From assembly GCA_029263415.1 (NCBI GenBank), contig JAJCXN010000028.1, forward strand, positions 1-64,000: a stretch of 64,000 nucleotides of DNA, written 5' to 3'. Origin of the DNA: Acidobacteriota bacterium. GTDB lineage: Bacteria; Acidobacteriota; Thermoanaerobaculia; Multivoradales; Multivoraceae. The notes beneath the pieces were generated by a model. The model was given only the letters and a program-made list of their open reading frames with translations. It was not told the origin of the DNA and did no database searches. Every line of letters starts with the position of its first letter. Position 1 is the stretch's first letter. A program made the translations under genes and the position numbers. This document shows positions 1-64,000 of this stretch, in pieces.

Positions 1-169
1 GAGTGTGCCCGCCAACTTCCCATGCGGAGTCGACCAGGCGCAACACGCTCTGCTGGAAACGCATGGGAATCGCCCCCAAGCACTCGGCGTGCAACGGCGA
101 GTGTGCCCGCCGACTTCCCATGCGGAGTCGACCAGGCGCAAAGCGCCTGGCGGAAACGCATGGGAATCG
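1..169. repeat. Imperfect tandem direct repeat carrying a copy of the selC 3' end
   Basis: Copy A (1-72) and copy B (99-169) are direct repeats with a period of 97-98 bases. The first 43 bases differ at only one position, the next eleven have diverged, and the last 18 (55-72 and 152-169) are identical. In copy B those 18 bases are the acceptor and T-arm 3' strand of tRNA-Sec. Copy A is therefore a duplicate of the tRNA 3' end plus its downstream flank, without the rest of the tRNA. Bases 73-98 are not repeated. More copies could lie left of the window. Such a layout fits a decayed tandem duplication or the scar of an element that used selC as its attachment site. Confidence 0.75.
132..150 (-). 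terminator. GC-rich hairpin at the 3' end of selC
   Basis: A perfect 8-bp inverted repeat (132-139 with 143-150) with a 3-base loop starts inside the encoded CCA of tRNA-Sec and runs downstream of it. No U-tract follows, so it is either a weak terminator or a 3' processing structure. In the neighbouring decayed repeat copy (35-56) the two arms no longer pair. Confidence 0.35.
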
Positions 170-244
170 AACCCACCCCGCCCGCTCACAGCGCGCGACA
201 ACGGTTTTGAAGACCGCAGGAGGCACCAGCCCCCGAGCGCTTCC
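148..244 (-). tRNA. selC: tRNA-Sec (UCA anticodon)
   Basis: Read on the minus strand this is a 97-base tRNA with an 8-base GGAAGCGC 5' acceptor strand that pairs with the 3' strand, a long variable arm, a TTCGATT T-loop and an encoded CCA (148-150). The anticodon loop is CTTCAAA with anticodon TCA, which decodes UGA. The long acceptor and large extra arm are the features that set tRNA-Sec apart from serine tRNAs. It implies that SelA, SelB and SelD are encoded elsewhere. None of them is in this window, and no selenoprotein was recognised here. The 3' end is duplicated just downstream. Confidence 0.93.
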
Positions 245-280
245 GTAGCGGAACTTATCGCAGCTCAGGCTCGCTCGGCA

Positions 281-3200
281 TCAAACGCCGAAGTAACGGG
301 CGTCGGGATGATGGAAAACGAGTGCTGAGACGGTGGCCTCCGGTTCCATCATGTCGCCTTCGGTGAGTTCGGCGCCGATCTCTTGGGGCTTGAGTGCATC
401 AAACAGCGGGCGTTGGTGTTCCAGGTCGGGACAGGCGGGATAGCCGAAGCTGTAGCGCTTGCCGCGGTAGTTGGCGATCAAGCGGTCGCGCGCGCTCATC
501 TCTTCGGGGTCTGGGAAACCCCAGGCGGAGCGGAGTTTTGTGTGCACGCTCTCGGCGGCGGCTTCGGCGGTCTCTAAGGCCAGAGCTGCAAGGCCGTGGC
601 TACGGAGGAACTCTCCTTCGGCTTTGTAATGCTCAACTCGGTCACGAATGCCAACGCCAGCGGTGACCACAAACAAGGCCACGTGGTCACCGTCGAGAAC
701 ATAGTCGGTCAAGCACAGGCCATCTTCCTTGGCCTGTCTCGGCAGCGACCACTCAGCGACGACCTTGGCTCGATCAGAAGCCTCGCGAAGAGTCAGGGTG
801 TTGCCGTTGGCCTCAGCGGGGAAGAACTGCCACACGCCGGATGCGGTGATCGCGCCGTTGCGCGCTTCCTCTTTGAGTTCTACTAGGAGTTCCTCCAGGC
901 GACCCAGCTTCTCGTCTTTAGCGGCCCGCAACTTCTCCACCGAACCCTTAAGACCCAAGTGGCGACCGAAAAGCATCTGCAGGTTGAGGTTGTGCCAAAC
1001 CTGTTCGAGGTCTAGTTGCTCCACATGTCGTTCGAGATCGGCGGGCTTAGGCACCGCGACATCCAAGGAGACCTTGGAGCTGCGCGACGTGCCAGCCACC
1101 ACCACAATCTCTTGCTTTGGCTTGGCGCCTACTTTCTCGTCACCAGCAACCAGCGCAGCGACTTCGGCCAACATCTCGGGACGCTTGTTCTGATCACACA
1201 AACGCTCGGCGAGCGACAAGCCGTGCATAGCGTCCTTGGCGTAGGTGCAAACACCACCGTACTCCTTAGCAATGCGCAAGTGAGTGAAGCGACGTGTCAA
1301 CGCAGCGCCACCAACCAAGAGGTCGGTGTCGACTCCAGCAGCTGCCAGATCGGTCGCGGCAGTGATCATCATTTGGGCGCTTTTGACCAGGAGACCCGAC
1401 AAGCCGATCAAGTCCGGCTGGTGTTCTCGAGCCGCCGCAATCAAGCGATCGTTGGGCACTTTGATGCCGAGATTGATCACCTCGAAACCGTTGTTGGAGA
1501 GGATGATGTCGACCAGGTTCTTGCCGATGTCATGCACGTCGCCCTTGACCGTGGCAAGAATGACCTTGCCGCGAGAGGAACTCTCGGTCTTCTCCATGAA
1601 CTGCTCAAGATGATTCACTGCAGCCTTCATCACTTCAGCACTTTGCAGCACCTCGGCGACGATCAACTCGTTGGCATTGAACAATCGACCCACTTCGGCC
1701 ATGCCGGTCATCAGCGGACCGTTGATGATGTCGAGTGGCGCGGGATACTTGTCGGCGTTTTCGGGGCCAGTTCGCGCAAGCTCTAGATCGTCGATCAAGC
1801 CTTCCTTGCTGCCTTCGATCACATTGCGTGCGATCCGCTCTTCTAAGGGAAGCGTGTTGCGATCCACAGCAACAACCGCCGACTTGCGGCCTCTGAAGTG
1901 AGCAGCAAACTTTTCGACGGCGCTATCGGCCTCGGCGACCTGGCCTACTTCAAGATCTAGTAGTAGCTCTGCGAGCGCGCGATCCTCGGGCGGGATCTCT
2001 GCATAGCGCGCCAACTTCTCGGTATTGACCAACGCCGAATCGAGGCCAGCTCTGGTGCAGTGGTACAAAAATGCCGAATTGAGAATCTCGCGACCTGCAT
2101 TGGGAAGGCCAAAACTGACATTGGAGATACCCAACGTGGTGCGGGCGAGCGGGAAGGCTTCCTTGATCGCGCGCACGCCTTCAATGGTGGCCTTTGCAGA
2201 GCCAATGTAGTTGGCATCGCCGGTGCCGCATGGGAACACCAACGGGTCAAACCAAATGTCTTGAGGCTCGACACCAAAGTCCTCGGTGAGGATCTTGTAC
2301 GAGCGATTGGCGACTTCGAGCTTGCGCTCCACGGTAACCGCCATGCCTTCCTCGTCAATCAGTCCGACCACCAACGCGCAGCCAAAACGCTTGGCCAGCG
2401 GCACCACCTTCTCGAAACGCTCCAGCCCATCTTCGAGGTTGACCGAGTTGAGGATCGATTTGCCCTGACAGTAGGTCAGCGCGCGGGCCATCACGGCCTC
2501 GTCAGTCGAGTCGATCATCAGCGGCACCTTCACTCGCCGGATGACCTGCTCTAAGAACTCCTCGACATCCGCGACTTCATCGCGATCAGGATCCTGCAGG
2601 CACACGTCAATGATCTGGGCACCGCCGCGCACTTGCTTGCGGCCAACCTCAGCCGCAGCTTCGAAGTCACCCTTGGCGATTAGCTGCTTGAACTTCCGGC
2701 TACCGAGCACGTTGGTACGCTCGCCGATGAGGAGCGGTCGATTGTCGTCATGCAGTTCAACGCCTTCAAGACCAGAGACCAGCGCTCGGTTGTGTTGGGG
2801 AATCTCGCGCGGCTGCTCGCCGCGCACCAATGCCGCAAGCTCGCTTACATGCTTGTCGGTGGTGCCGCAGCAACCACCGACCAAGTTGATCCAGCCCGCG
2901 TCCAAGAAGCGCGAGAACACCGTCTTGAAGACTTCGGGGCCTTCTTGGTATTCGCCATTCTCATCTGGCAAGCCGGCGTTCGGTACTGCGGCCACACGAG
3001 TGCGGCACAATTCTGACAAGGTGCGCAGATGGTCGGCCATGTACTCAGGCCCGGTCGCGCAGTTGAGCCCGACATAGAGCAAATCTTCGCCCATCAGCGA
3101 GATCGCCAAGGCTTCCGCGTCTTGGCCGCCGAGCATGGTGCCCATGGTCTCAATGGTGACCGAGACTGCAACCGGAATGCTCCAACCAGCCTGCTCGAAC

Positions 3201-3778
3201 GCCTGCTTGAAACCGATCAAGCCCGCCTTGATGTTGCGGGTGTCTTGGCAGGTCTCTAGCAGTAGGTAGTCTGCGCCACCGGCGAGCAGTCCAAGGGCCT
3301 GCTGCTCGAAGTGCCAGATCAGTTCCTCGAAGGTCACGCCACCGGTGACGGAGATGGCCTTCGTGGTGGGACCCGCCGAACCGCAGACAAACTTGGTCGG
3401 GACCGGATCTGATGGGTCCTCGAACTCGAGACAGGTCTTGCGAGCAATCTCGGCTGCCAGCCGGTTGAGCTCGAAGGTCTGCGCTTCGAGGCCGTACTCG
3501 GCGAGCACCAATGGTGTGGCTCCAAAGGTGTTGGTTTCGACAATGTCGGCCCCGGCCGAAAGATAAGTACGGTGAACGAAGGCCACCACATCTGGCCGCG
3601 TCGCGCACAGGTTCTCATTGCAACCGTCGAGGTCTTCACCGCCAAAGTCCTCGGCAGTGAGGACCTGCGACTGCATGGCGGTGCCGGTCGCTCCATCGAG
3701 CACAAGAATGCGATCGCGTAGAGCGTCGAGCAGAGCTTGCCGGCGGATAGCGCAATCCTTTGGCACGTGGAGTGTCAT
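281..3778 (-). CDS. metH: Cobalamin-dependent methionine synthase
   Basis: Transfers the methyl group of 5-methyltetrahydrofolate to homocysteine through a cobalamin cofactor, giving methionine in the cytoplasm. The protein has about 1165 residues, close to the usual 1200, and all four modules are present. The homocysteine domain (about 15-320) has the zinc-binding GGCCGTT motif; the pterin-binding domain spans about 335-610. The cap and B12 domains (about 640-890) carry DVHDIG, whose His is the lower cobalt ligand. The C-terminal reactivation domain contains RYSFGYPACPDLEHQ. The ATG at 3778 was chosen because it lies about eleven bases after an AGAGG; an in-frame TTG two codons upstream is possible. 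It follows metF by about 40 bases, so the two are very likely co-transcribed. No cobalamin or SAM riboswitch was seen. Confidence 0.96.
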   Translation of the reverse strand: MTLHVPKDCAIRRQALLDALRDRILVLDGATGTAMQSQVLTAEDFGGEDLDGCNENLCATRPDVVAFVHRTYLSAGADIVETNTFGATPLVLAEYGLEAQTFELNRLAAEIARKTCLEFEDPSDPVPTKFVCGSAGPTTKAISVTGGVTFEELIWHFEQQALGLLAGGADYLLLETCQDTRNIKAGLIGFKQAFEQAGWSIPVAVSVTIETMGTMLGGQDAEALAISLMGEDLLYVGLNCATGPEYMADHLRTLSELCRTRVAAVPNAGLPDENGEYQEGPEVFKTVFSRFLDAGWINLVGGCCGTTDKHVSELAALVRGEQPREIPQHNRALVSGLEGVELHDDNRPLLIGERTNVLGSRKFKQLIAKGDFEAAAEVGRKQVRGGAQIIDVCLQDPDRDEVADVEEFLEQVIRRVKVPLMIDSTDEAVMARALTYCQGKSILNSVNLEDGLERFEKVVPLAKRFGCALVVGLIDEEGMAVTVERKLEVANRSYKILTEDFGVEPQDIWFDPLVFPCGTGDANYIGSAKATIEGVRAIKEAFPLARTTLGISNVSFGLPNAGREILNSAFLYHCTRAGLDSALVNTEKLARYAEIPPEDRALAELLLDLEVGQVAEADSAVEKFAAHFRGRKSAVVAVDRNTLPLEERIARNVIEGSKEGLIDDLELARTGPENADKYPAPLDIINGPLMTGMAEVGRLFNANELIVAEVLQSAEVMKAAVNHLEQFMEKTESSSRGKVILATVKGDVHDIGKNLVDIILSNNGFEVINLGIKVPNDRLIAAAREHQPDLIGLSGLLVKSAQMMITAATDLAAAGVDTDLLVGGAALTRRFTHLRIAKEYGGVCTYAKDAMHGLSLAERLCDQNKRPEMLAEVAALVAGDEKVGAKPKQEIVVVAGTSRSSKVSLDVAVPKPADLERHVEQLDLEQVWHNLNLQMLFGRHLGLKGSVEKLRAAKDEKLGRLEELLVELKEEARNGAITASGVWQFFPAEANGNTLTLREASDRAKVVAEWSLPRQAKEDGLCLTDYVLDGDHVALFVVTAGVGIRDRVEHYKAEGEFLRSHGLAALALETAEAAAESVHTKLRSAWGFPDPEEMSARDRLIANYRGKRYSFGYPACPDLEHQRPLFDALKPQEIGAELTEGDMMEPEATVSALVFHHPDARYFGV

Positions 3779-3818
3779 CTTCAATGGGCCTCTTTCGAGC
3801 CTGCTTAGCGCAGACGGA

Positions 3819-4808
3819 TTAAAGGTCGATCTGGTCCAGAACTCGGGAGACCGCGATGGCGTTCGACATCACATAGAAGTGAACGCTGGGGACCCCGTGT
3901 TCAAGCAGTTCGCGGGTTTGCTGCAACGCCCACTCGACACCAACATCGACTACCTCGCTCGATTTCTTGGCGCTCGAAACCGCGTCTGAGAGATCGGTCG
4001 GAATCGACAAGTAGAAATTGCGCGGCAAGGAACTCAAATGAGCGGCGGTGGTCAGAATCTTCAAACCCGGAATGATCGGCACGTCGATTCCTGCCGCACG
4101 ACAGGCCTCGACATAGCGAAAGTAGTGCTGATTGTCGAAGAACATCTGAGTCACGATGTACTCAGCACCGGCTTCGACCTTGCGCTTGGTGTTCTGAATA
4201 TCGCGTTCGAGGTTGGGTGCCTCGAAGTGTTTCTCGGGATAGCCGCCAACGCCGATGCAGAAGTCCGAGTGATCCGCGTCGAGCAGGCCTTGTTCTAGGT
4301 AGGTCCCGTTGTTCATGTTGGTGATCTGCTGGACCAAGTCGCTAGCGTAGGTGTTGGCGGTCCGCCCGTCTGGCACGGGCTTGACGTAGCCAGTGTGATC
4401 ACCGCGTACGGCCAAGACATTGTCGATGCCCAGATAGCGCAACTCGATCAACAGATCTTCCGTCTCTTCCCGGGTAAACCCATGGCACAAAAGATGTGGA
4501 ACCGTGTCGATCTGGTACTTGTTCTGGATCAGAGCACACACACCCAAGGTGCCCGGTCGCTTGCGCTTGACGCGCTTGTGGATGCCTTCCTTGGTTTCCT
4601 CGAAGATCGTCTCGGCTGCATGCGAGGTGATGTCGATGAAGGGAGGGTCATAGCGGCGCAAGCCTTCGATCAAGTCGAGCAGGCGTTGCAGCGTGCCACC
4701 CCGCAACGGAGGAATGATCTCGAACGAGATCAGTGGGCGCTCGGCGCGCTCTAGATGCTCAACGACTTTCACTGGATCTTCACTCTCATCATAGGTTTCG
4801 GTTGCCAA
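3819..4808 (-). CDS. metF: Methylenetetrahydrofolate reductase
   Basis: FAD enzyme that reduces 5,10-methylenetetrahydrofolate to 5-methyltetrahydrofolate, the methyl donor used by the MetH encoded directly downstream. The 329-residue product matches the family along its length: SFEIIPP near the N-terminus, the FIDITSHA strand, LAVRGDHTGY in the flavin site, IVTQMFFDN and PIIPGLKIL. The listed start is TTG; a GTG twelve codons further in, nearer the first conserved strand, is an alternative. It is the first gene of a metF-metH unit and is divergent from the sugar transferase at 4913, leaving only about 100 bases for both promoters. Confidence 0.95.
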   Translation of the reverse strand: MATETYDESEDPVKVVEHLERAERPLISFEIIPPLRGGTLQRLLDLIEGLRRYDPPFIDITSHAAETIFEETKEGIHKRVKRKRPGTLGVCALIQNKYQIDTVPHLLCHGFTREETEDLLIELRYLGIDNVLAVRGDHTGYVKPVPDGRTANTYASDLVQQITNMNNGTYLEQGLLDADHSDFCIGVGGYPEKHFEAPNLERDIQNTKRKVEAGAEYIVTQMFFDNQHYFRYVEACRAAGIDVPIIPGLKILTTAAHLSSLPRNFYLSIPTDLSDAVSSAKKSSEVVDVGVEWALQQTRELLEHGVPSVHFYVMSNAIAVSRVLDQIDL

Positions 4809-4912
4809 GCGGCCGAAGCCCCTCAGCAGTCGAGGAGTACGCTATCTTAGCCAGCGCACAAGCGCACTAGTTGTGAACCTTGTGAGCCGAGAAAGGGGAT
4901 AGGTTCTCAGTC

Positions 4913-6286
4913 ATGCCAGCGGAAATCTCAGTCACCGGTTGGCGCCTTCTGCGCGCTATGGCAGACCTCGTCTGCGGCCTACTTGCGCTGTTGGGCGCAT
5001 TCTGGATCCGTATTCTGGTGCCGGTGCCGTTCACCGAGAGTTTGCTTCCCGTCAACCGACTCGACTTCGTGGCCCTCGCCTTGCCGGTGGTGATGGCGCT
5101 GCAAGTGCCCCTACTCTATTTCCTAGGCTTCTATGAACTGCCTCATCCGCGTGGCAACAACGATCGGCTGAGGCGCTTGGTAACCGCGGTTGGCCTGCAA
5201 GGCCTAATAGCGGTCGCATTCTTCTTTCTCGCGGGCGAGGAGTTCCCGCGCACCGTTCTGATCTTGTTCATCGCGTTCAACGTCGTCTTGCTGTTGCTAA
5301 GCCGCCAATTGCTCGATCGGCTGGTCGCAACACCGAGACGCAAGGTCGCGATTATCGGTACCGGCATGAAAGCAATTCAACTCGCGCAAGACATTGCAAA
5401 GTACCCATGGTTTGGGGTCGAGATCGTAGGCCACGTGCCGGCGCCGGGCGATTTGGGTGACGGTCCCGGACCGCTGCTGGGGTCTATCGACGACGTGGGC
5501 ACGCTCATCGCCTCGGGCACGGTCCAGCAAGTTCTGATCGCTCACGATCAGCCCTCCTGGCAAACCACCTTGGTGGAGACACTTGCCACCAATGAAGCCT
5601 CGTCGAGCTTACTGTTGTTGCCCAACCCGTTTGAGAGTCTGCTCGGCCGAACCCGCTTTCGCTCAGTGCATGACATCCCGCTGATCGAGTTGAGCGCACG
5701 CAGAGAGTGGACTGGCCACGAGTTGTTGAAGCGTGGCTTCGACGTTTTCTGCTCTGTGACTCTCCTGGTGCTTTGCTCTCCGATCTTTTTGGTGGCCGCG
5801 ATCGTGATTCGTGCCACCTCAAAAGGACCTGCCCTCTACTCCCAGGAACGCGTCGGGCGATACCAGCGGCGCTTCGTGCTTTGGAAACTGCGCACCATGC
5901 GCCACGATGCTGAAAGCAACGGCGAAGCGATGGCTACGCTGAACGACCCGCGCAAGACAGCCGTAGGCAACATTCTTCGCGCCACCAGGATCGACGAGAT
6001 CCCGCAACTGGTGAATGTCCTCAAAGGCGACATGAGCCTGGTTGGGCCACGACCTGAACGCCCTGGCTTCGTGGCCGAGTTCCTCGATGAGATTCCCGGC
6101 TACGCAGCACGCTTTGCCACTCGCCCCGGCGTAACCGGACTGGCGCAGGTCAATGGCGAATATCAGTCGACTGCGGTCAACAAGCTGCGCTACGACCTCG
6201 CCTACATTTCCAACGGCTCGCTGTGGCTCGACGTCACCATCTTGATCCGCACTATCCGCACCGTCCTCACGTCGCGTGGGGTGTGA
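4913..6286 (+). CDS. Polyprenyl glycosylphosphotransferase (initiating enzyme)
   Basis: Expected to start repeat-unit synthesis by moving a sugar-1-phosphate from a nucleotide sugar onto undecaprenyl phosphate at the inner membrane. Of 457 residues, the first 130 or so form four to five membrane helices. A CoA-binding-like Rossmann domain follows (about 145-250). The bacterial sugar-transferase domain (about 270-457) has an entry helix, the basic KLRTMR motif near 325, DEIPQLVNVLKGDMSLVGPRP near 361 and RPGVTGLAQVNG. This is the WbaP/WcaJ/EpsE architecture; the sugar (glucose, galactose or another) cannot be read from it. The ATG has an AGG about ten bases upstream. It is the only clear initiating transferase in the locus, separate from the export operon at 17 kb. 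Confidence 0.92.
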   Translation: MPAEISVTGWRLLRAMADLVCGLLALLGAFWIRILVPVPFTESLLPVNRLDFVALALPVVMALQVPLLYFLGFYELPHPRGNNDRLRRLVTAVGLQGLIAVAFFFLAGEEFPRTVLILFIAFNVVLLLLSRQLLDRLVATPRRKVAIIGTGMKAIQLAQDIAKYPWFGVEIVGHVPAPGDLGDGPGPLLGSIDDVGTLIASGTVQQVLIAHDQPSWQTTLVETLATNEASSSLLLLPNPFESLLGRTRFRSVHDIPLIELSARREWTGHELLKRGFDVFCSVTLLVLCSPIFLVAAIVIRATSKGPALYSQERVGRYQRRFVLWKLRTMRHDAESNGEAMATLNDPRKTAVGNILRATRIDEIPQLVNVLKGDMSLVGPRPERPGFVAEFLDEIPGYAARFATRPGVTGLAQVNGEYQSTAVNKLRYDLAYISNGSLWLDVTILIRTIRTVLTSRGV

Positions 6287-6327
6287 TCAGGGCTCGGAGC
6301 GCGGTAGAGAATCAGGAAAAACGAAAT

Positions 6328-7491
6328 CTAGAGAACCGGTAGCCGGCGCCCCGCCTCTGACTTGCGATCGGCCAACTCTGACGACTCAACCTTGCTCGCG
6401 CCGCTAAGTCCCTGGTAGGCCTCAAGGATGATCGCACCGCGCCTGCGGGAGCTGTCGTAAATCTTAAGCGGGTCACCCGAACGCGTATGTGCCAGTCCTG
6501 GACAGAACGACATGTACTGACCACGGTCGCCCTCGCCGTCGATCAATACCGCTGCTTCGGCGGTAGTCCGACGAATCTCGTCCAACTCGGAACGGTCCTT
6601 CCAGATATCGATGATCGACCGTTCATGCAGGTTGCCGATCGATCGCCGCCACTGAACACACGGAAAGACGTCACCAAAAGGATCGATGGCGATGCCGGTG
6701 GAGCCCGCGCCACAGTGCTTGCGCTGCTGAGTGGGGCCTGCCGGCGCGGCCTTCATCAGGTCCGCGTCTTGTCTGCCGATGGTGGCTGGCTGCGGTGCAG
6801 CAGGACCCTCGAAGGCAAACTCTCTGGCCCGCTGTGCTTGAAACTCGTACAGACCGCGGATGCCTTCTTGGGTCGGAGAAATATCGAGCGGTTCAATATC
6901 CCCGTCGTCTCGCGGAGTGACCTCCGGATCGATCTGCAACTGACACTGCAACCGATCTGCAATCTCGAAGATCTGCTCGACCTCGTGTTCATTCCACCGG
7001 GTCAGGGTGCAGTTGATCTTCACCTTTAGTCCCAAGGAACGCCATTCGGCGATGTTTTTCAGCAGTCGCTCAAAGCTTCCTGGCACTCTGGTCTGGCGGT
7101 CATGAGTTGACGCAATGCCGCCGTGCAGGCTGGTGTCGATCATGAAGGGATCGATCTCATCAGCCACTCGCCGAGCTATCTCGCCTCTGAGGGCGTGGCC
7201 ATTCGACTTGATACGCACCATGAAGTTGCGCGCGCGCGCATAGGCGCCGATGGCAAAGAAGTCGGGATGCGACAGCGGCTCGCCACCGCTCAAGATGAGG
7301 TTCATCACCCCCATCTGTTCGAGGTCATCGAAGAAACTCTTGTACTGCTCCACCGAGAGCGCTCGGCCTTTGAGCGACAGGTCGTTGTAGCAGAAGTAGC
7401 AGTCTAGGTTGCAGCGATAGGTCAGCTCCACCAGAGCCGACAGCAACTGATCTTCGACCAGGGCGCGCTGCTTGATCTGACCGTAATTCAA
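6328..7491 (-). CDS. Radical SAM/SPASM domain protein
   Basis: Radical S-adenosylmethionine enzyme of the peptide-modification type. C27, C31 and C34 form the CxxxCxxC that binds the 4Fe-4S cluster and SAM, and SGGEPLSHP follows near 67-75. A C-terminal SPASM-like region has cysteines near 259, 278 and 330 (KHCGAGSTG, FPCVQW, SFCPGLA), consistent with auxiliary clusters. The start is a TTG whose last two bases lie inside the stop codon of the PqqD-like gene upstream, so translation is probably coupled. SPASM proteins beside a PqqD-like protein usually modify a ribosomal peptide, but no precursor was found here. A role in modifying a protein or sugar of the exopolysaccharide system is equally open. 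Last gene of the minus-strand operon. Confidence 0.9.
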   Translation of the reverse strand: MNYGQIKQRALVEDQLLSALVELTYRCNLDCYFCYNDLSLKGRALSVEQYKSFFDDLEQMGVMNLILSGGEPLSHPDFFAIGAYARARNFMVRIKSNGHALRGEIARRVADEIDPFMIDTSLHGGIASTHDRQTRVPGSFERLLKNIAEWRSLGLKVKINCTLTRWNEHEVEQIFEIADRLQCQLQIDPEVTPRDDGDIEPLDISPTQEGIRGLYEFQAQRAREFAFEGPAAPQPATIGRQDADLMKAAPAGPTQQRKHCGAGSTGIAIDPFGDVFPCVQWRRSIGNLHERSIIDIWKDRSELDEIRRTTAEAAVLIDGEGDRGQYMSFCPGLAHTRSGDPLKIYDSSRRRGAIILEAYQGLSGASKVESSELADRKSEAGRRLPVL

Positions 7492-7829
7492 GGTTGACTT
7501 AACTCCTCGTTGCCGAGCGGTGGTGCAGCGCGGACTTCCAAGACGCCAGCCGCAACCAACTCGCCGATGAAAGCGCTCACGTCGTTCCGGAGTTGATCCT
7601 TTGTTGCATCAAACTCTGCACTCAGATCATCAACGATCTCGCCCACCGAACGTTTCTGCGCGACGAGCTCGAGAATTCGAATCCCAACGGTGTTCAGCAC
7701 GAGCACCTCGGCAGCACGCTGGCGAACCACAACACCCTCTTCAAACACCGTTCGGAAGCGCACGTCGCTCGCGATCGAGTGCGCAACGATCGCCTGAGGG
7801 GATCGGTGCTTTGATAGATCAGTGTTCAT
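7488..7829 (-). CDS. PqqD-like protein of an HprK-related system
   Basis: Small protein of about 113 residues resembling PqqD and the RRE fold: an N-terminal beta region (FEEGVVVRQRAAEVLVLN), then helices with the typical GIRILELV and SVGEIVDDLSAEFDA segments. PqqD proteins bind a peptide leader and present it to a radical SAM enzyme. The ATG at 7829 overlaps the stop of the HprK-like gene as ATGA, which fixes the start; its stop overlaps the radical SAM start. It matches my memory of families defined around HprK-related kinases, which pair a PqqD-like protein with such a kinase. That assignment is from memory and pattern, without a search. The client molecule is unknown. Confidence 0.85.
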   Translation of the reverse strand: MNTDLSKHRSPQAIVAHSIASDVRFRTVFEEGVVVRQRAAEVLVLNTVGIRILELVAQKRSVGEIVDDLSAEFDATKDQLRNDVSAFIGELVAAGVLEVRAAPPLGNEELSQP

Positions 7830-8812
7830 GATGGTGTCTTCAGTTCCGCCTGCCCAAGAGATAGCAGATCCCAAAACCCAGCATCTTGGCGGAACAACAG
7901 TCTATGGCCTCCGATTGAGGCGACCAAACGCAACAACACTTCAAGCAAGCGGTCCATTCGATGTTCGTCGCTGTTCACAAACGGGGAGTTGGCCAGCAGC
8001 AGGGCCAGGGTGTCCGAAGGAGCCAGCGGCTCAAGCCCATGCTTTTCGGCTTGGACCAGTCGGTAGATGCCCACGAGGGGAAACTTTCCTTCGCTCAGAC
8101 GCTCGTTACCGAAGTCGCCAGCAAAGGGAACCTGGTCCACCGCAAAGCTGTTGCCTTCGGCCCGGTGGGGCACCAGTGTGTTGATGTCATCACTTAGAAC
8201 TTGGTGACCAGCATCTGCCGACAGCTGCGAGAGCGTCGACTTTCCAGCGCCTGAGTGACCGACGAACACACGAGCCCCATCACAGTTCGCGACCGCCGCA
8301 CTGTGCAGCATCACCCCGCCCCGCCCCAGCAGCCGGTAGCTGAGAACAACCCGCAAGAAGTTCTCCAGAACGCCGATGCTCAGACTCTCGCTCTCAAACG
8401 TCCACAGCGCAGCCCGTGTCACACGATCAACAAACACCGCTGACTCACTCGTCTCGCTCGGTGCGGCTCTGTCGAATTCGACAATGCCTAGAAAGTCCAC
8501 AGCTGCCATCCGCACACGCTGGGGCTGATGGTCGAAGTCCATCCAGTAGGTCCAACCGGCCACATCAAAGGTGGTGAACTCTTCCTTGGCGATCGGAAAC
8601 ACTCGAATCTCCACATCTCCTTTGCCCGGCTCACGCAGCCGGGTAGGGAAGCGCTGCTCCACCGACGCCCGCTGCAGATGATTGAGCCCTACCAAGCGAT
8701 AGCGATCGCCCGCGAGCTCGATTGAGACCTGCGCCTCACCGAACGGCTCGCCGGCAATACGCCCAGGAAAGAAATCTGGAGTGCGCAAAAATTTCGACGC
8801 AAACGCGGTCAT
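7826..8812 (-). CDS. HprK-related P-loop kinase
   Basis: 328 residues with a C-terminal HPr-kinase/PEP-carboxykinase-like fold: Walker A GHSGAGKST at about 184-192, followed by VLSDDINTLV near 206, where the acidic pair should bind magnesium. The N-terminal 150 residues are beta-rich and do not resemble the HprK sensor domain. No HPr protein is encoded nearby, so this is probably not a sugar-PTS regulator; it may phosphorylate a carrier or an unknown small substrate. The ATG overlaps the stop of the S24/S26-like gene by four bases, and its own stop overlaps the PqqD-like start. Related kinases elsewhere occur with a PqqD-like protein and a large nucleotidyltransferase; the latter is found here at 26253. 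Confidence 0.87.
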   Translation of the reverse strand: MTAFASKFLRTPDFFPGRIAGEPFGEAQVSIELAGDRYRLVGLNHLQRASVEQRFPTRLREPGKGDVEIRVFPIAKEEFTTFDVAGWTYWMDFDHQPQRVRMAAVDFLGIVEFDRAAPSETSESAVFVDRVTRAALWTFESESLSIGVLENFLRVVLSYRLLGRGGVMLHSAAVANCDGARVFVGHSGAGKSTLSQLSADAGHQVLSDDINTLVPHRAEGNSFAVDQVPFAGDFGNERLSEGKFPLVGIYRLVQAEKHGLEPLAPSDTLALLLANSPFVNSDEHRMDRLLEVLLRLVASIGGHRLLFRQDAGFWDLLSLGQAELKTPS

Positions 8813-9297
8813 CGCTTCGCTCTGTCATCAGAACTGCCAAAGGAGCGACGAATGCGGCGGCCCAGCGTGCGCACAGCGTATTTCGCTCCCCACCCCAAGG
8901 CATAGAGTCTCTGAGCTGGACCGACGTGAACAGGCGTAAAGCCCTCTCCATCGAGCGTTCGAACACCGTTCACCACACCCAACACGTCGCCCAGCGGGAC
9001 TTCGGCATCAAACCCTTCGCCGTCATCAGGTCGGGTAACAGCGAGTCGGTGCCAGCGCCCAACTCGGTCGCGCCAAGGGCGAGTTCCGAGATAGCGATGG
9101 ACGACCAGGCTGCCGTCTTTGCGCACCAGAGCGACGATGTCGCCAGGTCGTGATCTCCGAGGTTCCACCTCGACCTGCCAACCATGCTCCAGCACCGGGG
9201 CCATGCAATTGCCGTTCACTTGGACCACCACACGATCGCCCCGCAACATGTCAGCGACTGCGCGGCGTCTTTCAAGGTGTTCGTCACTGATTCGCAC
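8809..9297 (-). CDS. S24/S26 signal-peptidase-like protein with Cys at the catalytic Ser position
   Basis: About 162 residues with a signal-peptidase/LexA-like beta fold. The box that normally reads GxSMxP is G29-N-C31-M-A-P34, so the nucleophile position is Cys. RPGDIVALVRKDGSLVVHRYLG follows, in which His67 stands where signal peptidases have the Lys base. There is no N-terminal membrane anchor, and a basic region plus possible C-terminal amphipathic helix ends the protein. Either it is a non-peptidase relative or it uses altered chemistry. The GTG at 9297 was chosen for an upstream GAGG; an ATG at 9249 is the alternative. It overlaps the ligase gene by 14 bases and the kinase gene by four, inside the radical SAM operon. 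Confidence 0.75.
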   Translation of the reverse strand: MRISDEHLERRRAVADMLRGDRVVVQVNGNCMAPVLEHGWQVEVEPRRSRPGDIVALVRKDGSLVVHRYLGTRPWRDRVGRWHRLAVTRPDDGEGFDAEVPLGDVLGVVNGVRTLDGEGFTPVHVGPAQRLYALGWGAKYAVRTLGRRIRRSFGSSDDRAKR

Positions 9298-11227
9298 GCG
9301 GTCGGCCTCGTCTCGAGCGGGCTGCCGGAAAATGCCCCATGACCTCATCGCGCACGCTATCGAACTCGCCCCGGTCGAGTACCCGGCGGCGCAGCCGATC
9401 AAGGCGAACGCCCCGCACCAGCATGGCCACCGCCTCATCACGCCGGCCCAGTTGCAACAAGGCCCGGCCCATGTTGAAAATTGTCTCAGGTCTAGGAGCG
9501 ATGTCCAACGACTTTTGGTACCACGGCTCCGCCAACTCAGGCTCTCGGAGTAGGAGATGGTAGCCGGCGATCGCCAACGGGATGCGTTCATCCCACGGCG
9601 TTGACTCGCCGGCACGTTCGAGCGGCGCCAACAGCGACTTCAACACAGTCGGATAGACACGACCTTGCTGCGCCATCGAGGTGGCCGTTGATTCAGCCAA
9701 CAGCAACATTGAAGACGCGCGAAGTCGCCGCTGCGACACAGCCATCGACCACATGAGAAGCATCAGCGCCACCGCAACTCCCGCCCACCGTGGCCCACTC
9801 CAAGACCCAGGCCCCGCCACCTTCTCTGCGTTTGGCGCCTCGGCGATCTCAGCCTTCTGGCCACCCAGCATCGCCGCAATCAGCAAGACCCATGGGTAGG
9901 CCAACAACGCCGTTCGGAACGGGAAGTAGGTCGCGCATGCAGTCACCAGAGCCAGTAGCAGCGCAATGACCAGCGATCGCTCAAGCCGCACCTCGAAGTC
10001 CGACTCGCGCTCATCCACGCTCGTCGCCGGCGACTCAAAATAGTGCGACCGTATGGTCTTGGCTGCAACAAAAAGGCAAGCCAGCAACACGAGCATGCCC
10101 AGCCAACCGGTTTCTGCACTCCACTCCAGGAACTCGTTGTGGGCATTGGAGAAGGTCGACTTGCCAACGTGGCGTTGAAAGAAGCTCCCGCCCGCTTCCA
10201 CAAGGGCCTCCTTCGCCGGCGTGAACTCGGCGATGAAACCACCGAACCCAATTCCCAAGACCGGCCTCTCCTGCAGCATGTAGGCTGCAGCTTTCCAACC
10301 GTCGGTACGCCCTGTCGTCAGCTCATCGATCTGCCCTTGGACCAGGAACCCGCCCTTCTCCTTAACGCGACCGCCAAGCGGGGACAGCAATACCCCAACG
10401 AGCAGCACCACGGCTGCTACCACCAACCCAACTCGCACCTTGCGGCTGATCGGAGCGCTCAAGCACTGCACCATCGCGCACAGCACCACAGCACCAATTG
10501 CGGTCGCTGTCTCTGTCGCAAGAATCCCGGCGATCAAGAGCAACCCTGTTACGACCCAGAATCCGAGGGCCCTCCTAGAACCACCAGTCGCGACCCGGCG
10601 CAAGCTCCGATGAATGCACACGCTCACCGGCAGCGACATGAACATGGCCGCTTCGCCGACATTGCCGATCAAGCCCGTCATCTGAATCCGCTCTAAAGAC
10701 ACGCTGAGGTCGAATGGTCGCCACAGATCGAACCGTTGCAAGAGAACTAGTACCGCGGTGACCACGCCCGGCAGAAGCGTCCACCCCAGGACCCGCTCGA
10801 CCTTCAGCGATCTGGTGCCCCACGCCAACATCACAATGAGCGCAGCTCCAAAGTTCCAAAGAGCAATGCGACCATGCATCGGATGCGGCCCAAGCAACGC
10901 TGAGAGCGCCGCTATGCCAAACAAGGGCCCCGCGATGAGGAGCAGCGTCCTTGATTTGCGCCACTCCAAAAGGCCAGCAGACGACAAACCCAGTAACCCC
11001 ACTGACAACAGCATCAGAGCCTCAGCCACTGCCAGTTTCGGTAGCCGAAACTCGTCAGCGATACCCGGCAGCACGACCAACGAAGGCAGCAGGAGACCGA
11101 GAGCCGCGCACCAAGTCGCCAACCGCTCAAACGACAATCGACGCACCAAGGATCGCTTGCGCTTTGCGCCCGAACGAGCCCGGCGCTGCTTGCCGCTTGG
11201 TCCCTTTTTTCTGCGCTTCTTGACCAC
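9284..11227 (-). CDS. O-antigen ligase/polymerase family protein with C-terminal TPR
   Basis: 647 residues. A strongly basic N-terminus (about 30 residues) precedes roughly twelve membrane helices with the periplasmic Wzy_C/WaaL region (GIGFGGF, NAHNEFLEWSAETG near 330-400). The periplasmic or C-terminal tail (about 520-647) has TPR-like helices, for example AEPWYQKSLDIAP and FNMGRALLQLGRRDEAV. Such proteins polymerise repeat units, ligate glycan to lipid A core, or glycosylate proteins; sequence alone does not separate these. Start is GTG. It lies 67 bases after the VanZ-like gene and overlaps the S24/S26-like gene downstream, so it is the entry to the tightly overlapping radical SAM block. 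One of three such proteins in this locus. Confidence 0.88.
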   Translation of the reverse strand: MVKKRRKKGPSGKQRRARSGAKRKRSLVRRLSFERLATWCAALGLLLPSLVVLPGIADEFRLPKLAVAEALMLLSVGLLGLSSAGLLEWRKSRTLLLIAGPLFGIAALSALLGPHPMHGRIALWNFGAALIVMLAWGTRSLKVERVLGWTLLPGVVTAVLVLLQRFDLWRPFDLSVSLERIQMTGLIGNVGEAAMFMSLPVSVCIHRSLRRVATGGSRRALGFWVVTGLLLIAGILATETATAIGAVVLCAMVQCLSAPISRKVRVGLVVAAVVLLVGVLLSPLGGRVKEKGGFLVQGQIDELTTGRTDGWKAAAYMLQERPVLGIGFGGFIAEFTPAKEALVEAGGSFFQRHVGKSTFSNAHNEFLEWSAETGWLGMLVLLACLFVAAKTIRSHYFESPATSVDERESDFEVRLERSLVIALLLALVTACATYFPFRTALLAYPWVLLIAAMLGGQKAEIAEAPNAEKVAGPGSWSGPRWAGVAVALMLLMWSMAVSQRRLRASSMLLLAESTATSMAQQGRVYPTVLKSLLAPLERAGESTPWDERIPLAIAGYHLLLREPELAEPWYQKSLDIAPRPETIFNMGRALLQLGRRDEAVAMLVRGVRLDRLRRRVLDRGEFDSVRDEVMGHFPAARSRRGRPRANQ

Positions 11228-11294
11228 TAGTGAGGAGTCTCGTACCGCTCAATCGCGAATGAGCTGTGAGCATAGCCCTTCATGGACGCTTTGC

Positions 11295-11696
11295 TCACTG
11301 CCTCATTCGTCGCAGCAACAGCCACCACGGTAAGCACACTGCCAGGCAGCCGAAACCGTCGGCAACCAGATCGGTCCACTCTGCCCCTCTGGTCGGCACC
11401 GCGATCTGGAGACCTTCGATCACGATCGCGTACACCATCAACAAGACAAACAGTCTCGCCGCCTCGCCCAGCGGCGATGCAGCCACGGCTTCCGTGCGTG
11501 AAAGGGACTGCTGGCCAAGCGCCCAAAGGCCCAGAAACATCAACACGGCAAAAACCACGGCATGCGCCAACTTGTCGCCCGCTATCGGCAACCGCGACAG
11601 CAGTGATGGCATCTCAGGACCCGCTGGAAGCCAGCCAACGGGCATCAAGAACCCCACAGTCGCTAGAGCCAGCGCGAGGCCGAACGGGCGCCACAT
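11295..11696 (-). CDS. VanZ-like membrane protein
   Basis: Small membrane protein of 133 residues with about four hydrophobic helices and the VanZ pattern: GDKLAHAVVFAVLMFLGLW in the second helix, then AIVIEGLQIAVPTRGAEWTDLVADGFGC. VanZ-like proteins often sit in exopolysaccharide and exosortase-type loci; their biochemical role is not established. The ATG at 11696 follows the PAPS synthetase stop by 19 bases, so they are probably co-transcribed. A second, much larger VanZ-like protein is encoded at 56758. Confidence 0.8.
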   Translation of the reverse strand: MWRPFGLALALATVGFLMPVGWLPAGPEMPSLLSRLPIAGDKLAHAVVFAVLMFLGLWALGQQSLSRTEAVAASPLGEAARLFVLLMVYAIVIEGLQIAVPTRGAEWTDLVADGFGCLAVCLPWWLLLRRMRQ

Positions 11697-11715
11697 CGCC
11701 GCCCTCACCTCTCGA

Positions 11716-13449
11716 TCAACGGCGACCGATGAAGCCTTGCTTCTCGAGGTAGAGAACGATTTCCTGAGCCGACTCCTCTGGCGAAAGATCAGAGGTGTCC
11801 AAGCGAATTTGCGGCGCCTCGGGCACTTCATACGGATCGGAGACACCGGTGAAGGAACCGATCAATCCCGCCCGAGCCTTGGCGTACAAGCCCTTGCGAT
11901 CGCGCTGTTCACAGATCTCAATTGGTGTTGCCACATGCACAAGTACGTAGCCACCGAGCGGCTCGATCATCTCGCGAACCTCTTCACGAACCCGCTCGTA
12001 GGGCGCGATCGGAGCACAAATAGCGATGCCACCGTTCTTGGTGATCTCAGACGCCACGTAGCCGATGCGCTTGATGTTGATGTCGCGATGTTCCTTGGAA
12101 AAACCAAGTTCCTTGGACAGATTGGTGCGCACAACATCGCCGTCAAGCAAGGTGACTGGACGCCCACCCATTTCGAGCAGCTTGACCATCAGCACATTGG
12201 CGACGGTGGACTTGCCCGATCCTGAGAGCCCTGTGAAGAACACTGTGAATCCTTGCCGTGAGCGCGGCGGATGGCTGCGCTGCAGCTCCGCAGCCACGTC
12301 TGGGAAGGTGAACCACTCAGGAATCTCGGCGCCGCGAGCAAGTCGATCACGCAGTTCGGTGCCTGAGATCGACAACGTCCGCGTGCCCTCTTCAACTGCG
12401 TCGATGGGCTCGTAGCTATCGCGATTCTCGACATACACCATCATCTGGAAGGGCACCATCTTGACCCCGATCTCCTCCTCATGCTGGCTCAGCAATTCCT
12501 GAGCTTCGTAGGGGCCATAGAACGGATTACCTGCCGAGTCGCTACCGGGACCGGCGTGATCGCGACCAACGATAAAGTGGGTGCAGCCGTAATTCTTGCG
12601 AATAATCGCATGCCAGACCGCTTCTCTTGGTCCCGCCATGCGCATTGCCAGTGGCAGCAGCGAGAGCATTGCGGTGTTACCCGGATAGTGCCGCATGATG
12701 CGCTTGTAACAACGCACTCTGGTGTAGTGATCGAGATCGCCGGGCTTGGTTTGCCCAACAACCGGATGCACCAACAGGTTGGCTTGCAGGTCACGCGACG
12801 CACGCAGGGTCAGCTCGAAATGAGCGCGATGCATGGGATTGCGCGTCTGGAATGCAACGGTGTTGCGCCAGCCAAGTCGCTCGAATTCGGCGCGCAGTCG
12901 CTGCGGCGTGTGGCGGAGCTGCTTATAGTCATACCAAGTCGGCAATTGCAGACCTTCGACCTTACCGCCCAAGAGCACGTCTTCGGTGCGCTCGTGCAAG
13001 TGCTTGACGCCCGGGTGTTCGAGACTAGTGGTGCCGTAGACATGCTTGGCCTCGAAGTCACGGTCATTGTCGAAGATGTCCTCAACATTCAACACTGCGA
13101 GCATGACGCCTTCGAGGTCGCGCAAAGCAACCAAGGGGGTCTCGCCGTCATCCGACTTGAGACCCTCAGCGAACTCACGACTCACATCAAGGGTGATCGG
13201 AATCGGCCAGATAGCACCCGAGGGTAGTCTCATGTCACGCGCGACTGACGCGACCTCTGCGCTGGTCATGAAACCCTCAAGCGGTGAGAAGCCACCGTTG
13301 ACCAAGAGTTCGAGATCGCAGATCTGGCGCTGATTGAGCGTCAGCGAGGGAAAGTCCTGGGAAGCAGCCGTAAGTTCACTAGACCTGGCAGCGTCAGCCA
13401 CCAGGTTCACGAGGCTGCCACCGTGGGGGGAAATCAGGCGGTCGGTCAT
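11716..13449 (-). CDS. sat-cysC: Bifunctional sulfate adenylyltransferase/adenylylsulfate kinase (PAPS synthetase)
   Basis: Makes adenylylsulfate from sulfate and ATP, then phosphorylates it to PAPS. The ATP-sulfurylase part (1-390) has a PUA-like start, the catalytic NPMHRAHF motif near 205 and HFIVGRDHAGPG near 290. The APS-kinase part (about 395-577) has the P-loop GLSGSGKST near 406 and LLDGDVVR. Both motif sets are intact. It heads the minus-strand exopolysaccharide operon, with no cysH, cysI or sulfate transporter beside it. That context makes supply of PAPS for glycan or lipid sulfation possible, although no sulfotransferase was recognised in the window; plain sulfate assimilation is the conservative reading. 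Confidence 0.94.
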   Translation of the reverse strand: MTDRLISPHGGSLVNLVADAARSSELTAASQDFPSLTLNQRQICDLELLVNGGFSPLEGFMTSAEVASVARDMRLPSGAIWPIPITLDVSREFAEGLKSDDGETPLVALRDLEGVMLAVLNVEDIFDNDRDFEAKHVYGTTSLEHPGVKHLHERTEDVLLGGKVEGLQLPTWYDYKQLRHTPQRLRAEFERLGWRNTVAFQTRNPMHRAHFELTLRASRDLQANLLVHPVVGQTKPGDLDHYTRVRCYKRIMRHYPGNTAMLSLLPLAMRMAGPREAVWHAIIRKNYGCTHFIVGRDHAGPGSDSAGNPFYGPYEAQELLSQHEEEIGVKMVPFQMMVYVENRDSYEPIDAVEEGTRTLSISGTELRDRLARGAEIPEWFTFPDVAAELQRSHPPRSRQGFTVFFTGLSGSGKSTVANVLMVKLLEMGGRPVTLLDGDVVRTNLSKELGFSKEHRDINIKRIGYVASEITKNGGIAICAPIAPYERVREEVREMIEPLGGYVLVHVATPIEICEQRDRKGLYAKARAGLIGSFTGVSDPYEVPEAPQIRLDTSDLSPEESAQEIVLYLEKQGFIGRR

Positions 13450-13616
13450 GTTGACTCCGGAAGTGTCGAATGGGTCGATAATGGAAGCTGTGCTTGAGCG
13501 ACCGTGCTAGGTCTAGCTAGGTGCGGACGCAATTTGGACAACGATTCACAAGGTGCTGCGCTGAAGCACTCGCGTTTGAGCATCGCCGAGCAAGCACTGG
13601 GAGTAGGATCTCAAGA

Positions 13617-13632
13617 ACACTCGTAAGAGTGT
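13617..13632. promoter_or_regulatory. Inverted repeat between divergent sat-cysC and the secreted TPR-like gene
   Basis: Perfect 6-bp inverted repeat ACACTC/GAGTGT with a 4-base spacer, in the 277-base region between the divergent genes starting at 13449 and 13727. The position fits an operator or a 5' leader hairpin of the plus-strand gene. The rest of that region shows nothing I can assign. Confidence 0.25.
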
Positions 13633-13726
13633 CCGAACCAGCGGCGGCTAAGCTTATCTTCAAAACCCCAGCAGGCGCCCAGAAAGTCGCTCCGCTTCAC
13701 AACGTCTGAAATCACACCAACGCTCC

Positions 13727-15373
13727 ATGACACTGATTAGCAAGCTCGCCATCTCGGCTGTAGCGGTCAGCCTCCTTGCAATAGGGGCACTCGACCTGCG
13801 CCATCACGACGCGCAGCGTCAACGTCTTCACACGATCTACCAAGAGACAGGCCTAGCCGCGACCGAGGAGCAACTGGGGCAGCTACTCAACCGTGACCCC
13901 GATGCGATCGAGTCGACCGACCGCCTGGCGCTAGCCCTCATCGCTCAGCTGCTGGACCCAAGATCCCGTCAAGCTGCTGCCTCGCCCAAAGAGCTTCAGT
14001 CGCTCTTTGAGGCACAGATCAAACACCTGGACGTGGCCGAACAGCTAGCGCGGGAGTCGATCAAGCAGCGGCCAAACTCATGGCGGGCACTAACTGCGAT
14101 TGGCGCAGCGATCTATCTTCGGCGCTCGTTCGCTCGCGACGACCGCTTGGTACGCAACTACCGGGACTGGGAGAGGCCGCTCGAAAGTGCGCGTGCGCTT
14201 GCACCGGCACGCGCCGAACCCAGTCGCTTCTTGACCATGGCCTACCTCGAAGTGTGGCCAATGCTCTCCAAGGAAAAGCAGCAACTCACGCGCGACTTGC
14301 TCAAAACCAGCCTTTCAGACCCAGCTGTGTATCGCGTCACCATCGAGCCGTGGCTCGCAGTCGCAGACAACGATCTGGATGCGCTCGGCCTGCTGCCAGT
14401 AGAGGGTTGGGTGTTCAAAGACCTCCGAGTCCGCTTCACGACGCGTGGCAATCTCGAATTGGCGGTGGAAGCCAATCGGCGCTTCCGGCGGCGAATCGCA
14501 GAGGAGACCCAGGAGCAATTGGCACTGATCCAAAAAGCAAACGCACGAGGCGACATCATCGGCGCTCGCAAGCAGGTCGACAGAGCTCTCGGGCAGCTGC
14601 CGGTCGACCAGGGCTATGCATCCCAGGCTCAGGCACTTCTGCAATCGTTGCCCGCTGGACCGCTTGCGACCAACTTTGCCGGAAACGTCGCCGTCTGGAT
14701 GAACTTCAATTCAGAACAATGTCTCAGGTCCCATTGCGCGTTCGCCACTGATCTGGTGAAACGGCTGTTCTATACGGTGCCATCAGATGCTCGCGGCCTA
14801 CGAGCTCGACTTGCACTGGCCGACCTCAACGGCGCTAACAGCGCCGAACTGAAGTTAGAGCAGCGTTGCTCTCGGGAGGCCCGCGTTTACTGGCTGCACA
14901 AGGCAAAGTTTCTACTCGAACGTGGTCAAGTCAGTGACGCTAGAACCGCCCTTCTCAGTTGCCCCGTTGCCCCCCAACGCCAGGAGCGTGAACTCTTGTA
15001 CCAGCGGCTGTTCGAGTCTTTGCGACCAAGCAACACGCCCGCGCAAGCCGTCACCGTCTTCGGTACCAGCGTGCGCCCCCACATCGCTGAATACCATCCA
15101 CCGACGCAGTCGATCGAGTTCGCACTTCCGCGAGGCGACTATGAAATCGAACTCGTGCCCACCGTTGCAGATGAACGCCACAGCCTGATCGAACTGCTCG
15201 TGGACGGCGCCGTGATCGCCACGATGGCGGTCGGGCCGGAGCTGAGACCCCAGGCTGTGCGAGTTTCCGCCACCGGCTTTCCCCAACAGCTCACTCAAAG
15301 GCTCGTTGCTGGACAACCCAAGCGGCTCCGCTTCAGCGAAGCGCTGCCGGTGGGCCCGGCAAGACAACTCTAG
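13727..15373 (+). CDS. Uncharacterised exported protein with TPR-like helices
   Basis: 548 residues starting with one hydrophobic segment (about 4-21), which is a signal anchor or uncleaved signal peptide; the remainder should be periplasmic. Helical repeats resembling TPR are visible (AEQLARESIKQRPNSWRALTAIG near 107, further helix pairs to about 430). A beta-rich C-terminal module follows (about 440-548), with the carbohydrate-binding-like IEFALPRGDYEIELVPTV and IELLVDGAVIATM. I do not recognise the family. Its stop shares a CTAG with the stop of the convergent ligase/polymerase gene. That pairing suggests a partner role in polymerisation or ligation of the exopolysaccharide; this is inference from context. 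Confidence 0.75.
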   Translation: MTLISKLAISAVAVSLLAIGALDLRHHDAQRQRLHTIYQETGLAATEEQLGQLLNRDPDAIESTDRLALALIAQLLDPRSRQAAASPKELQSLFEAQIKHLDVAEQLARESIKQRPNSWRALTAIGAAIYLRRSFARDDRLVRNYRDWERPLESARALAPARAEPSRFLTMAYLEVWPMLSKEKQQLTRDLLKTSLSDPAVYRVTIEPWLAVADNDLDALGLLPVEGWVFKDLRVRFTTRGNLELAVEANRRFRRRIAEETQEQLALIQKANARGDIIGARKQVDRALGQLPVDQGYASQAQALLQSLPAGPLATNFAGNVAVWMNFNSEQCLRSHCAFATDLVKRLFYTVPSDARGLRARLALADLNGANSAELKLEQRCSREARVYWLHKAKFLLERGQVSDARTALLSCPVAPQRQERELLYQRLFESLRPSNTPAQAVTVFGTSVRPHIAEYHPPTQSIEFALPRGDYEIELVPTVADERHSLIELLVDGAVIATMAVGPELRPQAVRVSATGFPQQLTQRLVAGQPKRLRFSEALPVGPARQL

Positions 15374-16839
15374 CTCGAGGCGGTCCCAGGACGGCGCGAT
15401 CTGTAAGTGACTCGCCGTGGCGCAAGCGCTACTCCCACAATCACCGCCAACGCGATGACGTTTGCAGGCATCGCTAGCGCAAAGTCGACCGAGGAGTGCA
15501 ACGTAGCCGCGATCAGTGCCCCGAGCACCGCGACCGCCGTGGCCTTGCTCTCTCTCGATTCAGAACGAGCCCTCTTCAACAACACTCCTATGACCAGCCA
15601 CAACGAGGTTGCCACCAGCCCGAATGCGACCAGCCCGCCGGTGGCGAGTAGCTCGATCCAGTCTGAATGCGCATTCCACCACTGTCCTCGAATATCAGCC
15701 GGAGCTCGCGCGGAGAACAAGGTTCGAAAGGACCCTAGACCCGCACCAAGAAGGGGGAACTCCCACCACATGCCTAGGGCGGCCTTATAGACCGGGAGTC
15801 TCGCTCCTCCGAACGCCGCCGAGGTCTGCGCTTCCCACAGTCGAACTCCCAATCCGGTGCTCATTCCCCGCCACACCAACCAACCGATGACAGAGCCACC
15901 GGCCACAAGAGCCAGCAGAGCCGTTCGCAGGTTGGTCCGGAACAACAAGATAAGTTGAACGGCCAAGGTAGCCACCATCACTGCTGCCCCAGAGCGCGAC
16001 TGGGTCAGTGCCAATCCACCTGCCAGGAGTGCCCAGACGATCCACGGCAAACCAGCGCGCAGGACCCCTAGAGAGTTGTATTCATCACTGCGGAAGCGCG
16101 AACCCGCAAGCCAGGTCCAAGCAGTAACCAGCGGGATGGCTAGGCCAAACCAGAACGCCGCATGGTTCGGGTTGACGAACGTGCCGCGGAATCTCCCGTC
16201 AGCGCCAGGCATCTCGCGCCCCCAAATGAGGTCGGCGCCACCAAACAGGCGAGGTCCGCCGTACACCGCCTGGACGATTGCTGCGCAGACCATCGCGCCA
16301 AGAACGATCTGGCGTTCGCGTCTGGACTCGAGCATGGAAGCCGCCAACAGGGCCAGCGCGGCCATCGACCAGCCCAAGGCCGACCGCTGCGAAGATTGGC
16401 TGGAGAACGACAGAGGAGCCGATCGAGGCCCCGCGGACTCGTCGCTTGCGCCCCCTTCCGACGCTGCAACTTCGGACACAGCATCGCCGGACACAACACC
16501 GTTGGACGCGCCCCCAGGCCCTGCGGCTCCGCCGGCATGAGCTACCCGCGCCATCGTCGCATGCTCCGAACTGAGCACTGAAACCAGACCTATGGGCCAC
16601 CAAAGGCTCTGAACCAGAGCCAACGCAGCCACCGCGAGGACCAGTAGAACCGGTGCTCTCACGCCACCCCACGAGCGCGCCAAGCCGCGACTCCACAGAC
16701 CAGCCACAAAGACCACCACCACCCCGGCCCACAAGATAGACCGGAACGTTGCGCCGACGCTGCCGAAAGGCATCGGCGCCCACAACAAGAGGAGGCCGAG
16801 AGCAACAGGGTAAGCAGAGAACCGGTGTCGTATCATCAT
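15370..16839 (-). CDS. O-antigen ligase/polymerase family protein
   Basis: About 489 residues with ten or more membrane helices. The Wzy_C-type region includes FRGTFVNPNHAAFWFGLAIP near 215-235 and GAGLGSFRTLF with NAHSDWIELLATGG near 370-400. Between helices three and four, at about 95-150, lies a low-complexity stretch rich in Ala, Gly, Ser and Glu that should face the periplasm. No basic tail and no TPR are fused here, unlike the relative at 9284. ATG codons at 16839 and 16836 follow an AGGCGG. It is convergent with the secreted TPR-like gene at 13727, with the two stops overlapping. Confidence 0.87.
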   Translation of the reverse strand: MMIRHRFSAYPVALGLLLLWAPMPFGSVGATFRSILWAGVVVVFVAGLWSRGLARSWGGVRAPVLLVLAVAALALVQSLWWPIGLVSVLSSEHATMARVAHAGGAAGPGGASNGVVSGDAVSEVAASEGGASDESAGPRSAPLSFSSQSSQRSALGWSMAALALLAASMLESRRERQIVLGAMVCAAIVQAVYGGPRLFGGADLIWGREMPGADGRFRGTFVNPNHAAFWFGLAIPLVTAWTWLAGSRFRSDEYNSLGVLRAGLPWIVWALLAGGLALTQSRSGAAVMVATLAVQLILLFRTNLRTALLALVAGGSVIGWLVWRGMSTGLGVRLWEAQTSAAFGGARLPVYKAALGMWWEFPLLGAGLGSFRTLFSARAPADIRGQWWNAHSDWIELLATGGLVAFGLVATSLWLVIGVLLKRARSESRESKATAVAVLGALIAATLHSSVDFALAMPANVIALAVIVGVALAPRRVTYRSRRPGTASS

Positions 16840-17041
16840 CCGCCTAAACAAAAGGGGAAAGAGCTGAGCATCGGGATGGCGGAAGGGTCGGACCGCTTGG
16901 GCTCGTGAAACCTACTGTTTCAGAAGTCCCCAGGCAACGGTGGTTTCGACCCTGCGATGGCAACGGCCAGCCCCATTGTACGCTTGACCACGCTTGGCAC
17001 CATCACCCGACAATTCAATTCCAGAGTTCGCAGAGGAACCC

Positions 17042-18301
17042 ATGCGCAGATTGATTTCATTCCTCGTGCTGTGCACGGCCCTTGGCGCCCTCGCCGCACC
17101 CGCCGTCACCCAAACACCAATCAACCCTCTCTCGTCCACCCCGCTCTTTGAGCGCCTCTCGAACGATGCAGAGTCGGCACGCTGGCTGTGGGGATCGGTG
17201 CGAGTCAATCCATCCATTGGGCTGAGTGATGTGCAGTTCGTCGACAACGTTTTCGTTGACTCAGGGGTCCAGCAGCAAGAACCCGTCAGTGATGTCAGCG
17301 CCAGCGTGTTCGCGGGTCTCAACTTCTACCAACTGCTCGGCGACAGCAGTGCTCTGGCGACCTTCGTCCGCCCGACCTACACGTGGTGGCAAGATCTCTC
17401 TGAACGCAACCGCCTCAACCTCGACGTGGGCGCGGCAGCCGCGATTGAAGTCAGTCGACTTTTCCTCAACGCTGAAGTGCGCTCGCGGGAGCGACTTGGC
17501 ATCGCCACCGAAGAAGCGGAACAGGAGATCAACTTCAAGAGCGACACGCTCGACATCGAGATGGGCGTTCAAATCTACCGCTCCCTTGCTCTATTCGCGG
17601 GCTTCGATCGGATAGAAAGCGAACACCTGCTCGAGCAAATGCCCTCGAGCCTGGTGCCTAACTTCAGCCGACTTGACCGAACTGATGAGACCACAACCGC
17701 AGGCTTGCGGATCGAGCCCGGACGCGACGCTACCTTGGCGATAGGCTTCGTGGAGAAGACCGGTCAATCTCCAATCACCCGTCGCGACTACGACGGCGAC
17801 GGCGTGAGCCTCTCGTTCTCGCTCGCGCGCCCCAACCTCGCGATCGTGGCCGCCATCGAAAACGTCGACCTCCAGCCCGTCGCCGGCTCCACGTTCCAAC
17901 CGTTCGACCAAACGACCGGCCGAATCCAACTACGCCTGGGGACCGATACCGGGCGATCACTGGCTTTCCAAGCACGGCGTGGCCTCACTGCGTCAGTGCG
18001 AACCGCTTTCAGCGACTTCGAATCGACCCGCTACCAAGTCACCGGAGCAACTCCGCTCGGCCAACGCTTCCTATTGACCGTCGGTGCCGAGGAGGGCGAT
18101 CGTGATTTCCGTAGCAGCGTGCGCCAGGACGACACCCGGCGCGCCTTTGCCACTCTGCGCTTCGAGCTGGTCAGCACGGCGGCGATGACCGCGAGGTACG
18201 AGCGAAGCGAGATAGAATCGAGCGAGGCGCAATTCAGTCGAGATATCAACCGTTTCACGGTAGACTTCTCGATCGGCTTGTCCGGTCTTGCGTGGCCATA
18301 G
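17042..18301 (+). CDS. Outer-membrane beta-barrel protein of the exopolysaccharide operon
   Basis: 419 residues with a clear cleaved signal peptide (about 1-22, ending near AAPAVTQ). Alternating amphipathic beta strands run from about 45 to the end, with the last strand closing on hydrophobic residues. It resembles the barrel proteins that precede Wza/Wzc homologues in exopolysaccharide operons of Myxococcota and related groups, where they may form or assist the outer-membrane exit. The ATG follows AGAGGAACCC, a good ribosome-binding site. First gene of the plus-strand export operon; the Wza-like gene follows after about 110 bases. Confidence 0.8.
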   Translation: MRRLISFLVLCTALGALAAPAVTQTPINPLSSTPLFERLSNDAESARWLWGSVRVNPSIGLSDVQFVDNVFVDSGVQQQEPVSDVSASVFAGLNFYQLLGDSSALATFVRPTYTWWQDLSERNRLNLDVGAAAAIEVSRLFLNAEVRSRERLGIATEEAEQEINFKSDTLDIEMGVQIYRSLALFAGFDRIESEHLLEQMPSSLVPNFSRLDRTDETTTAGLRIEPGRDATLAIGFVEKTGQSPITRRDYDGDGVSLSFSLARPNLAIVAAIENVDLQPVAGSTFQPFDQTTGRIQLRLGTDTGRSLAFQARRGLTASVRTAFSDFESTRYQVTGATPLGQRFLLTVGAEEGDRDFRSSVRQDDTRRAFATLRFELVSTAAMTARYERSEIESSEAQFSRDINRFTVDFSIGLSGLAWP

Positions 18302-18409
18302 AATCTGCTGGTAATCGCCTAACCCCTTTGGCGACCGACAGTTACACATCAGGCACGCTGGTCCGAAACCACCCACCGGATTCGCCTCGATTCCCTTTCG
18401 GTTTATCTC

Positions 18410-19261
18410 ATGTCTCGACCAACAGTATTCGCCCTACCCTTGCTCAGTACTGGCGCCGCATTGGCTTACACCTTGTGGGCGTGCGCAGCGTGGGCGCAAG
18501 CGCCGGACCAAACCTACCGGTTGGGTGCTGGCGACCAAGTTTCGGTCACCGTAGTCGAAGCCCCTGAGCTCAATACCAACCAGGTCGTCGACAACGCAGG
18601 TGTCTTAACGTTGCCCCGCGACGCGGGCAGGGTAAGTGTGGTCGGGCTCACCGTTGTGCAGGCAGAAGCGGCGGTCAAGGAGCGGCTCGAGCGAGAACTG
18701 CGCACCGCCACTGTGGATATCGCAGTCGAAGGAACGCGATCCAGTTCAGTTCGCCTACTCGGCGCAGTGAACACTCCCGGTCCTCGCACGATCGGAACCG
18801 CGACCGGTCTGTTCGAACTCCTAACTCGAAGCGACGTGATCAAGAGCCCTAACGCAGGCATTGTGAAGGTCCGGCGAACCTCGAGTCACGGTTTCTCTGA
18901 ACAGGTCGAAATTCCACTTGCACCTTTGCTGCAAGGACTCGAGCCTCGATACAACCTACCGCTCTTGAATGGCGATCTCATCACCGTCCCCGAGGGGGAG
19001 CAGATCACCGTCTACTTCGCTACAGAGTTGTCGGGCTCAGTGACTTTGGAGGTTGGCGAACCCAAAACCCTCATCCGGGCCATCTCCAAGGCGGGCGGAC
19101 TGACCGAACGATCGTCCGGCAAGATCATCATCGCGCGCACCCTCGCCGACGGCACCATCAAGCAGATCGAGGCCAACTACAAACGGATTCTCAACTCGCG
19201 CGAACCAGACGTGCTCCTTCAAAACGGCGACCTCATCAACGTCAAGCGCTCCATCTTCTAG
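18410..19261 (+). CDS. Wza-like polysaccharide export protein
   Basis: 283 residues: signal peptide (about 1-29, cleavage near AWAQA), then a Poly_export domain (about 33-110, YRLGAGDQVSVTV) and two SLBB-type domains (about 115-195 and 205-283, including VRLLGAVNTPGPRTI and LIRAISKAGGLTERSSG). Outer-membrane polysaccharide secretin that exports the polymer together with the Wzc-like protein encoded 44 bases downstream. No lipobox cysteine is placed where Wza has one. A C-terminal membrane helix of the Wza type is not obvious, so the barrel protein upstream may supply the outer-membrane pore. Confidence 0.92.
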   Translation: MSRPTVFALPLLSTGAALAYTLWACAAWAQAPDQTYRLGAGDQVSVTVVEAPELNTNQVVDNAGVLTLPRDAGRVSVVGLTVVQAEAAVKERLERELRTATVDIAVEGTRSSSVRLLGAVNTPGPRTIGTATGLFELLTRSDVIKSPNAGIVKVRRTSSHGFSEQVEIPLAPLLQGLEPRYNLPLLNGDLITVPEGEQITVYFATELSGSVTLEVGEPKTLIRAISKAGGLTERSSGKIIIARTLADGTIKQIEANYKRILNSREPDVLLQNGDLINVKRSIF

Positions 19262-19305
19262 TCCCATACCCACACCCTCCGCGAATCACCCGAAGGCCTA
19301 AGACC

Positions 19306-21606
19306 ATGGATCAACCACTGCTCGGCAGCACCAGCCAACCCCAGCAGCTAGCAGACGATGGCTCGTTTGAGTTTGACCCCGCTGAATACTGGGCCATGTT
19401 GCGCCGTCACTGGCTGACCGTGATCGCTGCGGCACTTCTCGGACTGGCATGGGGATTTGTGCAATTCATCAACACCCCTGAGACCTTCAGGACCTCAACC
19501 CGAGTGCAAATCGAACGCCGGGTACCGAGTCCTCTGGGGGGCCAGAACGTGTGGATGCAATCCTTGTGGAATCCAGAGTTCTACCCAACTCAGTACGAAA
19601 TCCTCAAGGGCGCTGGACTGGCGCTCAAAGTCGTTGAGAACTTGAAGCTCTGGGAGGACCCGTACTACGAAACAGCTGGAGCACTCAGCAGTTCGTCCAC
19701 CTCGGGAAATACCGCCGAAGACGACAACCGCATGAAGCTCAGCCTCGCCGGGAGGATCCGGGGTGGAGTCGAGATTAGACCGGTGCGCGGGACCTCTCTG
19801 GTCGACATCTCCTACCGCGCTCGTAATGCAGACCTAGCGGCCAAGCTCGCGAACGGATACGCCCAGGCATTCATCAACCAGAACCGCACCGACCAGGAGA
19901 GCGCGGCCAGCCACATTTCGACCCAGCTCGAGACCGAGATCCAATCCGCGGAAGCGCAGATCCGTAAGGACGAGCAACGGATCTACGAACTTGCCGATCG
20001 CACCGGCCTGCTTGCCCCGAACGCCACCTCCGAGGTCCAAGACTCGCGCGTAGCCGCCGCTAACGATCAACTATCGAGCGCTGAACAGCGCAGAATCGCT
20101 GCCCAGTCAGAATACAACTCCAAACGAAACCAACAACCGATGGCGGTTGCTCAAGTCAGCGCTCCGTTGGAGTTCAATACAGCACGCAGCAAGTTGACCG
20201 AACTGGAGGCCGAGTACGACTCAAAGAAGGATGTCTACCTCGACGACTCCCAAGTCATCCTGCAACTGAGAAGCGCCTTGGACGCTGAGCGCAAGCGGTT
20301 CGAGACAGCAGTGACCAATCTCGCGAACCGCGCGGTCAACGAGGCGCGCGGTAAGTACGAGCAAGCGCAGCGCGAAGAGCAAACACTGTCAAACAGGTAT
20401 CAAAGTCTCAGGCGCAGCGCACGAGCCTCGCAAGTTGATGTCAACGAAACCGACAACCTGCGCGACAGTATCGCCGCTCAAAGGGGAACCCTCACCCAGC
20501 TCCGCTTGCGCCAACAAGAGTTCAACGTTGCCAACCGAAACGCGGGCGAATCGTCGATCCGACAGATCGCTGAGGCGTACCCACCAGGGTCGCCAGTCTC
20601 TCCGCAGCTTCGCTCAGAGCTTACCGCGGGACTCGCTCTGGGACTCATGCTCGGCATTGGTCTGGTGCTCTTGCTTGAGCTGCTAGACCGAACCGTCAAA
20701 ACACCAGGCGAACTCGAGCGCCGACTCAACCTGCCCATTCTGGCCGCCATTCCAGACATTGCCGCTAAGCGTGGCTATGGCCGCTATGGGTACGGCTATG
20801 GGTACGGCTATGGGTACGGTCGCAGTTCGTCGCGTAAGCCCAAGAAGCGCCGCGTCAAAAAGCCTGACGAACCATCGATTGATCTGATTCCCTTTCGCAA
20901 GCCCAGGATCGCTGTTTCAGAGGCCTACCGCGGCCTCCGCACCAACCTGCTCCTATCGACTGCTGATGAGTTAAAGGTGGTTGCTGTCACCAGCTCCTTC
21001 CCTTCCGAAGGCAAAACTGCAACCACAACCAACCTTGCGACCGTGCTCGCGCAGCTCGGCAAGAAGACGCTAGTGATCGATGGCGACCTGCGTAAGGCGC
21101 GGATTCATGAGGTCCTTAAGATCTCCAACCGCAGCGGGTTGGTCAACTATCTGGTCGGCGCACAGCCGATCGAGAACGTGGTGCTGGCAACCCAGGTCGA
21201 CAACCTTTTTGCCGCACCGGCCGGCCCCGCCCCACCTAACCCATCCGAGTTGCTGGCCTCCGCTCGCATGGAGCATTTCCTCAACGAGGCGAGGAAGGCC
21301 TTCGACTTCGTTGTGATCGATACACCGCCGGTACTCGCGGTGACTGACGCAGCAATCCTGGGTTCCTTAGCAGACGGACTGGTTATCACCTGCCGCGCTG
21401 GACGCGTGACACGAGACGAACTGCGCAGTTGTCGCGACCGACTGTCGATGGGCGGGGTCAAGATTCTGGGCGCCGTTCTCAACTGTTTCCGGCCCCATGC
21501 CAGTCGCGGCGAGCGCGGCTACAGCACCTACCACTATGAGACCTACGGGCATGACGACGACACCGACATGTACGATAGCGATCCCCGTCAGGGTGAAGTT
21601 GCATGA
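19306..21606 (+). CDS. Wzc-like chain-length regulator and tyrosine autokinase
   Basis: 766 residues. An inner-membrane Wzz domain has helices near 38-55 and 440-460 around a long periplasmic coiled coil (about 190-400). The cytoplasmic BY-kinase has Walker A SFPSEGKTATTTN near 565, Walker A' TLVIDGDLRKAR near 588 and Walker B FVVIDTPP near 667. A C-terminal tyrosine cluster (about 742-757) provides autophosphorylation sites. Between membrane helix and kinase, about 490-505, lies a Gly-Tyr repeat followed by a basic stretch. Phosphorylation cycles with the phosphatase encoded next control polymer length and export. The stop overlaps the phosphatase start as ATGA. Confidence 0.95.
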   Translation: MDQPLLGSTSQPQQLADDGSFEFDPAEYWAMLRRHWLTVIAAALLGLAWGFVQFINTPETFRTSTRVQIERRVPSPLGGQNVWMQSLWNPEFYPTQYEILKGAGLALKVVENLKLWEDPYYETAGALSSSSTSGNTAEDDNRMKLSLAGRIRGGVEIRPVRGTSLVDISYRARNADLAAKLANGYAQAFINQNRTDQESAASHISTQLETEIQSAEAQIRKDEQRIYELADRTGLLAPNATSEVQDSRVAAANDQLSSAEQRRIAAQSEYNSKRNQQPMAVAQVSAPLEFNTARSKLTELEAEYDSKKDVYLDDSQVILQLRSALDAERKRFETAVTNLANRAVNEARGKYEQAQREEQTLSNRYQSLRRSARASQVDVNETDNLRDSIAAQRGTLTQLRLRQQEFNVANRNAGESSIRQIAEAYPPGSPVSPQLRSELTAGLALGLMLGIGLVLLLELLDRTVKTPGELERRLNLPILAAIPDIAAKRGYGRYGYGYGYGYGYGRSSSRKPKKRRVKKPDEPSIDLIPFRKPRIAVSEAYRGLRTNLLLSTADELKVVAVTSSFPSEGKTATTTNLATVLAQLGKKTLVIDGDLRKARIHEVLKISNRSGLVNYLVGAQPIENVVLATQVDNLFAAPAGPAPPNPSELLASARMEHFLNEARKAFDFVVIDTPPVLAVTDAAILGSLADGLVITCRAGRVTRDELRSCRDRLSMGGVKILGAVLNCFRPHASRGERGYSTYHYETYGHDDDTDMYDSDPRQGEVA
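20784..20819 (+). repeat. Three perfect 12-bp tandem repeats within the tyrosine kinase gene
   Basis: The unit CTATGGGTACGG occurs three times without mismatch and encodes the Gly-Tyr tract in the linker between membrane helix and kinase domain. A less exact GGCTATGGCCG precedes it. Units of twelve bases keep the reading frame, so copy number could vary between strains without breaking the gene. Confidence 0.85.
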
Positions 21607-22334
21607 TCGACCTGCACACCCACATCCTGCCATCGATCGACGATGGAGCCAGCTCTTGGGATGAGTCGGTTGCCATGTGCAGAAACGCGGCCGAAGATGG
21701 CTGTAGTGTTCTAGTCGCAACGCCACACCAACGCCATCCCCACTGGTGGAACGATGACCTAGCCGCAATCAGCAGGCTGCGTGCGGAACTCCAGTCGCGC
21801 TTAGGTCCTCATCCCAGAATCGTGCTGGGAGCGGAGGTCCGCGCAGACGTTGCCATCCTCAACGCAGTCGACTCCCTTGCTGGCGAGCCGATGATCCAAC
21901 CCCTCGCAAACTCGCGCTACTTGTTGCTTGAGTTTGGTACCGAGGCAGGCCCCGAGCCCGAAGCTGTAGTGCACGAAATGAGCATCGCTGGGATCACTCC
22001 GGTGCTCGCCCATCCCGAGTGCATTCCATGGCTCGCTCATGACCTCGAGCGCCTCGACAACCTAGTGAAACTCGGCGCCCTACTGCAGATTACTGCGATG
22101 AGCGTGCTCGGTGACTTCGGACGTGGTCCACGCGACTCCTCACACAACCTTCTCGATGCTGGTCTGGTTCATGTAATGGCCAGCGACTGCCACAATCTTG
22201 AGCACCGACCTCCGGGGCTTTCATCCGCCGCAGCACTCATCGAGCGGAAGTATGGATCTGCTACTGCCACCGCCATCACCATCACCAATCCCAAAGCCAT
22301 CATCAACGATCACGCCGTCAGCGTCGCTGCTTAG
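21603..22334 (+). CDS. CpsB/YwqE-type protein-tyrosine phosphatase (PHP family)
   Basis: 243 residues beginning directly with the metal-binding MIDLHTHILPSIDDG motif of the PHP family, with ATPHQRHPHW near 39-48, LLEFG, PVLAHPEC near 135 and ASDCHN near 195. These supply the histidine and aspartate metal ligands. Such enzymes dephosphorylate BY-kinases; the partner is the Wzc-like protein whose stop overlaps this start by four bases. Cytoplasmic. No other role is suggested by the sequence. Confidence 0.93.
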   Translation: MIDLHTHILPSIDDGASSWDESVAMCRNAAEDGCSVLVATPHQRHPHWWNDDLAAISRLRAELQSRLGPHPRIVLGAEVRADVAILNAVDSLAGEPMIQPLANSRYLLLEFGTEAGPEPEAVVHEMSIAGITPVLAHPECIPWLAHDLERLDNLVKLGALLQITAMSVLGDFGRGPRDSSHNLLDAGLVHVMASDCHNLEHRPPGLSSAAALIERKYGSATATAITITNPKAIINDHAVSVAA

Positions 22335-22351
22335 GGACGGATAGCAAGACG

Positions 22352-23740
22352 ATGAACCTGTTGTTTGCCAAAGTGCGCTGCGTTGCGCCACCCACCTTGC
22401 TCAGCGTTGCTCTCGCCATCGTTTGTTCAGGAAGCACGGGCGCCCAGAGCTACTCAGAGGATCGACTGACTGCGGGACAACGACTGCACGCATCGGGCAA
22501 CTACCAACAGGCGATCATTGAATTCAGCCTCGCGTGCATTAGCACGCTTGACCGCCCCGTTGAATACGGCCGCTGTAAGACTCTCTTGTTCTTGTCGCAG
22601 ATTGGCGACCGACAACGGGTTGAGGCGAGGTCGACCCTGCTATTGATCGCACGCATCGAACAAGATCAGCGGGCCTTCAGTACCGCTGACCTAGGGTCGC
22701 AAGTCCGACAGCTGTTCTTAGGTACCGTTCTTCAAGACTTCTCCAGTGAGAACTTCTCGCAATCGCCACGCTTCTCAGCCTTACTGGAAGCGGCGCGAGC
22801 CCAGCAGCTGCCTGAGCAGTCGCATCAGTCGCGGTCGCTCGCTGAGCTCAAGGCTCACGCGGCGGCAAACCCCAACGACCTGAGAGCGCTTGAACGTCTC
22901 ACCGAGCGCCTCTATCGTCAGCGGAAGGTCGCCGATGCGTCCAAGCGCTCCGACAGTTTGGTCTCCGCTGAACCGACCAACGCAACTGGCCGGTGCATTC
23001 AGGCAACCACCCGCGCCGCACGCAATCGCTCACTTTGCGCGAGCTACTTGCCGGCCATCGACGAGTGTTCGCAGAGTTTGCGAACAGCCTTTTACGTCGA
23101 GACGGTTCTGCAATGTCATCTCGATCTTGAGTCCTACAACGAAGGTCGTGACTTCCTATCGACATTGACTGCGCAAGTGAAAAGCACATCAAAGGTCACT
23201 GGGCTCGCGCGGAAGATCACCAAACGCGCTGATCCTCCGTCTTTCCTGGATATCCAATCAGCGAACCAAACAGCGAGCACCGAAACCGCTGCTCAGCCCA
23301 AGAGGCTCGACGCGAGCGCTGTGACACCGACGGCTGCAAAAGAACAGATCCTTGACCGGCAGATCATCGAGCACTCCCAAGAACTTGAGCGAGCGGGAGA
23401 CGAGGCGGTGAAGAATCGCGATAGGCCAGCGCTCTTGGCGATCCAGGAGCAAGTGCGCCGGCTGGCGGACCAACACCAGTCGATCTTTCAGCCTCAGCGA
23501 GTCGCCGGCAAGTTCGGGTACGTACTGAGAGACTGGGCGGCGACAGTCAAGTACATCAGGCGCGCCCAGGGCTTTGGAAGCACGAGCGCCAACCTGACCT
23601 TCTACCTGGCTGTCGCCTACTATGAACTGGGCGACCGCGCCTCGGCCGAAACGGCCATGCGAGACAGTCTAGAACGTAATGTCCGACGATCTGACTTGGT
23701 CAAGGCCTACGAAGAGAAGATCCTCGGCTCCGCGCCATGA
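22352..23740 (+). CDS. Uncharacterised secreted TPR-like protein
   Basis: 462 residues with a signal peptide (about 1-31, GSTGAQ) and helical repeats. A TPR-like pair at about 36-75 (RLHASGNYQQAIIEFSLAC) is followed by further repeats, with a last clear TPR at about 400-445 (AYYELGDRASAETAMRDSLE). Several cysteines occur in the middle, as expected for a periplasmic protein with disulfides. I do not recognise a family beyond the repeats. It follows the phosphatase by 17 bases and its stop overlaps the start of the third ligase/polymerase as ATGA. The overlap suggests that the two products work together in polymer assembly. Confidence 0.78.
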   Translation: MNLLFAKVRCVAPPTLLSVALAIVCSGSTGAQSYSEDRLTAGQRLHASGNYQQAIIEFSLACISTLDRPVEYGRCKTLLFLSQIGDRQRVEARSTLLLIARIEQDQRAFSTADLGSQVRQLFLGTVLQDFSSENFSQSPRFSALLEAARAQQLPEQSHQSRSLAELKAHAAANPNDLRALERLTERLYRQRKVADASKRSDSLVSAEPTNATGRCIQATTRAARNRSLCASYLPAIDECSQSLRTAFYVETVLQCHLDLESYNEGRDFLSTLTAQVKSTSKVTGLARKITKRADPPSFLDIQSANQTASTETAAQPKRLDASAVTPTAAKEQILDRQIIEHSQELERAGDEAVKNRDRPALLAIQEQVRRLADQHQSIFQPQRVAGKFGYVLRDWAATVKYIRRAQGFGSTSANLTFYLAVAYYELGDRASAETAMRDSLERNVRRSDLVKAYEEKILGSAP

Positions 23741-25107
23741 CTGTCGCAGCAGTCTCCGCGGAACTCCGGCAGCGCAACGCTGCGGCTCGGCCATGGTTTT
23801 CGCTGACCTTCGAGCGCTTCGTTGGCCTCGCAGCAGTGCACGTCGTGTTCGCAATCTGGCTTCCCAGAGCATCACTGCCCGCCACAGCCTTCGCATTGGT
23901 GGTGGTTGCCGGATCGATCGCAGCCGCCTGGATTCGCCCCAGCGCGGGCCCGTACTGCGCTCTTTACATCGCCGGAGCTGAACTCCTCTGGCGAATGGCT
24001 GCTGCCAACGTCTTCTGGGAGCTCGGAAAGTACGGTGCCATAGCAGCCTTACTGTTGTCGCTGCGCGGACGCTTTCGACTCACTCCGGTCACCACCGCGG
24101 CTACAACGTACTTCGTGCTTTTGATCCCTGCTACAGCAGCGACGGTCGGCATGCTCGGCATTGCGGAGGCTCGCAGCCGAATTGCGTTTAGCCTGAGTGG
24201 CCCGCTACTACTCGCGATCGGCATCATCGCATTCTCGGTGATGCCCCTCGAAGAAGTGCGTCCTCAACGACTACTGGCCTGGCTTGCACTGCCTATCATT
24301 GGCGTCGCCGGGAGAGTCGGCTGGCAAACAGTGAGAGCTGAGGAGATCATCTTTGAGTCGGAAGCCAGTTTCGCCACCAGCGGCGGTTTCGGCCCCAACC
24401 AAGTCTCGACCATCCTGGGAGTTGGTGCGCTTGCACTCTTCTTGCTCGCCGCACAAAGCCAGCGAAGGTTGCACCAAACGACCTTCAATGCCCTAGGCGG
24501 ATTGCTGTTCCTAGAGGCCGTGTTGACCTTCTCCCGAGGCGGAGTCGGCTCGGCATTGTTGGGCAGCGGTGCGCTGCTGATTCATCAAACGGCTTCTCCA
24601 CGACGAGCTCGGGGATACCTCCTCGGCGCTCTGGTTTTGGGGCTGACTCTGTGGTTCCTAGTTCTTCCCCGGGTGGACCAGTGGACGGGCGGCGCCCTTG
24701 GAGAACGCTTCAGTTCGCTCGATTCCTCAGGGCGCATGGACATTGCCAAAAGCGATCTCGATCTGTTCTTGAAGAAGCCCATTCTTGGAGTAGGAGTTGG
24801 CCTTGCCCCCAACTTCAGACAGGTGAAGAACTTTGGCGTCGCCTCGCACACTGAACTCACTCGCGCGCTGTCCGAACACGGAAGCCTCGGGCTCTTGAGT
24901 TCGCTGTGTTTGATTGGCCTGATCTCAGTTTGCTACTGGAGAGCACCGAGCTTCGGATCGAAGGCGTGGACCGCCGCACTGGTCGCATGGGGACTCGGCA
25001 ATATGGCAACGGCTTCGCTCCGGCTCGCGGCTTCAGCCGCTGTGATCTGCCTAGCTTTCATCGACTTTCGAGGCCTCAAGGAACCGGGTCCGGTGGATGA
25101 TCAGTGA
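23737..25107 (+). CDS. O-antigen ligase/polymerase family protein
   Basis: 456 residues with about ten membrane helices and the Wzy_C-like region: LTFSRGGVGSALLG near 265, then GVGVGLAPNFRQV and SHTELTRALSEHGSLGLLS near 350-385. Likely the polymerase for the exopolysaccharide exported by the Wza/Wzc pair of the same operon, because it is the only one of the three relatives located inside that operon. The ATG overlaps the stop of the secreted repeat protein by four bases. Confidence 0.87.
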   Translation: MTVAAVSAELRQRNAAARPWFSLTFERFVGLAAVHVVFAIWLPRASLPATAFALVVVAGSIAAAWIRPSAGPYCALYIAGAELLWRMAAANVFWELGKYGAIAALLLSLRGRFRLTPVTTAATTYFVLLIPATAATVGMLGIAEARSRIAFSLSGPLLLAIGIIAFSVMPLEEVRPQRLLAWLALPIIGVAGRVGWQTVRAEEIIFESEASFATSGGFGPNQVSTILGVGALALFLLAAQSQRRLHQTTFNALGGLLFLEAVLTFSRGGVGSALLGSGALLIHQTASPRRARGYLLGALVLGLTLWFLVLPRVDQWTGGALGERFSSLDSSGRMDIAKSDLDLFLKKPILGVGVGLAPNFRQVKNFGVASHTELTRALSEHGSLGLLSSLCLIGLISVCYWRAPSFGSKAWTAALVAWGLGNMATASLRLAASAAVICLAFIDFRGLKEPGPVDDQ

Positions 25108-25185
25108 CCACACGAGGGCCCGAGATGCCACTCTTTGTCGACATTGGACTTGGGCCAGCCTTCGCTAGCCGCCGACGCTAACGCT

Positions 25186-26256
25186 ATGCCTCACGACCCG
25201 AAACCAGGATTGCTGCTCGTAGGTAACCACTTGTCCAGGCGTGGCCGAGGCCGGACCGTCAGCGAAGACCTCGCAATACGACTCTCCAAACGCGGCTTCC
25301 CCACCTTAACGACCTCAACTCAGCGGATGGTCGCACTTCGCGCGGCCGACATGATGGCGACCTCAGTGCTCACCCGTAGTCGTTACCAACTGGCGATAAT
25401 CGACGTATTCAGCGGGCGCGCCTTTCGCTTCGCTGAAGCGGTGTCCTTCGCTGTCTGCAAGCTGGGCCGGCCGGTGATCTTCATATTGCACGGCGGAGAC
25501 CTGCCACGCTTCGCGACCCTGTTCCCAGAACGCGTGAGGCGTTTGCTGACAAGAGCGGCAGCTGTGACCAGTCCAAGCCAGTACTTGGCCTCACACCTCA
25601 GCGATCTCGGCGACATTCAGGTGATCCCGAACCCGATTGACGCCCGGCGGTTCACCATGCCAGCGGCCGCATCGACCGAGCCTCCGCGCACCGTTGTTTG
25701 GTTGCGAGCGTTTCACAAGATCTACCGGCCATGGGATGCCGTCCATGCTGTAGCCGAGGTACATCGAACGCATCCTCAGATCAACCTCATCATGATCGGA
25801 CCTGACAAGGGGGACGGATCTCTAGCCCGCGTCAAAGGCGCGATCCGCGCCACCGGTGCAGAGAACTATGTGAAGCTCGCCCCGACCGCCATCCCTCACC
25901 AGCAAGTGCCACGGGAACTGCACAAGGGAGATATCTTCCTCAACACCACATCAGTCGACAATGCTCCAGTGTCGGTGCTTGAGGCAATGGCATCGGGGCT
26001 GCCGGTAGTCAGCACTAACGCTGGCGGCTTGCCTTACCTGCTCAAGAACGAGCGAACGGCGCTGCTTACTGAAATCGGAGCGGTGGACCAGCAAGCGGCT
26101 GCGCTACGCCGGATGATCGATGAATCGGCCCTGTTCGATCACCTCCGGGCGAATGGTCGCGCGATGGCGAAAGCCAATGATTGGGACGTGATTCTTCCGA
26201 GATGGACCGCCCTAATCGAGCAGGTCGTTTCCTCGTCCACTACCAGGCCAGCATGA
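25186..26256 (+). CDS. Glycosyltransferase family 4 protein
   Basis: About 356 residues in the GT-B fold of the GT4 family. An N-terminal LLLVGNHLSRRGRGRTVSEDLA region is followed by ILHGGDLPRF, SPSQYLASHL and IPNPIDARRF before the second domain. That domain ends with the nucleotide-sugar site NAPVSVLEAMASGLPVVSTNAGGLPYLL (conserved E near 265). Adds a sugar to the lipid-linked repeat unit on the cytoplasmic face; donor and acceptor are not readable. The ATG at 25186 is preferred; a TTG at 25135 would add 17 poorly conserved residues. The stop overlaps the next start as ATGA. Confidence 0.9.
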   Translation: MPHDPKPGLLLVGNHLSRRGRGRTVSEDLAIRLSKRGFPTLTTSTQRMVALRAADMMATSVLTRSRYQLAIIDVFSGRAFRFAEAVSFAVCKLGRPVIFILHGGDLPRFATLFPERVRRLLTRAAAVTSPSQYLASHLSDLGDIQVIPNPIDARRFTMPAAASTEPPRTVVWLRAFHKIYRPWDAVHAVAEVHRTHPQINLIMIGPDKGDGSLARVKGAIRATGAENYVKLAPTAIPHQQVPRELHKGDIFLNTTSVDNAPVSVLEAMASGLPVVSTNAGGLPYLLKNERTALLTEIGAVDQQAAALRRMIDESALFDHLRANGRAMAKANDWDVILPRWTALIEQVVSSSTTRPA

Positions 26257-27335
26257 TCAGCGGACGCTATTCCTCCGCGTCGGCCACCTCGGAAACCGAC
26301 ACCACTGCGTTGTTGAAAGCCGCGCTGGGCCACGGCCCGACCACAACGATCAAAGCCGGTAGCTGTCAAGGACTCGACACCTTGCTCGCCTATCGATCTC
26401 GGGCACGATCTGAAGAGCCCGCGCTTTCAATCGGTAGCAGAGCCCTACACGACGCTGCAACCTGGTCGGTCGTCGAAGCCACAGCAGAAGCGGTCTCGAC
26501 GTGCCTTACCAAGGCTAGCGAGCCCTATGTTCTGATCAAGGGCGCGGCTCTAGTTGAGGCCTATCCAGAACCGCATCTGCGACCGACCAGCGACCTCGAC
26601 ATCCTGATCGCCCCTGAACAGCTAAACCGCGTGCGAGCAGCACTCGAGGCACACGGATGGCGCGCTGCGGTGACCGGGCGCTTTGCCGAAGCCTATCTAC
26701 GCGAAGAGGGCAGCTGCTGGCAGGCATACCGTCCTGGCGAAGCCGTGCTCGAAGTTCACTTCAGATTCTGGGGCAGCGTTCCTGAGATCTTCACCGAACG
26801 CGTCCTTGCCGGTGCTGCGAAGAACGCTGCTGGCACGCTCGTTCCGTCACCGCTACACAGCCTGATCATCGCCAGCGCTCACCGGTGGCGGCAAGCAACG
26901 CCCCGCCGGGCGGTCGACTTGGTGGATGTGTGTCTTCTGCTCCAAGAACATGGGGCCGACGCTTTTGGAAACCTGGTCCGTGAAACTGAACGAGCAGGGC
27001 AACAGCTGCCAGTTTGCCTCGCAATCTTTGAAGCGGGCCTCGTGCTTTCACAGCCATGGATCGATCAGCTTCTCACCGAACTCAAACCCCAACTCAAGAG
27101 CAGTGAGATCCGCATCTTGCAACGGCTCGAAGGCAGTCGGGCGGACGCCGTTAGTTGGCCAAGCGTGCGGCTCGCGATGCTTTTCGCTAGACGCCCAAGC
27201 CGAGCCGGATGGAGATCGATTCTGCGCCGTGTGTGGCCCCACCCCGGGGTACTGGAGCAACGCACACCAGCCAACCGCTCCTGGTCTATACGTCGACTGA
27301 TTGCACTAGCGCGACTCCTAAGCCGACGGGCCTAG
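26253..27335 (+). CDS. Large nucleotidyltransferase-fold protein (NTP_transf_5 type)
   Basis: About 360 residues with the nucleotidyltransferase signature YVLIKGAALVEAYPE followed by LRPTSDLDILI (about 94-125), where the Asp pair should bind metal. This is the uncharacterised large family that accompanies HprK-related kinases, PqqD-like proteins and asparagine-synthase-like or radical SAM proteins in other genomes, as I recall. Here the kinase, PqqD-like and radical SAM genes lie 17-20 kb away on the other strand, and this gene is instead coupled by ATGA to a glycosyltransferase. It may nucleotidylate a small molecule or carrier. The C-terminal 60 residues are basic. Confidence 0.82.
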   Translation: MISGRYSSASATSETDTTALLKAALGHGPTTTIKAGSCQGLDTLLAYRSRARSEEPALSIGSRALHDAATWSVVEATAEAVSTCLTKASEPYVLIKGAALVEAYPEPHLRPTSDLDILIAPEQLNRVRAALEAHGWRAAVTGRFAEAYLREEGSCWQAYRPGEAVLEVHFRFWGSVPEIFTERVLAGAAKNAAGTLVPSPLHSLIIASAHRWRQATPRRAVDLVDVCLLLQEHGADAFGNLVRETERAGQQLPVCLAIFEAGLVLSQPWIDQLLTELKPQLKSSEIRILQRLEGSRADAVSWPSVRLAMLFARRPSRAGWRSILRRVWPHPGVLEQRTPANRSWSIRRLIALARLLSRRA

Positions 27336-27418
27336 AAGCGATAGGCTTCTCCTAACCCCGCGATCCGCCGAAACACTCAAAGTAAAGAAGCCTTCAAGGC
27401 GCAAAGAAACCCAGGACC

Positions 27419-29401
27419 ATGACCAAGCGACATCCCAACGAGCTCGAACCCCAGGCTCGGCACCTGCTCTATCGAAAGCTGCGCAACTGGGACCGTCAAA
27501 GCCAGATGGTGATCGACCTTGCGGTTTTGGTTCTCGCCTTCTGGGGCTCCTATCTCCTGCGTTTCGATTTTATCCTCGAACGCCCATACTTCTTGGGCTT
27601 CCTGACCCAGCTGCCATTAGTGCTGTTGGTGCAGGTGCTCACCGCATACGCGATGGGGATCTACAGCTTCATTTGGCGCTTCGTTGGCCTGACCGAAATC
27701 AAAGCGTTTGCCAAAGCGATGATGATTGCGCCAATCCCGCTGCTTGCTCTTCGTTTTGGACTTGGCGTCGAGCAAGCCGTTTGGAAGACCCCGCTATCGG
27801 TGATCCTCATGGACACCCTTTTGGCCTTCGGCGGCATGTTGTGTGTACGAGTCGTGCGCAGAGTCCTCCACGAGCGCAAAAGTGCACGGACCCAAGCGTA
27901 CGGTCGATCCCCTGTTCAGCGCGTCCTTATTCTTGGCGCCGGCCACGCCGGGATCTCGATAGCTCGCGAGATCGGCAGGCGAGGCGATACCGGTCTTGAG
28001 ACCGTCGGCTTTCTCGACGACGATCCCGCCAAGCGGGCATCGGTGATCGGCGGCGCAAGAATCCTGGGCACATTCGCAGACCTGCCCAAGGTCGCTGCTG
28101 CACACGATATCGACCAAGTGATCCTGACCATCACCAGCGCACCGCGCCAGCGCGTTCGCAGTATCGTGGAGCTGTGTGAGGCGGCGCACTTGCCTCTGCG
28201 GGTTGTGCCCGGGTTGTCACAGATCCTCGACGGCAGCATCGGCATCTCACGACTGCGCCCAGTCCAGATCGAGGACCTCCTGGGCCGCGAGCCCGTGCAA
28301 CTGGACACCGATAAGCTCAAGTCTTTTCTCTCGGGCAAGAGAATCCTCATTACCGGGGCCGGAGGGTCGATCGGTTCGGAGATCGCACGGCAAGTTCTCC
28401 AGTTTGAACCCAGCACCTTGCTCTTGCTGGAACGCGCCGAGTATCCGCTCTTCGAGCTGCTTCGCGAGTTCGACGAGGGCGCCGATGCAAAGAAGCGCAG
28501 GTTGATTCCGCTGGTGGCAGACGCGGGGGACGAGGCGCGCATGCGCAGCATCCTTTCCACTCATCGGCCCCAGGTCATCGTGCACGCCGCCGCCCACAAG
28601 CATGTTCCGCTAATGGAACTCAACGCTTGCGAGGCGATTCAGAACAACGTTGGCGTGACCGCGAGTCTCGCCAAACTAGCGGGGGACTTCGAGTGCGAGA
28701 CCTTTGTGCTCATTTCCACCGACAAGGCGGTGCGTCCAACGTCAGTGATGGGAGCGACTAAGCGCGTCGCCGAGATGCTGATCTTGGAGCAGGACCGAGA
28801 GTCTGCAACCCGGTTCGTGGCTGTACGTTTTGGCAATGTCCTCGGCTCGACCGGCTCCGTGATTCCGATCTTTGAGGAGCAAATCGCCCAGGGCGGGCCA
28901 GTGCGGGTCACTCACCCCGACATGGTGCGCTTCTTCATGACCATTCCCGAAGCATCGCAGTTGGTCTTGCAAGCTGGCTCGTATGGTCGCGGTGGCGAGA
29001 TCCTGATTCTCGACATGGGTGAGCCGGTACCCATTGTGCGGCTCGCTGAAGACATGATCCGACTATCAGGCCTGAGGCCCTACGAGGACATCGACATCAC
29101 ATTTTCCGGGGCAAGACCGGGTGAGAAGGTGGTGGAAGAACTCACGCTTGACCCAGCAGAGCTCAAGCGCACCCGCCATCCGAAAATCTTCGTGTCGGCA
29201 CCCTTGATCACCGGACCCGCTGTGACCAAGCAGATCGGGGCCCTGCTGAACCTCGCGACTCTCGGTCTTGAGCGCGACGCGCGCGAGCAGCTGAGCCAAC
29301 TCGTTCCAGACGCAACACTCGCAATGTCGGGTGTAAGCCAAACCAGCCGCAAGGCAAGCACGGCGGCCAAACGCCATCAAGGCGATCCCACCAAGCATTG
29401 A
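27419..29401 (+). CDS. CapD/WbpM-like nucleotide-sugar 4,6-dehydratase, membrane-bound
   Basis: 660 residues. Four membrane helices (about 25-140) and a first Rossmann domain (about 160-280, ILGAGHAGISIA) precede the short-chain dehydrogenase domain (about 300-600). That domain has TGAGGSIGSE near 312 and STDKAVRPTSVMGATKR near 434, in which Met replaces the usual catalytic Tyr, as is typical of this subfamily. The family converts UDP-GlcNAc to the 4-keto-6-deoxy sugar used for bacillosamine, FucNAc or QuiNAc. It follows the nucleotidyltransferase by about 80 bases and ends the plus-strand block. It should supply an aminodeoxy sugar for the repeat unit. Confidence 0.93.
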   Translation: MTKRHPNELEPQARHLLYRKLRNWDRQSQMVIDLAVLVLAFWGSYLLRFDFILERPYFLGFLTQLPLVLLVQVLTAYAMGIYSFIWRFVGLTEIKAFAKAMMIAPIPLLALRFGLGVEQAVWKTPLSVILMDTLLAFGGMLCVRVVRRVLHERKSARTQAYGRSPVQRVLILGAGHAGISIAREIGRRGDTGLETVGFLDDDPAKRASVIGGARILGTFADLPKVAAAHDIDQVILTITSAPRQRVRSIVELCEAAHLPLRVVPGLSQILDGSIGISRLRPVQIEDLLGREPVQLDTDKLKSFLSGKRILITGAGGSIGSEIARQVLQFEPSTLLLLERAEYPLFELLREFDEGADAKKRRLIPLVADAGDEARMRSILSTHRPQVIVHAAAHKHVPLMELNACEAIQNNVGVTASLAKLAGDFECETFVLISTDKAVRPTSVMGATKRVAEMLILEQDRESATRFVAVRFGNVLGSTGSVIPIFEEQIAQGGPVRVTHPDMVRFFMTIPEASQLVLQAGSYGRGGEILILDMGEPVPIVRLAEDMIRLSGLRPYEDIDITFSGARPGEKVVEELTLDPAELKRTRHPKIFVSAPLITGPAVTKQIGALLNLATLGLERDAREQLSQLVPDATLAMSGVSQTSRKASTAAKRHQGDPTKH

Positions 29402-29483
29402 TAGTAGCTCGTGGCGCCGACATCAGTTAAGTCAACAGAAACGGATCAGACTCATGGCGGGAGGCGATGCCTCAAGCAACCAG

Positions 29484-30503
29484 CTAGGCAGTGAACTCGA
29501 GGTCGTGGTCCACCATCTTCTCCACCAGCTGTGCGAAACCGACCTCCGGTCTCCACCCTAAGCTGCGCTCTACAAAGGAAGCGTCTCCAAGGAGCAAGTC
29601 GACCTCTGATGGCCTGAAGTACTGCTTGTCGACCGCGACCAACACGCTACCATCAGGGCCCAAGCCACGCTCATCAACGCCTACGCCCTGCCATTGCAAG
29701 CGCAGACCGAGCCGAGCGAATGCGATTTCGCAGAACTCACGAACGGTGTGCGTTTCTCCGGTCGCCAGCACAAAGTCGTTTGGTGTCTCGGCCTGCAGCA
29801 TCATCCACATGCCGCGCACGTAGTCGCCAGCAAACCCCCAATCGCGACTCGCATCGAGGTTGCCGAGCCGAAGCGTCTGTTGATGACCATGCTTGATACG
29901 CGCTGCTGCAAGACTGATCTTGCGGGTGACGAACTCTTCGCCGCGTCGGGGCGATTCGTGGTTAAAGAGGATGCCGTTGCAAGCAAAGAGGCCGTAGGCC
30001 TCGCGATAGTTGCGGGTGATGTAGTAAGCGTACGCCTTGGCCACTGCATAGGGGCTTCGAGGATGAAAAACCGTGGTCTCGGACTGAGGCACCTCCGCCA
30101 CCTTGCCGTACAACTCGGACGACGAGGCTTGGTAGAACCTGGTTTGCGGTGAGAACTCGCGCACCGCTTCAAGAAGTCTCAAGACACCCACTCCGGTAAC
30201 GTCGGCCGTGTACTCGGGCGTGTCGAACGAAACCTGGACGTGAGATTGCGCCCCTAAGTTGTAGAGCTCATCCGGTTGCAAACGCCGAATCGCTCGGGTC
30301 AACGATCCTCCATCGCCGAGCTCGCCCTCGATCAGCTCTAGATCGCCGAGCAGGTGATCGATCCGTGATGAGGTTGGCAAGGACGAGCGGCGCACTAGAC
30401 CGACCACGCGGTAGTCCTTCTCCAGCAGCTGCTCGGCAAGGTACGAGCCATCCTGGCCGGTGATACCAGTGACTAAGGCGATCTTTGATTGCTGTGATGA
30501 CAC
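29484..30503 (-). CDS. gmd: GDP-mannose 4,6-dehydratase
   Basis: About 339 residues of the extended short-chain dehydrogenase family: [16 protein letters not shown] near the N-terminus binds NADP, and [20 protein letters not shown] holds the catalytic Tyr and Lys, followed by [15 protein letters not shown], which is diagnostic for Gmd. Makes GDP-4-keto-6-deoxymannose, precursor of GDP-fucose, GDP-rhamnose or GDP-perosamine. The GTG at 30503 is chosen because a strong AGAGGGAG lies seven bases upstream; longer in-frame starts reach 30536. No GDP-fucose synthase or reductase is adjacent. It is convergent with the CapD-like gene and probably serves the same polysaccharide or the LPS. Confidence 0.95.
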
Positions 30504-30553
30504 TCTACGACTCCCTCTACTCATTACACTCGACAACGACCCTGAACCTGCGA

Positions 30554-31762
30554 CTAAACGAACGACAGGAGGTGCCCCATCTTGTCGCGCTTGGCGCGCA
30601 GATAGTCGCGCGTCGTGTCAGTGGCCGGAATCTCGAGGGCCACTCGCTCCGAAACCTCAAGTCCATACGCGGACAGGCCGATGTACTTCTTCGGATTGTT
30701 GGTCATTAGGCGCATCTTGGTCACGCCCAGTTCGCGCAGGATCTGTGCGCCGATACCATAGTCGCGATGATCGGGCTTGAAGCCGAGCTTCTCATTTGCC
30801 TCGACGGTGTCGTGCCCCTCCTCTTGCAACTCGTACGCACGCAGCTTGTTGACTAGACCAATGCCGCGCCCTTCCTGCAGCAAGTAGAGCAACACTCCCT
30901 TGCCTTCCTCGCCGATCCGCTCAAGTGCACTAAACAGTTGAGCGCCACAGTCGCATCGCTGCGATCCAAACAGGTCGCCGGTCAAACACTGGCTATGCAC
31001 CCGCACCAAGATCGGCTCATCGCCCGCGACGTCACCGAGGGTGAGAGCCACATGCTCTTCGCCGGTGACCAACGAACGAAACGCTCCCATCACAAAGTTC
31101 CCATAAGGCGTGGGCAGTTTCGGCGCTGCGACGCACTCAACGATCTTTTCGTGACGCAGGCGATATTCGATCAGATCCTTGACCGTGATCATCAAGAGCC
31201 CATGCTTCTCGGCATAGGGAACTAGATCCGAGACCCGAGCCATGGTTCCGTCCTCGTTCATGATCTCGCAGATCACGCCCGAGGGATCGAGTCCCGAAAG
31301 AGCTGCCAGGTCGACTGAGGCTTCGGTTTGACCGGCTCGCTTCAGCACTCCGCCAAGCTTCGCACGCAGCGGAAAGACATGCCCCGGCCGCAGCAAGTCG
31401 GCGGCCCTACACTCAGGATCGATCGCCGTCGCGATGGTCGCTGACCGATCGGCGGCCGAAATTCCAGTTGTAACCTTGCCACGCGCTTCGATCGAAACCG
31501 TAAACGCCGTCTCGAAGGGCGAGGTGTTGTCGCGCACCATCAGCGGCAGATCAAGCGCGTCGCAACGGGCTTCGGTCAAGGTCAAGCAGATCAGGCCGCG
31601 GCCATGCAATGCCATGAAATTGACAGCTTCCGGAGTGATTTTCGCCGCTGGGATCGCCAGATCGCCTTCATTCTCGCGATCTTCGTCATCCACAATGATG
31701 ACCATCTTGCCGTTTTGAAAGTCGGCAATCGCGTCTTCGATAGAGGCGAAGGGACTAGACAT
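30554..31762 (-). CDS. ribBA: Bifunctional DHBP synthase/GTP cyclohydrolase II
   Basis: Supplies both precursors of riboflavin. The N-terminal 3,4-dihydroxy-2-butanone-4-phosphate synthase part (about 1-205) has [20 protein letters not shown] and GHVFPL. The C-terminal GTP cyclohydrolase II part (about 206-402) has the zinc cysteines in [14 protein letters not shown] near 258-271 and [13 protein letters not shown]. Both active sites look intact. It stands alone here, without ribD, ribE or ribH, and no FMN riboswitch is recognisable in the 316 bases upstream. The gmd start lies about 50 bases downstream on the same strand. Confidence 0.96.
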
Positions 31763-32078
31763 TGACGTTTCTTCTTTCTTGGTTGAACAGCTGCGCGGAT
31801 CGCAACGATGCGGCCACGATCCGGCAACTTCATTGCTTGTGGCCCGCTAAGGCACTCGAGTCTAGGCAGATGAGGGCCCAAACCCTTGGGCCAGTGGAAC
31901 TCTGAGCAGTCGCGCCTACGCTGCTCCGTGTCCATCTGGCAACCTCTGGTCACCTTTGATGCCAGGCCTCACGGTGGCTCGTCCGGAGAGCGACGAGTGA
32001 CGGGCGAAGCCTTCAGGCAATCAGCGCCCAGATGCTAAGAACATTATGCCACGGCCCGTCCCCAGCTGGTGCCCCGAC
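31763..32078. other. Spacer between nadK and ribBA, no gene seen
   Basis: No credible coding frame and no recognisable riboswitch. A weak hairpin (CTCGTC/GACGAG, 31978-31997) lies in the middle; on the minus strand it would sit downstream of nadK and could act as a transcript end, but no U-tract follows. The ribBA promoter should lie here. Confidence 0.5.
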
Positions 32079-33020
32079 TCACTCTCCCCACTTGAGCTTC
32101 TCTCGCAGAGAGTCGTAGAAGGTGCGCTCGGAGACACGCACCAATCGGACCGTTTCGTCCGCGACGCGAATAAGAATCGAATCGCGGTGCCCCAAGGTAA
32201 CTCCCTCCTGACCGTCCAGAGTCAAGTACACCTCTTCTTCGGGGGTATCCAAAGTGATCTTTATCGTGCTCGAATCCGGCACCACCAACGGACGCATTGA
32301 CAGCGTATGTGGACAGATCGGTGTGAGGACCGCAACTCCAAGCCCGGGCTCAATGATCGGGCCACCGGCCGAGAGGTTGTACGCGGTCGAACCGGTGGGC
32401 GTGGAGACGATCAATCCGTCGGCCCGATAGTCGGCAACGGGGCGGCCACCGATCGAAACGCTCAAGCGAATGATCCGAGCCAAGGCACTTTTGTTGACCA
32501 CCACATCGTTAAGCACGGCGTATTTGGCGTAGGCCGACGGAGCTGACAGGGCGAGCGACGGTCCGTTGGTGCCGTTCTCGCTCGAACCAGCAGCCGAACC
32601 AGCCCGTTCCAGTTCAACGTTGAACAGCGTCCGTTCCAAGATCTCGAACTGCCCTGCAAGCACCCGCACCAACGCTGGAAACAGCTCCGTACGGTTGACC
32701 TCGGTCAAGAATCCGAGCGTGCCCATGTTCACTCCAAGGATCGGCACTCCCCCCGCCTGGTTGCGAGCGACCGACAGCAGCGTGCCATCGCCTCCGAGAA
32801 CGACGATCAGATCTCTCGTCTCGCGTTCAGAGAACCGAACCAAGCCCTCGAGTCCCAAAGCACGGATCAAACCGTCATCCACTTGGACCTCGAGATTGCG
32901 ACGCTGAAGCCAACGCGCCAACTCCAAAGCCAAGGCCACCACCGCTCGGTTGCTGTGCTTGACAGCGATGGCCACACTGCGAATCGGTCGCTCTATTGAA
33001 GGCATTGGGAGGTCTTCCAT
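32079..33020 (-). CDS. nadK: NAD kinase
   Basis: Phosphorylates NAD to NADP in the cytoplasm. About 313 residues with the family hallmarks GGDGTLLSVAR near 75, NMGTLGFLTEV near 105, LNDVVVNK and ADGLIVSTPTGSTAYNLSAGGPI near 215, which form the diacylglycerol-kinase-like active site. A Ser/Ala/Gly-rich insertion of about 20 residues (AGSAAGSSENGTNGPS) precedes LNDVVV. The start is placed at the ATG at 33020, two bases after the tlyA stop; an ATG at 33005 with GGAAG upstream is an equally good alternative. Co-transcribed with tlyA. Confidence 0.94.
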   Translation of the reverse strand: MEDLPMPSIERPIRSVAIAVKHSNRAVVALALELARWLQRRNLEVQVDDGLIRALGLEGLVRFSERETRDLIVVLGGDGTLLSVARNQAGGVPILGVNMGTLGFLTEVNRTELFPALVRVLAGQFEILERTLFNVELERAGSAAGSSENGTNGPSLALSAPSAYAKYAVLNDVVVNKSALARIIRLSVSIGGRPVADYRADGLIVSTPTGSTAYNLSAGGPIIEPGLGVAVLTPICPHTLSMRPLVVPDSSTIKITLDTPEEEVYLTLDGQEGVTLGHRDSILIRVADETVRLVRVSERTFYDSLREKLKWGE

Positions 33021-33022
33021 GC

Positions 33023-33748
33023 TTATCGCTTCACAAACAGAGCTACCGCTTCGCGGTTGCCACGAGCTCCGTGCGTCGCGCAGTCCAGCAAACCACGATG
33101 TTCGAGTCCGAGCAATGCGATCTGGGCCACCGTCTCGGTAATGACCGTCCCCCGAACGCTTTCGTCTCTGACGATACCGCCTTTGCCCACCAGTTCGCGA
33201 CCTGCCTCGAACTGAGGTTTGACGAGTGTAGCGAGCAAACCACCTACCTTTAGGTGCGGCAAGGTCGCGGGGATCACCTTGAGGAGCGAAATGAATGACA
33301 GGTCCATCGTCACTATGTCGCATTCTTCGTCGATCGCGTCGGCGGCCAGGTGGCGCGCGTTGACTCGCTCCATAACGACTACCCGCTCATCCACTCGCAG
33401 CTTGTGTACCAACTGACCGTAGCCGACGTCCACCGCGTAGACCCGACGTGCGCCCCGCTGCAAGAGACAATCGGTAAATCCTCCGGTCGAAGCACCGACG
33501 TCTAAACAAATGGCATCGCTCACGTCCACCTCGAAGCTTTCGAGCGCCTCGTCGAGCTTGCGACCAGCCCGCGAAACAAACGGCTCCTTCGGCCCGTCGA
33601 CGCGCAGGACCGAGTCATCCGCGACGTTCGCACCAGGCTTGTCCACGCGCTCGTGGCCGACAAAGACAATGCCCGCCATCACGGCTCGGCGCGCCTTCTC
33701 TCGACTCTCAAAGAGCCCACGAGCCACAAGCAGCTGGTCCAGTCGCAC
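33023..33748 (-). CDS. tlyA: TlyA-family rRNA (cytidine-2'-O)-methyltransferase
   Basis: About 241 residues: an S4 RNA-binding domain (about 1-60, RLDQLLVARGLFESREKARR) and an FtsJ/RrmJ-type methyltransferase (about 65-241) with CLDVGASTGGFTDCLLQ as the SAM-binding motif, VYAVDVGYGQL and DIVTMDLSFISL. TlyA methylates the 2'-O of cytidines in 16S and 23S rRNA. The GTG at 33748 puts the S4 domain at the very N-terminus, as in other TlyA proteins; an upstream TTG at 33817 would add 23 unconserved residues. nadK follows two bases later. Confidence 0.92.
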   Translation of the reverse strand: MRLDQLLVARGLFESREKARRAVMAGIVFVGHERVDKPGANVADDSVLRVDGPKEPFVSRAGRKLDEALESFEVDVSDAICLDVGASTGGFTDCLLQRGARRVYAVDVGYGQLVHKLRVDERVVVMERVNARHLAADAIDEECDIVTMDLSFISLLKVIPATLPHLKVGGLLATLVKPQFEAGRELVGKGGIVRDESVRGTVITETVAQIALLGLEHRGLLDCATHGARGNREAVALFVKR

Positions 33749-33822
33749 GGTGTCTCGGTCCGGCCTAGTGGACTGCAACAAGGGAATCGAAACTGCCTGA
33801 TCGGTCCTTGCGGTCAATCTCT

Positions 33823-33873
33823 GCGTTGCGTCTCCTCGACATAGCCACCGCTATGCCTGCGTCGACACGCCTT
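33823..33873. repeat. Imperfect palindromic intergenic element
   Basis: In the 246-base spacer between tlyA and the polyprenyl synthase gene, arms GCGTCTCCTCGACATAGC (33828-33845) and its imperfect complement (33850-33870) flank a 4-base CACC loop. The inner CATAGC/GCTATG is perfect, and pairing continues weakly on both sides from about 33810 to 33885. It resembles dispersed REP-like intergenic palindromes that I have seen in other Gram-negative genomes with this CGACATAGC...GCTATG core. No second copy was found in the window. Confidence 0.5.
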
Positions 33874-33994
33874 GATCTTGGCCGAAGATCTCCAATCAGG
33901 GTCTTTCGAGGTTGCGACGAAGCTGCAAGATGAACTTGGTTGAACTCTCCTTGGTTCCCAGTCCTCACAGTTCCGATTCCCATGTTGCCGTCCA

Positions 33995-34957
33995 CTAGTG
34001 GTCGCGGTCTTCGAGGAACCGGACAAGTTCGAGCAGACTGTCTTGCGCGAGACTCGGCTCTAGTTCAAGGATCGATTGCCGCGAATCAGCAGCTTCTTGC
34101 TTCAGCCGCTGCTTGCTGCCCTCGATCCCGAAGAGACTGGGATAGGTGAGCTTCGCCGCCTCAATGTCCTTGCCTGCGGTCTTACCGATCTTCTCGGGAT
34201 CGCCCTCGATATCGAGAATGTCGTCGCGAATCTGAAAGAGCAACCCCAGTGATTGCCCCAGCCGCGAGAGCGCGTCGAGTTTGACGCTGGAGGCGCCCGC
34301 GCACCTACCGCCAATCGTCAGGCTTGCCTCGAGCAGCGCGCCGGTCTTGCGCCGGTGGATCGACTCAAGCAGAGTCGCTGCCTCTTCCGGTGCAAGCGGA
34401 CCAACCTTCTCGCCGAGAAGGTCTGCCATCTGACCGCCGATCATGCCGAAGGTTCCGACGGCTCTAGCTGCTGACACCACGTTTGCGTTGCGCGCCTCCG
34501 CCGTCGCGCTCTCCGGCGTGAGTGCGAGAAGTTCGAGCGCGAGGTTCAGCAGCGCGTCGCCCGCAAGAATTGCGGTCGCCTCGTCAAACTGACGATGCAA
34601 GGAGGGTTGTCCGCGACGAAGATCATCGTTGTCCAGAGCGGGCAGGTCGTCGTGAATCAGACTGAAACAATGGATCATCTCCATCGCTGCGGCCGGCGCA
34701 AGTAGATCTTGCCGCTTCCCGCCGCACGCCTCGCCGCCCAGAACAATCAGCACCGGACGTATGCGTTTGCCGCCAGCGAAAGAGCTATAGCGCATAGCGC
34801 TGTGAAGGCGCGCAGGATCAACTGATTCGGCCGGCAACAGGTGCCCGAGCTCCTGGTCCACCAGCGCCGCGATCTCAGACAAAAAACCTGGGGGTAACAA
34901 GAGAATGGTGCGATCGCGAGATCCAGGTGTTGGCCGAGGGGCGAGACTGGCCCTCAC
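33995..34957 (-). CDS. ispA: Polyprenyl (farnesyl/geranylgeranyl) diphosphate synthase
   Basis: 320 residues of the trans-prenyltransferase family. The first aspartate-rich motif is LIHDDLPALDNDDLRRG with the DDxxxxD spacing of FPP/GGPP synthases; the second is FQIRDDILDIEGD near 230. GGKRIRP lies near 60. Condenses IPP with allylic diphosphates; chain length is probably C15-C20 by motif type, but not certain. The start is a GTG six bases after the Trm112-like stop, so the two are in one unit. About 60% of the N-terminal 25 residues look unconserved, so the true start may be slightly later. Confidence 0.9.
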   Translation of the reverse strand: MRASLAPRPTPGSRDRTILLLPPGFLSEIAALVDQELGHLLPAESVDPARLHSAMRYSSFAGGKRIRPVLIVLGGEACGGKRQDLLAPAAAMEMIHCFSLIHDDLPALDNDDLRRGQPSLHRQFDEATAILAGDALLNLALELLALTPESATAEARNANVVSAARAVGTFGMIGGQMADLLGEKVGPLAPEEAATLLESIHRRKTGALLEASLTIGGRCAGASSVKLDALSRLGQSLGLLFQIRDDILDIEGDPEKIGKTAGKDIEAAKLTYPSLFGIEGSKQRLKQEAADSRQSILELEPSLAQDSLLELVRFLEDRDH

Positions 34958-34963
34958 CCTGCT

Positions 34964-35230
34964 CTACTGCGAACTCCCCAGAGTGCTCGCCGGAAGCGCT
35001 TCATCGATGAGCATGATCGGAATCTCTGAGACGATGGGGTAAAGCAGAGCGCTTTCTTTGCAGAGTAGGCCCTGCTCGACGACTGGCTCCTCGTCTTGAA
35101 AGTGCTCGCGGTACTTGTCTCTGAGTGAAGCCCTCAGCGCCTCAGGCAACGGCACCAATTCGAGCTCGGCCTTGCTCTTGGGACACACCAAAATCTCGAG
35201 TAGTTCGTCGAGTTGACTAGGTTGGCTCAT
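34964..35230 (-). CDS. Trm112-like small protein
   Basis: 88 residues. LDELLEILVCPKSKAELELVP opens the protein and LLCKESALLYPIVSEIPIMLIDEA closes it, the UPF0434/Trm112 pattern. Two cysteines remain of the usual zinc-ribbon-like set (C17 and one near 58), so zinc binding may be absent. Eukaryotic Trm112 activates methyltransferases; bacterial members are poorly characterised and often sit near lpxK or kdsB, which is not the case here. First gene of a short unit with the polyprenyl synthase. Confidence 0.85.
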   Translation of the reverse strand: MSQPSQLDELLEILVCPKSKAELELVPLPEALRASLRDKYREHFQDEEPVVEQGLLCKESALLYPIVSEIPIMLIDEALPASTLGSSQ

Positions 35231-35330
35231 AGTGATCGAACGCTAACACGCAGGCCCAGCGGCCGGCGGTGGAATTCACCTGTACTCGAGCCTTCTCACA
35301 GTTCGGCCGTCGGCGAAGGGCGTCCGACTA

Positions 35331-35918
35331 CTAGCGTCCGCCAAAGACGTAGCGGATCAAGAGGGTGTTAGCTCCCGGATTCTTGTCGTAGATGATCGCG
35401 TTGGAGATGTGGTAGAGCCCAAACGACAAGTAGCCCCCATCTGGCATGCGAAGCATCAGATCTATGCCTGACCGGAATTCGACCACGCCACCGAGGTCTT
35501 TGCCATCACCCCCCTGGTAAAGACCGGTTGCAGTACTAAAGTCGACCCTAAACCGACGGCTCTTGAGCGGCAGCGAGTATCTGAAACCCACAAAACCGAA
35601 GTACGCATCGTCATCGGTGACCAGGATCCCGAACGATTGCTTGATGCCCCAGAAAAGATCTCGCTTTAGGGTGACATCAAAACCTAGCTCAAAGGCCTCT
35701 CGCGGCCTGTCTTGCTCATACAAACCGGCCCAGACGGCGACCTCGTTAGCGTCCGCCGAATGATCGTCCTCGGCTCTTGCGAGACCGGCCACGGCCAGGA
35801 CCAGCACCAACAGGGTGATGACACGCGCTCGGAAGAAATTGTGGTCCGGCCCAAGGTTCTCAACTCGAGATTGGATATCGTTCGTGGTGTATCCCACGGC
35901 TGTCGGTAGCGCTACCAT
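35331..35918 (-). CDS. PagL-like lipid A deacylase (acyloxyacyl hydrolase family)
   Basis: About 195 residues, with a hydrophobic export segment at about 34-48 (VITLLVLVLAVAGLARA) and an outer-membrane beta barrel of about eight strands after it. Near the C-terminus LYHISNAIIYDKNPGANT matches the His-x-Ser-Asn active-site motif of PagL, which removes the 3-O acyl chain of lipid A. The Glu that completes the PagL triad, twelve residues after Ser as I recall, reads Asn here, so activity is not assured. The ATG at 35918 has GAGG just upstream; a GTG at 35993 would lengthen an already long n-region. Divergent from the glycosyltransferase at 36136. Confidence 0.72.
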   Translation of the reverse strand: MVALPTAVGYTTNDIQSRVENLGPDHNFFRARVITLLVLVLAVAGLARAEDDHSADANEVAVWAGLYEQDRPREAFELGFDVTLKRDLFWGIKQSFGILVTDDDAYFGFVGFRYSLPLKSRRFRVDFSTATGLYQGGDGKDLGGVVEFRSGIDLMLRMPDGGYLSFGLYHISNAIIYDKNPGANTLLIRYVFGGR

Positions 35919-36135
35919 TGCCTCTTCGTTCTCTCTAAATCTCTTGTAGGTAGTCTGGTAACAGCCGATCAGAACTTCACTCTCTACGGCCACCCCAGCG
36001 CGGTGGACTTGGGGCTATAGAGGGAATCTATGGCAACAGCGATACCCTTCGAAACACGACTGGCGGAAGATAGCAAAACGCCGCGCGATCCCTCTACGGT
36101 GCCGCGTACTGTCCCCAACCACTAGGTTCCTTTCG

Positions 36136-37053
36136 ATGCTAAAACCCTCCGAAGCAACAGCTCCAAGCACAACCGAGACCGAAGCCCCACAAAGAGCTCC
36201 AGGGAAGGTTGGCCGCGGTGTGTCGGCCCTGGTCACAACCTTCAACGAAGAGCGACACATCCGCGAGTGCATCGAGTCTCTGCTGTGGTGCGATGAAGTG
36301 CTGGTGGTGGACTCGTTTTCCACCGACTCTACTCCCGAGATCGTTCGCTCGTTCGAGACCGTCAATTTCGTCCAGCGCACCTACTTCGGCTCGGCTTCTC
36401 AGAAGAACTGGGCCATGGACCAGACGGAGAACGAGTGGATTCTGATTTTCGATGCCGACGAACGCTGCACCGACGAACTGCGCGAAGAGATCTCAGCCTT
36501 GTTTCGCGACGGCAGACCGGAACAGGACGCCTACACCATCAAGCGCACCGTCTACTTCTTGGGCAAGATCATTCGCTTTAGCGGTTGGCAGCGCGACCGC
36601 GTCGTTCGGCTACTCAAGCGTGGCGCCGGTCGCTATCCGAACCGGCGTGTACACGCCGATATGGTCACCCGCGCCCCAGCCCCGCTTCTCAAGAACCCCA
36701 TGCTCCACATCATGGTGGAAGACCTGGTGATCTACGCGCGCCGCATCCAAAAGTACAGCTGGTGGGGCGCGGCACAGGCCTTCCGAGAAGGCCGTCGCAG
36801 CGGCGTCCCGGAGATTCTCGGGCGTTCGGTGTGGCGCTTCTTACGCACCTACATCTTTCAGTTCGGCATCCTAGACGGCATGCGCGGCCTCGTCTTCTGC
36901 CTGCTGCAGGCGTACGGCACCTACACGAAGTGGGCATATGTTTGGTCCTGGAAGATCAATACCCAGGACGGCCTCGAACCGAACCTTCCGGTGTTTGATG
37001 ACAGCACAGCGACTTGGGAAGGTTTGAGCGAACTCAACGACCACTCGAGCTGA
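36136..37053 (+). CDS. Family 2 glycosyltransferase, LPS-core type
   Basis: 305 residues with a GT-A fold: SALVTTFNEERHIRECIESL near 30, VLVVDSFSTDSTPEI, FDADERCTDEL near 105 (DxD) and SWWGAAQAFREGRRSG near 205, followed by a membrane-associated C-terminal part (about 240-275). This is the pattern of WaaE/KdtX-like beta-1,4-glucosyltransferases that extend the LPS inner core at the cytoplasmic face. The neighbouring PagL-like gene supports an LPS role. The linkage is inferred from the family. Convergent with the TIGR00282 gene, with an 80-base gap containing a small GC hairpin at 37104-37118. Confidence 0.88.
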   Translation: MLKPSEATAPSTTETEAPQRAPGKVGRGVSALVTTFNEERHIRECIESLLWCDEVLVVDSFSTDSTPEIVRSFETVNFVQRTYFGSASQKNWAMDQTENEWILIFDADERCTDELREEISALFRDGRPEQDAYTIKRTVYFLGKIIRFSGWQRDRVVRLLKRGAGRYPNRRVHADMVTRAPAPLLKNPMLHIMVEDLVIYARRIQKYSWWGAAQAFREGRRSGVPEILGRSVWRFLRTYIFQFGILDGMRGLVFCLLQAYGTYTKWAYVWSWKINTQDGLEPNLPVFDDSTATWEGLSELNDHSS

Positions 37054-37132
37054 TGTTCTCGTCGCACCAGCACGTCGGCCGACAGCACAAACCGTCTCCC
37101 TCGGCTCGCCCCGCGAGCGACAGTCCTGTGGG

Positions 37133-37924
37133 CTAGCTGAGAGTCACCGGCAGCAGCAGCGGCTCCATGCGCTCACACTGACCGGTTTGCTCGTCCACGT
37201 CTATTTGCACTGCGGCCACTCGCACATCGCCCTTGGCCACTTCGAACGGGGCATTGCGCTGAAGTTTGAAGCGCTGCAGAACCTTGTCTGCGCGCATGCC
37301 AATAATAGACTCATAAGGACCGGTCATACCGACGTCGGTCTGTAAACCCGTGCCCGCAGGCAACACGCGCGCATCGGCGGTCGGGACGTGCGTGTGGGTT
37401 CCCACCACCGCACTCACTCGACCATCAAGGTAGAAGCCCATCGCCTGCTTCTCGCTGGTGGCCTCGGCGTGAAAGTCGACAAAGATCACCTTGACGTCCT
37501 TGGGCAGAGTCTTGAGTAGTCGATCGGCAACCTCGAATGGCGAGTAGATCGCCTTCATGAAGACCTGGCCTTCGAGGTTCAAAATCGCGACCGGAATCCC
37601 TGCAGCGCTTTCGCCCAAGAAGAGGCCCTTGCCGGGGTTGCCTTCGGGATAATTGGCTGGCCGCAGTAGGTCATCGCGAGAGTCGAGCATCGGAAGGACT
37701 TCGCGCTTGTCCCAAACATGGTTGCCCGTGGTGTAGCAATCGATCTCAAGCTCGTCGAATTCGCTCATCACCGAGTGGTTGACGCCGAAGCCGCCAGCCG
37801 AATTTTCGATATTGACGATAGTGAAATCGATGTGCCGTTCCTTCTGTAGGCGTGGCAAGGACTCGCGCAGAGCGCGGCGTCCCGGGCGGCCCATCACATC
37901 TCCAACAAACAGTAGCCTGATCAT
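37133..37924 (-). CDS. TIGR00282/YmdB-family metallophosphoesterase
   Basis: 263 residues with a calcineurin-like dimetal site: LFVGDVMGRPGRRAL at the N-terminus, NIENSAGGFGVN, TGNHVWDKRE, VDFHAEATSEKQAMG and VGTHTHVPTADARVLP. The Bacillus homologue YmdB hydrolyses cyclic nucleotides and affects RNase Y function and biofilm gene expression. The gene follows rny by 13 bases on the same strand, the conserved pairing. Cytoplasmic. Confidence 0.93.
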   Translation of the reverse strand: MIRLLFVGDVMGRPGRRALRESLPRLQKERHIDFTIVNIENSAGGFGVNHSVMSEFDELEIDCYTTGNHVWDKREVLPMLDSRDDLLRPANYPEGNPGKGLFLGESAAGIPVAILNLEGQVFMKAIYSPFEVADRLLKTLPKDVKVIFVDFHAEATSEKQAMGFYLDGRVSAVVGTHTHVPTADARVLPAGTGLQTDVGMTGPYESIIGMRADKVLQRFKLQRNAPFEVAKGDVRVAAVQIDVDEQTGQCERMEPLLLPVTLS

Positions 37925-37937
37925 GGGGTCTCTCCGA

Positions 37938-39533
37938 TCATCGCGCGATCTCCACCGATCGGCTCTCGCGAATAACAGTCACTTTGATCTGACCAGGATA
38001 GGTCAGCTCACTTTCGATCCGCTTAGCGACATCCTTTGACAGCCACAGCGCCTTCTCATCCGAGATTTTCTGACAGTCGACAATAATGCGCACTTCCCGG
38101 CCCGCCTGAATGGCGAAGGTCTTCTGAACGCCATCGAAGTCAGACGCAATCTCCTCCAACTTCTCCAGTCGCTTCATGTAGGTCTCGAGCACCTCGCGGC
38201 GAGCGCCAGGCCGCGCAGCTGACAGCGCGTCGGCAGCGGTGACCAAGACCGCCTCCACCGTTTCCGGGTCGTAGTCCCCATGATGGCAGGCCATTCCGTG
38301 CACGACTTCTTCTGACTCGCCGTACTTGCGCAAGAGCTCGATGCCGAGCTCGAGGTGCGTGCCTTCCATCTCGCGATCAACAGCCTTACCGATGTCGTGA
38401 ACCAATCCGGCGCGCTTGGCAACATGGACATCAACCTTCAGCTCGGCCGCCATGTTGGCCGCCAACATGGCCACCTCTTTTGAGTGCTGCAATACGTTCT
38501 GGCCATACGACGTGCGGAACCTCAGCCGCCCCAGGAGCCTAATAAGCTCGGGATGAAAGCCCGACAGATTCAGCTCGAGTGCCGCGGACTCGCCTTCCTG
38601 GCGCACCCGTTCGTCAAACTCCGCCTTCACCTTCTCAGTGACCTCTTCGATCCTCGCGGGGTGAATACGCCCGTCAGCGATCAACCGCTCCAGCACCACT
38701 CGCGCGATCTCTCGACGGTAAGGATCGAAACCCGAGAGAATCACAGCTTCGGGCGTGTCGTCGACGATCAGGTCGACGCCTGTGACCGCCTCCAAGGTGC
38801 GAATGTTGCGGCCTTCACGACCGATGATCCGGCCCTTCATATCGTCGCTCGGCAACATCACCACCGACACGGTGGTTTCGTTCACGTAGTCCGAGGCTGA
38901 GCGTTCGATCGCCATACCGATGATCCGTTGGGCCTCGCGCTGCGCCTTTTCGCGCGCCTCATCTTCGATCCGCTTGACCATGTGCGCCGCTTCAATCCGC
39001 GCATCACTCTCGAGGCTCTTTAGCAGCTCGTCTCGCGCTTGGCGCTGCGTGAGCCCTGATACCTGCTCAAGCTTGTGGCGATTCTGAGACAGCACCTGGG
39101 CCAACTGGCTCCGGGTGCGGTCGACTTGCTGCTCACCACTAGTCAACTCTGCTTCCCGCTCACCTAGGCTGGCTGCAAGCTTCGCGAGCCTCACCGTTTC
39201 ACGATCCAAGTCGTCACGATCTGCCACCGTTTGGCGTCGGTCCTCTTCGAGTTGGTCTCTATTCTTGGCCGAGACCGCCTCCGCCTCCGCACGCGCTTGC
39301 AAACGACGCTCGCTTGCGGCCAACTCGGCCTCGCGCAGCTTGGCAGCAGCATCCTTGTCCGCTGCTTCCAGATTGCGGGCCGACTGTCGTCTCGCCTGGG
39401 CAACCATGCGACGGGCCGAAGCGCGGGCGCGATAGAGCAGGAAACCACCAAGGATTCCCGATAGCGAGAGCGGGAGTAGAAGCCAGATCAGTGTTTCGGG
39501 GGTGCTCGGCAAGGACGCGACTCCAGAGATCAT
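37938..39533 (-). CDS. rny: Ribonuclease Y
   Basis: Membrane-anchored endoribonuclease that starts mRNA decay. 531 residues: one N-terminal membrane helix (about 13-35), a long charged coiled coil (about 36-205), a KH domain (about 215-280, MKGRIIGREGRNIRTLEAVTG) and an HD domain with HDIGKAVDREMEGTH near 375 and ACHHGDYDPETVEA. Length and order match the family. It follows the 6S RNA candidate in the 386-base spacer after zapA and is coupled to the TIGR00282 phosphoesterase downstream. Confidence 0.96.
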   Translation of the reverse strand: MISGVASLPSTPETLIWLLLPLSLSGILGGFLLYRARASARRMVAQARRQSARNLEAADKDAAAKLREAELAASERRLQARAEAEAVSAKNRDQLEEDRRQTVADRDDLDRETVRLAKLAASLGEREAELTSGEQQVDRTRSQLAQVLSQNRHKLEQVSGLTQRQARDELLKSLESDARIEAAHMVKRIEDEAREKAQREAQRIIGMAIERSASDYVNETTVSVVMLPSDDMKGRIIGREGRNIRTLEAVTGVDLIVDDTPEAVILSGFDPYRREIARVVLERLIADGRIHPARIEEVTEKVKAEFDERVRQEGESAALELNLSGFHPELIRLLGRLRFRTSYGQNVLQHSKEVAMLAANMAAELKVDVHVAKRAGLVHDIGKAVDREMEGTHLELGIELLRKYGESEEVVHGMACHHGDYDPETVEAVLVTAADALSAARPGARREVLETYMKRLEKLEEIASDFDGVQKTFAIQAGREVRIIVDCQKISDEKALWLSKDVAKRIESELTYPGQIKVTVIRESRSVEIAR

Positions 39534-39621
39534 CTCAACGGTGAAACGGCTACAACGAAGACCAACAACTGGTCATCGCCCATTGATGATGCCGGCGCAC
39601 GCGCCCACTTCCCGAAACGAA

Positions 39622-39814
39622 GCAACATCCTCCGCCGAGCCGTGTGAACCCACCGGCTAGAACCAAACCAGTTCTAGGTGGGTGTCCTTAACGGATCCTC
39701 TCAGCGTCCCTGTACTGGCAGGGCTTGCACAAAGACCCGTGCTCCGGACTCCGCAGCGGATAAGCGTTGGTTCTACAGAATGGCAGACCCATCACGAAAC
39801 CCCGCAGAGAATGC
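39622..39814 (-). ncRNA. ssrS: 6S RNA candidate
   Basis: Binds RNA polymerase holoenzyme and tunes transcription in stationary phase. The candidate is about 193 bases, near the usual 184. It lies directly downstream of zapA, the conserved 6S location. A closing stem pairs TTCTCTG (39806-39812) with CGGAGGA (39627-39633), with GCA/TGC at the ends. The 3' half has a strong hairpin in which TAGAAC (39672-39677) and GTTCTA (39659-39664) pair beneath a CCCACC/GGTGGG stem. This copies the CCUUGAAC...GUUCAAGG hairpin of E. coli 6S RNA, followed by a GGGTTCACACGG segment. Ends are estimated. An alternative is an untranslated leader of rny. Confidence 0.68.
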
Positions 39815-39919
39815 AACCTCGAGACTCGAAAACTATCGTCATGAAGCATCACTCGACGCTTCGGTACATATCACCATCAATGCCGGCCTCGCCAAACCCG
39901 AGCCAGCAGCGCTTCCAAA

Positions 39920-40267
39920 CTATTCGCCGCTGTCGGTCAGCACGTCTTCGAGCTGATCAAGCAGCGTGTTCGCTTTCTTCGCCACTGGTTCAACACTTGC
40001 CGCCTTCTGCTCCCGCTCACGAGCGAGTTCATCGGCGATGTTCAGCGCTGCCAAGATCGCGATCCTCGAGGTCTCAACGGCGACGGTCTTGCCCGCGATC
40101 TCTCGCATCTTCTCATCGACGAACGCAGCGAGCCCCAATAGGTGCTCCGGATCGCGATCTGAGCGGACGCCGTAGGCCGACCCGAAAATCTCCACCTGAA
40201 GAGTCGTACTGGTCTTAACTGCGTCGTCCGAAGAATCTGCTGAGTGTTGCGTCGTTTTACCGCTCAC
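39920..40267 (-). CDS. zapA: Cell division protein ZapA
   Basis: Binds FtsZ and cross-links protofilaments. About 115 residues with the ZapA pattern: an N-terminal TTLQVEIFGSAYGVRSD strand, then DPEHLLGLAAFVDEKMREIAGK and the coiled-coil helix RIAILAALNIADELARER. The GTG at 40267 is the most credible start; a TTG at 40312 would add 15 unconserved residues. It follows a small ZapB-like coiled-coil gene and precedes the 6S RNA candidate. Confidence 0.9.
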   Translation of the reverse strand: MSGKTTQHSADSSDDAVKTSTTLQVEIFGSAYGVRSDRDPEHLLGLAAFVDEKMREIAGKTVAVETSRIAILAALNIADELAREREQKAASVEPVAKKANTLLDQLEDVLTDSGE

Positions 40268-40377
40268 GAGTGCTCGGTCCCGTCGAAGATCTCTGGCACC
40301 AATTGGCGCCAAGAATCACGAAAACAGACGAGCAAGATATCAGACGACCAATCAGAACTGGCCAGCTCGGAGCCTAC

Positions 40378-40623
40378 CTACTCGCTGAGCAGGCCCTCGA
40401 GACCGCTGACCAAGCCGTCAAGGCGAGATTCGATCTCGTCTTGCTTCTCACTCCATTGCGACAGAGCGCCTTGGCCTTCGTCCCGCTCCTTCTCGAGCAA
40501 TTCGATCTTGGCCTCGAGCTGTTGGTTCGCGCTGCGCAGAGCAGAGATCTCTTCACTCGCCTGGGATACGAGCTGCTCTAGGCGCTCCAACAAGGCGTCC
40601 CCTGATTCGTCCTCCCGCGACAT
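40378..40623 (-). CDS. Short coiled-coil protein, ZapB-like
   Basis: 81 residues that are almost entirely one heptad-repeat helix (about 10-75, LLERLEQLVSQASEEISALR, then QQLEAKIELLEKERDE), with no other domain. Length, coiled-coil content and position directly before zapA suggest a ZapB-type division factor that links ZapA to other septal components. Coiled coils match by chance, so the name rests on context. It starts nine bases after the rplT stop. In many genomes pheS and pheT occupy this place. Confidence 0.7.
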   Translation of the reverse strand: MSREDESGDALLERLEQLVSQASEEISALRSANQQLEAKIELLEKERDEGQGALSQWSEKQDEIESRLDGLVSGLEGLLSE

Positions 40624-40632
40624 AACGAAACG

Positions 40633-40992
40633 CTACGCCGCGAGGGCGGACTTGGCCTGTTCGGCCAACTTGGCGAATGCCTGTGGCTCACGTACGGCGA
40701 GGTCAGCCAGCATCTTGCGGTTGAGCTCGATGCCGCTCCGTTTGAGACCGTTGATGAAACGATTGTAAGACAGGCCGTTGATGTGAGCCGCTGCGTTGAT
40801 TCTCACGATCCACAGCCGGCGAAACTGACGCTTGCGCTGGCGACGATCGCGATAGGCGTACGCCAGACCGCGCTCGACCGCGAGTTTGGCCAACCGGTGA
40901 GCACGCGACTTCAGGCCGTAGTAGCCCTTCGCTTGCTTGAGAATCTTCTTGCGTCGTGCGACGCGCTTCGTTCCACGTTTTACACGCGACAT
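40633..40992 (-). CDS. rplT: 50S ribosomal protein L20
   Basis: 119 residues with the complete L20 pattern: [23 protein letters not shown] at the start, [16 protein letters not shown] near 55 and [25 protein letters not shown] near 75. Needed for early 50S assembly on 23S rRNA; in other bacteria it also represses its own operon by binding the leader. Separated from rpmI by an unusually long 247-base spacer with two hairpins. Confidence 0.97.
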
Positions 40993-41239
40993 ACCGAACC
41001 TCGTTTTCTGTTCGCTGGATCAAGAGCCGCAGCTCGCTGATCACAGGGGGTTTTGGTGACCGCTTGAAGATTGGAATCTCTATTCCTCAGTCCTCTCGCC
41101 TGGACAGGTTCGTTCCAGGTGGAGAAGAGCCTCTCAACCGGACAAAGCCAGTCGAGGTCTTCAAGCTGCTATCGATCTATTCTCGACCTGCAACCGATTG
41201 TCTGCAGAGATGTGCAGACTGATTGGGCTTACGGCCTGC
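40993..41239 (-). promoter_or_regulatory. rpmI-rplT spacer with two hairpins, possible rplT leader
   Basis: These two genes are normally separated by a few dozen bases; here the gap is 247. It contains a perfect 7-bp stem with a 6-base loop (41200-41219, GTCTGCA/TGCAGAC) just after the rpmI stop and a 6-bp stem (41099-41119, CCTGGA/TCCAGG). No coding frame is credible. The first could end the rpmI transcript; the second could belong to an L20-binding leader or an internal promoter region for rplT. Confidence 0.4.
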
Positions 41240-41434
41240 CTAGACGCTGATCATCCGGCGGATGTTGGCTGCGAACTTGCCGGCAACCAGGGTCGACTTA
41301 CGCAGATGACGCTTCCGCTTGGTGGTCTTCTTCGTCAGGATGTGATTCTTGAGTGCATGCTGGCGCTTAACCTTGCCCTTGGAAGTGAGCTTAAAGCGTT
41401 TGGCGGCACCGCGGTGAGACTTGAGTTTTGGCAT
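41240..41434 (-). CDS. rpmI: 50S ribosomal protein L35
   Basis: 64 residues: [20 protein letters not shown] at the start and [17 protein letters not shown] after it, the standard L35 sequence. Start ATG. infC, which usually lies between thrS and rpmI, is absent; the 227 bases upstream to thrS contain no such gene. Confidence 0.97.
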
Positions 41435-41661
41435 TTCTTCTCTGTCCTATTTCCAGACCCGCCCGTAGGGCTTGGATCTGCTTGCTATCCAGGTATCGCA
41501 GTTGTCCAGATATCGCGCTCACGATGACGAGCTTGAGCTGTCTGGAAATCTTGGGCGGTGGCGCAAGTCCCCGACGAGCGCCCGCGCGGCCGCTGATGGT
41601 AACACCGACTGGCTAACGCGAGCTAGGCCCCGCGCGTGTTTTTGTGTCTGGAGCTGTAGGT

Positions 41662-43596
41662 TCAACTGGCGGGCTCAAGCTCCAGTCCCAATGACCTTTC
41701 TTGAGACAGGGTGCTGACCTGCTGAGCGAAGTCTTCCACCGACCACGCACCGAGATCCCCGCCACTGCGGCTGCGTACCGAAATGGTCCCGCCTTCTACC
41801 TCGTTAGCGCCGATGATCAGCATCAGGGGTACTTTCTGCAGCTGTGCTTCGCGGATCTTGTAGCCCAACTTCTCGCTACGGCCGTCGATCTCCACTCGCA
41901 CACCGGGAAGTTGCGCCTTGACCTGCTCCGCATACTCAACAAACCGATCTGCCACCGGCAGCACAGCAACTTGAACAGGAGCTAACCAGAGAGGAAAGGC
42001 GCCGCCGAGATGCTCGATCAGAATGCCAAAAAAGCGCTCGAGAGAGCCCAACATGGCCCGATGCAGCATCACCGGACGGTGAGTGTCACCATCGGCGCCC
42101 ACGTAGGAGAGATCGAATCGCTCGGGCATCTGGTAGTCGAGCTGGACGGTCCCCAGTTGCCACGATCGCCCAAGAGCGTCGCGCACTTGGAAGTCAATCT
42201 TGGGTCCATAGAAGGCACCATCGCCCTCGTTGGTGTCGTAATCGATGTCGAGAGCCGTCAGCGCGTCTCGCAAGGCGGCTTCGGCTCGATCCCACATCTC
42301 GTCTGAACCTATGCGCTTTTCAGGCCGGGTAGACAGTTCAATCTGCACGTCCTGAAAGTCGAACGTTTGATAGATCTCGAGGATACTCCGGACCACCCCA
42401 ATCACCTCGTCACCGATCTGCTCTTCGGTGCAGAAGATGTGGCCATCGTCTTGGCAGAAGGTACGAACGCGGGTGAGTCCCGAGATCACGCCACTACGTT
42501 CCCACCGATGCAAGCGACCAAAGTCGGCGTAGCGGATCGGAAGATCTCGATAGCTGCGCAAGCGAGTGCCGAAAATCAGACAATGCGTCGGGCAGTTCAT
42601 CGGCTTGACTGCATAGCGACGATCATCGACTTCGGTGAAGTACATCGCGTCGCGGTAGTTCTCCCAATGGCCAGAGCGGTGCCACAGCTCCTCGTCGAGG
42701 ATCTGCGGGGTCACCACTTCGCCGTAGCCAGAAGAGATCTTCTCGCGCACAAAGTCAACGAGCTGGTTGTACACCAGCGTGCCTTTGGGGTGAAAGAACG
42801 GGCTACCCGGGGCATGCTCGCTAAAACTGAACAAGTCCAGCTCCGGGCCAATTCGGCGATGATCGCGCTGGCGGGCAAGTTCCTGCAGCTCCTCGTATTC
42901 TTTGAGAAGATCTTTTGAAGCAAAGGCTGTCCCGTAGATCCGTTGCAGCCGCTCATTGCTTTCGTCACCCCGGAAGAAGACGCCTGAACTCTCAAGCAAC
43001 TTGAAGGCACCGATCTGATCAGCGCGTTGCACATGTGGGCCCCGACACAGATCCAGAAACTCGCCGTGCTTGTACAGCGTGATCGTCTCGCCTTCTGGGA
43101 TATCGCCCAAACGCTCGACCTTGAGGTCTTCTCCACGCTCTTTGAATAGGGCGATCGCCTCCTCTCGCGAGATCTCAATGCGCTCGAAGACGGATTTCTC
43201 CTTGAGAATCTGCTTCATCTTCACCTGGATCTGTTGCAGATCCTCGGGCGAAAATGCACGCTCGAACCGAAAGTCGTACTGGTACTTCTCAGAGTGATCC
43301 TGGCGTCCAGCATCGATCTTGGTGTCGGGCCAAAGGCGCTGCACCGCATCAGCGAGCACGTGTTCAGCGCTGTGCCTGATGAACGGACCAGCACCTTCAT
43401 CACGCGAGGTGAAGAGCTTGAACTTGCCGCCCTCGCTCAACGGGGTTCTGAGGTCCAAAGGCTCGCCATTGAGTTCGGCGCCGATGGCTGCCTTGGCCAG
43501 ACCTGGGCCGATCTCCAGCGCCACGTCCAAAGCGGTACTGCCCATCTCGGCAGAGCGCTCGGAGCCGTCGGGGAGTACTAGTACTAGGGCAGTCAT
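41662..43596 (-). CDS. thrS: Threonyl-tRNA synthetase
   Basis: Charges tRNA-Thr. About 644 residues: TGS domain (1-62), editing domain with HSAEHVLADAVQ (near 75) and the class II catalytic core. That core has MNCPTHCLIF with the zinc Cys, RYADFGRLHRWERSG (motif 2) and HRPVMLHRAMLGSLERF with a zinc His and motif 3. The anticodon-binding domain follows from about 540. The ATG at 43596 has AGGA upstream; an in-frame extension further upstream would run into a tRNA gene, whose 3' end is only 14 bases away. Confidence 0.96.
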   Translation of the reverse strand: MTALVLVLPDGSERSAEMGSTALDVALEIGPGLAKAAIGAELNGEPLDLRTPLSEGGKFKLFTSRDEGAGPFIRHSAEHVLADAVQRLWPDTKIDAGRQDHSEKYQYDFRFERAFSPEDLQQIQVKMKQILKEKSVFERIEISREEAIALFKERGEDLKVERLGDIPEGETITLYKHGEFLDLCRGPHVQRADQIGAFKLLESSGVFFRGDESNERLQRIYGTAFASKDLLKEYEELQELARQRDHRRIGPELDLFSFSEHAPGSPFFHPKGTLVYNQLVDFVREKISSGYGEVVTPQILDEELWHRSGHWENYRDAMYFTEVDDRRYAVKPMNCPTHCLIFGTRLRSYRDLPIRYADFGRLHRWERSGVISGLTRVRTFCQDDGHIFCTEEQIGDEVIGVVRSILEIYQTFDFQDVQIELSTRPEKRIGSDEMWDRAEAALRDALTALDIDYDTNEGDGAFYGPKIDFQVRDALGRSWQLGTVQLDYQMPERFDLSYVGADGDTHRPVMLHRAMLGSLERFFGILIEHLGGAFPLWLAPVQVAVLPVADRFVEYAEQVKAQLPGVRVEIDGRSEKLGYKIREAQLQKVPLMLIIGANEVEGGTISVRSRSGGDLGAWSVEDFAQQVSTLSQERSLGLELEPAS

Positions 43597-43610
43597 CTCG
43601 GGTGTTCCTT

Positions 43611-43687
43611 TGGTAGGCACTAGCGGACTCGAACCGCTGACCTCTGCCGTGTGAAGGCAGCGCTCTAACCAGCTGAGCTAAGCGCCT
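43611..43687 (-). tRNA. tRNA-Val (CAC anticodon)
   Basis: 77 bases including an encoded CCA. Acceptor AGGCGCT pairs with AGTGCCT with one G-U, the anticodon stem CTGCC/GGCAG encloses TTCACAC (anticodon CAC, codon GUG), and the T arm is AGCGG-TTCGAGT-CCGCT. It lies 14 bases upstream of the thrS start and 45 bases downstream of a second tRNA-Val on the same strand. Confidence 0.95.
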
Positions 43688-43732
43688 AAGAGTGGACTCG
43701 AAACCGGAGTGACTTGCGTTTTCTATGGAGAA

Positions 43733-43809
43733 TGGTAGGCCCGAGCGGACTCGAACCGCTGACCTCTACGATGTCAACGTAGCGCTCTAACCAACTGAGC
43801 TACGGGCCT
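43733..43809 (-). tRNA. tRNA-Val (GAC anticodon)
   Basis: 77 bases including an encoded CCA. The acceptor AGGCCCG/CGGGCCT is perfect, the anticodon stem CTACG/CGTAG encloses TTGACAT (anticodon GAC, codons GUC and GUU), and the T arm is identical to that of the neighbouring tRNA-Val. Likely first in a transcript that continues through the second tRNA into thrS. Confidence 0.95.
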
Positions 43810-44113
43810 TCTCACAAGCCCGGGCCGGTCGCAATGAAACGACAGGACAATCGGGCGAATTCGAGCTGGAGAACGTAGCAAAGGCTCCAGGCGGGTGTCA
43901 ATGAATCGCAGCGTCGATGATCGCGTTTCGGACTGGTGCACAACGGGTCGCACCGGGCGGGCCCGAGCCTTGCGACTAGGCCTCGCTCGCTTCCTCCGAA
44001 GACTTCTGCTCACACCAGCAGCGCATCCTCGATTCTCGGCCTTAGTACCGGTAGCATTCACTGCTATCCGGCAAGTCCACCGGCGACAACACGCAACACC
44101 AGACGAGAAACTC
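43810..44113. promoter_or_regulatory. Region upstream of ilvA and of the tRNA-Val pair
   Basis: 304 bases between divergent transcripts. The ilvA frame is open back to 43895 but the extra residues are Arg-rich and unlike the family, so it is taken as non-coding. A hairpin at 44048-44071 (CCGG-TAGCA with TGCTA-T-CCGG around a 5-base loop) ends 42 bases before the ilvA ATG and could be part of a leader. Promoters for both sides must lie here. Confidence 0.4.
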
Positions 44114-45355
44114 ATGGTCACTTTAGAACAGGTCTACGAAGCTCGCGAGCGGATCGGCAATGCGATCTACAAGTCGCCTTGCGCTCGGTCTGACTTCTTT
44201 TCTTCGTTGTGTGGCGCAACCACCTTCTTCAAGTTGGACAACTTGCAGATGACCGGCTCGTTCAAAGAACGCGGAGCACTGAACAAGATCCTAACCTTGA
44301 CCAGCAAGGAGCGTGAGCGCGGCCTGATCTGCGCGTCAGCTGGCAACCACGCCCAGGCAGTGGCTTACCACGCCCAGCGGCTGGGCCTGGAGGCGACGAT
44401 CGTCATGCCTGAGCGCACGCCGCTGATCAAGGTCGCCAACACGCGCTCCTACGGCGGCCACGTGGTGCTCCACGGCGACAGCTTTGATGACGCGCTAGCC
44501 CGGGCATTCGAGTTGCGAGAGGAACACAACTTCAACTTCATCCATCCGTTCGAAGACGAGATGATCATCGCCGGCCAAGGCACCATGGCGCTCGAGCTGA
44601 TCGATCAACAACCCAACCTGGACGTCATTGTTTCGCCGATTGGCGGCGGCGGACTGATCTCAGGCGTGGCCTTGGTTTACAAGGCGCTCAAGCCGGACGT
44701 TCGCATTGTTGGCGTCGAGGCCGAAGTGTTGGCGTCAATGTCGGCAAGTCGCAGTGCCGGAGAACGGCTGCACTTGGATCCGGCCCAGACGATCGCGGAC
44801 GGCATCGCGGTCAAACAACCGGGCGCTATCACTTTCGATCTGGTGCAGCGCTACGTCGATGACATCGTCACGGTGAGTGAGGAAGAGATCGCCAACGCGA
44901 TCATGCTCTTGCTGGAACGGGAGAAGACGGTGGTCGAGGGTGCTGCAGCGGCGACCTTGGCTGCGCTCGCTAACAGCCGCATCCCGGATGTCAGCGGCAA
45001 AAACGTCTGCATGCTCCTTTGCGGCGGCAATATCGACGTCAATCTGATCAGTCGCATCATTGATCAAGGTCTTAGCAAGGACGGCCGCATGTTCCGTTGC
45101 ATCGTTTCGATGCAGGACCGCCCCGGCTCACTCGCGGCCCTGCTCGGCACCATTGCCGATGCCGAAGCCAATGTCATCGAGGTCCACCACCAGCGCACTT
45201 TCAACGTCGGCCTGGGCGAGGTCGATATCGCGCTGACACTGGAGACGCGGGGCTTCGACCACGTGGCGAGCATGGTGACACTGCTCGAAGAGCGGGGCTT
45301 TCAAATGCATCAGACCGAAGAACGGCCGGGTACGGCTCCGGTCGCGGGGCCCTGA
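44114..45355 (+). CDS. ilvA: Threonine ammonia-lyase with ACT domain
   Basis: PLP enzyme turning threonine into 2-oxobutanoate, the first step to isoleucine. About 413 residues. The catalytic part (1-325) has MTGSFKERGALNKI with the PLP Lys, SAGNHAQAVAYHA and SPIGGGGLISG. A single ACT domain occupies about 335-413 (FRCIVSMQDRPGSLAALLGTIADAEANV). This length is that of the short TdcB/TD-type form, not the long two-ACT IlvA, so isoleucine feedback may differ. The ATG at 44114 matches the family start. No other ilv gene is nearby; the stop is 16 bases from the end of the convergent kinase gene. Confidence 0.93.
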   Translation: MVTLEQVYEARERIGNAIYKSPCARSDFFSSLCGATTFFKLDNLQMTGSFKERGALNKILTLTSKERERGLICASAGNHAQAVAYHAQRLGLEATIVMPERTPLIKVANTRSYGGHVVLHGDSFDDALARAFELREEHNFNFIHPFEDEMIIAGQGTMALELIDQQPNLDVIVSPIGGGGLISGVALVYKALKPDVRIVGVEAEVLASMSASRSAGERLHLDPAQTIADGIAVKQPGAITFDLVQRYVDDIVTVSEEEIANAIMLLLEREKTVVEGAAAATLAALANSRIPDVSGKNVCMLLCGGNIDVNLISRIIDQGLSKDGRMFRCIVSMQDRPGSLAALLGTIADAEANVIEVHHQRTFNVGLGEVDIALTLETRGFDHVASMVTLLEERGFQMHQTEERPGTAPVAGP

Positions 45356-45371
45356 GCGGTTTTCTCTTCAA

Positions 45372-46340
45372 CTAGGTCGCGGTCAACGCTCGATCTCTAA
45401 AGCGACGAATGTCGGCCACAAAGTCAGTCGCGGTTTGGTAACGCTCAGCCGGATCCTTCGCCAGTGCACGCTCGCAGATTCGGTCCAGCTCAGCCGGCAC
45501 CCGTTTGTTGGTTCTGGCGCTGGGCGGACCTGGGTCCAGATTGCGAATGTTGTGGAAAGTCTCTTGCACGTTGGCACCGCGAAACGGCTCGCTGGTGGTG
45601 AGAGCTTCGTAAAGAACCACGCCCATGCTGAAAACATCTGTGCGCTCATCGACTGAGTCGCCTGAGACCTGTTCGGGAGACATGTAGAGCGGAGTGCCCG
45701 GGCGCTTGCCAGTCATGGTCAAACGTTCAAACAGGATTTCATCATCGAGGTCATCCTGATCGGGGTCATGGTCCATGCCTTTGACAAAGGCAACGCCCCA
45801 GTCCATCAGGTACACCTCGCCATAGCTGCCCACCAGAATGTTCTCAGGTTTCACGTCGCGGTGAATCACGCCATGCGTGTGGGCATAGTGAAGCGCGTTG
45901 CTCGCCTGCACCAAGGTCCCCAGAATGCGGTCAAGGGACAACGTGTTGCCCTCCGACGTCTCCTTAGGAGCGCTCCGATCACGGATGATCTCGAACAGAT
46001 TCTTGCCATCGATCCGCTTCATCGTGAAGTACAGCTCTCCATAGAGGTTTGATCCGATCTCATACACCGGCACGGTGTTTGGGTGCTGCAATTGTGCAGT
46101 CACCCGTGCCTCTCGGATCAACCGCTTGCGCTCTATCGGATCCTTCGCGTTCTTAGGCAACAGCGTCTTGATCGCGACCCATCGGTTGAGGGCTCGATCG
46201 AAGCACGAGCGCAGCACACCGTTGCCGCCACCAGAAAGCGTTGAGAAATCGCTGTAGCGTCGATAGTCGTTCTTGAACGAACTCGGCAGTTCGCTGTCGG
46301 TCCCGGTGACGAGGATCTGAGGGTACTGGTCTTTGAGCAT
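45372..46340 (-). CDS. Soluble eukaryotic-type Ser/Thr protein kinase
   Basis: 322 residues, essentially only a kinase domain (about 35-315), without a membrane helix or sensor domain. VAIKTLLP near 54 holds the ATP Lys, VIHRDVKPENILVG near 157 is the catalytic loop, and the metal motif reads DWG where most kinases have DFG. YMSPEQVSGDSVDERTDVFS is the activation/P+1 segment. The glycine loop is degenerate (LSGGGNGVLRSCFD). The start has AGGA seven bases upstream, and that AGGA lies within a perfect inverted repeat. Substrate unknown. Confidence 0.9.
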   Translation of the reverse strand: MLKDQYPQILVTGTDSELPSSFKNDYRRYSDFSTLSGGGNGVLRSCFDRALNRWVAIKTLLPKNAKDPIERKRLIREARVTAQLQHPNTVPVYEIGSNLYGELYFTMKRIDGKNLFEIIRDRSAPKETSEGNTLSLDRILGTLVQASNALHYAHTHGVIHRDVKPENILVGSYGEVYLMDWGVAFVKGMDHDPDQDDLDDEILFERLTMTGKRPGTPLYMSPEQVSGDSVDERTDVFSMGVVLYEALTTSEPFRGANVQETFHNIRNLDPGPPSARTNKRVPAELDRICERALAKDPAERYQTATDFVADIRRFRDRALTAT

Positions 46341-46347
46341 GCGAAGG

Positions 46348-46369
46348 TCCTGTGATGGGTATCACAGGA
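46348..46369. promoter_or_regulatory. Perfect 9-bp inverted repeat covering the kinase ribosome-binding site
   Basis: TCCTGTGAT and ATCACAGGA are separated by four bases and end seven bases before the kinase ATG. The arm nearest the gene carries the AGGA ribosome-binding site, so in RNA the hairpin would hide it; in DNA it would be a symmetric operator. Confidence 0.6.
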
Positions 46370-46745
46370 TCTTCCCATATCAATCGCTTGCTCCAAGCGC
46401 CTTCGGCGGTGCGAAGCCTCCCGTGGGACGTCGCAAGGTGAAGATGCGGGACACAAAGAGGAGAAACGTGATGGAGGCACGCTTCGCCGGACCCAAAGAG
46501 AGAACCGTGATTGAGGCACACTGCGGGTTTCCGAGCGCCCCACGCGGATCCTGAACGTGCCCTCCGAGAACCTGGCCATAAACGGGCATTCATCGGCCGC
46601 GGTGGCGACCCGCTACGGCGGGCTGAGTCCAACGGTGATCGAGCCGAGCTCGATGGGCGATCAGTTGGTGACCCAGGCCAAGGCCAAAGGCGCCGCCGAG
46701 CAAGACTCGCTCGAGCGAAGGGGTGTCACGCGCGGCACCTCATAT
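46370..46745. other. Upstream region of the kinase gene with an imperfect direct repeat
   Basis: About 376 bases between the kinase start and the bioY end. Two near-identical segments, 46455-46480 and 46495-46519, repeat with a 40-base period (AAAGAGGAGAAACGTGATGG against AAAGAGAGAACCGTGATTGA, both followed by GGCAC or AGGCAC). They lie 115-180 bases upstream of the kinase. Open frames exist here but none shows a ribosome-binding site or a recognisable protein. Confidence 0.4.
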
Positions 46746-47339
46746 TCATCTCGAACCGAACGCCACCGCTGCCCGTAAGGACACAAGAATCATCGCGGCC
46801 CCCAAGACTGACTTCACCACGCCGCCCCACACGAACGGCAGTACTCCACTGGATACCGCCTGATCCCCGCCGATCAGCCACACCAGGCGCAAAGCACCCA
46901 GACCAAGGATCAAGCAATGTAGCGCGGCGCTGAAGGCAAAAAGCAACGCAAAACGGGAGAGAACGGTGACCTGGCTTGGCGCCAATCGGCGCACCAACCA
47001 CCCCATACACCAAGCCGCAATCACAAAGCCGACCAGGTAACCCGCCGACGATCCCAGCACCACTTGGAGGCCAGCGCCGCCATCGGCAAACACCGGCAAA
47101 CCGATCACTCCCGCGCAGATGTAGAGAACTATTGCTGCCGAACCGCCCACCGGGCCCAGAAGTCCGCCGACAACTATGACCGCCAAAGTCTGTGCCGACT
47201 GCGGGACCGCAGCGCCGGGTATCGGGATCGAAAGCTGCGCGGCCAACGCAACGCCCGCGGCCGCCGCGGCGACCTTCACTGCAAAAGCGAAGGAGTCTTT
47301 AGTCCTCTCCCGAGAGTCAAATCGAGCAGCCACCAGCAC
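46746..47339 (-). CDS. bioY: BioY-type biotin transporter substrate-binding subunit
   Basis: 197 residues with six hydrophobic helices and the BioY pattern: LSIPIPGAAVPQSAQTLAVIVVGGLLGPVGG near 45-70, YICAGVIGLPVFADGGAG near 85 and GSSAGYLVGFV. This is the S component of energy-coupling-factor biotin uptake; no EcfA or EcfT genes are near, so it either works alone or shares modules encoded elsewhere. The start overlaps the end of the D-threonine-aldolase-like gene by 23 bases, so the two are translated from one mRNA. Confidence 0.92.
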   Translation of the reverse strand: MLVAARFDSRERTKDSFAFAVKVAAAAAGVALAAQLSIPIPGAAVPQSAQTLAVIVVGGLLGPVGGSAAIVLYICAGVIGLPVFADGGAGLQVVLGSSAGYLVGFVIAAWCMGWLVRRLAPSQVTVLSRFALLFAFSAALHCLILGLGALRLVWLIGGDQAVSSGVLPFVWGGVVKSVLGAAMILVSLRAAVAFGSR

Positions 47340-48489
47340 TCACCTCGATCGAGCCGACCACCACGTCCTTAGAGATTTCGACCAAGGCCCGCTGGGTACT
47401 CGCCACCACGCAAGAGTGGTTCACCAGCACTCGCAGCCGATCGCCGATCGAGAGTCCTGCATCCTCCGGAGCGTCTAGCCAGCCGTGCTCCTCAGAAAGA
47501 GCATGGATTTGCCAACCGTTCTTCGCCTGGATTACTCCCTCGCGCGCAAGCGACGTCGAATCGAGCACCAGCCCATAACCCTCTTGCCCGGCTCGACGAT
47601 CCGAGGTGAGAGTCTTCTTACCCGCGTCAATCAGCGCATGTGTCCGACCGTCGCGCTGGCGCACACTGACCACCGTCGCCAACACCGTGAGCGCGCAGTC
47701 GTCGAGCTTCGCGGCGCCCAGGTCGACCTGCGTGAGATCGTGGAACACGTAGTTGCCGGGGCGCAGTTCGGTAACCGGAAAGGTGGCGGCGCGATCTGCC
47801 TCGAAGCTCCAAAAGGTCGGGGTCGACCCAATCGACACCTCAAGTGCACCACGCTCGCGCTCGAGTGCCTCACCGACGAGCGCCGCTGCGTGCTGAGCGC
47901 GATCGCGCTCATCTCTTGCATACTGAGCGAGCACCGCCTGCTTGGACTCTCCCTCACCAGCCATAGTGTAGGCCTGACCAGCATGAGTCAACACGCCCTT
48001 CACCTCGATCGCCTCGAGTTCGCCGATCGCTTGGGCGGTCTGAGCAAACGCGATGTCATCCCAGCGCCAACCAGCCCGACCGTAGCCGCAGTCGACTTTG
48101 AGCAACACGCCAGCCGATCGATGAGAGTTCTTGAACGCGACTGACGCCGCTCGCGCCGCTTCGAACGAATCGACGCAGAAACTCACGTGCGCTCGCTGCG
48201 AGAGTTCGAGCAGGCGCTCTAGGCGATGACGACCGGCGATCGGGTAGGCAACGCGGATGTCCTCGAAACCAGCATCGACAAAGACCGCTGCCTCGCTCGG
48301 CTTGGCGCAAGTGATGCCGCAAGCGCCGAACCCCAATTGTCGACCGGCAATGTCGACGGTGCGATGCGTCTTAATATGCGGACGCAGGTTGACCCCGGCA
48401 CCCTTGGCTCGTTCTTGAGCGGCACTGAGGTTGCGCTTCAGTCGATCGTAGTCAACCAAAACAGCGGGAGTTGGGATCTCTTCGAACAC
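47317..48489 (-). CDS. D-threonine aldolase/D-serine dehydratase-like PLP enzyme
   Basis: 390 residues. The N-terminal alanine-racemase-like barrel (about 8-250) has PAVLVDYDRLKRNL and the PLP Lys in RPHIKTHRT near 42. The C-terminal D-serine-dehydratase-like domain (about 265-375) has LSEEHGWLD and VNHSCVV, whose His and Cys form the metal site of this family. Members cleave D-threonine or similar D-3-hydroxy amino acids to glycine and an aldehyde, or deaminate D-serine; the substrate cannot be told. Start ATG. It overlaps bioY downstream. Confidence 0.88.
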   Translation of the reverse strand: MFEEIPTPAVLVDYDRLKRNLSAAQERAKGAGVNLRPHIKTHRTVDIAGRQLGFGACGITCAKPSEAAVFVDAGFEDIRVAYPIAGRHRLERLLELSQRAHVSFCVDSFEAARAASVAFKNSHRSAGVLLKVDCGYGRAGWRWDDIAFAQTAQAIGELEAIEVKGVLTHAGQAYTMAGEGESKQAVLAQYARDERDRAQHAAALVGEALERERGALEVSIGSTPTFWSFEADRAATFPVTELRPGNYVFHDLTQVDLGAAKLDDCALTVLATVVSVRQRDGRTHALIDAGKKTLTSDRRAGQEGYGLVLDSTSLAREGVIQAKNGWQIHALSEEHGWLDAPEDAGLSIGDRLRVLVNHSCVVASTQRALVEISKDVVVGSIEVSAGGCSI

Positions 48490-48672
48490 AACGCCAGTCT
48501 ACCGACCTTGAAGGGCGCGGGCTTGGCCAGGGGGGCTTACTGACCAGTAATGCTCGTTTGACCAAAACTCATCGGATGTCATCCTGCACCCAAGCAAGCT
48601 CACGGCACCACCCACGTCAGCGACGATCTTTCTTTAGACCGCTGGTTCATGCACTAGTTCGTGAACAAGCCC

Positions 48673-51045
48673 CTAGAGCTCGACACCAAAGCCTAGCCAG
48701 ATTCGTCGGCCGAGCTGCTGAGTCGCCGGCACTAGGTCCGATCCGATGCTGCCGGGCCGTAGCGACCCCAGCGCTTCCCCGCTCAACGTCGAGTGAGGAA
48801 ACAGTCCCTCAATGCCCGCACCGATGAACACATCCGGAATCGCAACAGGCGGTTGTTGCTGATCGGTGACGTTCAAAACTTCAATGCGCCAGGTCAGTTT
48901 CGGTTGGTTCTCTCCGAGGAAAGGGAGGTCCGGTAGCCCGCCCATCCGATACTCGAGCACCAAGTCCAGCTGGGAGAGACTGCTCGGCCCGGTAGTCAAC
49001 GAGCGCGGAACTTCAGTCACCACACCCAAGGACCTGTTAGCTACGTTGTGGTCGTCGACATACTCGAACACTCCGGACAGAACCCATCCGCGTTCGAAGT
49101 TCCGCACCACATGAAAGTGCGTGCGCTGGGTGGTACCCAACTCCGCTGCCGCAGCTGTTTGGCTAGGACCCGGGAACACAACCCCTAGATCTCTCAGTTC
49201 GTAGAGACCGCGAGCGAGCCAGCGCTTGCCAATTCGCGCTTCAGCGCCGAAACGAAATCGTTCTTCTTCTTGGGCCAGCGGTCGCAACGCGTGCAATCGA
49301 TCGCCAGAGAATCGACGACGACCCACTTCGCTGTCAACAATCAGACCTGGAAACACCTGATAGCGCGAACTGATCGACAAAGCTTCGACCTCGACTCGAT
49401 CGGTTGGCGGCAGTCCGCGTTTTAAGAAAGGTTCGAGACCAAGGTCGAAAATGGCGACCTGGCGCACCAGCTCCTCACCACCAGAAACCAACAGTGCCCA
49501 CTCGCCGTTGCCAAAGACGTCCCACGCGACACCGATTCGCGGTAGCCACCAGGACTCATCGTTCTGTGCAGACGAGCCGGCTCGACGTTCCCTCCAGGTC
49601 AATCGTTCAACTCGCAAACCGACTTGTACCGCCAAGTTCTTGGTCGCCCGCCACTGATCGGACAAGCTCAAGTTGATGCGTTCGAGATCGAGATCCGCCC
49701 CGTCCGAAGCGCGTTGAGCGATGGCCTTGTTCAACGGCTCGGCAAGAAGATCGCCGGTGGTCTTTTCACGCGAGAGGCCAAGCACCATCGCGTGGCGCGA
49801 GATCAGCGTGTCAAGGCTCACGGCTTGGCCGTCGGTGCGCACCCGTCGCGTTTCAAAGGCGTCAAGCGCGGTGCTCGCGCGTCGATCGTTGAACTGGGCG
49901 ATCACCCCATAGCGTCCTGCAAATCGGTTCAGCCGCACCATGCCACGAGTGATCTTGCTCTCGAACAAAGCAGCATCAGAGCCCCCTGCGAGAGTGAACC
50001 CGGAAGCGCCCACAGCGTCGGAGGCCTCTTCTTGTGAGCCAATCTCGAGCAGGCTTGCGCTCAACTCGAGGTTAGGTCCTAAGGGACCGCCGTTTAGCCT
50101 GAACAGCCGAGATCGATCCTTGCGCTCCGAACGAATCCCTCTCAACGCATCTGGTGCTGCAGCACCACCAAGGTCGACCGGGCGCTGAGTACTACGATGA
50201 TTTGCGCGCCCAGCAAACAACCGAAAGCGCGAGCCCACCGGAACCAGCAAGGTCGCATAGGGCCTGACTTCTCGAAAGCGTTCAGACAGTCCGGGCTGAT
50301 CGCCACCAGCAAGATCGTCCGTGTTGGTGCGAACACCGAAGCGACCATGCCAAAGAGTCGATGCGCCGCGCGTCAAAAGCTGCAACGAATCCAGGGTGCG
50401 GACTCGCGGGTCGATGCGCGAACCAAACAGGTCTGCAGTCTCGAACAGCTCCGACGCTAGCCGACCAGCCGCTGGCCTCCAGATGGCAAAGTCCAACGCC
50501 ATTTCGGGCAGGAATTCACCCCCATCGATGTACAACGACGTGGTGGACACCAGCTCCGACTCCTGTGGCAAGAGCCGTTCGATGGCCGATAGGGTTCCGG
50601 CTAAAGGAAGCGACCCGATCGGAGGGTCAAAAAGCCGATAGGCAGCGCCTGCTGTCTTGGTGTCGATGATCGGCATGGTGGTGTACGACACCGCGTTTGG
50701 CTTGCCCAGCTTGAGCTTAAAGTCGATCCGTAGAGAATCGCCCAGACGCACATCGACCTTTTCTACCAGGGAGGTGATGTAGTCCGGGGCACTTACCTCA
50801 ACGCTGTAGGTGTCATTGGGCAGATGATCGAACCGGTAACCCCACCGATCGGTCTTGCCCTGAAAACGGCGCTCGCCCACCACCAGAACCCTGGCATCAA
50901 GGACCGCGTTGCCCTCACGATCGACGACTTTGCCGGAAACGCTGCCGCCGACCGGCGCCAACTGACCGAAGGATGCAACTGCGATTAGTTGCGTTGCAAG
51001 CAGCATCAAGGCTGCGAACAGCAGCCGGCGACTATTCCTAAGCAA
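48673..51045 (-). CDS. TonB-dependent receptor-like protein with carboxypeptidase-regulatory-like domain
   Basis: 790 residues: signal peptide (about 1-27, VASFGQ), a CarboxypepD_reg-like beta sandwich (about 33-112, GGSVSGKVVDREGNAVLDAR) and an outer-membrane barrel (about 190-790) ending in IWLGFGVEL, a typical last strand. The plug region between about 115 and 185 is short and a TonB box is not evident, so energised uptake is uncertain. The start is TTG, supported by GGAGG ten bases upstream. This architecture is abundant in Acidobacteriota and Bacteroidota. The ligand is unknown; it follows the MFS gene by about 16 bases and may share its transcript. Confidence 0.85.
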   Translation of the reverse strand: MLRNSRRLLFAALMLLATQLIAVASFGQLAPVGGSVSGKVVDREGNAVLDARVLVVGERRFQGKTDRWGYRFDHLPNDTYSVEVSAPDYITSLVEKVDVRLGDSLRIDFKLKLGKPNAVSYTTMPIIDTKTAGAAYRLFDPPIGSLPLAGTLSAIERLLPQESELVSTTSLYIDGGEFLPEMALDFAIWRPAAGRLASELFETADLFGSRIDPRVRTLDSLQLLTRGASTLWHGRFGVRTNTDDLAGGDQPGLSERFREVRPYATLLVPVGSRFRLFAGRANHRSTQRPVDLGGAAAPDALRGIRSERKDRSRLFRLNGGPLGPNLELSASLLEIGSQEEASDAVGASGFTLAGGSDAALFESKITRGMVRLNRFAGRYGVIAQFNDRRASTALDAFETRRVRTDGQAVSLDTLISRHAMVLGLSREKTTGDLLAEPLNKAIAQRASDGADLDLERINLSLSDQWRATKNLAVQVGLRVERLTWRERRAGSSAQNDESWWLPRIGVAWDVFGNGEWALLVSGGEELVRQVAIFDLGLEPFLKRGLPPTDRVEVEALSISSRYQVFPGLIVDSEVGRRRFSGDRLHALRPLAQEEERFRFGAEARIGKRWLARGLYELRDLGVVFPGPSQTAAAAELGTTQRTHFHVVRNFERGWVLSGVFEYVDDHNVANRSLGVVTEVPRSLTTGPSSLSQLDLVLEYRMGGLPDLPFLGENQPKLTWRIEVLNVTDQQQPPVAIPDVFIGAGIEGLFPHSTLSGEALGSLRPGSIGSDLVPATQQLGRRIWLGFGVEL

Positions 51046-51061
51046 AGTTAACGAGCCTCCT

Positions 51062-52327
51062 TCAGCTCTCGAGTCCGCCCGTGCTTGCCCGCCGCGTCGA
51101 GGGCAGCAGCAGCAACAGACCGGCGGTGATTAGTCCTGGCAAGAACCCACACTGAATCACCGTCGAAAGCGGCCAGTGGCCCGCGAGAAGTCCAATACCC
51201 CAACTGGCCACGGCACCCATTGAGAACAAGAACCCCAGAGCATAGCCCGATGCCAACCCTCTGCGCACGGGCAGCAGGTCTTGCGCAAGCACCATTAGAA
51301 CGCTGTGTGGAGCCCCCAAGAATCCGCCACAAACCAGCACCACCAGTAGCAACCAAGGGCCCGACGCACTCGGCAAGACCAGCAGTAAGAGCCCTCCGGC
51401 GAAGGTCGACAAGGCAGCTACCATCCGCTTACTCATGCGATCGGCAAACCACCCAGCAGCGATACCGCTAATGCCACCACCGAGCCAGAAGGCGCCGGTC
51501 AGCACGCCCTGCCGCGTTGGACTCGCCCCCGCAGCCTGAAACAGCAAGGGCAGGAACCCGGCGGTACCGATGAAGATCCAAGCGCGCAATCCGAAAATGA
51601 CCGCCAGCAGAGTCACCACCCATCCTGAAGTGCTCGGGCCTTGGGCCAACTCGTCGACGTCGGTGGGGGCCGCCATCGTTTCTGTACCGGCCGCTACGAT
51701 CGCAATCGCTGGCTCCGCGGCTTTGCCGCTGGGGCCCGACATGCGCAGCGCCATCCAGACAGGCACTGGCAACGCCAACGCTGCCAACCAAGTGATGCCG
51801 ACCATTCCCACACGATCGATCATGAACCCCGCGAGGAAGGGCCCTAAGGACAGACCGATCTGACCGCAAAAGAAGAAGATTGCCGTGGTGGTGGCGGCCC
51901 GACCGCTGACTGCAACACCTGCATGCATCGTGCCTTGAGGATGAAAGGCACCCGAGCCAACCGCCGCCAGACCAAACAAGACCAGGAATGGAAGGTAGCC
52001 GATGCGCGGGGCAAACACCGCCGACAGTGCCACCAAGCCAATGACCCAGGCGACGCTCAAGGGTCCAAGTCGACGGCTGCCACGCCGATCCACTAACCAA
52101 CCAAAGACCGGCTGAGTCGCTCCCGCCAGCAGCTGATAAAGCCCCACCGCGAGCCCCACTTGCGCGGTCGACAGCCCCATCGTCAAACGCAGTTGGGCTA
52201 GCAGCACTGGGCCCATCGAATTGAACACGTCGATCGCCAAATGCCCGATGGAGACGGCTTGAAAGTTCGACCGTCGGGCGCGCTCTTCCGCGGGTCTGCT
52301 AGACCCTGCAGGGATAGATGGGCTCAT
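51062..52327 (-). CDS. Major facilitator superfamily transporter, fosmidomycin-resistance type
   Basis: About 421 residues with twelve membrane helices. The loop between helices two and three reads GWLVDRRGSRRLGPLS, the MFS signature, and FNSMGPVLLAQLRLTMGLS in helix one is characteristic of the Fsr-like group. The central cytoplasmic loop (about 205-240) is Ala/Glu-rich. Efflux of a small molecule is likely; the substrate is unknown. The ATG at 52327 follows the stop of the GGDEF gene by about 20 bases. Confidence 0.88.
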   Translation of the reverse strand: MSPSIPAGSSRPAEERARRSNFQAVSIGHLAIDVFNSMGPVLLAQLRLTMGLSTAQVGLAVGLYQLLAGATQPVFGWLVDRRGSRRLGPLSVAWVIGLVALSAVFAPRIGYLPFLVLFGLAAVGSGAFHPQGTMHAGVAVSGRAATTTAIFFFCGQIGLSLGPFLAGFMIDRVGMVGITWLAALALPVPVWMALRMSGPSGKAAEPAIAIVAAGTETMAAPTDVDELAQGPSTSGWVVTLLAVIFGLRAWIFIGTAGFLPLLFQAAGASPTRQGVLTGAFWLGGGISGIAAGWFADRMSKRMVAALSTFAGGLLLLVLPSASGPWLLLVVLVCGGFLGAPHSVLMVLAQDLLPVRRGLASGYALGFLFSMGAVASWGIGLLAGHWPLSTVIQCGFLPGLITAGLLLLLPSTRRASTGGLES

Positions 52328-52346
52328 GAGAACGGCTTTGGCTGAC

Positions 52347-53489
52347 TTACGAGAACCGATAGATCGCGTCGGTGGCCTCGGCACCCCAACACACCTGGTT
52401 CTTACCCAGCGCCTTGGCTTTGTACATCGACTCGTCGGCTACCTTGATCAAGAGGTTGCGGCGCATACGCGTCGGTGCGTCCGGGCGCACTCGCAAGTCT
52501 TGATAGGAGGCGACGCCTAGGCTTGCGGTAACCGTGCCCGCGGGCAAGAGCACTCCGCTCTCAGTGCCCGGCTCTATGCGAAAGGGCGAATGCTCGATCC
52601 TCATCCGGATGCGTTCGGCGAGCTCCAGGCCCTGTTGCAGGTTGAACCCTGGAGCGGTCACAACGAACTCGTCTCCACCGTACCGAGCAGCTTCAACGCC
52701 CTCGCCACGGACCGCAGAAGACAGCACCAGGCCGATCTCGCGCAGAGTTTGTGACCCAACCAAGTGGCCATGGCGATCGTTGACCAACTTGAACCGATCC
52801 AAATCCAGGAAGATCAGACAAAGGTCCGTCTTCCTCTCGTCGGCAACCGCTACCGCTTCGGTGATTCGTTGATTGAAGTAGCGATCATTGAACAGCCCGG
52901 TCAGATCATCGCGCTTGGCCAACTCGCGGTAGCGGGTGGCGTCCAACACGTTTTGAAATGATGTTGAGATGTAGCCTGCAAAGATCTGCAAGAGCTCGAG
53001 CTCGCTACGAACGTACTCGCCGGAACCCTTGCGATTTATCAGCTCTAGCACTCCGCAAGTGGAGTTGCCGAGCTGAATCGGTACACAGACGATGGAGTCC
53101 GTCCGGTAAGACGTTTCCTTGTCGATGGCGCCGTAGAAATCCTTGTCGTCGCGAGCGCTGGGGCTTAGCACCGGTTCGCCGCCCATGTAGGCCTTCCCGA
53201 CAATGCCTTGATGTGCTGGCATTCTGCGCCCGACCAGGCTCTCCGATTTCGGTCCAAAACAGGTGACAAAGATCAGCTCTGAGTCACCTGGCTCCCACTG
53301 TTGCTGGAGCTTGAGATTTGGATCGTCGATCAACACCGAGCCCGCCTCTGAGGGGACAAACCGGTTAGCGATACGCAGGATGTCTTCGAACAGCGTGAAC
53401 GTCTCGCTCGGCCGCTCCTCGTGGAGTGGGTACCGCTGGCGATCCAGCAGGCGCGCAATGTCCGAATTGGGGAGTGTGTAGATGTTCAC
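52347..53489 (-). CDS. GAF-GGDEF diguanylate cyclase
   Basis: 380 residues: a GAF sensor domain (about 25-185, with SIVCVPIQLGNSTCGVLELINR) and a GGDEF domain (about 205-365) with DDLTGLFNDRYFNQRI, ARYGGDEFVVTAP and the intact GGDEF loop. Expected to make cyclic di-GMP in the cytoplasm in response to a small ligand or redox state. No RxxD inhibitory site is obvious ahead of GGDEF. Start is GTG. Cyclic di-GMP commonly controls exopolysaccharide output, so a link with the locus at 5-29 kb is possible. Confidence 0.92.
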   Translation of the reverse strand: MNIYTLPNSDIARLLDRQRYPLHEERPSETFTLFEDILRIANRFVPSEAGSVLIDDPNLKLQQQWEPGDSELIFVTCFGPKSESLVGRRMPAHQGIVGKAYMGGEPVLSPSARDDKDFYGAIDKETSYRTDSIVCVPIQLGNSTCGVLELINRKGSGEYVRSELELLQIFAGYISTSFQNVLDATRYRELAKRDDLTGLFNDRYFNQRITEAVAVADERKTDLCLIFLDLDRFKLVNDRHGHLVGSQTLREIGLVLSSAVRGEGVEAARYGGDEFVVTAPGFNLQQGLELAERIRMRIEHSPFRIEPGTESGVLLPAGTVTASLGVASYQDLRVRPDAPTRMRRNLLIKVADESMYKAKALGKNQVCWGAEATDAIYRFS

Positions 53490-53574
53490 AAAAAGCTCAA
53501 TGGAGGCCGAGACACTAGACAGCGAATCACCGAACTCTACTCGCTAGCGATTGTCGAGGGGAGCAGTCCCCGCT

Positions 53575-55413
53575 TCACCCATCGGTACTTGTGGGGGCCG
53601 TGGTCGCACTTGCAGTTCCCGTTGCTGTTGAGCCGCCGACGGTCGCCGCCGCAACGCCTCCTCCGCGACGGGGATCGGCAACACCAACGAAGCCTGGATC
53701 GGTGGCCAAAATCGCCGCAACGTCCCCACTGTAGCCGCCACGCACCACCAGTTCATGGCCCATGCCTCGAAGGTCGGATTGCACCGCGGGTGACAAGCCC
53801 TCCTTCTCAACGAAAAGCTTGTCCGGGAGCGCCTGATGGTGCAAGCGCACTTGCTCCACGGCTGGGCCAAGCTCCATCCCGTGATCGATCACATTGCTGA
53901 TCACCTGCATGACCGAAGTGATGATGGTGGGGCCACCCGGCGAGCCGACCACCATGTGTAGCTCGCCTGCGTCATTCAGCAAAATACTGGGACTCATCGA
54001 CGAGAGCATGCGCTTGTGCGGCGCCACTGAATTGTTCTCGCTCTCCACCAATCCGAACATGTTCGGCTTGCCCGGCGCAGTGGCGAAGTCATCCATCTCA
54101 TTGTTGAGTAGGAAACCAGCTCCTGCGACTGTAACCCCGCTGCCGAAGCCTGCGTTGATGGTGGTGGTGATCGAAACGGCTGCGCCCTGCGCATCGACGA
54201 TCGAATAGTGGGTGGTCTCTGTACTCTCGACCGGAGCGAACAGATCCGCGGGCGTGATCGAGGCGCGCTCGGGATCGATCTCGGCACGCAGAGTATCGGC
54301 GTACTGCTGTGACTGAAGGCGATCCAAGGGCAACTCGACAAAGTCCGGATCACCCAGGTATCGATTACGGTCAATGAACGCGCGACGCATTGCCTCCGCC
54401 TCGAGGTGCACCAGTGCGCTGGTATCCGGCGCCGGCAATTCAAAGCCTTCGAGAATGTTGAGAATCAACGCCATAGTAATTCCGCCTGACGATGGCGGCG
54501 GCATCGAGAACAGGGTATAGCCCCGGTAGTCGATCTCGATCGGCTCACGCCACACCGGCTCGTAGGCCGCGAGGTCCTCGTGGCTCATGATGCCGCTGCC
54601 GCGCTCCATCTCAGCGACGATCAGGCCAGCGACCGGGCCAAGGTAAAAGCCGTCCCGACCGCCGTCCCGAATCTGCTCGAGAGTGAACGCCAGTTCAGGC
54701 TGCGACCAGGTCGAACCCACCGGCAACGGTTCGCCACCGGGAAGAAACTTAGCGGCGCTTGTTTCGAACCGAGCGAGCTTCTTAGCCGCGCTCTTGATGC
54801 CGTTGTGCCTGCTCTCGTCGATCAGGTGCTCCCGCGCGAGTTCAATCGCAGGCTCCACCAACTGACCCCAAGGCAGAGTGCCGTGGCGTTGATGCATGCT
54901 CCAAAGACCAGCGACCGAACCAGGAACCCCAGAAGCTAGGTGACCGATCACGCTGCGATCAGTGGGCTCTCCTGCATCGTCTAAGTACATGTCGTGAGAC
55001 GCTGCGCCAGGAGCCTTCTCCCGATAGTCCAATGTCTCGACCTCAGCATCGCCGTTCTCATCCGGCGCCGGCCGGTAAACCAGGAACCCACCGCCACCTA
55101 GATTTCCAGCGGTGGGCAGGACGACTGCAAGCGCGAAGCCTGTTGCCACTGCCGCATCAATCGCACTACCTCCGCTGGCCAGCACATCGGCACCGACTTC
55201 TGACGCCAGAGGGTGGCCCGAGACGACGAGCCCGCTGGTCGACGTTACGGCGGGAGCAGTGTCAGCGAAAGGCCAAGGCTTCTGGCCAGCATCCTCTATC
55301 GGTTGCGTCTGCGCGCAGCCAAGAAGAAGAGCCGAAACCACCAGAACGACGATCGCCGCGCGCCCAAAGAATGACAGCGGACCAGACAGTAGTTTGGGTT
55401 GTTGGATATCCAT
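53575..55413 (-). CDS. ggt: Gamma-glutamyltransferase lipoprotein
   Basis: About 612 residues of the Ntn-hydrolase family, made as a precursor that cuts itself into two chains. The catalytic Thr is in ESTETTHYSIVDAQG near 400. GNLGGGGFLVYRP and the MPPPSSGGIT and SMSPSILL segments bind the gamma-glutamyl substrate. The N-terminus MDIQQPKLLSGP and VSALLLGC form a lipoprotein signal with a lipobox, so the enzyme is anchored in the envelope. It hydrolyses or transfers the gamma-glutamyl group of glutathione and similar peptides. The last 25 residues are Thr/Ala/Ser-rich. The ATG at 55413 is the one that places the lipobox correctly. Confidence 0.94.
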   Translation of the reverse strand: MDIQQPKLLSGPLSFFGRAAIVVLVVSALLLGCAQTQPIEDAGQKPWPFADTAPAVTSTSGLVVSGHPLASEVGADVLASGGSAIDAAVATGFALAVVLPTAGNLGGGGFLVYRPAPDENGDAEVETLDYREKAPGAASHDMYLDDAGEPTDRSVIGHLASGVPGSVAGLWSMHQRHGTLPWGQLVEPAIELAREHLIDESRHNGIKSAAKKLARFETSAAKFLPGGEPLPVGSTWSQPELAFTLEQIRDGGRDGFYLGPVAGLIVAEMERGSGIMSHEDLAAYEPVWREPIEIDYRGYTLFSMPPPSSGGITMALILNILEGFELPAPDTSALVHLEAEAMRRAFIDRNRYLGDPDFVELPLDRLQSQQYADTLRAEIDPERASITPADLFAPVESTETTHYSIVDAQGAAVSITTTINAGFGSGVTVAGAGFLLNNEMDDFATAPGKPNMFGLVESENNSVAPHKRMLSSMSPSILLNDAGELHMVVGSPGGPTIITSVMQVISNVIDHGMELGPAVEQVRLHHQALPDKLFVEKEGLSPAVQSDLRGMGHELVVRGGYSGDVAAILATDPGFVGVADPRRGGGVAAATVGGSTATGTASATTAPTSTDG

Positions 55414-55612
55414 ACCAATGAGAGTCCTAGGAAGTGGCGAATCCCCGGGCAAACATAGAGCCGCACGACGGGAAATGTAGGCCAAGTGAATGCCAAGAGT
55501 ATCGAATACCATCGCAAACCGCCGTGTTTGCTCGTGCTTGGTAAAGTCCCTGCGGTCCCGCCAGAGACCCTGCAGTCGCTTTGCGCTCCGAATTCCCACT
55601 TGAGGTAAGCCT

Positions 55613-56719
55613 GTGACCGTTCACCCTTTGACCATCGGCATCGAAGAGGAATACCAAATCATCGACCCGAAGACCCGGGAACTCCGCTCTTACATTCAGG
55701 AGTTTCTGGAACAAGGTCGCATGGTCCTCAAGGATCAGATCAAGCCGGAGCTGATGCAGTCGCAGGTCGAGGTTGGTAGCCATATCTGCCACAACATGGC
55801 AGAAGCAAGATCGGAACTGATCCGACTTCGCCGCGAGATTCACGAGATTGCCAGCAGGAACGGTCTAAGGGTCGTAGCCGCCAGCACCCACCCGTTCTCG
55901 CAATGGAGCCAGCAAGACGTGAGCGCGGGTGAGCGCTACACAAAAATGCAGCACGACATGGGCGAGGTCGCTCGTCGGCTCCTGATCTTCGGCATGCATG
56001 TGCACGTGGGCATTGAGGACAAGGAGCTGTTGATCGACGTCATGAATGACTCGATCTACTTCCTGCCTCATATCCTGGCACTCTCAACCAGTTCCCCCTT
56101 TTGGCACGGTCGCAACACCGGCCTGAAGTCGTATCGCTCGGTGGTCTTCGAGAACCTACCGAGATCAGGCCTACCTCCGTACTTCGACTCTTGGGCCGAT
56201 CACACCGACTTCCTCGACACGCTGGTTCAAACTAGGTGCATCGACGAACCCACCAAGATCTGGTGGGACGTGAGACCCCACTCGAAATTCCCCACCATCG
56301 AATTCCGGGTGGCCGACATCTGCACCCGCGTTGAGGACGCCCTGACGGTCACTGGCTTACTGGTGGCGCTGGTGGCGAAGCTGATGAAGCTGCGTCGCGA
56401 GAACCTCAGCTGGCGTCGCTATCGCCGGCACCTGATCAACGAGAACAAGTGGCGAGCGGTTCGTTTCGGAATCGACGGCAGCCTCTTGGACCTAGGCATC
56501 CGCCAAGAGGTGCCGATGAAGCAGCTCGCCGCCGAGATGATCGACTGGCTGGACGATGTCCTAGACCCTTTGGGGGTTCGTAGGGAAGTCGAGGGCATCC
56601 ATCGCATCATTAACGAAGGCACCAGCGCCGATCGCCAGATCAAGGTCTACGAAGAGACCGGCAGCTTCAAAGCGGTGATCGATCATCTCGCGGACGAGAC
56701 AATCGAGGGCTGCCTCTAG
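55613..56719 (+). CDS. YbdK-type carboxylate-amine ligase (GCS2 family)
   Basis: 368 residues of the glutamate-cysteine ligase 2 family: LTIGIEEEYQIID at the N-terminus, HVHVGIEDKELLIDVMN near 145, SPFWHGRNTGLKSYR near 165 and IEFRVADICTR near 225. Members ligate a carboxylate to an amine with ATP; some make gamma-glutamylcysteine weakly. It is divergent from gamma-glutamyltransferase, with the two starts 200 bases apart. That placement hints at gamma-glutamyl or glutathione-like metabolism. Start is GTG. Confidence 0.9.
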   Translation: MTVHPLTIGIEEEYQIIDPKTRELRSYIQEFLEQGRMVLKDQIKPELMQSQVEVGSHICHNMAEARSELIRLRREIHEIASRNGLRVVAASTHPFSQWSQQDVSAGERYTKMQHDMGEVARRLLIFGMHVHVGIEDKELLIDVMNDSIYFLPHILALSTSSPFWHGRNTGLKSYRSVVFENLPRSGLPPYFDSWADHTDFLDTLVQTRCIDEPTKIWWDVRPHSKFPTIEFRVADICTRVEDALTVTGLLVALVAKLMKLRRENLSWRRYRRHLINENKWRAVRFGIDGSLLDLGIRQEVPMKQLAAEMIDWLDDVLDPLGVRREVEGIHRIINEGTSADRQIKVYEETGSFKAVIDHLADETIEGCL

Positions 56720-56757
56720 ATGTCTGGCTAAGGGTGTCGCCCGGAAGGGGCCCTCAA

Positions 56758-57996
56758 TCAGGCCTCAGATGCTCGGATAGACCGAGCTGACCAACCCAGT
56801 AGTCCAATCACGCAGAGTGTCGCCATCGGCCACAGCACCGTTCGACTCGGCCATAGCCAAATCCGTCCGTTGTCCGCCTGACTCTCAAATGCCGGTCGCA
56901 GCGGCGCTTCGGCAGCAAATCCCGCGATCGCAGCGGTGTCGAACTCAGTGAGTGCAAACGGTTCTCCGTTGCTCCCGGTGAGCAGCAAGATCGCCGGATA
57001 GTACTTCTCCAACACTGCGTTCTCGGCGGTTGCAGTCCTCCAGTTCTCTCTTGACTGAGCGACGTTGCGAGCCGTGACATGCCACACCGCTTCGGTTCTG
57101 AACCAATCTTCCTTCTCGAACGGCGTCAGTGCTCCGGGCGGTTCTTGTAACCATACCGATGCTGCATCGCGATTGCGTTCGGCTAGACCGCTCAAGGAAA
57201 AGAACGACCTAAAAGTACCAATCTCGGGGTCGCGGATCTCGTGGCCGAGATGCACCAACTGAACAAAGCTCGCGATCAAAACCACGACGATCGACAGCAA
57301 CGGACCGAGCACTTTGGCTGTAACCCGTGCTGATGGCAGGTGCGGCGTGGGCTCGGCGTGCTCCGGGCGCCAACCCAGTCTCAAACTAGTTGCGCCTCGA
57401 TCAATGTCGATCTTGCCTCTGAACAGTCCAACCGAGAAGAGTCCCATGCCAACCGCGAATCCTGCGGCGCCAGCATAGAGGTTCAGCCCGATGTCGAACA
57501 TCTCTCCGGTGCGCACGGGGACCAGCCACTGCACGCCTTCATCCAAGATTGCAACAATGAGGAGCACCGCGAGTCCGCCCAACGGTGCGGCTGCACGCAG
57601 ACGGCGCATGGGGACCACGAGTAACGCGGCCAAGGACCCGTAGGTGACGAAGTGCAGATGCTCTACCACCGCCACCGCAGCGATCCCTCGATCGCTCATC
57701 ATGATGTAGGCAGCCACCAACACCAGTCCGAAGGAGACCAACGCGATCCTGCGCCAACGCTCCTCTTTCAGGTGAATCCACCCCGCGGCGACCGTGGCGA
57801 CCCCTAGCACTGCTACCACTGCAAGCAACGCTACGACAAAACGATCGGCCCCAAGCCGATCGCGCACCGGCTCCACCAGGTACTTGGTCAAGAAGGGAGC
57901 GCTCACGATATTCCACATCGCCACCAACGCTGCCGGCACTCCAAGCAGCCACGGGCGCGCTGAAAGCCAAGAGTTTTCACCGGGTTGATCTAGCAA
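56758..57996 (-). CDS. Large VanZ-like membrane protein
   Basis: 412 residues with eight or more hydrophobic helices. The N-terminal half (to about 185) has paired helices and the VanZ-like AILDEGVQWLVPVRTGEMFDIGLNLYAG near 150. A periplasmic segment (about 255-365, RDPEIGTFRSFFSLSGLAERNRD) lies before the last helix. Function is not known. The start is TTG with GAGG five bases upstream. Convergent with the carboxylate-amine ligase gene and divergent from the TolB-like gene. Confidence 0.75.
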   Translation of the reverse strand: MLDQPGENSWLSARPWLLGVPAALVAMWNIVSAPFLTKYLVEPVRDRLGADRFVVALLAVVAVLGVATVAAGWIHLKEERWRRIALVSFGLVLVAAYIMMSDRGIAAVAVVEHLHFVTYGSLAALLVVPMRRLRAAAPLGGLAVLLIVAILDEGVQWLVPVRTGEMFDIGLNLYAGAAGFAVGMGLFSVGLFRGKIDIDRGATSLRLGWRPEHAEPTPHLPSARVTAKVLGPLLSIVVVLIASFVQLVHLGHEIRDPEIGTFRSFFSLSGLAERNRDAASVWLQEPPGALTPFEKEDWFRTEAVWHVTARNVAQSRENWRTATAENAVLEKYYPAILLLTGSNGEPFALTEFDTAAIAGFAAEAPLRPAFESQADNGRIWLWPSRTVLWPMATLCVIGLLGWSARSIRASEA

Positions 57997-58092
57997 TGAT
58001 GCCTCATGTTCTCAGTGCCTTTATGGTGTGATCAGGGCCTTGGAGCAAGAACCCTTGCCGGAATAGTCTGCAGGAACCGGCAGTTGCCTAGC

Positions 58093-58116
58093 GCACACAG
58101 CCGAAACGCTGTGTGC
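58093..58116. promoter_or_regulatory. 9-bp inverted repeat between divergent VanZ-like and TolB-like genes
   Basis: GCACACAGC and GCTGTGTGC are exact complements around a 6-base spacer. Both flanking genes point away, so a terminator is unlikely; an operator or a leader hairpin of the plus-strand gene fits better. Confidence 0.45.
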
Positions 58117-58213
58117 CGACCACGATTCTGCCTCACTGCTCCTTAGATAGAAACTTCGACCAACAGACTCAACAGAGGGCCAGAAGGTGCTGACCGCGAC
58201 ATCGCAACCCATC

Positions 58214-59338
58214 ATGCGCCCCTCTCAGCGCCCGTTCGTCTCCGCGTACTGGGTATTCGCCGCGGCCGTCCTGCTTAGCGGACTCGCAAGCGCGCAACCT
58301 GCTGCTCTGGCCCGAGGCAAACTCACCGTCCGTGAAATCGTGCCCCAAGGTGGCCGCATGGCTTGGAGCGCACAAGGAGACAAGCTGGCCTTCGACGCCC
58401 CCGACAGCGATCGCGGCGACGGCCTGTTCGACATCTTCTTGCTCGATGATCCCCTTTCAGGCGGCGCCGATCGACGCGCCCGGTGCCTGACCTGCAAAGC
58501 GCCCGATTTAAGACAGCAACATGTGATCAACCCGGCGTTCCATCCTTCCGGAGGTCAGATCGTTTTTCAAACCATCGCCTTAGCCAAGAAGACGAATTTC
58601 TCGGCCCAAGACCTGAACACACCGATCAGGTCGAATCGGAGTGAAATCTGGCTAGCGCGCACCGACGGCAAAGACTTTTGGAAGCTCACAGACTTCGCTG
58701 GCATTGGCTCAGCGGTGCTCGACCCATCCTTCTCCTACGAAGGCCAGCGACTGGTCTGGGCCGAGCGAACCAACTCGAAGAAGGGGGCTTACGGCGCCTG
58801 GAAGTTGCGCAGTGGTTCGATTCGAACCCGACGCGGAGTGCCCAAGATCGCCGCCATGCGTGTTGAGTTCCGGCCCAAAACTCCAGCGCTCCTGATTCCG
58901 CATGGCTTCACGCTGGACGACCAAGGATTTCTCCTCTCAGGCAACCTGGAGGAAGGCCACACAACGACCGGTATCGACGTCTACCTCGTGCGAGAGGGCA
59001 AGGCAAGTCGGCTGACCAAGACCGGTGGTGTCGCCGAGGAGACGGCACGCTTTGATCCATCAGGCAAACACATCACCTTCGCTAGCAACCAGACGCTGCG
59101 CCGTGAACGCACACCCGACGGGCAGCCCATCCGCGAGCTCTGGCAGATGGATCTCGATGGCAACAACGCCAAGAGGCTTACCTTCTTCAACGAGCCGCCA
59201 GCCGACGAGTATCGCGGCCCAACGTATATCGGCGACTTCGAATGGCATCCAGATGGAGAATGGCTGGCCGCGCAGATTGTCTCCGGCCGCCGCGCGCAAC
59301 CAAACCTGGTCCTGCTGCGCTTTCAAGGACGTCCTTGA
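58214..59338 (+). CDS. TolB-like exported beta-propeller protein
   Basis: About 374 residues with a signal peptide (about 1-28, LASAQP) and PD40/WD40-like blades, each with the TolB-type pattern of bulky residues before a DP or HP turn: GGRMAWSAQGDKLAF, INPAFHPSGGQIVFQT, VLDPSFSYEGQRLVW, ARFDPSGKHITFAS and DFEWHPDGEWLAAQ. It should lie in the periplasm or be secreted. No enzyme domain is attached. It is not next to tolQRA or pal, so it is not called TolB itself. An upstream GTG at 58187 is a possible alternative start. Confidence 0.83.
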   Translation: MRPSQRPFVSAYWVFAAAVLLSGLASAQPAALARGKLTVREIVPQGGRMAWSAQGDKLAFDAPDSDRGDGLFDIFLLDDPLSGGADRRARCLTCKAPDLRQQHVINPAFHPSGGQIVFQTIALAKKTNFSAQDLNTPIRSNRSEIWLARTDGKDFWKLTDFAGIGSAVLDPSFSYEGQRLVWAERTNSKKGAYGAWKLRSGSIRTRRGVPKIAAMRVEFRPKTPALLIPHGFTLDDQGFLLSGNLEEGHTTTGIDVYLVREGKASRLTKTGGVAEETARFDPSGKHITFASNQTLRRERTPDGQPIRELWQMDLDGNNAKRLTFFNEPPADEYRGPTYIGDFEWHPDGEWLAAQIVSGRRAQPNLVLLRFQGRP

Positions 59339-59401
59339 AGTCTGCCGTTTCCTGAGAGCTGCGCACCTGAAGGCAGCTTGAGTTGCCGCTCAGCAAAGCC
59401 C

Positions 59402-59893
59402 CTAGCGGCGTTTGAATTCCTCGAAGCTTACGACTTCAGCCTCCGCGGAATCCTCCGAAGGCTCCGAGTCCTCTGAGATCGACGAGTCGCTTGTATCCGG
59501 TGGAGACTCTTGCTCCACCATCCCTTCCGCGGCCGCAGGCACCAGTTCCATCGCAAATTCCACCGACGGATCGGCGAACCCCACCAACGCAGCCCAAGGC
59601 ACAACCAGTGCCTCGCGGATGCCTCCAAACCGAAGAGTCACAGAGAAGCCTTCATCATCCACGTGTAGTCCCCAGAACTGGTTCTGCAAAACGACGGTCA
59701 TCAACTCCGGATAGTGCTCTTGAAGAACGTCCGAAAGCTCAACGCCGGCGGCGTTGGTGTCGAAGGTCAAATAGAAATGGTGCTCTCCGGGCAGGCCTTC
59801 TTCCGCGACACCCTCTAGCAATTCTCGAATCATTCCCAGCACCGCTTGCTGGTACCTTTGTGCGTAGTCAATGGTCTGGTCGCGGAACCTCAT
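59402..59893 (-). CDS. sspB: SspB-type ClpXP adaptor
   Basis: 163 residues. The first 115 or so match SspB of the alphaproteobacterial type: GLPGEHHFYLTFDTNAAGVELSDVL near 35, YPELMTVVLQNQFWGLHVDDEGFSVTLRFGG near 65 and LVVPWAALVGFADPSVEFAMEL near 95. The tail (about 120-163) is Glu/Ser-rich and ends with a short basic hydrophobic segment, EVVSFEEFKRR, like the ClpX-binding tail. It delivers ssrA-tagged proteins to ClpXP in the cytoplasm. Confidence 0.9.
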   Translation of the reverse strand: MRFRDQTIDYAQRYQQAVLGMIRELLEGVAEEGLPGEHHFYLTFDTNAAGVELSDVLQEHYPELMTVVLQNQFWGLHVDDEGFSVTLRFGGIREALVVPWAALVGFADPSVEFAMELVPAAAEGMVEQESPPDTSDSSISEDSEPSEDSAEAEVVSFEEFKRR

Positions 59894-59961
59894 GGCCTCT
59901 TCAATTCTGCAAAGAATGGGTAGATCGCTGACCGGACGACGCTAACAGCTCACCCCTCAAG

Positions 59962-61338
59962 ATGAACATCAAACACTCGATCCACCAGGCCTTTTGGGTG
60001 TCCGCCTGCTGGGCTCTTGCGATCCAGCCAGCGGCCCAACAACCGGCCGGCCCGCCCCACCAGCAGCATGCAAGGCCAGGTGGCATCAAACCGGCCGTGA
60101 TCTTCGTTCCCGGGGTCACCGGCAGCAGACTCGAGGACCCGGCAACGGGCGAAGTCCTGTGGGGTGATGCAACGCAGCTACTCAGCCCCAAGGATCGAGG
60201 CTACTCGACTGTGCTGCCGCTCCACCCTGAGACCAGCAGTCGCAGCCGCTTCGTGCCGACCGGCATCCTCAGTCACATGCGCTTGCTGACTTACACGCGT
60301 GAGGTATACCGCCCGTTGCAACGTGCGCTCATAGGTGCTGGGCACCAACTTGGCGACCTCGATCATCCAGCATCCGATAAGGACCTCTATTACTTCACCT
60401 ACGACTGGCGACGAGAGAATCAACAAGCGGTCGAAGAACTGCACCAAGCTCTCACTCACCTTGCTCAACGACGCGGCGACCCGAGAGTGCGCCTGTTGTG
60501 CCAAAGCAACGCTGGACGCATCTGCCGCTACGTCGCGAAGTACGGCGGATCAAACCCCGCCCAGCTCCTATCAGCCCACGGTGATCAGGCGGCGCTCACT
60601 GAACTCTTGGGCTCGCCTGAGTATTCGATCGAACTGATTGTCTTGATCAGCAACTCTCACGGGGGTGCGCTGCGCCAATTGCATGAACTGCACAAGGGGC
60701 GCAAGTATGTACCGGGCATCGGCCGCTTCATGGGGCCCGAAACGCTCTTCGCGCTACGTACCCTATTTGAAGACCTCCCGTTCTATCGAGACGACCTATT
60801 CTTGGACAAGGACGGCGTACCGTTGAAGATTGACCTGTTCGATCCAGAGTCGTGGCGCCGCTACCAATGGTCAATCTTCGCCCCCGAGATTACCGACAGA
60901 CTCAACAGGTCGAACCCCAATCAGATGTTCGGCACACCCAACGAGAGGTTCGAATACCTAAGCGAAAGACTCGCCCAAGCAAGGCAAGTCAACCGGCTTC
61001 TGATCAGCGACTCTCCGCTGCCCGCTCCAGCTCTGTGCCTGCTACAGAACACCACCGCACCCTCGATCGAACGAGCGCTCCTGTTTCACGACCCACGGCG
61101 CCGCAGGTGGCGACTGCTGTTCGAGGGCGACCGTGGGGTACCCAAGGAACTCAAACCACTCCTCACCTCACCAGGCGACGGTCACGGCACCGAAACCAGT
61201 CAGAACCATCTCTCCTCACAAGAGCTGGCAGCAGTGACCACTCGGCACAAGATTAAGGGCGGCCACTTCGACTCGATCACCAAGCAGCAGACTCTAGACA
61301 AGCTCCTCGAATGCCTAGCCTTTCGCTCGCCACCCTGA
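59962..61338 (+). CDS. Secreted LCAT-like lipase/acyltransferase family protein
   Basis: 458 residues: signal peptide (about 1-26), then an alpha/beta-hydrolase of the lecithin-cholesterol acyltransferase type with KPAVIFVPGVTGSRLEDP near 47, YYFTYDWRRENQQAVEELHQAL near 140 and LLCQSNAGRICRYVAKYGG near 178. The nucleophile elbow reads C180-Q-S182-N-A, so Ser182 is present but the usual glycine before it is Cys. A C-terminal GGHFDSI supplies the probable catalytic His (about 435). It may act on envelope lipids. The start is 68 bases from that of sspB, in the opposite direction. Confidence 0.8.
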   Translation: MNIKHSIHQAFWVSACWALAIQPAAQQPAGPPHQQHARPGGIKPAVIFVPGVTGSRLEDPATGEVLWGDATQLLSPKDRGYSTVLPLHPETSSRSRFVPTGILSHMRLLTYTREVYRPLQRALIGAGHQLGDLDHPASDKDLYYFTYDWRRENQQAVEELHQALTHLAQRRGDPRVRLLCQSNAGRICRYVAKYGGSNPAQLLSAHGDQAALTELLGSPEYSIELIVLISNSHGGALRQLHELHKGRKYVPGIGRFMGPETLFALRTLFEDLPFYRDDLFLDKDGVPLKIDLFDPESWRRYQWSIFAPEITDRLNRSNPNQMFGTPNERFEYLSERLAQARQVNRLLISDSPLPAPALCLLQNTTAPSIERALLFHDPRRRRWRLLFEGDRGVPKELKPLLTSPGDGHGTETSQNHLSSQELAAVTTRHKIKGGHFDSITKQQTLDKLLECLAFRSPP

Positions 61339-61411
61339 GCCCCTATGGCCCTAGAGAAAGTCGGGCTGAGTCGAGAAGGCGGCCATCCCGCAAGCCACCT
61401 CCAGCAACACC

Positions 61412-62536
61412 TTAGGCTGAGACCGCCTTCAGCGTGCCCAAATCCCGCAAGATCCGGTAGGCATCACCATCCAAACGACCGCGCCCGGCCAAGTCCTTGC
61501 GGATGTCTTCGGCCCAAGCCGCCTCTGCTGCCAGCGGCCCAGCGATGATCTGGAGCAGCTCACTGCCAAAGCCCGATCCGTAGGAGAACGCGGCGATTCG
61601 TTTGCCGGTTCGCAGACCTTGAAGCGCTCCCGCAACCGAGATCCACAGGCTCGCGGTATACGCATTGCCGCTGAGCTTGTTCCACAGCATGGTCGGCTCC
61701 ACCTTGTCGTGGAACATGTCGTTGACGCGTTCTGCTCCCCAACCGAACACCTCGCCCATGCGCATGACTGTCTTGCGCACCATCTTGGGGAACGGCACGT
61801 GAAAACACAGCGCCTCAAAGCTATCGATGATCGCGCCGGGATCTTCCTTGCCAATCAGTGCTTTGAAGCACGATTCCGCTGCCTGCTTGTAGCAGTCGAG
61901 GCTCAGCTTGCCGTCGACGATCGGATATTCATCGCCAACCGGCCGATAGAAGTCGAAGGCCGGCGAGGAGTAAGGGTACGACACGGTTTCGATCCGCGCG
62001 ATATCCGGTTTGTCGATGATGAACGCAACCGCGCCAGCGCCCTGGGTCGGCTCGCCCGGATCCTCTTGAGCATAGGTGGCGACGTCTGCGGCGACAACCA
62101 ATGCGGCCTTGCCTTGTGCAGCGCCTGAAAGCCTCCATTCAAGCGCCTGTCGCAAGGCCACGGTGCCGCCATAGCAAGCGTGTTTGACCTCGTATGAGCG
62201 GATATTGCCGCGCAGGTTGAGCCGTTCAGCTACGAATGCAGAGAGCGGGCGGCTCATATCGACGGCGGTCTCAGTACCGATCGCCACCATGCCTATATCG
62301 GCCGGGTCGCCGTCCCAACGAGAAATGGCGCGACGGGCCGCCTCGCTAGCGAGATCAACTACGTTGAAATCGGGTGGGCAAACGCCAAACTCTTCACACT
62401 CAAGGCCTACCAAATACTTCTGCGGGTCAACCCCACGCAGAGTGGCTAGGTCTTCGACTCGCATGGACAGAGGTGGAAGGTGCAAGCCCAACGAGGCGAT
62501 ACCAGTTTCGGGAATCGCTGCTAGATGGTTGCTCAT
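61412..62536 (-). CDS. Hydroxymethylglutaryl-CoA synthase family protein
   Basis: 374 residues of the thiolase fold: IASLGLHLPPLSM at the start, KHACYGGTVALRQALEW near 117 with the nucleophilic Cys, ADVATYAQEDPGEPTQGAGAVAFI near 150, ALCFHVPFPKMVRK near 240 with the catalytic His and FSYGSGFGSEL near 320. It condenses acetyl-CoA with acetoacetyl-CoA, or acts on a carrier protein in beta-branching of polyketides. No mevalonate or polyketide genes adjoin. Myxobacteria use such enzymes to make isovaleryl-CoA, which is one further option. Confidence 0.88.
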   Translation of the reverse strand: MSNHLAAIPETGIASLGLHLPPLSMRVEDLATLRGVDPQKYLVGLECEEFGVCPPDFNVVDLASEAARRAISRWDGDPADIGMVAIGTETAVDMSRPLSAFVAERLNLRGNIRSYEVKHACYGGTVALRQALEWRLSGAAQGKAALVVAADVATYAQEDPGEPTQGAGAVAFIIDKPDIARIETVSYPYSSPAFDFYRPVGDEYPIVDGKLSLDCYKQAAESCFKALIGKEDPGAIIDSFEALCFHVPFPKMVRKTVMRMGEVFGWGAERVNDMFHDKVEPTMLWNKLSGNAYTASLWISVAGALQGLRTGKRIAAFSYGSGFGSELLQIIAGPLAAEAAWAEDIRKDLAGRGRLDGDAYRILRDLGTLKAVSA

Positions 62537-62694
62537 GTGCGTCTACTCCAAAAAATACTGAGACCTGTTCAGTCCGTGGGGCGGATAAGAAATCCGAGTC
62601 ATCGCTGAAGGTCGGACAGGAGAGTATACCGCCGCAACGGGCCAGAAGATTCACAGAGATGCTCGAACCCTTCAGTGGTTCACCCTAGCGAGCA

Positions 62695-63039
62695 CTACTT
62701 GGAGCGTGGGCGCCAGCGAAAACGCTTGAGATCGACCCGTCCTTCAAGATCGATTTCCACCCCTTCTTGACGGAGCATCTCTTCTTGCAAACCTTCGAAT
62801 CCAGGAGACGCGCGCACGCTAATCCGCCCTTGGGCGTTGATCACGCGCTGCCAGGGCAAGGCCCTCCGACGCTGATCTTCATCGTCCCAAGCAGCTAGCG
62901 CGTACCCCACGCTACGGGCGTTGCGCGGGAACCCGGCCAACGCTGCGATCTGCCCATAGGTCGCCACCCGACCTTTTGGAATCGAGCGCACCGTGGCGTA
63001 GATCGCAGCATAAAGCTCAGAGCTCTCAGTCTTTGCCAC
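62695..63039 (-). CDS. Alkyltransferase-like protein (MGMT family without active Cys)
   Basis: 114 residues with the DNA-binding part of O6-alkylguanine methyltransferases: SIPKGRVATYGQIAALAGFPRNARSVGYAL is the winged-helix region. The active site, PCHRV in repair enzymes, reads PWQRV near residue 61, so the alkyl-accepting Cys is Trp. ATL proteins bind alkylated guanine and hand it to nucleotide excision repair. Start is GTG, two bases after the glyQS stop. Confidence 0.92.
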   Translation of the reverse strand: MAKTESSELYAAIYATVRSIPKGRVATYGQIAALAGFPRNARSVGYALAAWDDEDQRRRALPWQRVINAQGRISVRASPGFEGLQEEMLRQEGVEIDLEGRVDLKRFRWRPRSK

Positions 63040-63041
63040 TG

Positions 63042-64000
63042 CTAGCCGACGCGTTCGCTCAAGAAGGCCGAAACACTGTCGATGGCAATGCGCTCTTGAG
63101 AGCCGGTGTCGCGATCGCGCACCGTGACGGTTTGTTCGGTAGTGGTTTCGCCGTCAATTGTGAAGCAGAACGGTGTGCCTGCCTCATCCATGCGCGCGTA
63201 GCGCTTGCCGATCGCTTGTTTGACGTCGAACTGAGTGGGGAACTTGGTGCGAAGCTCAAGATACAGCTTCTCAGCGATCTCGGGCATCCCGTCCTTGTTG
63301 ACCAAGGGGAACACCCCGGCCTTGATCGGGGCAAGGCGCGATGGGAAGCGCATGATCTCCGGCGACGGCCGTTCCGGATCGACAAAGTAGGACTCGCACA
63401 GAATGGCGAGGACGCCGCGTGTGAGTCCGCTCGCGGGCTCGATCACGTGGGGCATGAACCGCTCACGCGTCTCGGGATCAAAGTACTGCAGCTTGGTCTT
63501 GCTGTGCTCTTGATGCTGGGTCAAATCGAAGTCACCACGATGAGCGACCCCCTCGAGTTCGCCGAAATCGGGAGCGGTGAACGGATAGCGATACTCGACG
63601 TCGTAGGTACCTTCGCCTTCCCTGGAGTAGTGCGCAAGCTCATCCTGGTCGTGCTTGCGCAGGCGAAGGTTCTCCTCGGCTACGCCGAGCGACTTCCACC
63701 ATTCAAGGCGCGTCTTGCTCCAGAACTCGAACCATGATGCTGCCTCATCCGGAGCGCAGAACCACTCCATCTCCATCTGCTCGAACTCACGACTCCTAAA
63801 GATGTAGTTGCGTGGAGTGACTTCGTTGCGGAAGGCCTTGCCCACCTGAGCGATGCCAAACGGCACACGCACGCGTGAGGTGTCGAGCACGTTCTTGTAG
63901 TTGAGAAAGATCCCCTGCGCTGTCTCGGGACGCAGGTACGCGACGTTGTCCTCGCTGCTGGTCGCGCCCACGTAGGTCTTGAACATCAGGTTGAACTCCC
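63042..64000 (-). CDS. glyQS: Glycyl-tRNA synthetase, dimeric type (5' end outside the window)
   Basis: The last 319 or so residues of a class II synthetase that charges tRNA-Gly; the gene runs off the right edge. Visible are FNLMFKTYVG, YLRPETAQGIFLNYKN, the QVGKAFRNEVTPRNYIFRSREFEQMEMEWF active-site stretch (motif 2), the GVLAILCESYF segment (motif 3 region) and the anticodon-binding domain with LAPIKAGVFPLVNKDG. The single-chain alpha-2 type is shown by this sequence; glyS of the tetrameric form does not look like this. The alkyltransferase-like gene follows directly. Confidence 0.95.
   Translation of the reverse strand, partial: EFNLMFKTYVGATSSEDNVAYLRPETAQGIFLNYKNVLDTSRVRVPFGIAQVGKAFRNEVTPRNYIFRSREFEQMEMEWFCAPDEAASWFEFWSKTRLEWWKSLGVAEENLRLRKHDQDELAHYSREGEGTYDVEYRYPFTAPDFGELEGVAHRGDFDLTQHQEHSKTKLQYFDPETRERFMPHVIEPASGLTRGVLAILCESYFVDPERPSPEIMRFPSRLAPIKAGVFPLVNKDGMPEIAEKLYLELRTKFPTQFDVKQAIGKRYARMDEAGTPFCFTIDGETTTEQTVTVRDRDTGSQERIAIDSVSAFLSERVG

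Follow-up and report, generated by a model that had tools for sequence, protein, structure and literature searches.

What do the four overlapping genes in an exopolysaccharide locus modify, and where is their substrate encoded? The window, by which we mean the whole stretch of 64,000 nucleotides that was analyzed, comes from an Acidobacteriota genome (G000; 6.89 Mb, 60 contigs, 99.2% complete), and its exopolysaccharide locus carries Wza, Wzc and glycosyltransferase-type genes, with a match to the NCBIfam model TIGR03025. Our analysis indicates that the four genes very probably form a RiPP maturation cassette whose precursor is encoded on another contig, C9 (Table 1). What we computed comprises the four genes and how well they are conserved, the precursor family with its coding constraint, and the linkage or co-occurrence of precursor and cassette; the chemistry and the role are inferred.

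Table 1. Genes of the cassette, its operon neighbor and the precursor gene of the same genome.
Feature	Position	Strand	Start codon	Pfam match
Radical SAM/SPASM gene	6328-7491	minus	TTG	PF04055 1.5e-21; PF13186 1.8e-8
PqqD-like gene	7488-7829	minus	ATG	PF05402 4.8e-15
HprK-like gene	7826-8812	minus	ATG
S24/S26-like gene	8809-9297	minus	GTG
Wzy_C/TPR gene of the exopolysaccharide locus (operon neighbor of the cassette)	9284-11227	minus		PF04932 1.6e-17
Precursor gene	C9:200158-200376		ATG

Adjacent cassette genes overlap by 4 bases (8809-8812, 7826-7829 and 7488-7491), and the S24-like gene shares 14 bases with the Wzy/TPR gene (9284-9297). These coordinates agree with a preliminary description of this DNA, made from the sequence, which had counted four genes with 4-base overlaps and a fifth overlapping by 14. 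At the other end, 41 bases separate the radical SAM stop (6328) from a glycosyltransferase stop (6286). For the PqqD-like gene, a mechanical TTG start at 7874 gives a longer ORF, and the ATG start was used. The search for viral contigs returned two candidate stretches, neither of which was confirmed.

The radical SAM enzyme shares its CxxxCxxC motif and Cys 260, 278 and 330 with all 18 aligned rows, and its nearest solved structure is PqqE (6c8v, 5.1e-23). G000 has no second member of its subfamily at E ≤ 1e-20, just as the PqqD-like protein is the only PF05402 match there at E ≤ 0.001. The S24 match was weak (20 bits vs. a cut-off of 23.3), and the AF2 model of that protein (pLDDT 90) showed an S24/S26 fold, with Z scores of 10.8 to the LexA C-domain, 10.6 to SipA and 10.2 to LepB. 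The protein resembles signal peptidase I and LexA (S26/S24) in its fold and in a His, invariant over the aligned rows, that sits in a VHR motif, but it differs from them at the nucleophile position, which is Cys in the window and in 27 of the 31 rows (30 of 32 relatives plus the window; L087 and L113 were dropped) and Ser in 4.

The HprK-like protein was also weak by sequence (TIGR04352, 2.3e-5), and its sequence comparison with solved structures gave P-loop and PEPCK-level matches only. It has a PEPCK-type fold (Z 14.7, rmsd 4.5 over 262 residues); no HPr kinase appeared among the best 50 fold matches listed, which excludes nothing. The eight residues of the lasso-type peptide kinase motif, H-G-G-G-K-S-D-D, are all present (H170, G185, G188, G190, K191, S192, D208 and D209), at the same spacing as in BsfK (148-163-166-168-169-170-186-187), as given in PMC10368454. 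Over 46 kinase rows (45 of 47 relatives plus the window; L119 and L129 were dropped), the motif was conserved as H 46, G 45, G 40, G 46, K 46, S/T 28/18, D 46 and D 43. The preliminary description had named a PqqD-like protein, a SPASM enzyme, a kinase and a peptidase-like protein; the first two are borne out by their Pfam matches, and the last two are backed by their folds and, for the kinase, by the full motif.

Could the arrangement be a product of chance? Of 60 close genomes, 18, G000 included, have a strong HprK-like match (E < 1e-20). In the 19 other same-order loci, several of whose contigs break off inside the block, the radical SAM gene was present in 17, the PqqD-like gene in 17 and the S24-like gene in 11. 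Furthermore, named genomes were scanned with the radical SAM alignment, and the best 80 of 381 related stretches (78 loci) were retained; 17 of these 78 coincide with loci from the close-genome set and are, therefore, not independent. The subfamily, defined by a radical SAM score of at least 340 bits, comprises 58 loci, among them bins labelled Gammaproteobacteria (Competibacter, Sedimenticola and Thiolapillus), Myxococcota and Verrucomicrobiae, and 38 have full flanks (2.5 kb or more preceding the gene and 600 bases or more following it). Within 2.5 kb, these 38 loci contain the HprK-like gene in 34, the PqqD-like gene in 34 and the S24-like gene in 21. Because parts of the block recur in 19 same-order loci and across phyla, it is not a chance arrangement, and the neighborhood check that had been proposed as a possible refutation showed co-occurrence and so left the system unrefuted.

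As described previously, neither the block nor the following 41 bases contain a precursor gene, and we found none in the 64-kb window by pattern or by HMM. Clustering of ORFs around the relatives' cassettes revealed a conserved short ORF adjoining the radical SAM gene, with a leader of the form YxxPxIxxxExLExxAxxC and a core that has a second Cys and a C-terminal Ser. A model built from ten relatives, the G000 peptide not among them, matched a 72-residue peptide on C9 (E 3.5e-11), MPDSKIRTAAMPTHSAQDRAAETTTAQGASRRPYVAPRIVSREPLEAAANICNPAFGGKGDISICFGGTLNS, whose ATG is preceded by the Shine–Dalgarno sequence AGGAG. The earlier suggestion that the substrate might be encoded elsewhere is thus supported. 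A second match in G000, at C54:226756, was dropped (E 0.011, internal stop).

The last residue of the precursors is nearly constant. In 98 rows of at least 20 bits from 264 loci, the last residue was Ser in 94, Thr in 2, Ala in 1 and Phe in 1, compared with 10.6% of ORF ends that are Ser in the same loci; at least six of these rows repeat others in a form truncated at an edge, and Ser is also the last position of the model. Two Cys fall within the matched part in 92 of the 98. Across seven close pairs, hand-chosen and without the G000 peptide, pN/pS was 0.00–0.17, which indicates strong constraint. NCBIfam gave no match for four precursors, nor did Pfam at E ≤ 0.01 for three, G000's included. 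In one genome (G052), a single ORF fuses a PqqD domain to a precursor tail and is followed by HprK and radical SAM genes, and in another (G248), a precursor-like tail lies beside these two genes.

The precursor also co-occurs with the cassette across genomes. At E < 1e-5, it was found in 16 of the 60 close genomes, all of them within the 18 that have the cassette, and 42 genomes have neither (Fisher 1e-12); the p-value is overstated because the genomes are related, 21 of the 60 being one genus with neither. Ten of the 16 supplied training peptides, and the other six (G000, G002, G003, G025, G043 and G049) are out of sample. Matches at E 0.007 to 0.1 were left out of the counts; one of them is the G052 fusion (0.0079). 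The two genomes with a cassette and no precursor at E < 1e-5, G028 and G040, have main cassette contigs of 3.8 and 9.1 kb. On the scale of the phylum (396 genomes), a precursor was found in 60 genomes (E < 1e-3), and each of them also belongs to the 106 that have an HprK-like match (E < 1e-15), an overlap judged by eye. A short precursor gene tied to modifying genes, as is expected of a RiPP system, was thus found, though unlinked in G000.

Since the G000 precursor lies on C9, the gene is unlinked rather than absent. G002 and G003, two genomes from the same family, also have the precursor on a different contig from the cassette, and it adjoins homologues of the sigma-54 regulator and the FHA/GAF/SpoIIE gene that lie beside it in G000. 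Six full-flank loci have no nearby precursor: L086 and L098 correspond to the G003 and G002 contigs, respectively, with the precursor on another contig; the precursor is 9.8 kb away in L124 and beside a second set in L135; L132 corresponds to G407:C79, a genome with a weak precursor match on another contig; and in L137, no precursor was seen. In ten further precursor regions, the cassette radical SAM gene was not seen in six within the stretch examined; as only four have the family radical SAM, unlinked precursors are not rare. As precursor and cassette are unlinked in G000, we pair them on the evidence of the relatives and because the genome yielded a single one of each.

Could the target of the four enzymes be not a dedicated peptide but a part of the exopolysaccharide machinery, which they would modify or regulate? 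The operon-like overlap with the Wzy/TPR gene and the Wza, Wzc and glycosyltransferase-type genes of the locus speak for this reading, and the Wzy/TPR gene adjoins the cassette in 6 of the 19 other same-order loci. It is not a neighbor in the remaining 13, some of which are cut by contig ends, whereas 32 of the 38 full-flank subfamily loci have a precursor within 2.5 kb of the radical SAM gene. We, therefore, regard an exopolysaccharide substrate, which the preliminary description had also offered, as quite unlikely. Of the co-occurrences that it had proposed to look for, the one with a conserved small ORF was found. Its proposal of a poorly described modification system is supported, with the system being of the peptide type.

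To place this peptide system among characterized pathways, the proteins were compared with NCBIfam models. No cut-off was reached among the matches listed for the four cassette proteins (for the radical SAM enzyme, the best 25 of 80), nor among those listed for nine proteins of the wider family, so that the check for a characterized pathway left the proposal standing. The SynChlorMet system (TIGR04248–TIGR04251) is similar in its PqqD-like ScmD, its radical SAM proteins ScmE and ScmF and in ScmC, the best NCBIfam match of the kinase (3.1e-6), but the scores fall far below the cut-offs (ScmC 26.7/125, ScmD 25.1/100, ScmE 86.9/400 and ScmF 70.9/400 bits), and the window's cassette has one radical SAM gene. 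The HPr-rel-A system (TIGR04352/TIGR04353) also combines an HprK-related kinase with a PqqD family protein, again with scores below the cut-offs (23.6/200 and 19.3/35 bits, respectively). The searchable literature, with subscription papers and preprints mostly outside it, gave no description of the system.

A discrete PqqD and a SPASM radical SAM enzyme are also shared with the PQQ pathway (PqqD 41.3/46 and PqqE 77.7/381.35 bits, both below the cut-off), which differs from the cassette by its precursor and by the kinase that the cassette has. Might the product, then, be a small redox cofactor excised from the precursor, as in PQQ or mycofactocin? This reading gains from the PqqD–SPASM architecture, from PqqE being the nearest solved radical SAM structure and from a mycofactocin maturase among the best NCBIfam matches listed, below its cut-off. 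The core, however, varies in length and sequence while its two Cys and terminal Ser stay, and several precursors occur per genome, often each behind its own C25 peptidase gene. A kinase is not known to be part of the PQQ or mycofactocin pathways, which also counts against a cofactor. We consider a cofactor product very unlikely.

Lasso-peptide clusters that include a tailoring kinase (paeninodin/ThcoK type and bsf) are also among the closest known systems. By the account in PMC10368454, these clusters share with our system a YxxPxL-type leader, a discrete PqqD-like B1 protein and an HprK-type kinase carrying the eight motif residues, and the bsf cluster shows a further likeness in a nucleotidyltransferase gene. 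The same text describes the YxxPxL motif as conserved in lasso precursors; the leader is bound by the PqqD-like B1 protein according to PMC5067487, and the one mention of HPr kinase found in PMC4289311 concerns lasso clusters. A lasso-peptide pathway or its remnant would account for the YxxPxI leader, the PqqD-like protein and the kinase. On the other hand, a radical SAM gene stands in place of the B2 protease and cyclase, and the core has two Cys. The B2 family, PF13471, had no match in G000 at E ≤ 0.001, which makes a lasso pathway unlikely here; it is present in 12 of the 18 cassette genomes (on the cassette contig in G027 and G035) and has no match in G000 and 5 others. Altogether, a lasso pathway is scarcely credible, and the cassette of the RiPP system we propose would function as a kinase and a recognition element of the lasso type coupled to a radical SAM enzyme similar to PqqE.

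How might this RiPP cassette act on its precursor? The PqqD-like protein, as a RiPP recognition element, would bind the leader via YxxPxI, and the radical SAM/SPASM enzyme would modify the two-Cys core, in which the Cys residues are the obvious candidates for its target. The HprK-like kinase would phosphorylate the C-terminal Ser. The earlier phosphorylations of lasso peptides are all at a C-terminal Ser, as reported in PMC10368454, while BsfK, whose motif the kinase matches, acts on Ser3, which counts against this step. Because the lasso-kinase motif is complete at identical spacing, phosphorylation of the terminal Ser is likely, and the near-constant terminal Ser of the precursors fits the earlier lasso cases. 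The S24/S26-fold protein, with its Cys–His pair, would remove the leader. Leader cleavage by this protein is our guess; at 17 of the 38 full-flank loci, no copy of its gene was seen close to the radical SAM gene, and there another peptidase must, therefore, serve.

A second kind of peptidase recurs beside the precursor. Of the 44 subfamily loci that carry a precursor, 28 have a C25 gene no more than 3 kb from it; in 24 the distance is at most 300 bases, and 23 of these 24 have the C25 gene upstream on the same strand. In three Sedimenticola loci (L117, L119 and L128), the C25 gene is convergent with the precursor. L033, L039 and L045 have two or three precursors, each after its own C25 gene; the pairing is not strict because L032 has two precursors after one C25 gene. 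Eighteen hand-chosen precursor regions (20 less the G002 and G003 family sites) contain HprK in 18, radical SAM in 17, PqqD in 17 and C25 in 16, with C25 downstream of the precursor in many. The proteins belong to C25, as three of them matched PF01364 at 1.5e-55 to 2.6e-69 and all 25 aligned proteins keep the His and Cys; for one of the three, PorU and Lys-gingipain are the closest solved relatives by sequence. In G000, C25 genes lie on C56, C38 and C15, with a weaker one on C39. By eye, no precursor was found within ~1.5 kb downstream of the first three, nor was a C25 gene found near the C9 precursor in the ORF list.

Could the mature peptide, then, be a partner of these peptidases? It is possible, if doubtful, that the family is a new multi-phylum RiPP class whose two-Cys peptide is acted on by a single radical SAM enzyme and a single C-terminal-Ser kinase, and that the mature phosphopeptide serves as a dedicated regulator, inhibitor or anchoring partner of the adjacent secreted gingipain/PorU-like C25 peptidase, with one shared cassette serving the precursors. 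In the window's lineage, by this account, the cassette would have been relocated to an exopolysaccharide operon, and the precursor would have come to lie at a locus of its own with regulators on its flanks.

With these results, an enzyme block that was an orphan becomes a pathway that can be tested and for which a substrate is named. If the proposal is true, its precursors would bear both a radical SAM modification and a phosphorylated terminal Ser, and such peptides would be linked to gingipain/PorU-like peptidases in little-studied environmental bacteria. Furthermore, a thiol variant of the signal-peptidase fold would emerge as a possible leader peptidase.

Could the second sets of HprK-like and PqqD-like genes in relatives belong to other peptide systems? 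The weak second matches adjoining the cassette at loci L041 and L044 may be neighbouring lasso clusters, as PF13471 (lasso B2 protease family) matches occur in the cassette genomes G035 and G027. At locus L043, the members of the second set showed identities of 28–29% (HprK and radical SAM) and 26% (PqqD).

Coordinates of the features (C25, gingipain/PorU-like peptidase family)
Feature	Location	Strand	Remarks
PF14907 nucleotidyltransferase gene	window 26181-27335	+	3.4e-24; within exopolysaccharide locus
O-antigen ligase/polymerase-type protein	window 9284-11227		PF04932
O-antigen ligase/polymerase-type protein	window 15370-16851		PF04932
PqqD domain + precursor tail	L251 about 9551-10009	-	one ORF; natural fusion
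Precursor	L234 8183-8383	-	core CAPSPPAKGNPGFCPQGPISS
C25 peptidase	G000:C56:323956-333393		inside 4099 aa open frame; window's own genome
Second HprK/PqqD matches	L041 935-2755		weak; adjoining cassette
Second HprK/PqqD matches	L044 13263-14477		weak; adjoining cassette
PF13471 match	G035:C480:1936-2262		
PF13471 match	G027:C95:49015-49362		
Second HprK-PqqD-radical SAM set	L043 14082-16794		beside second C25 gene

The core of the L234 precursor closely matches those of other precursor classes, while its leader is different; perhaps cores have been transferred or shuffled.

One exopolysaccharide locus in the window encodes two O-antigen ligase/polymerase-type proteins, and 23737-25107 looks like a third. 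Its nucleotidyltransferase gene is a feature in common with the bsf lasso cluster (PMC10368454), and 17 of the named cassette loci (best 80 of 381 stretches) also contain a PF14907 member.
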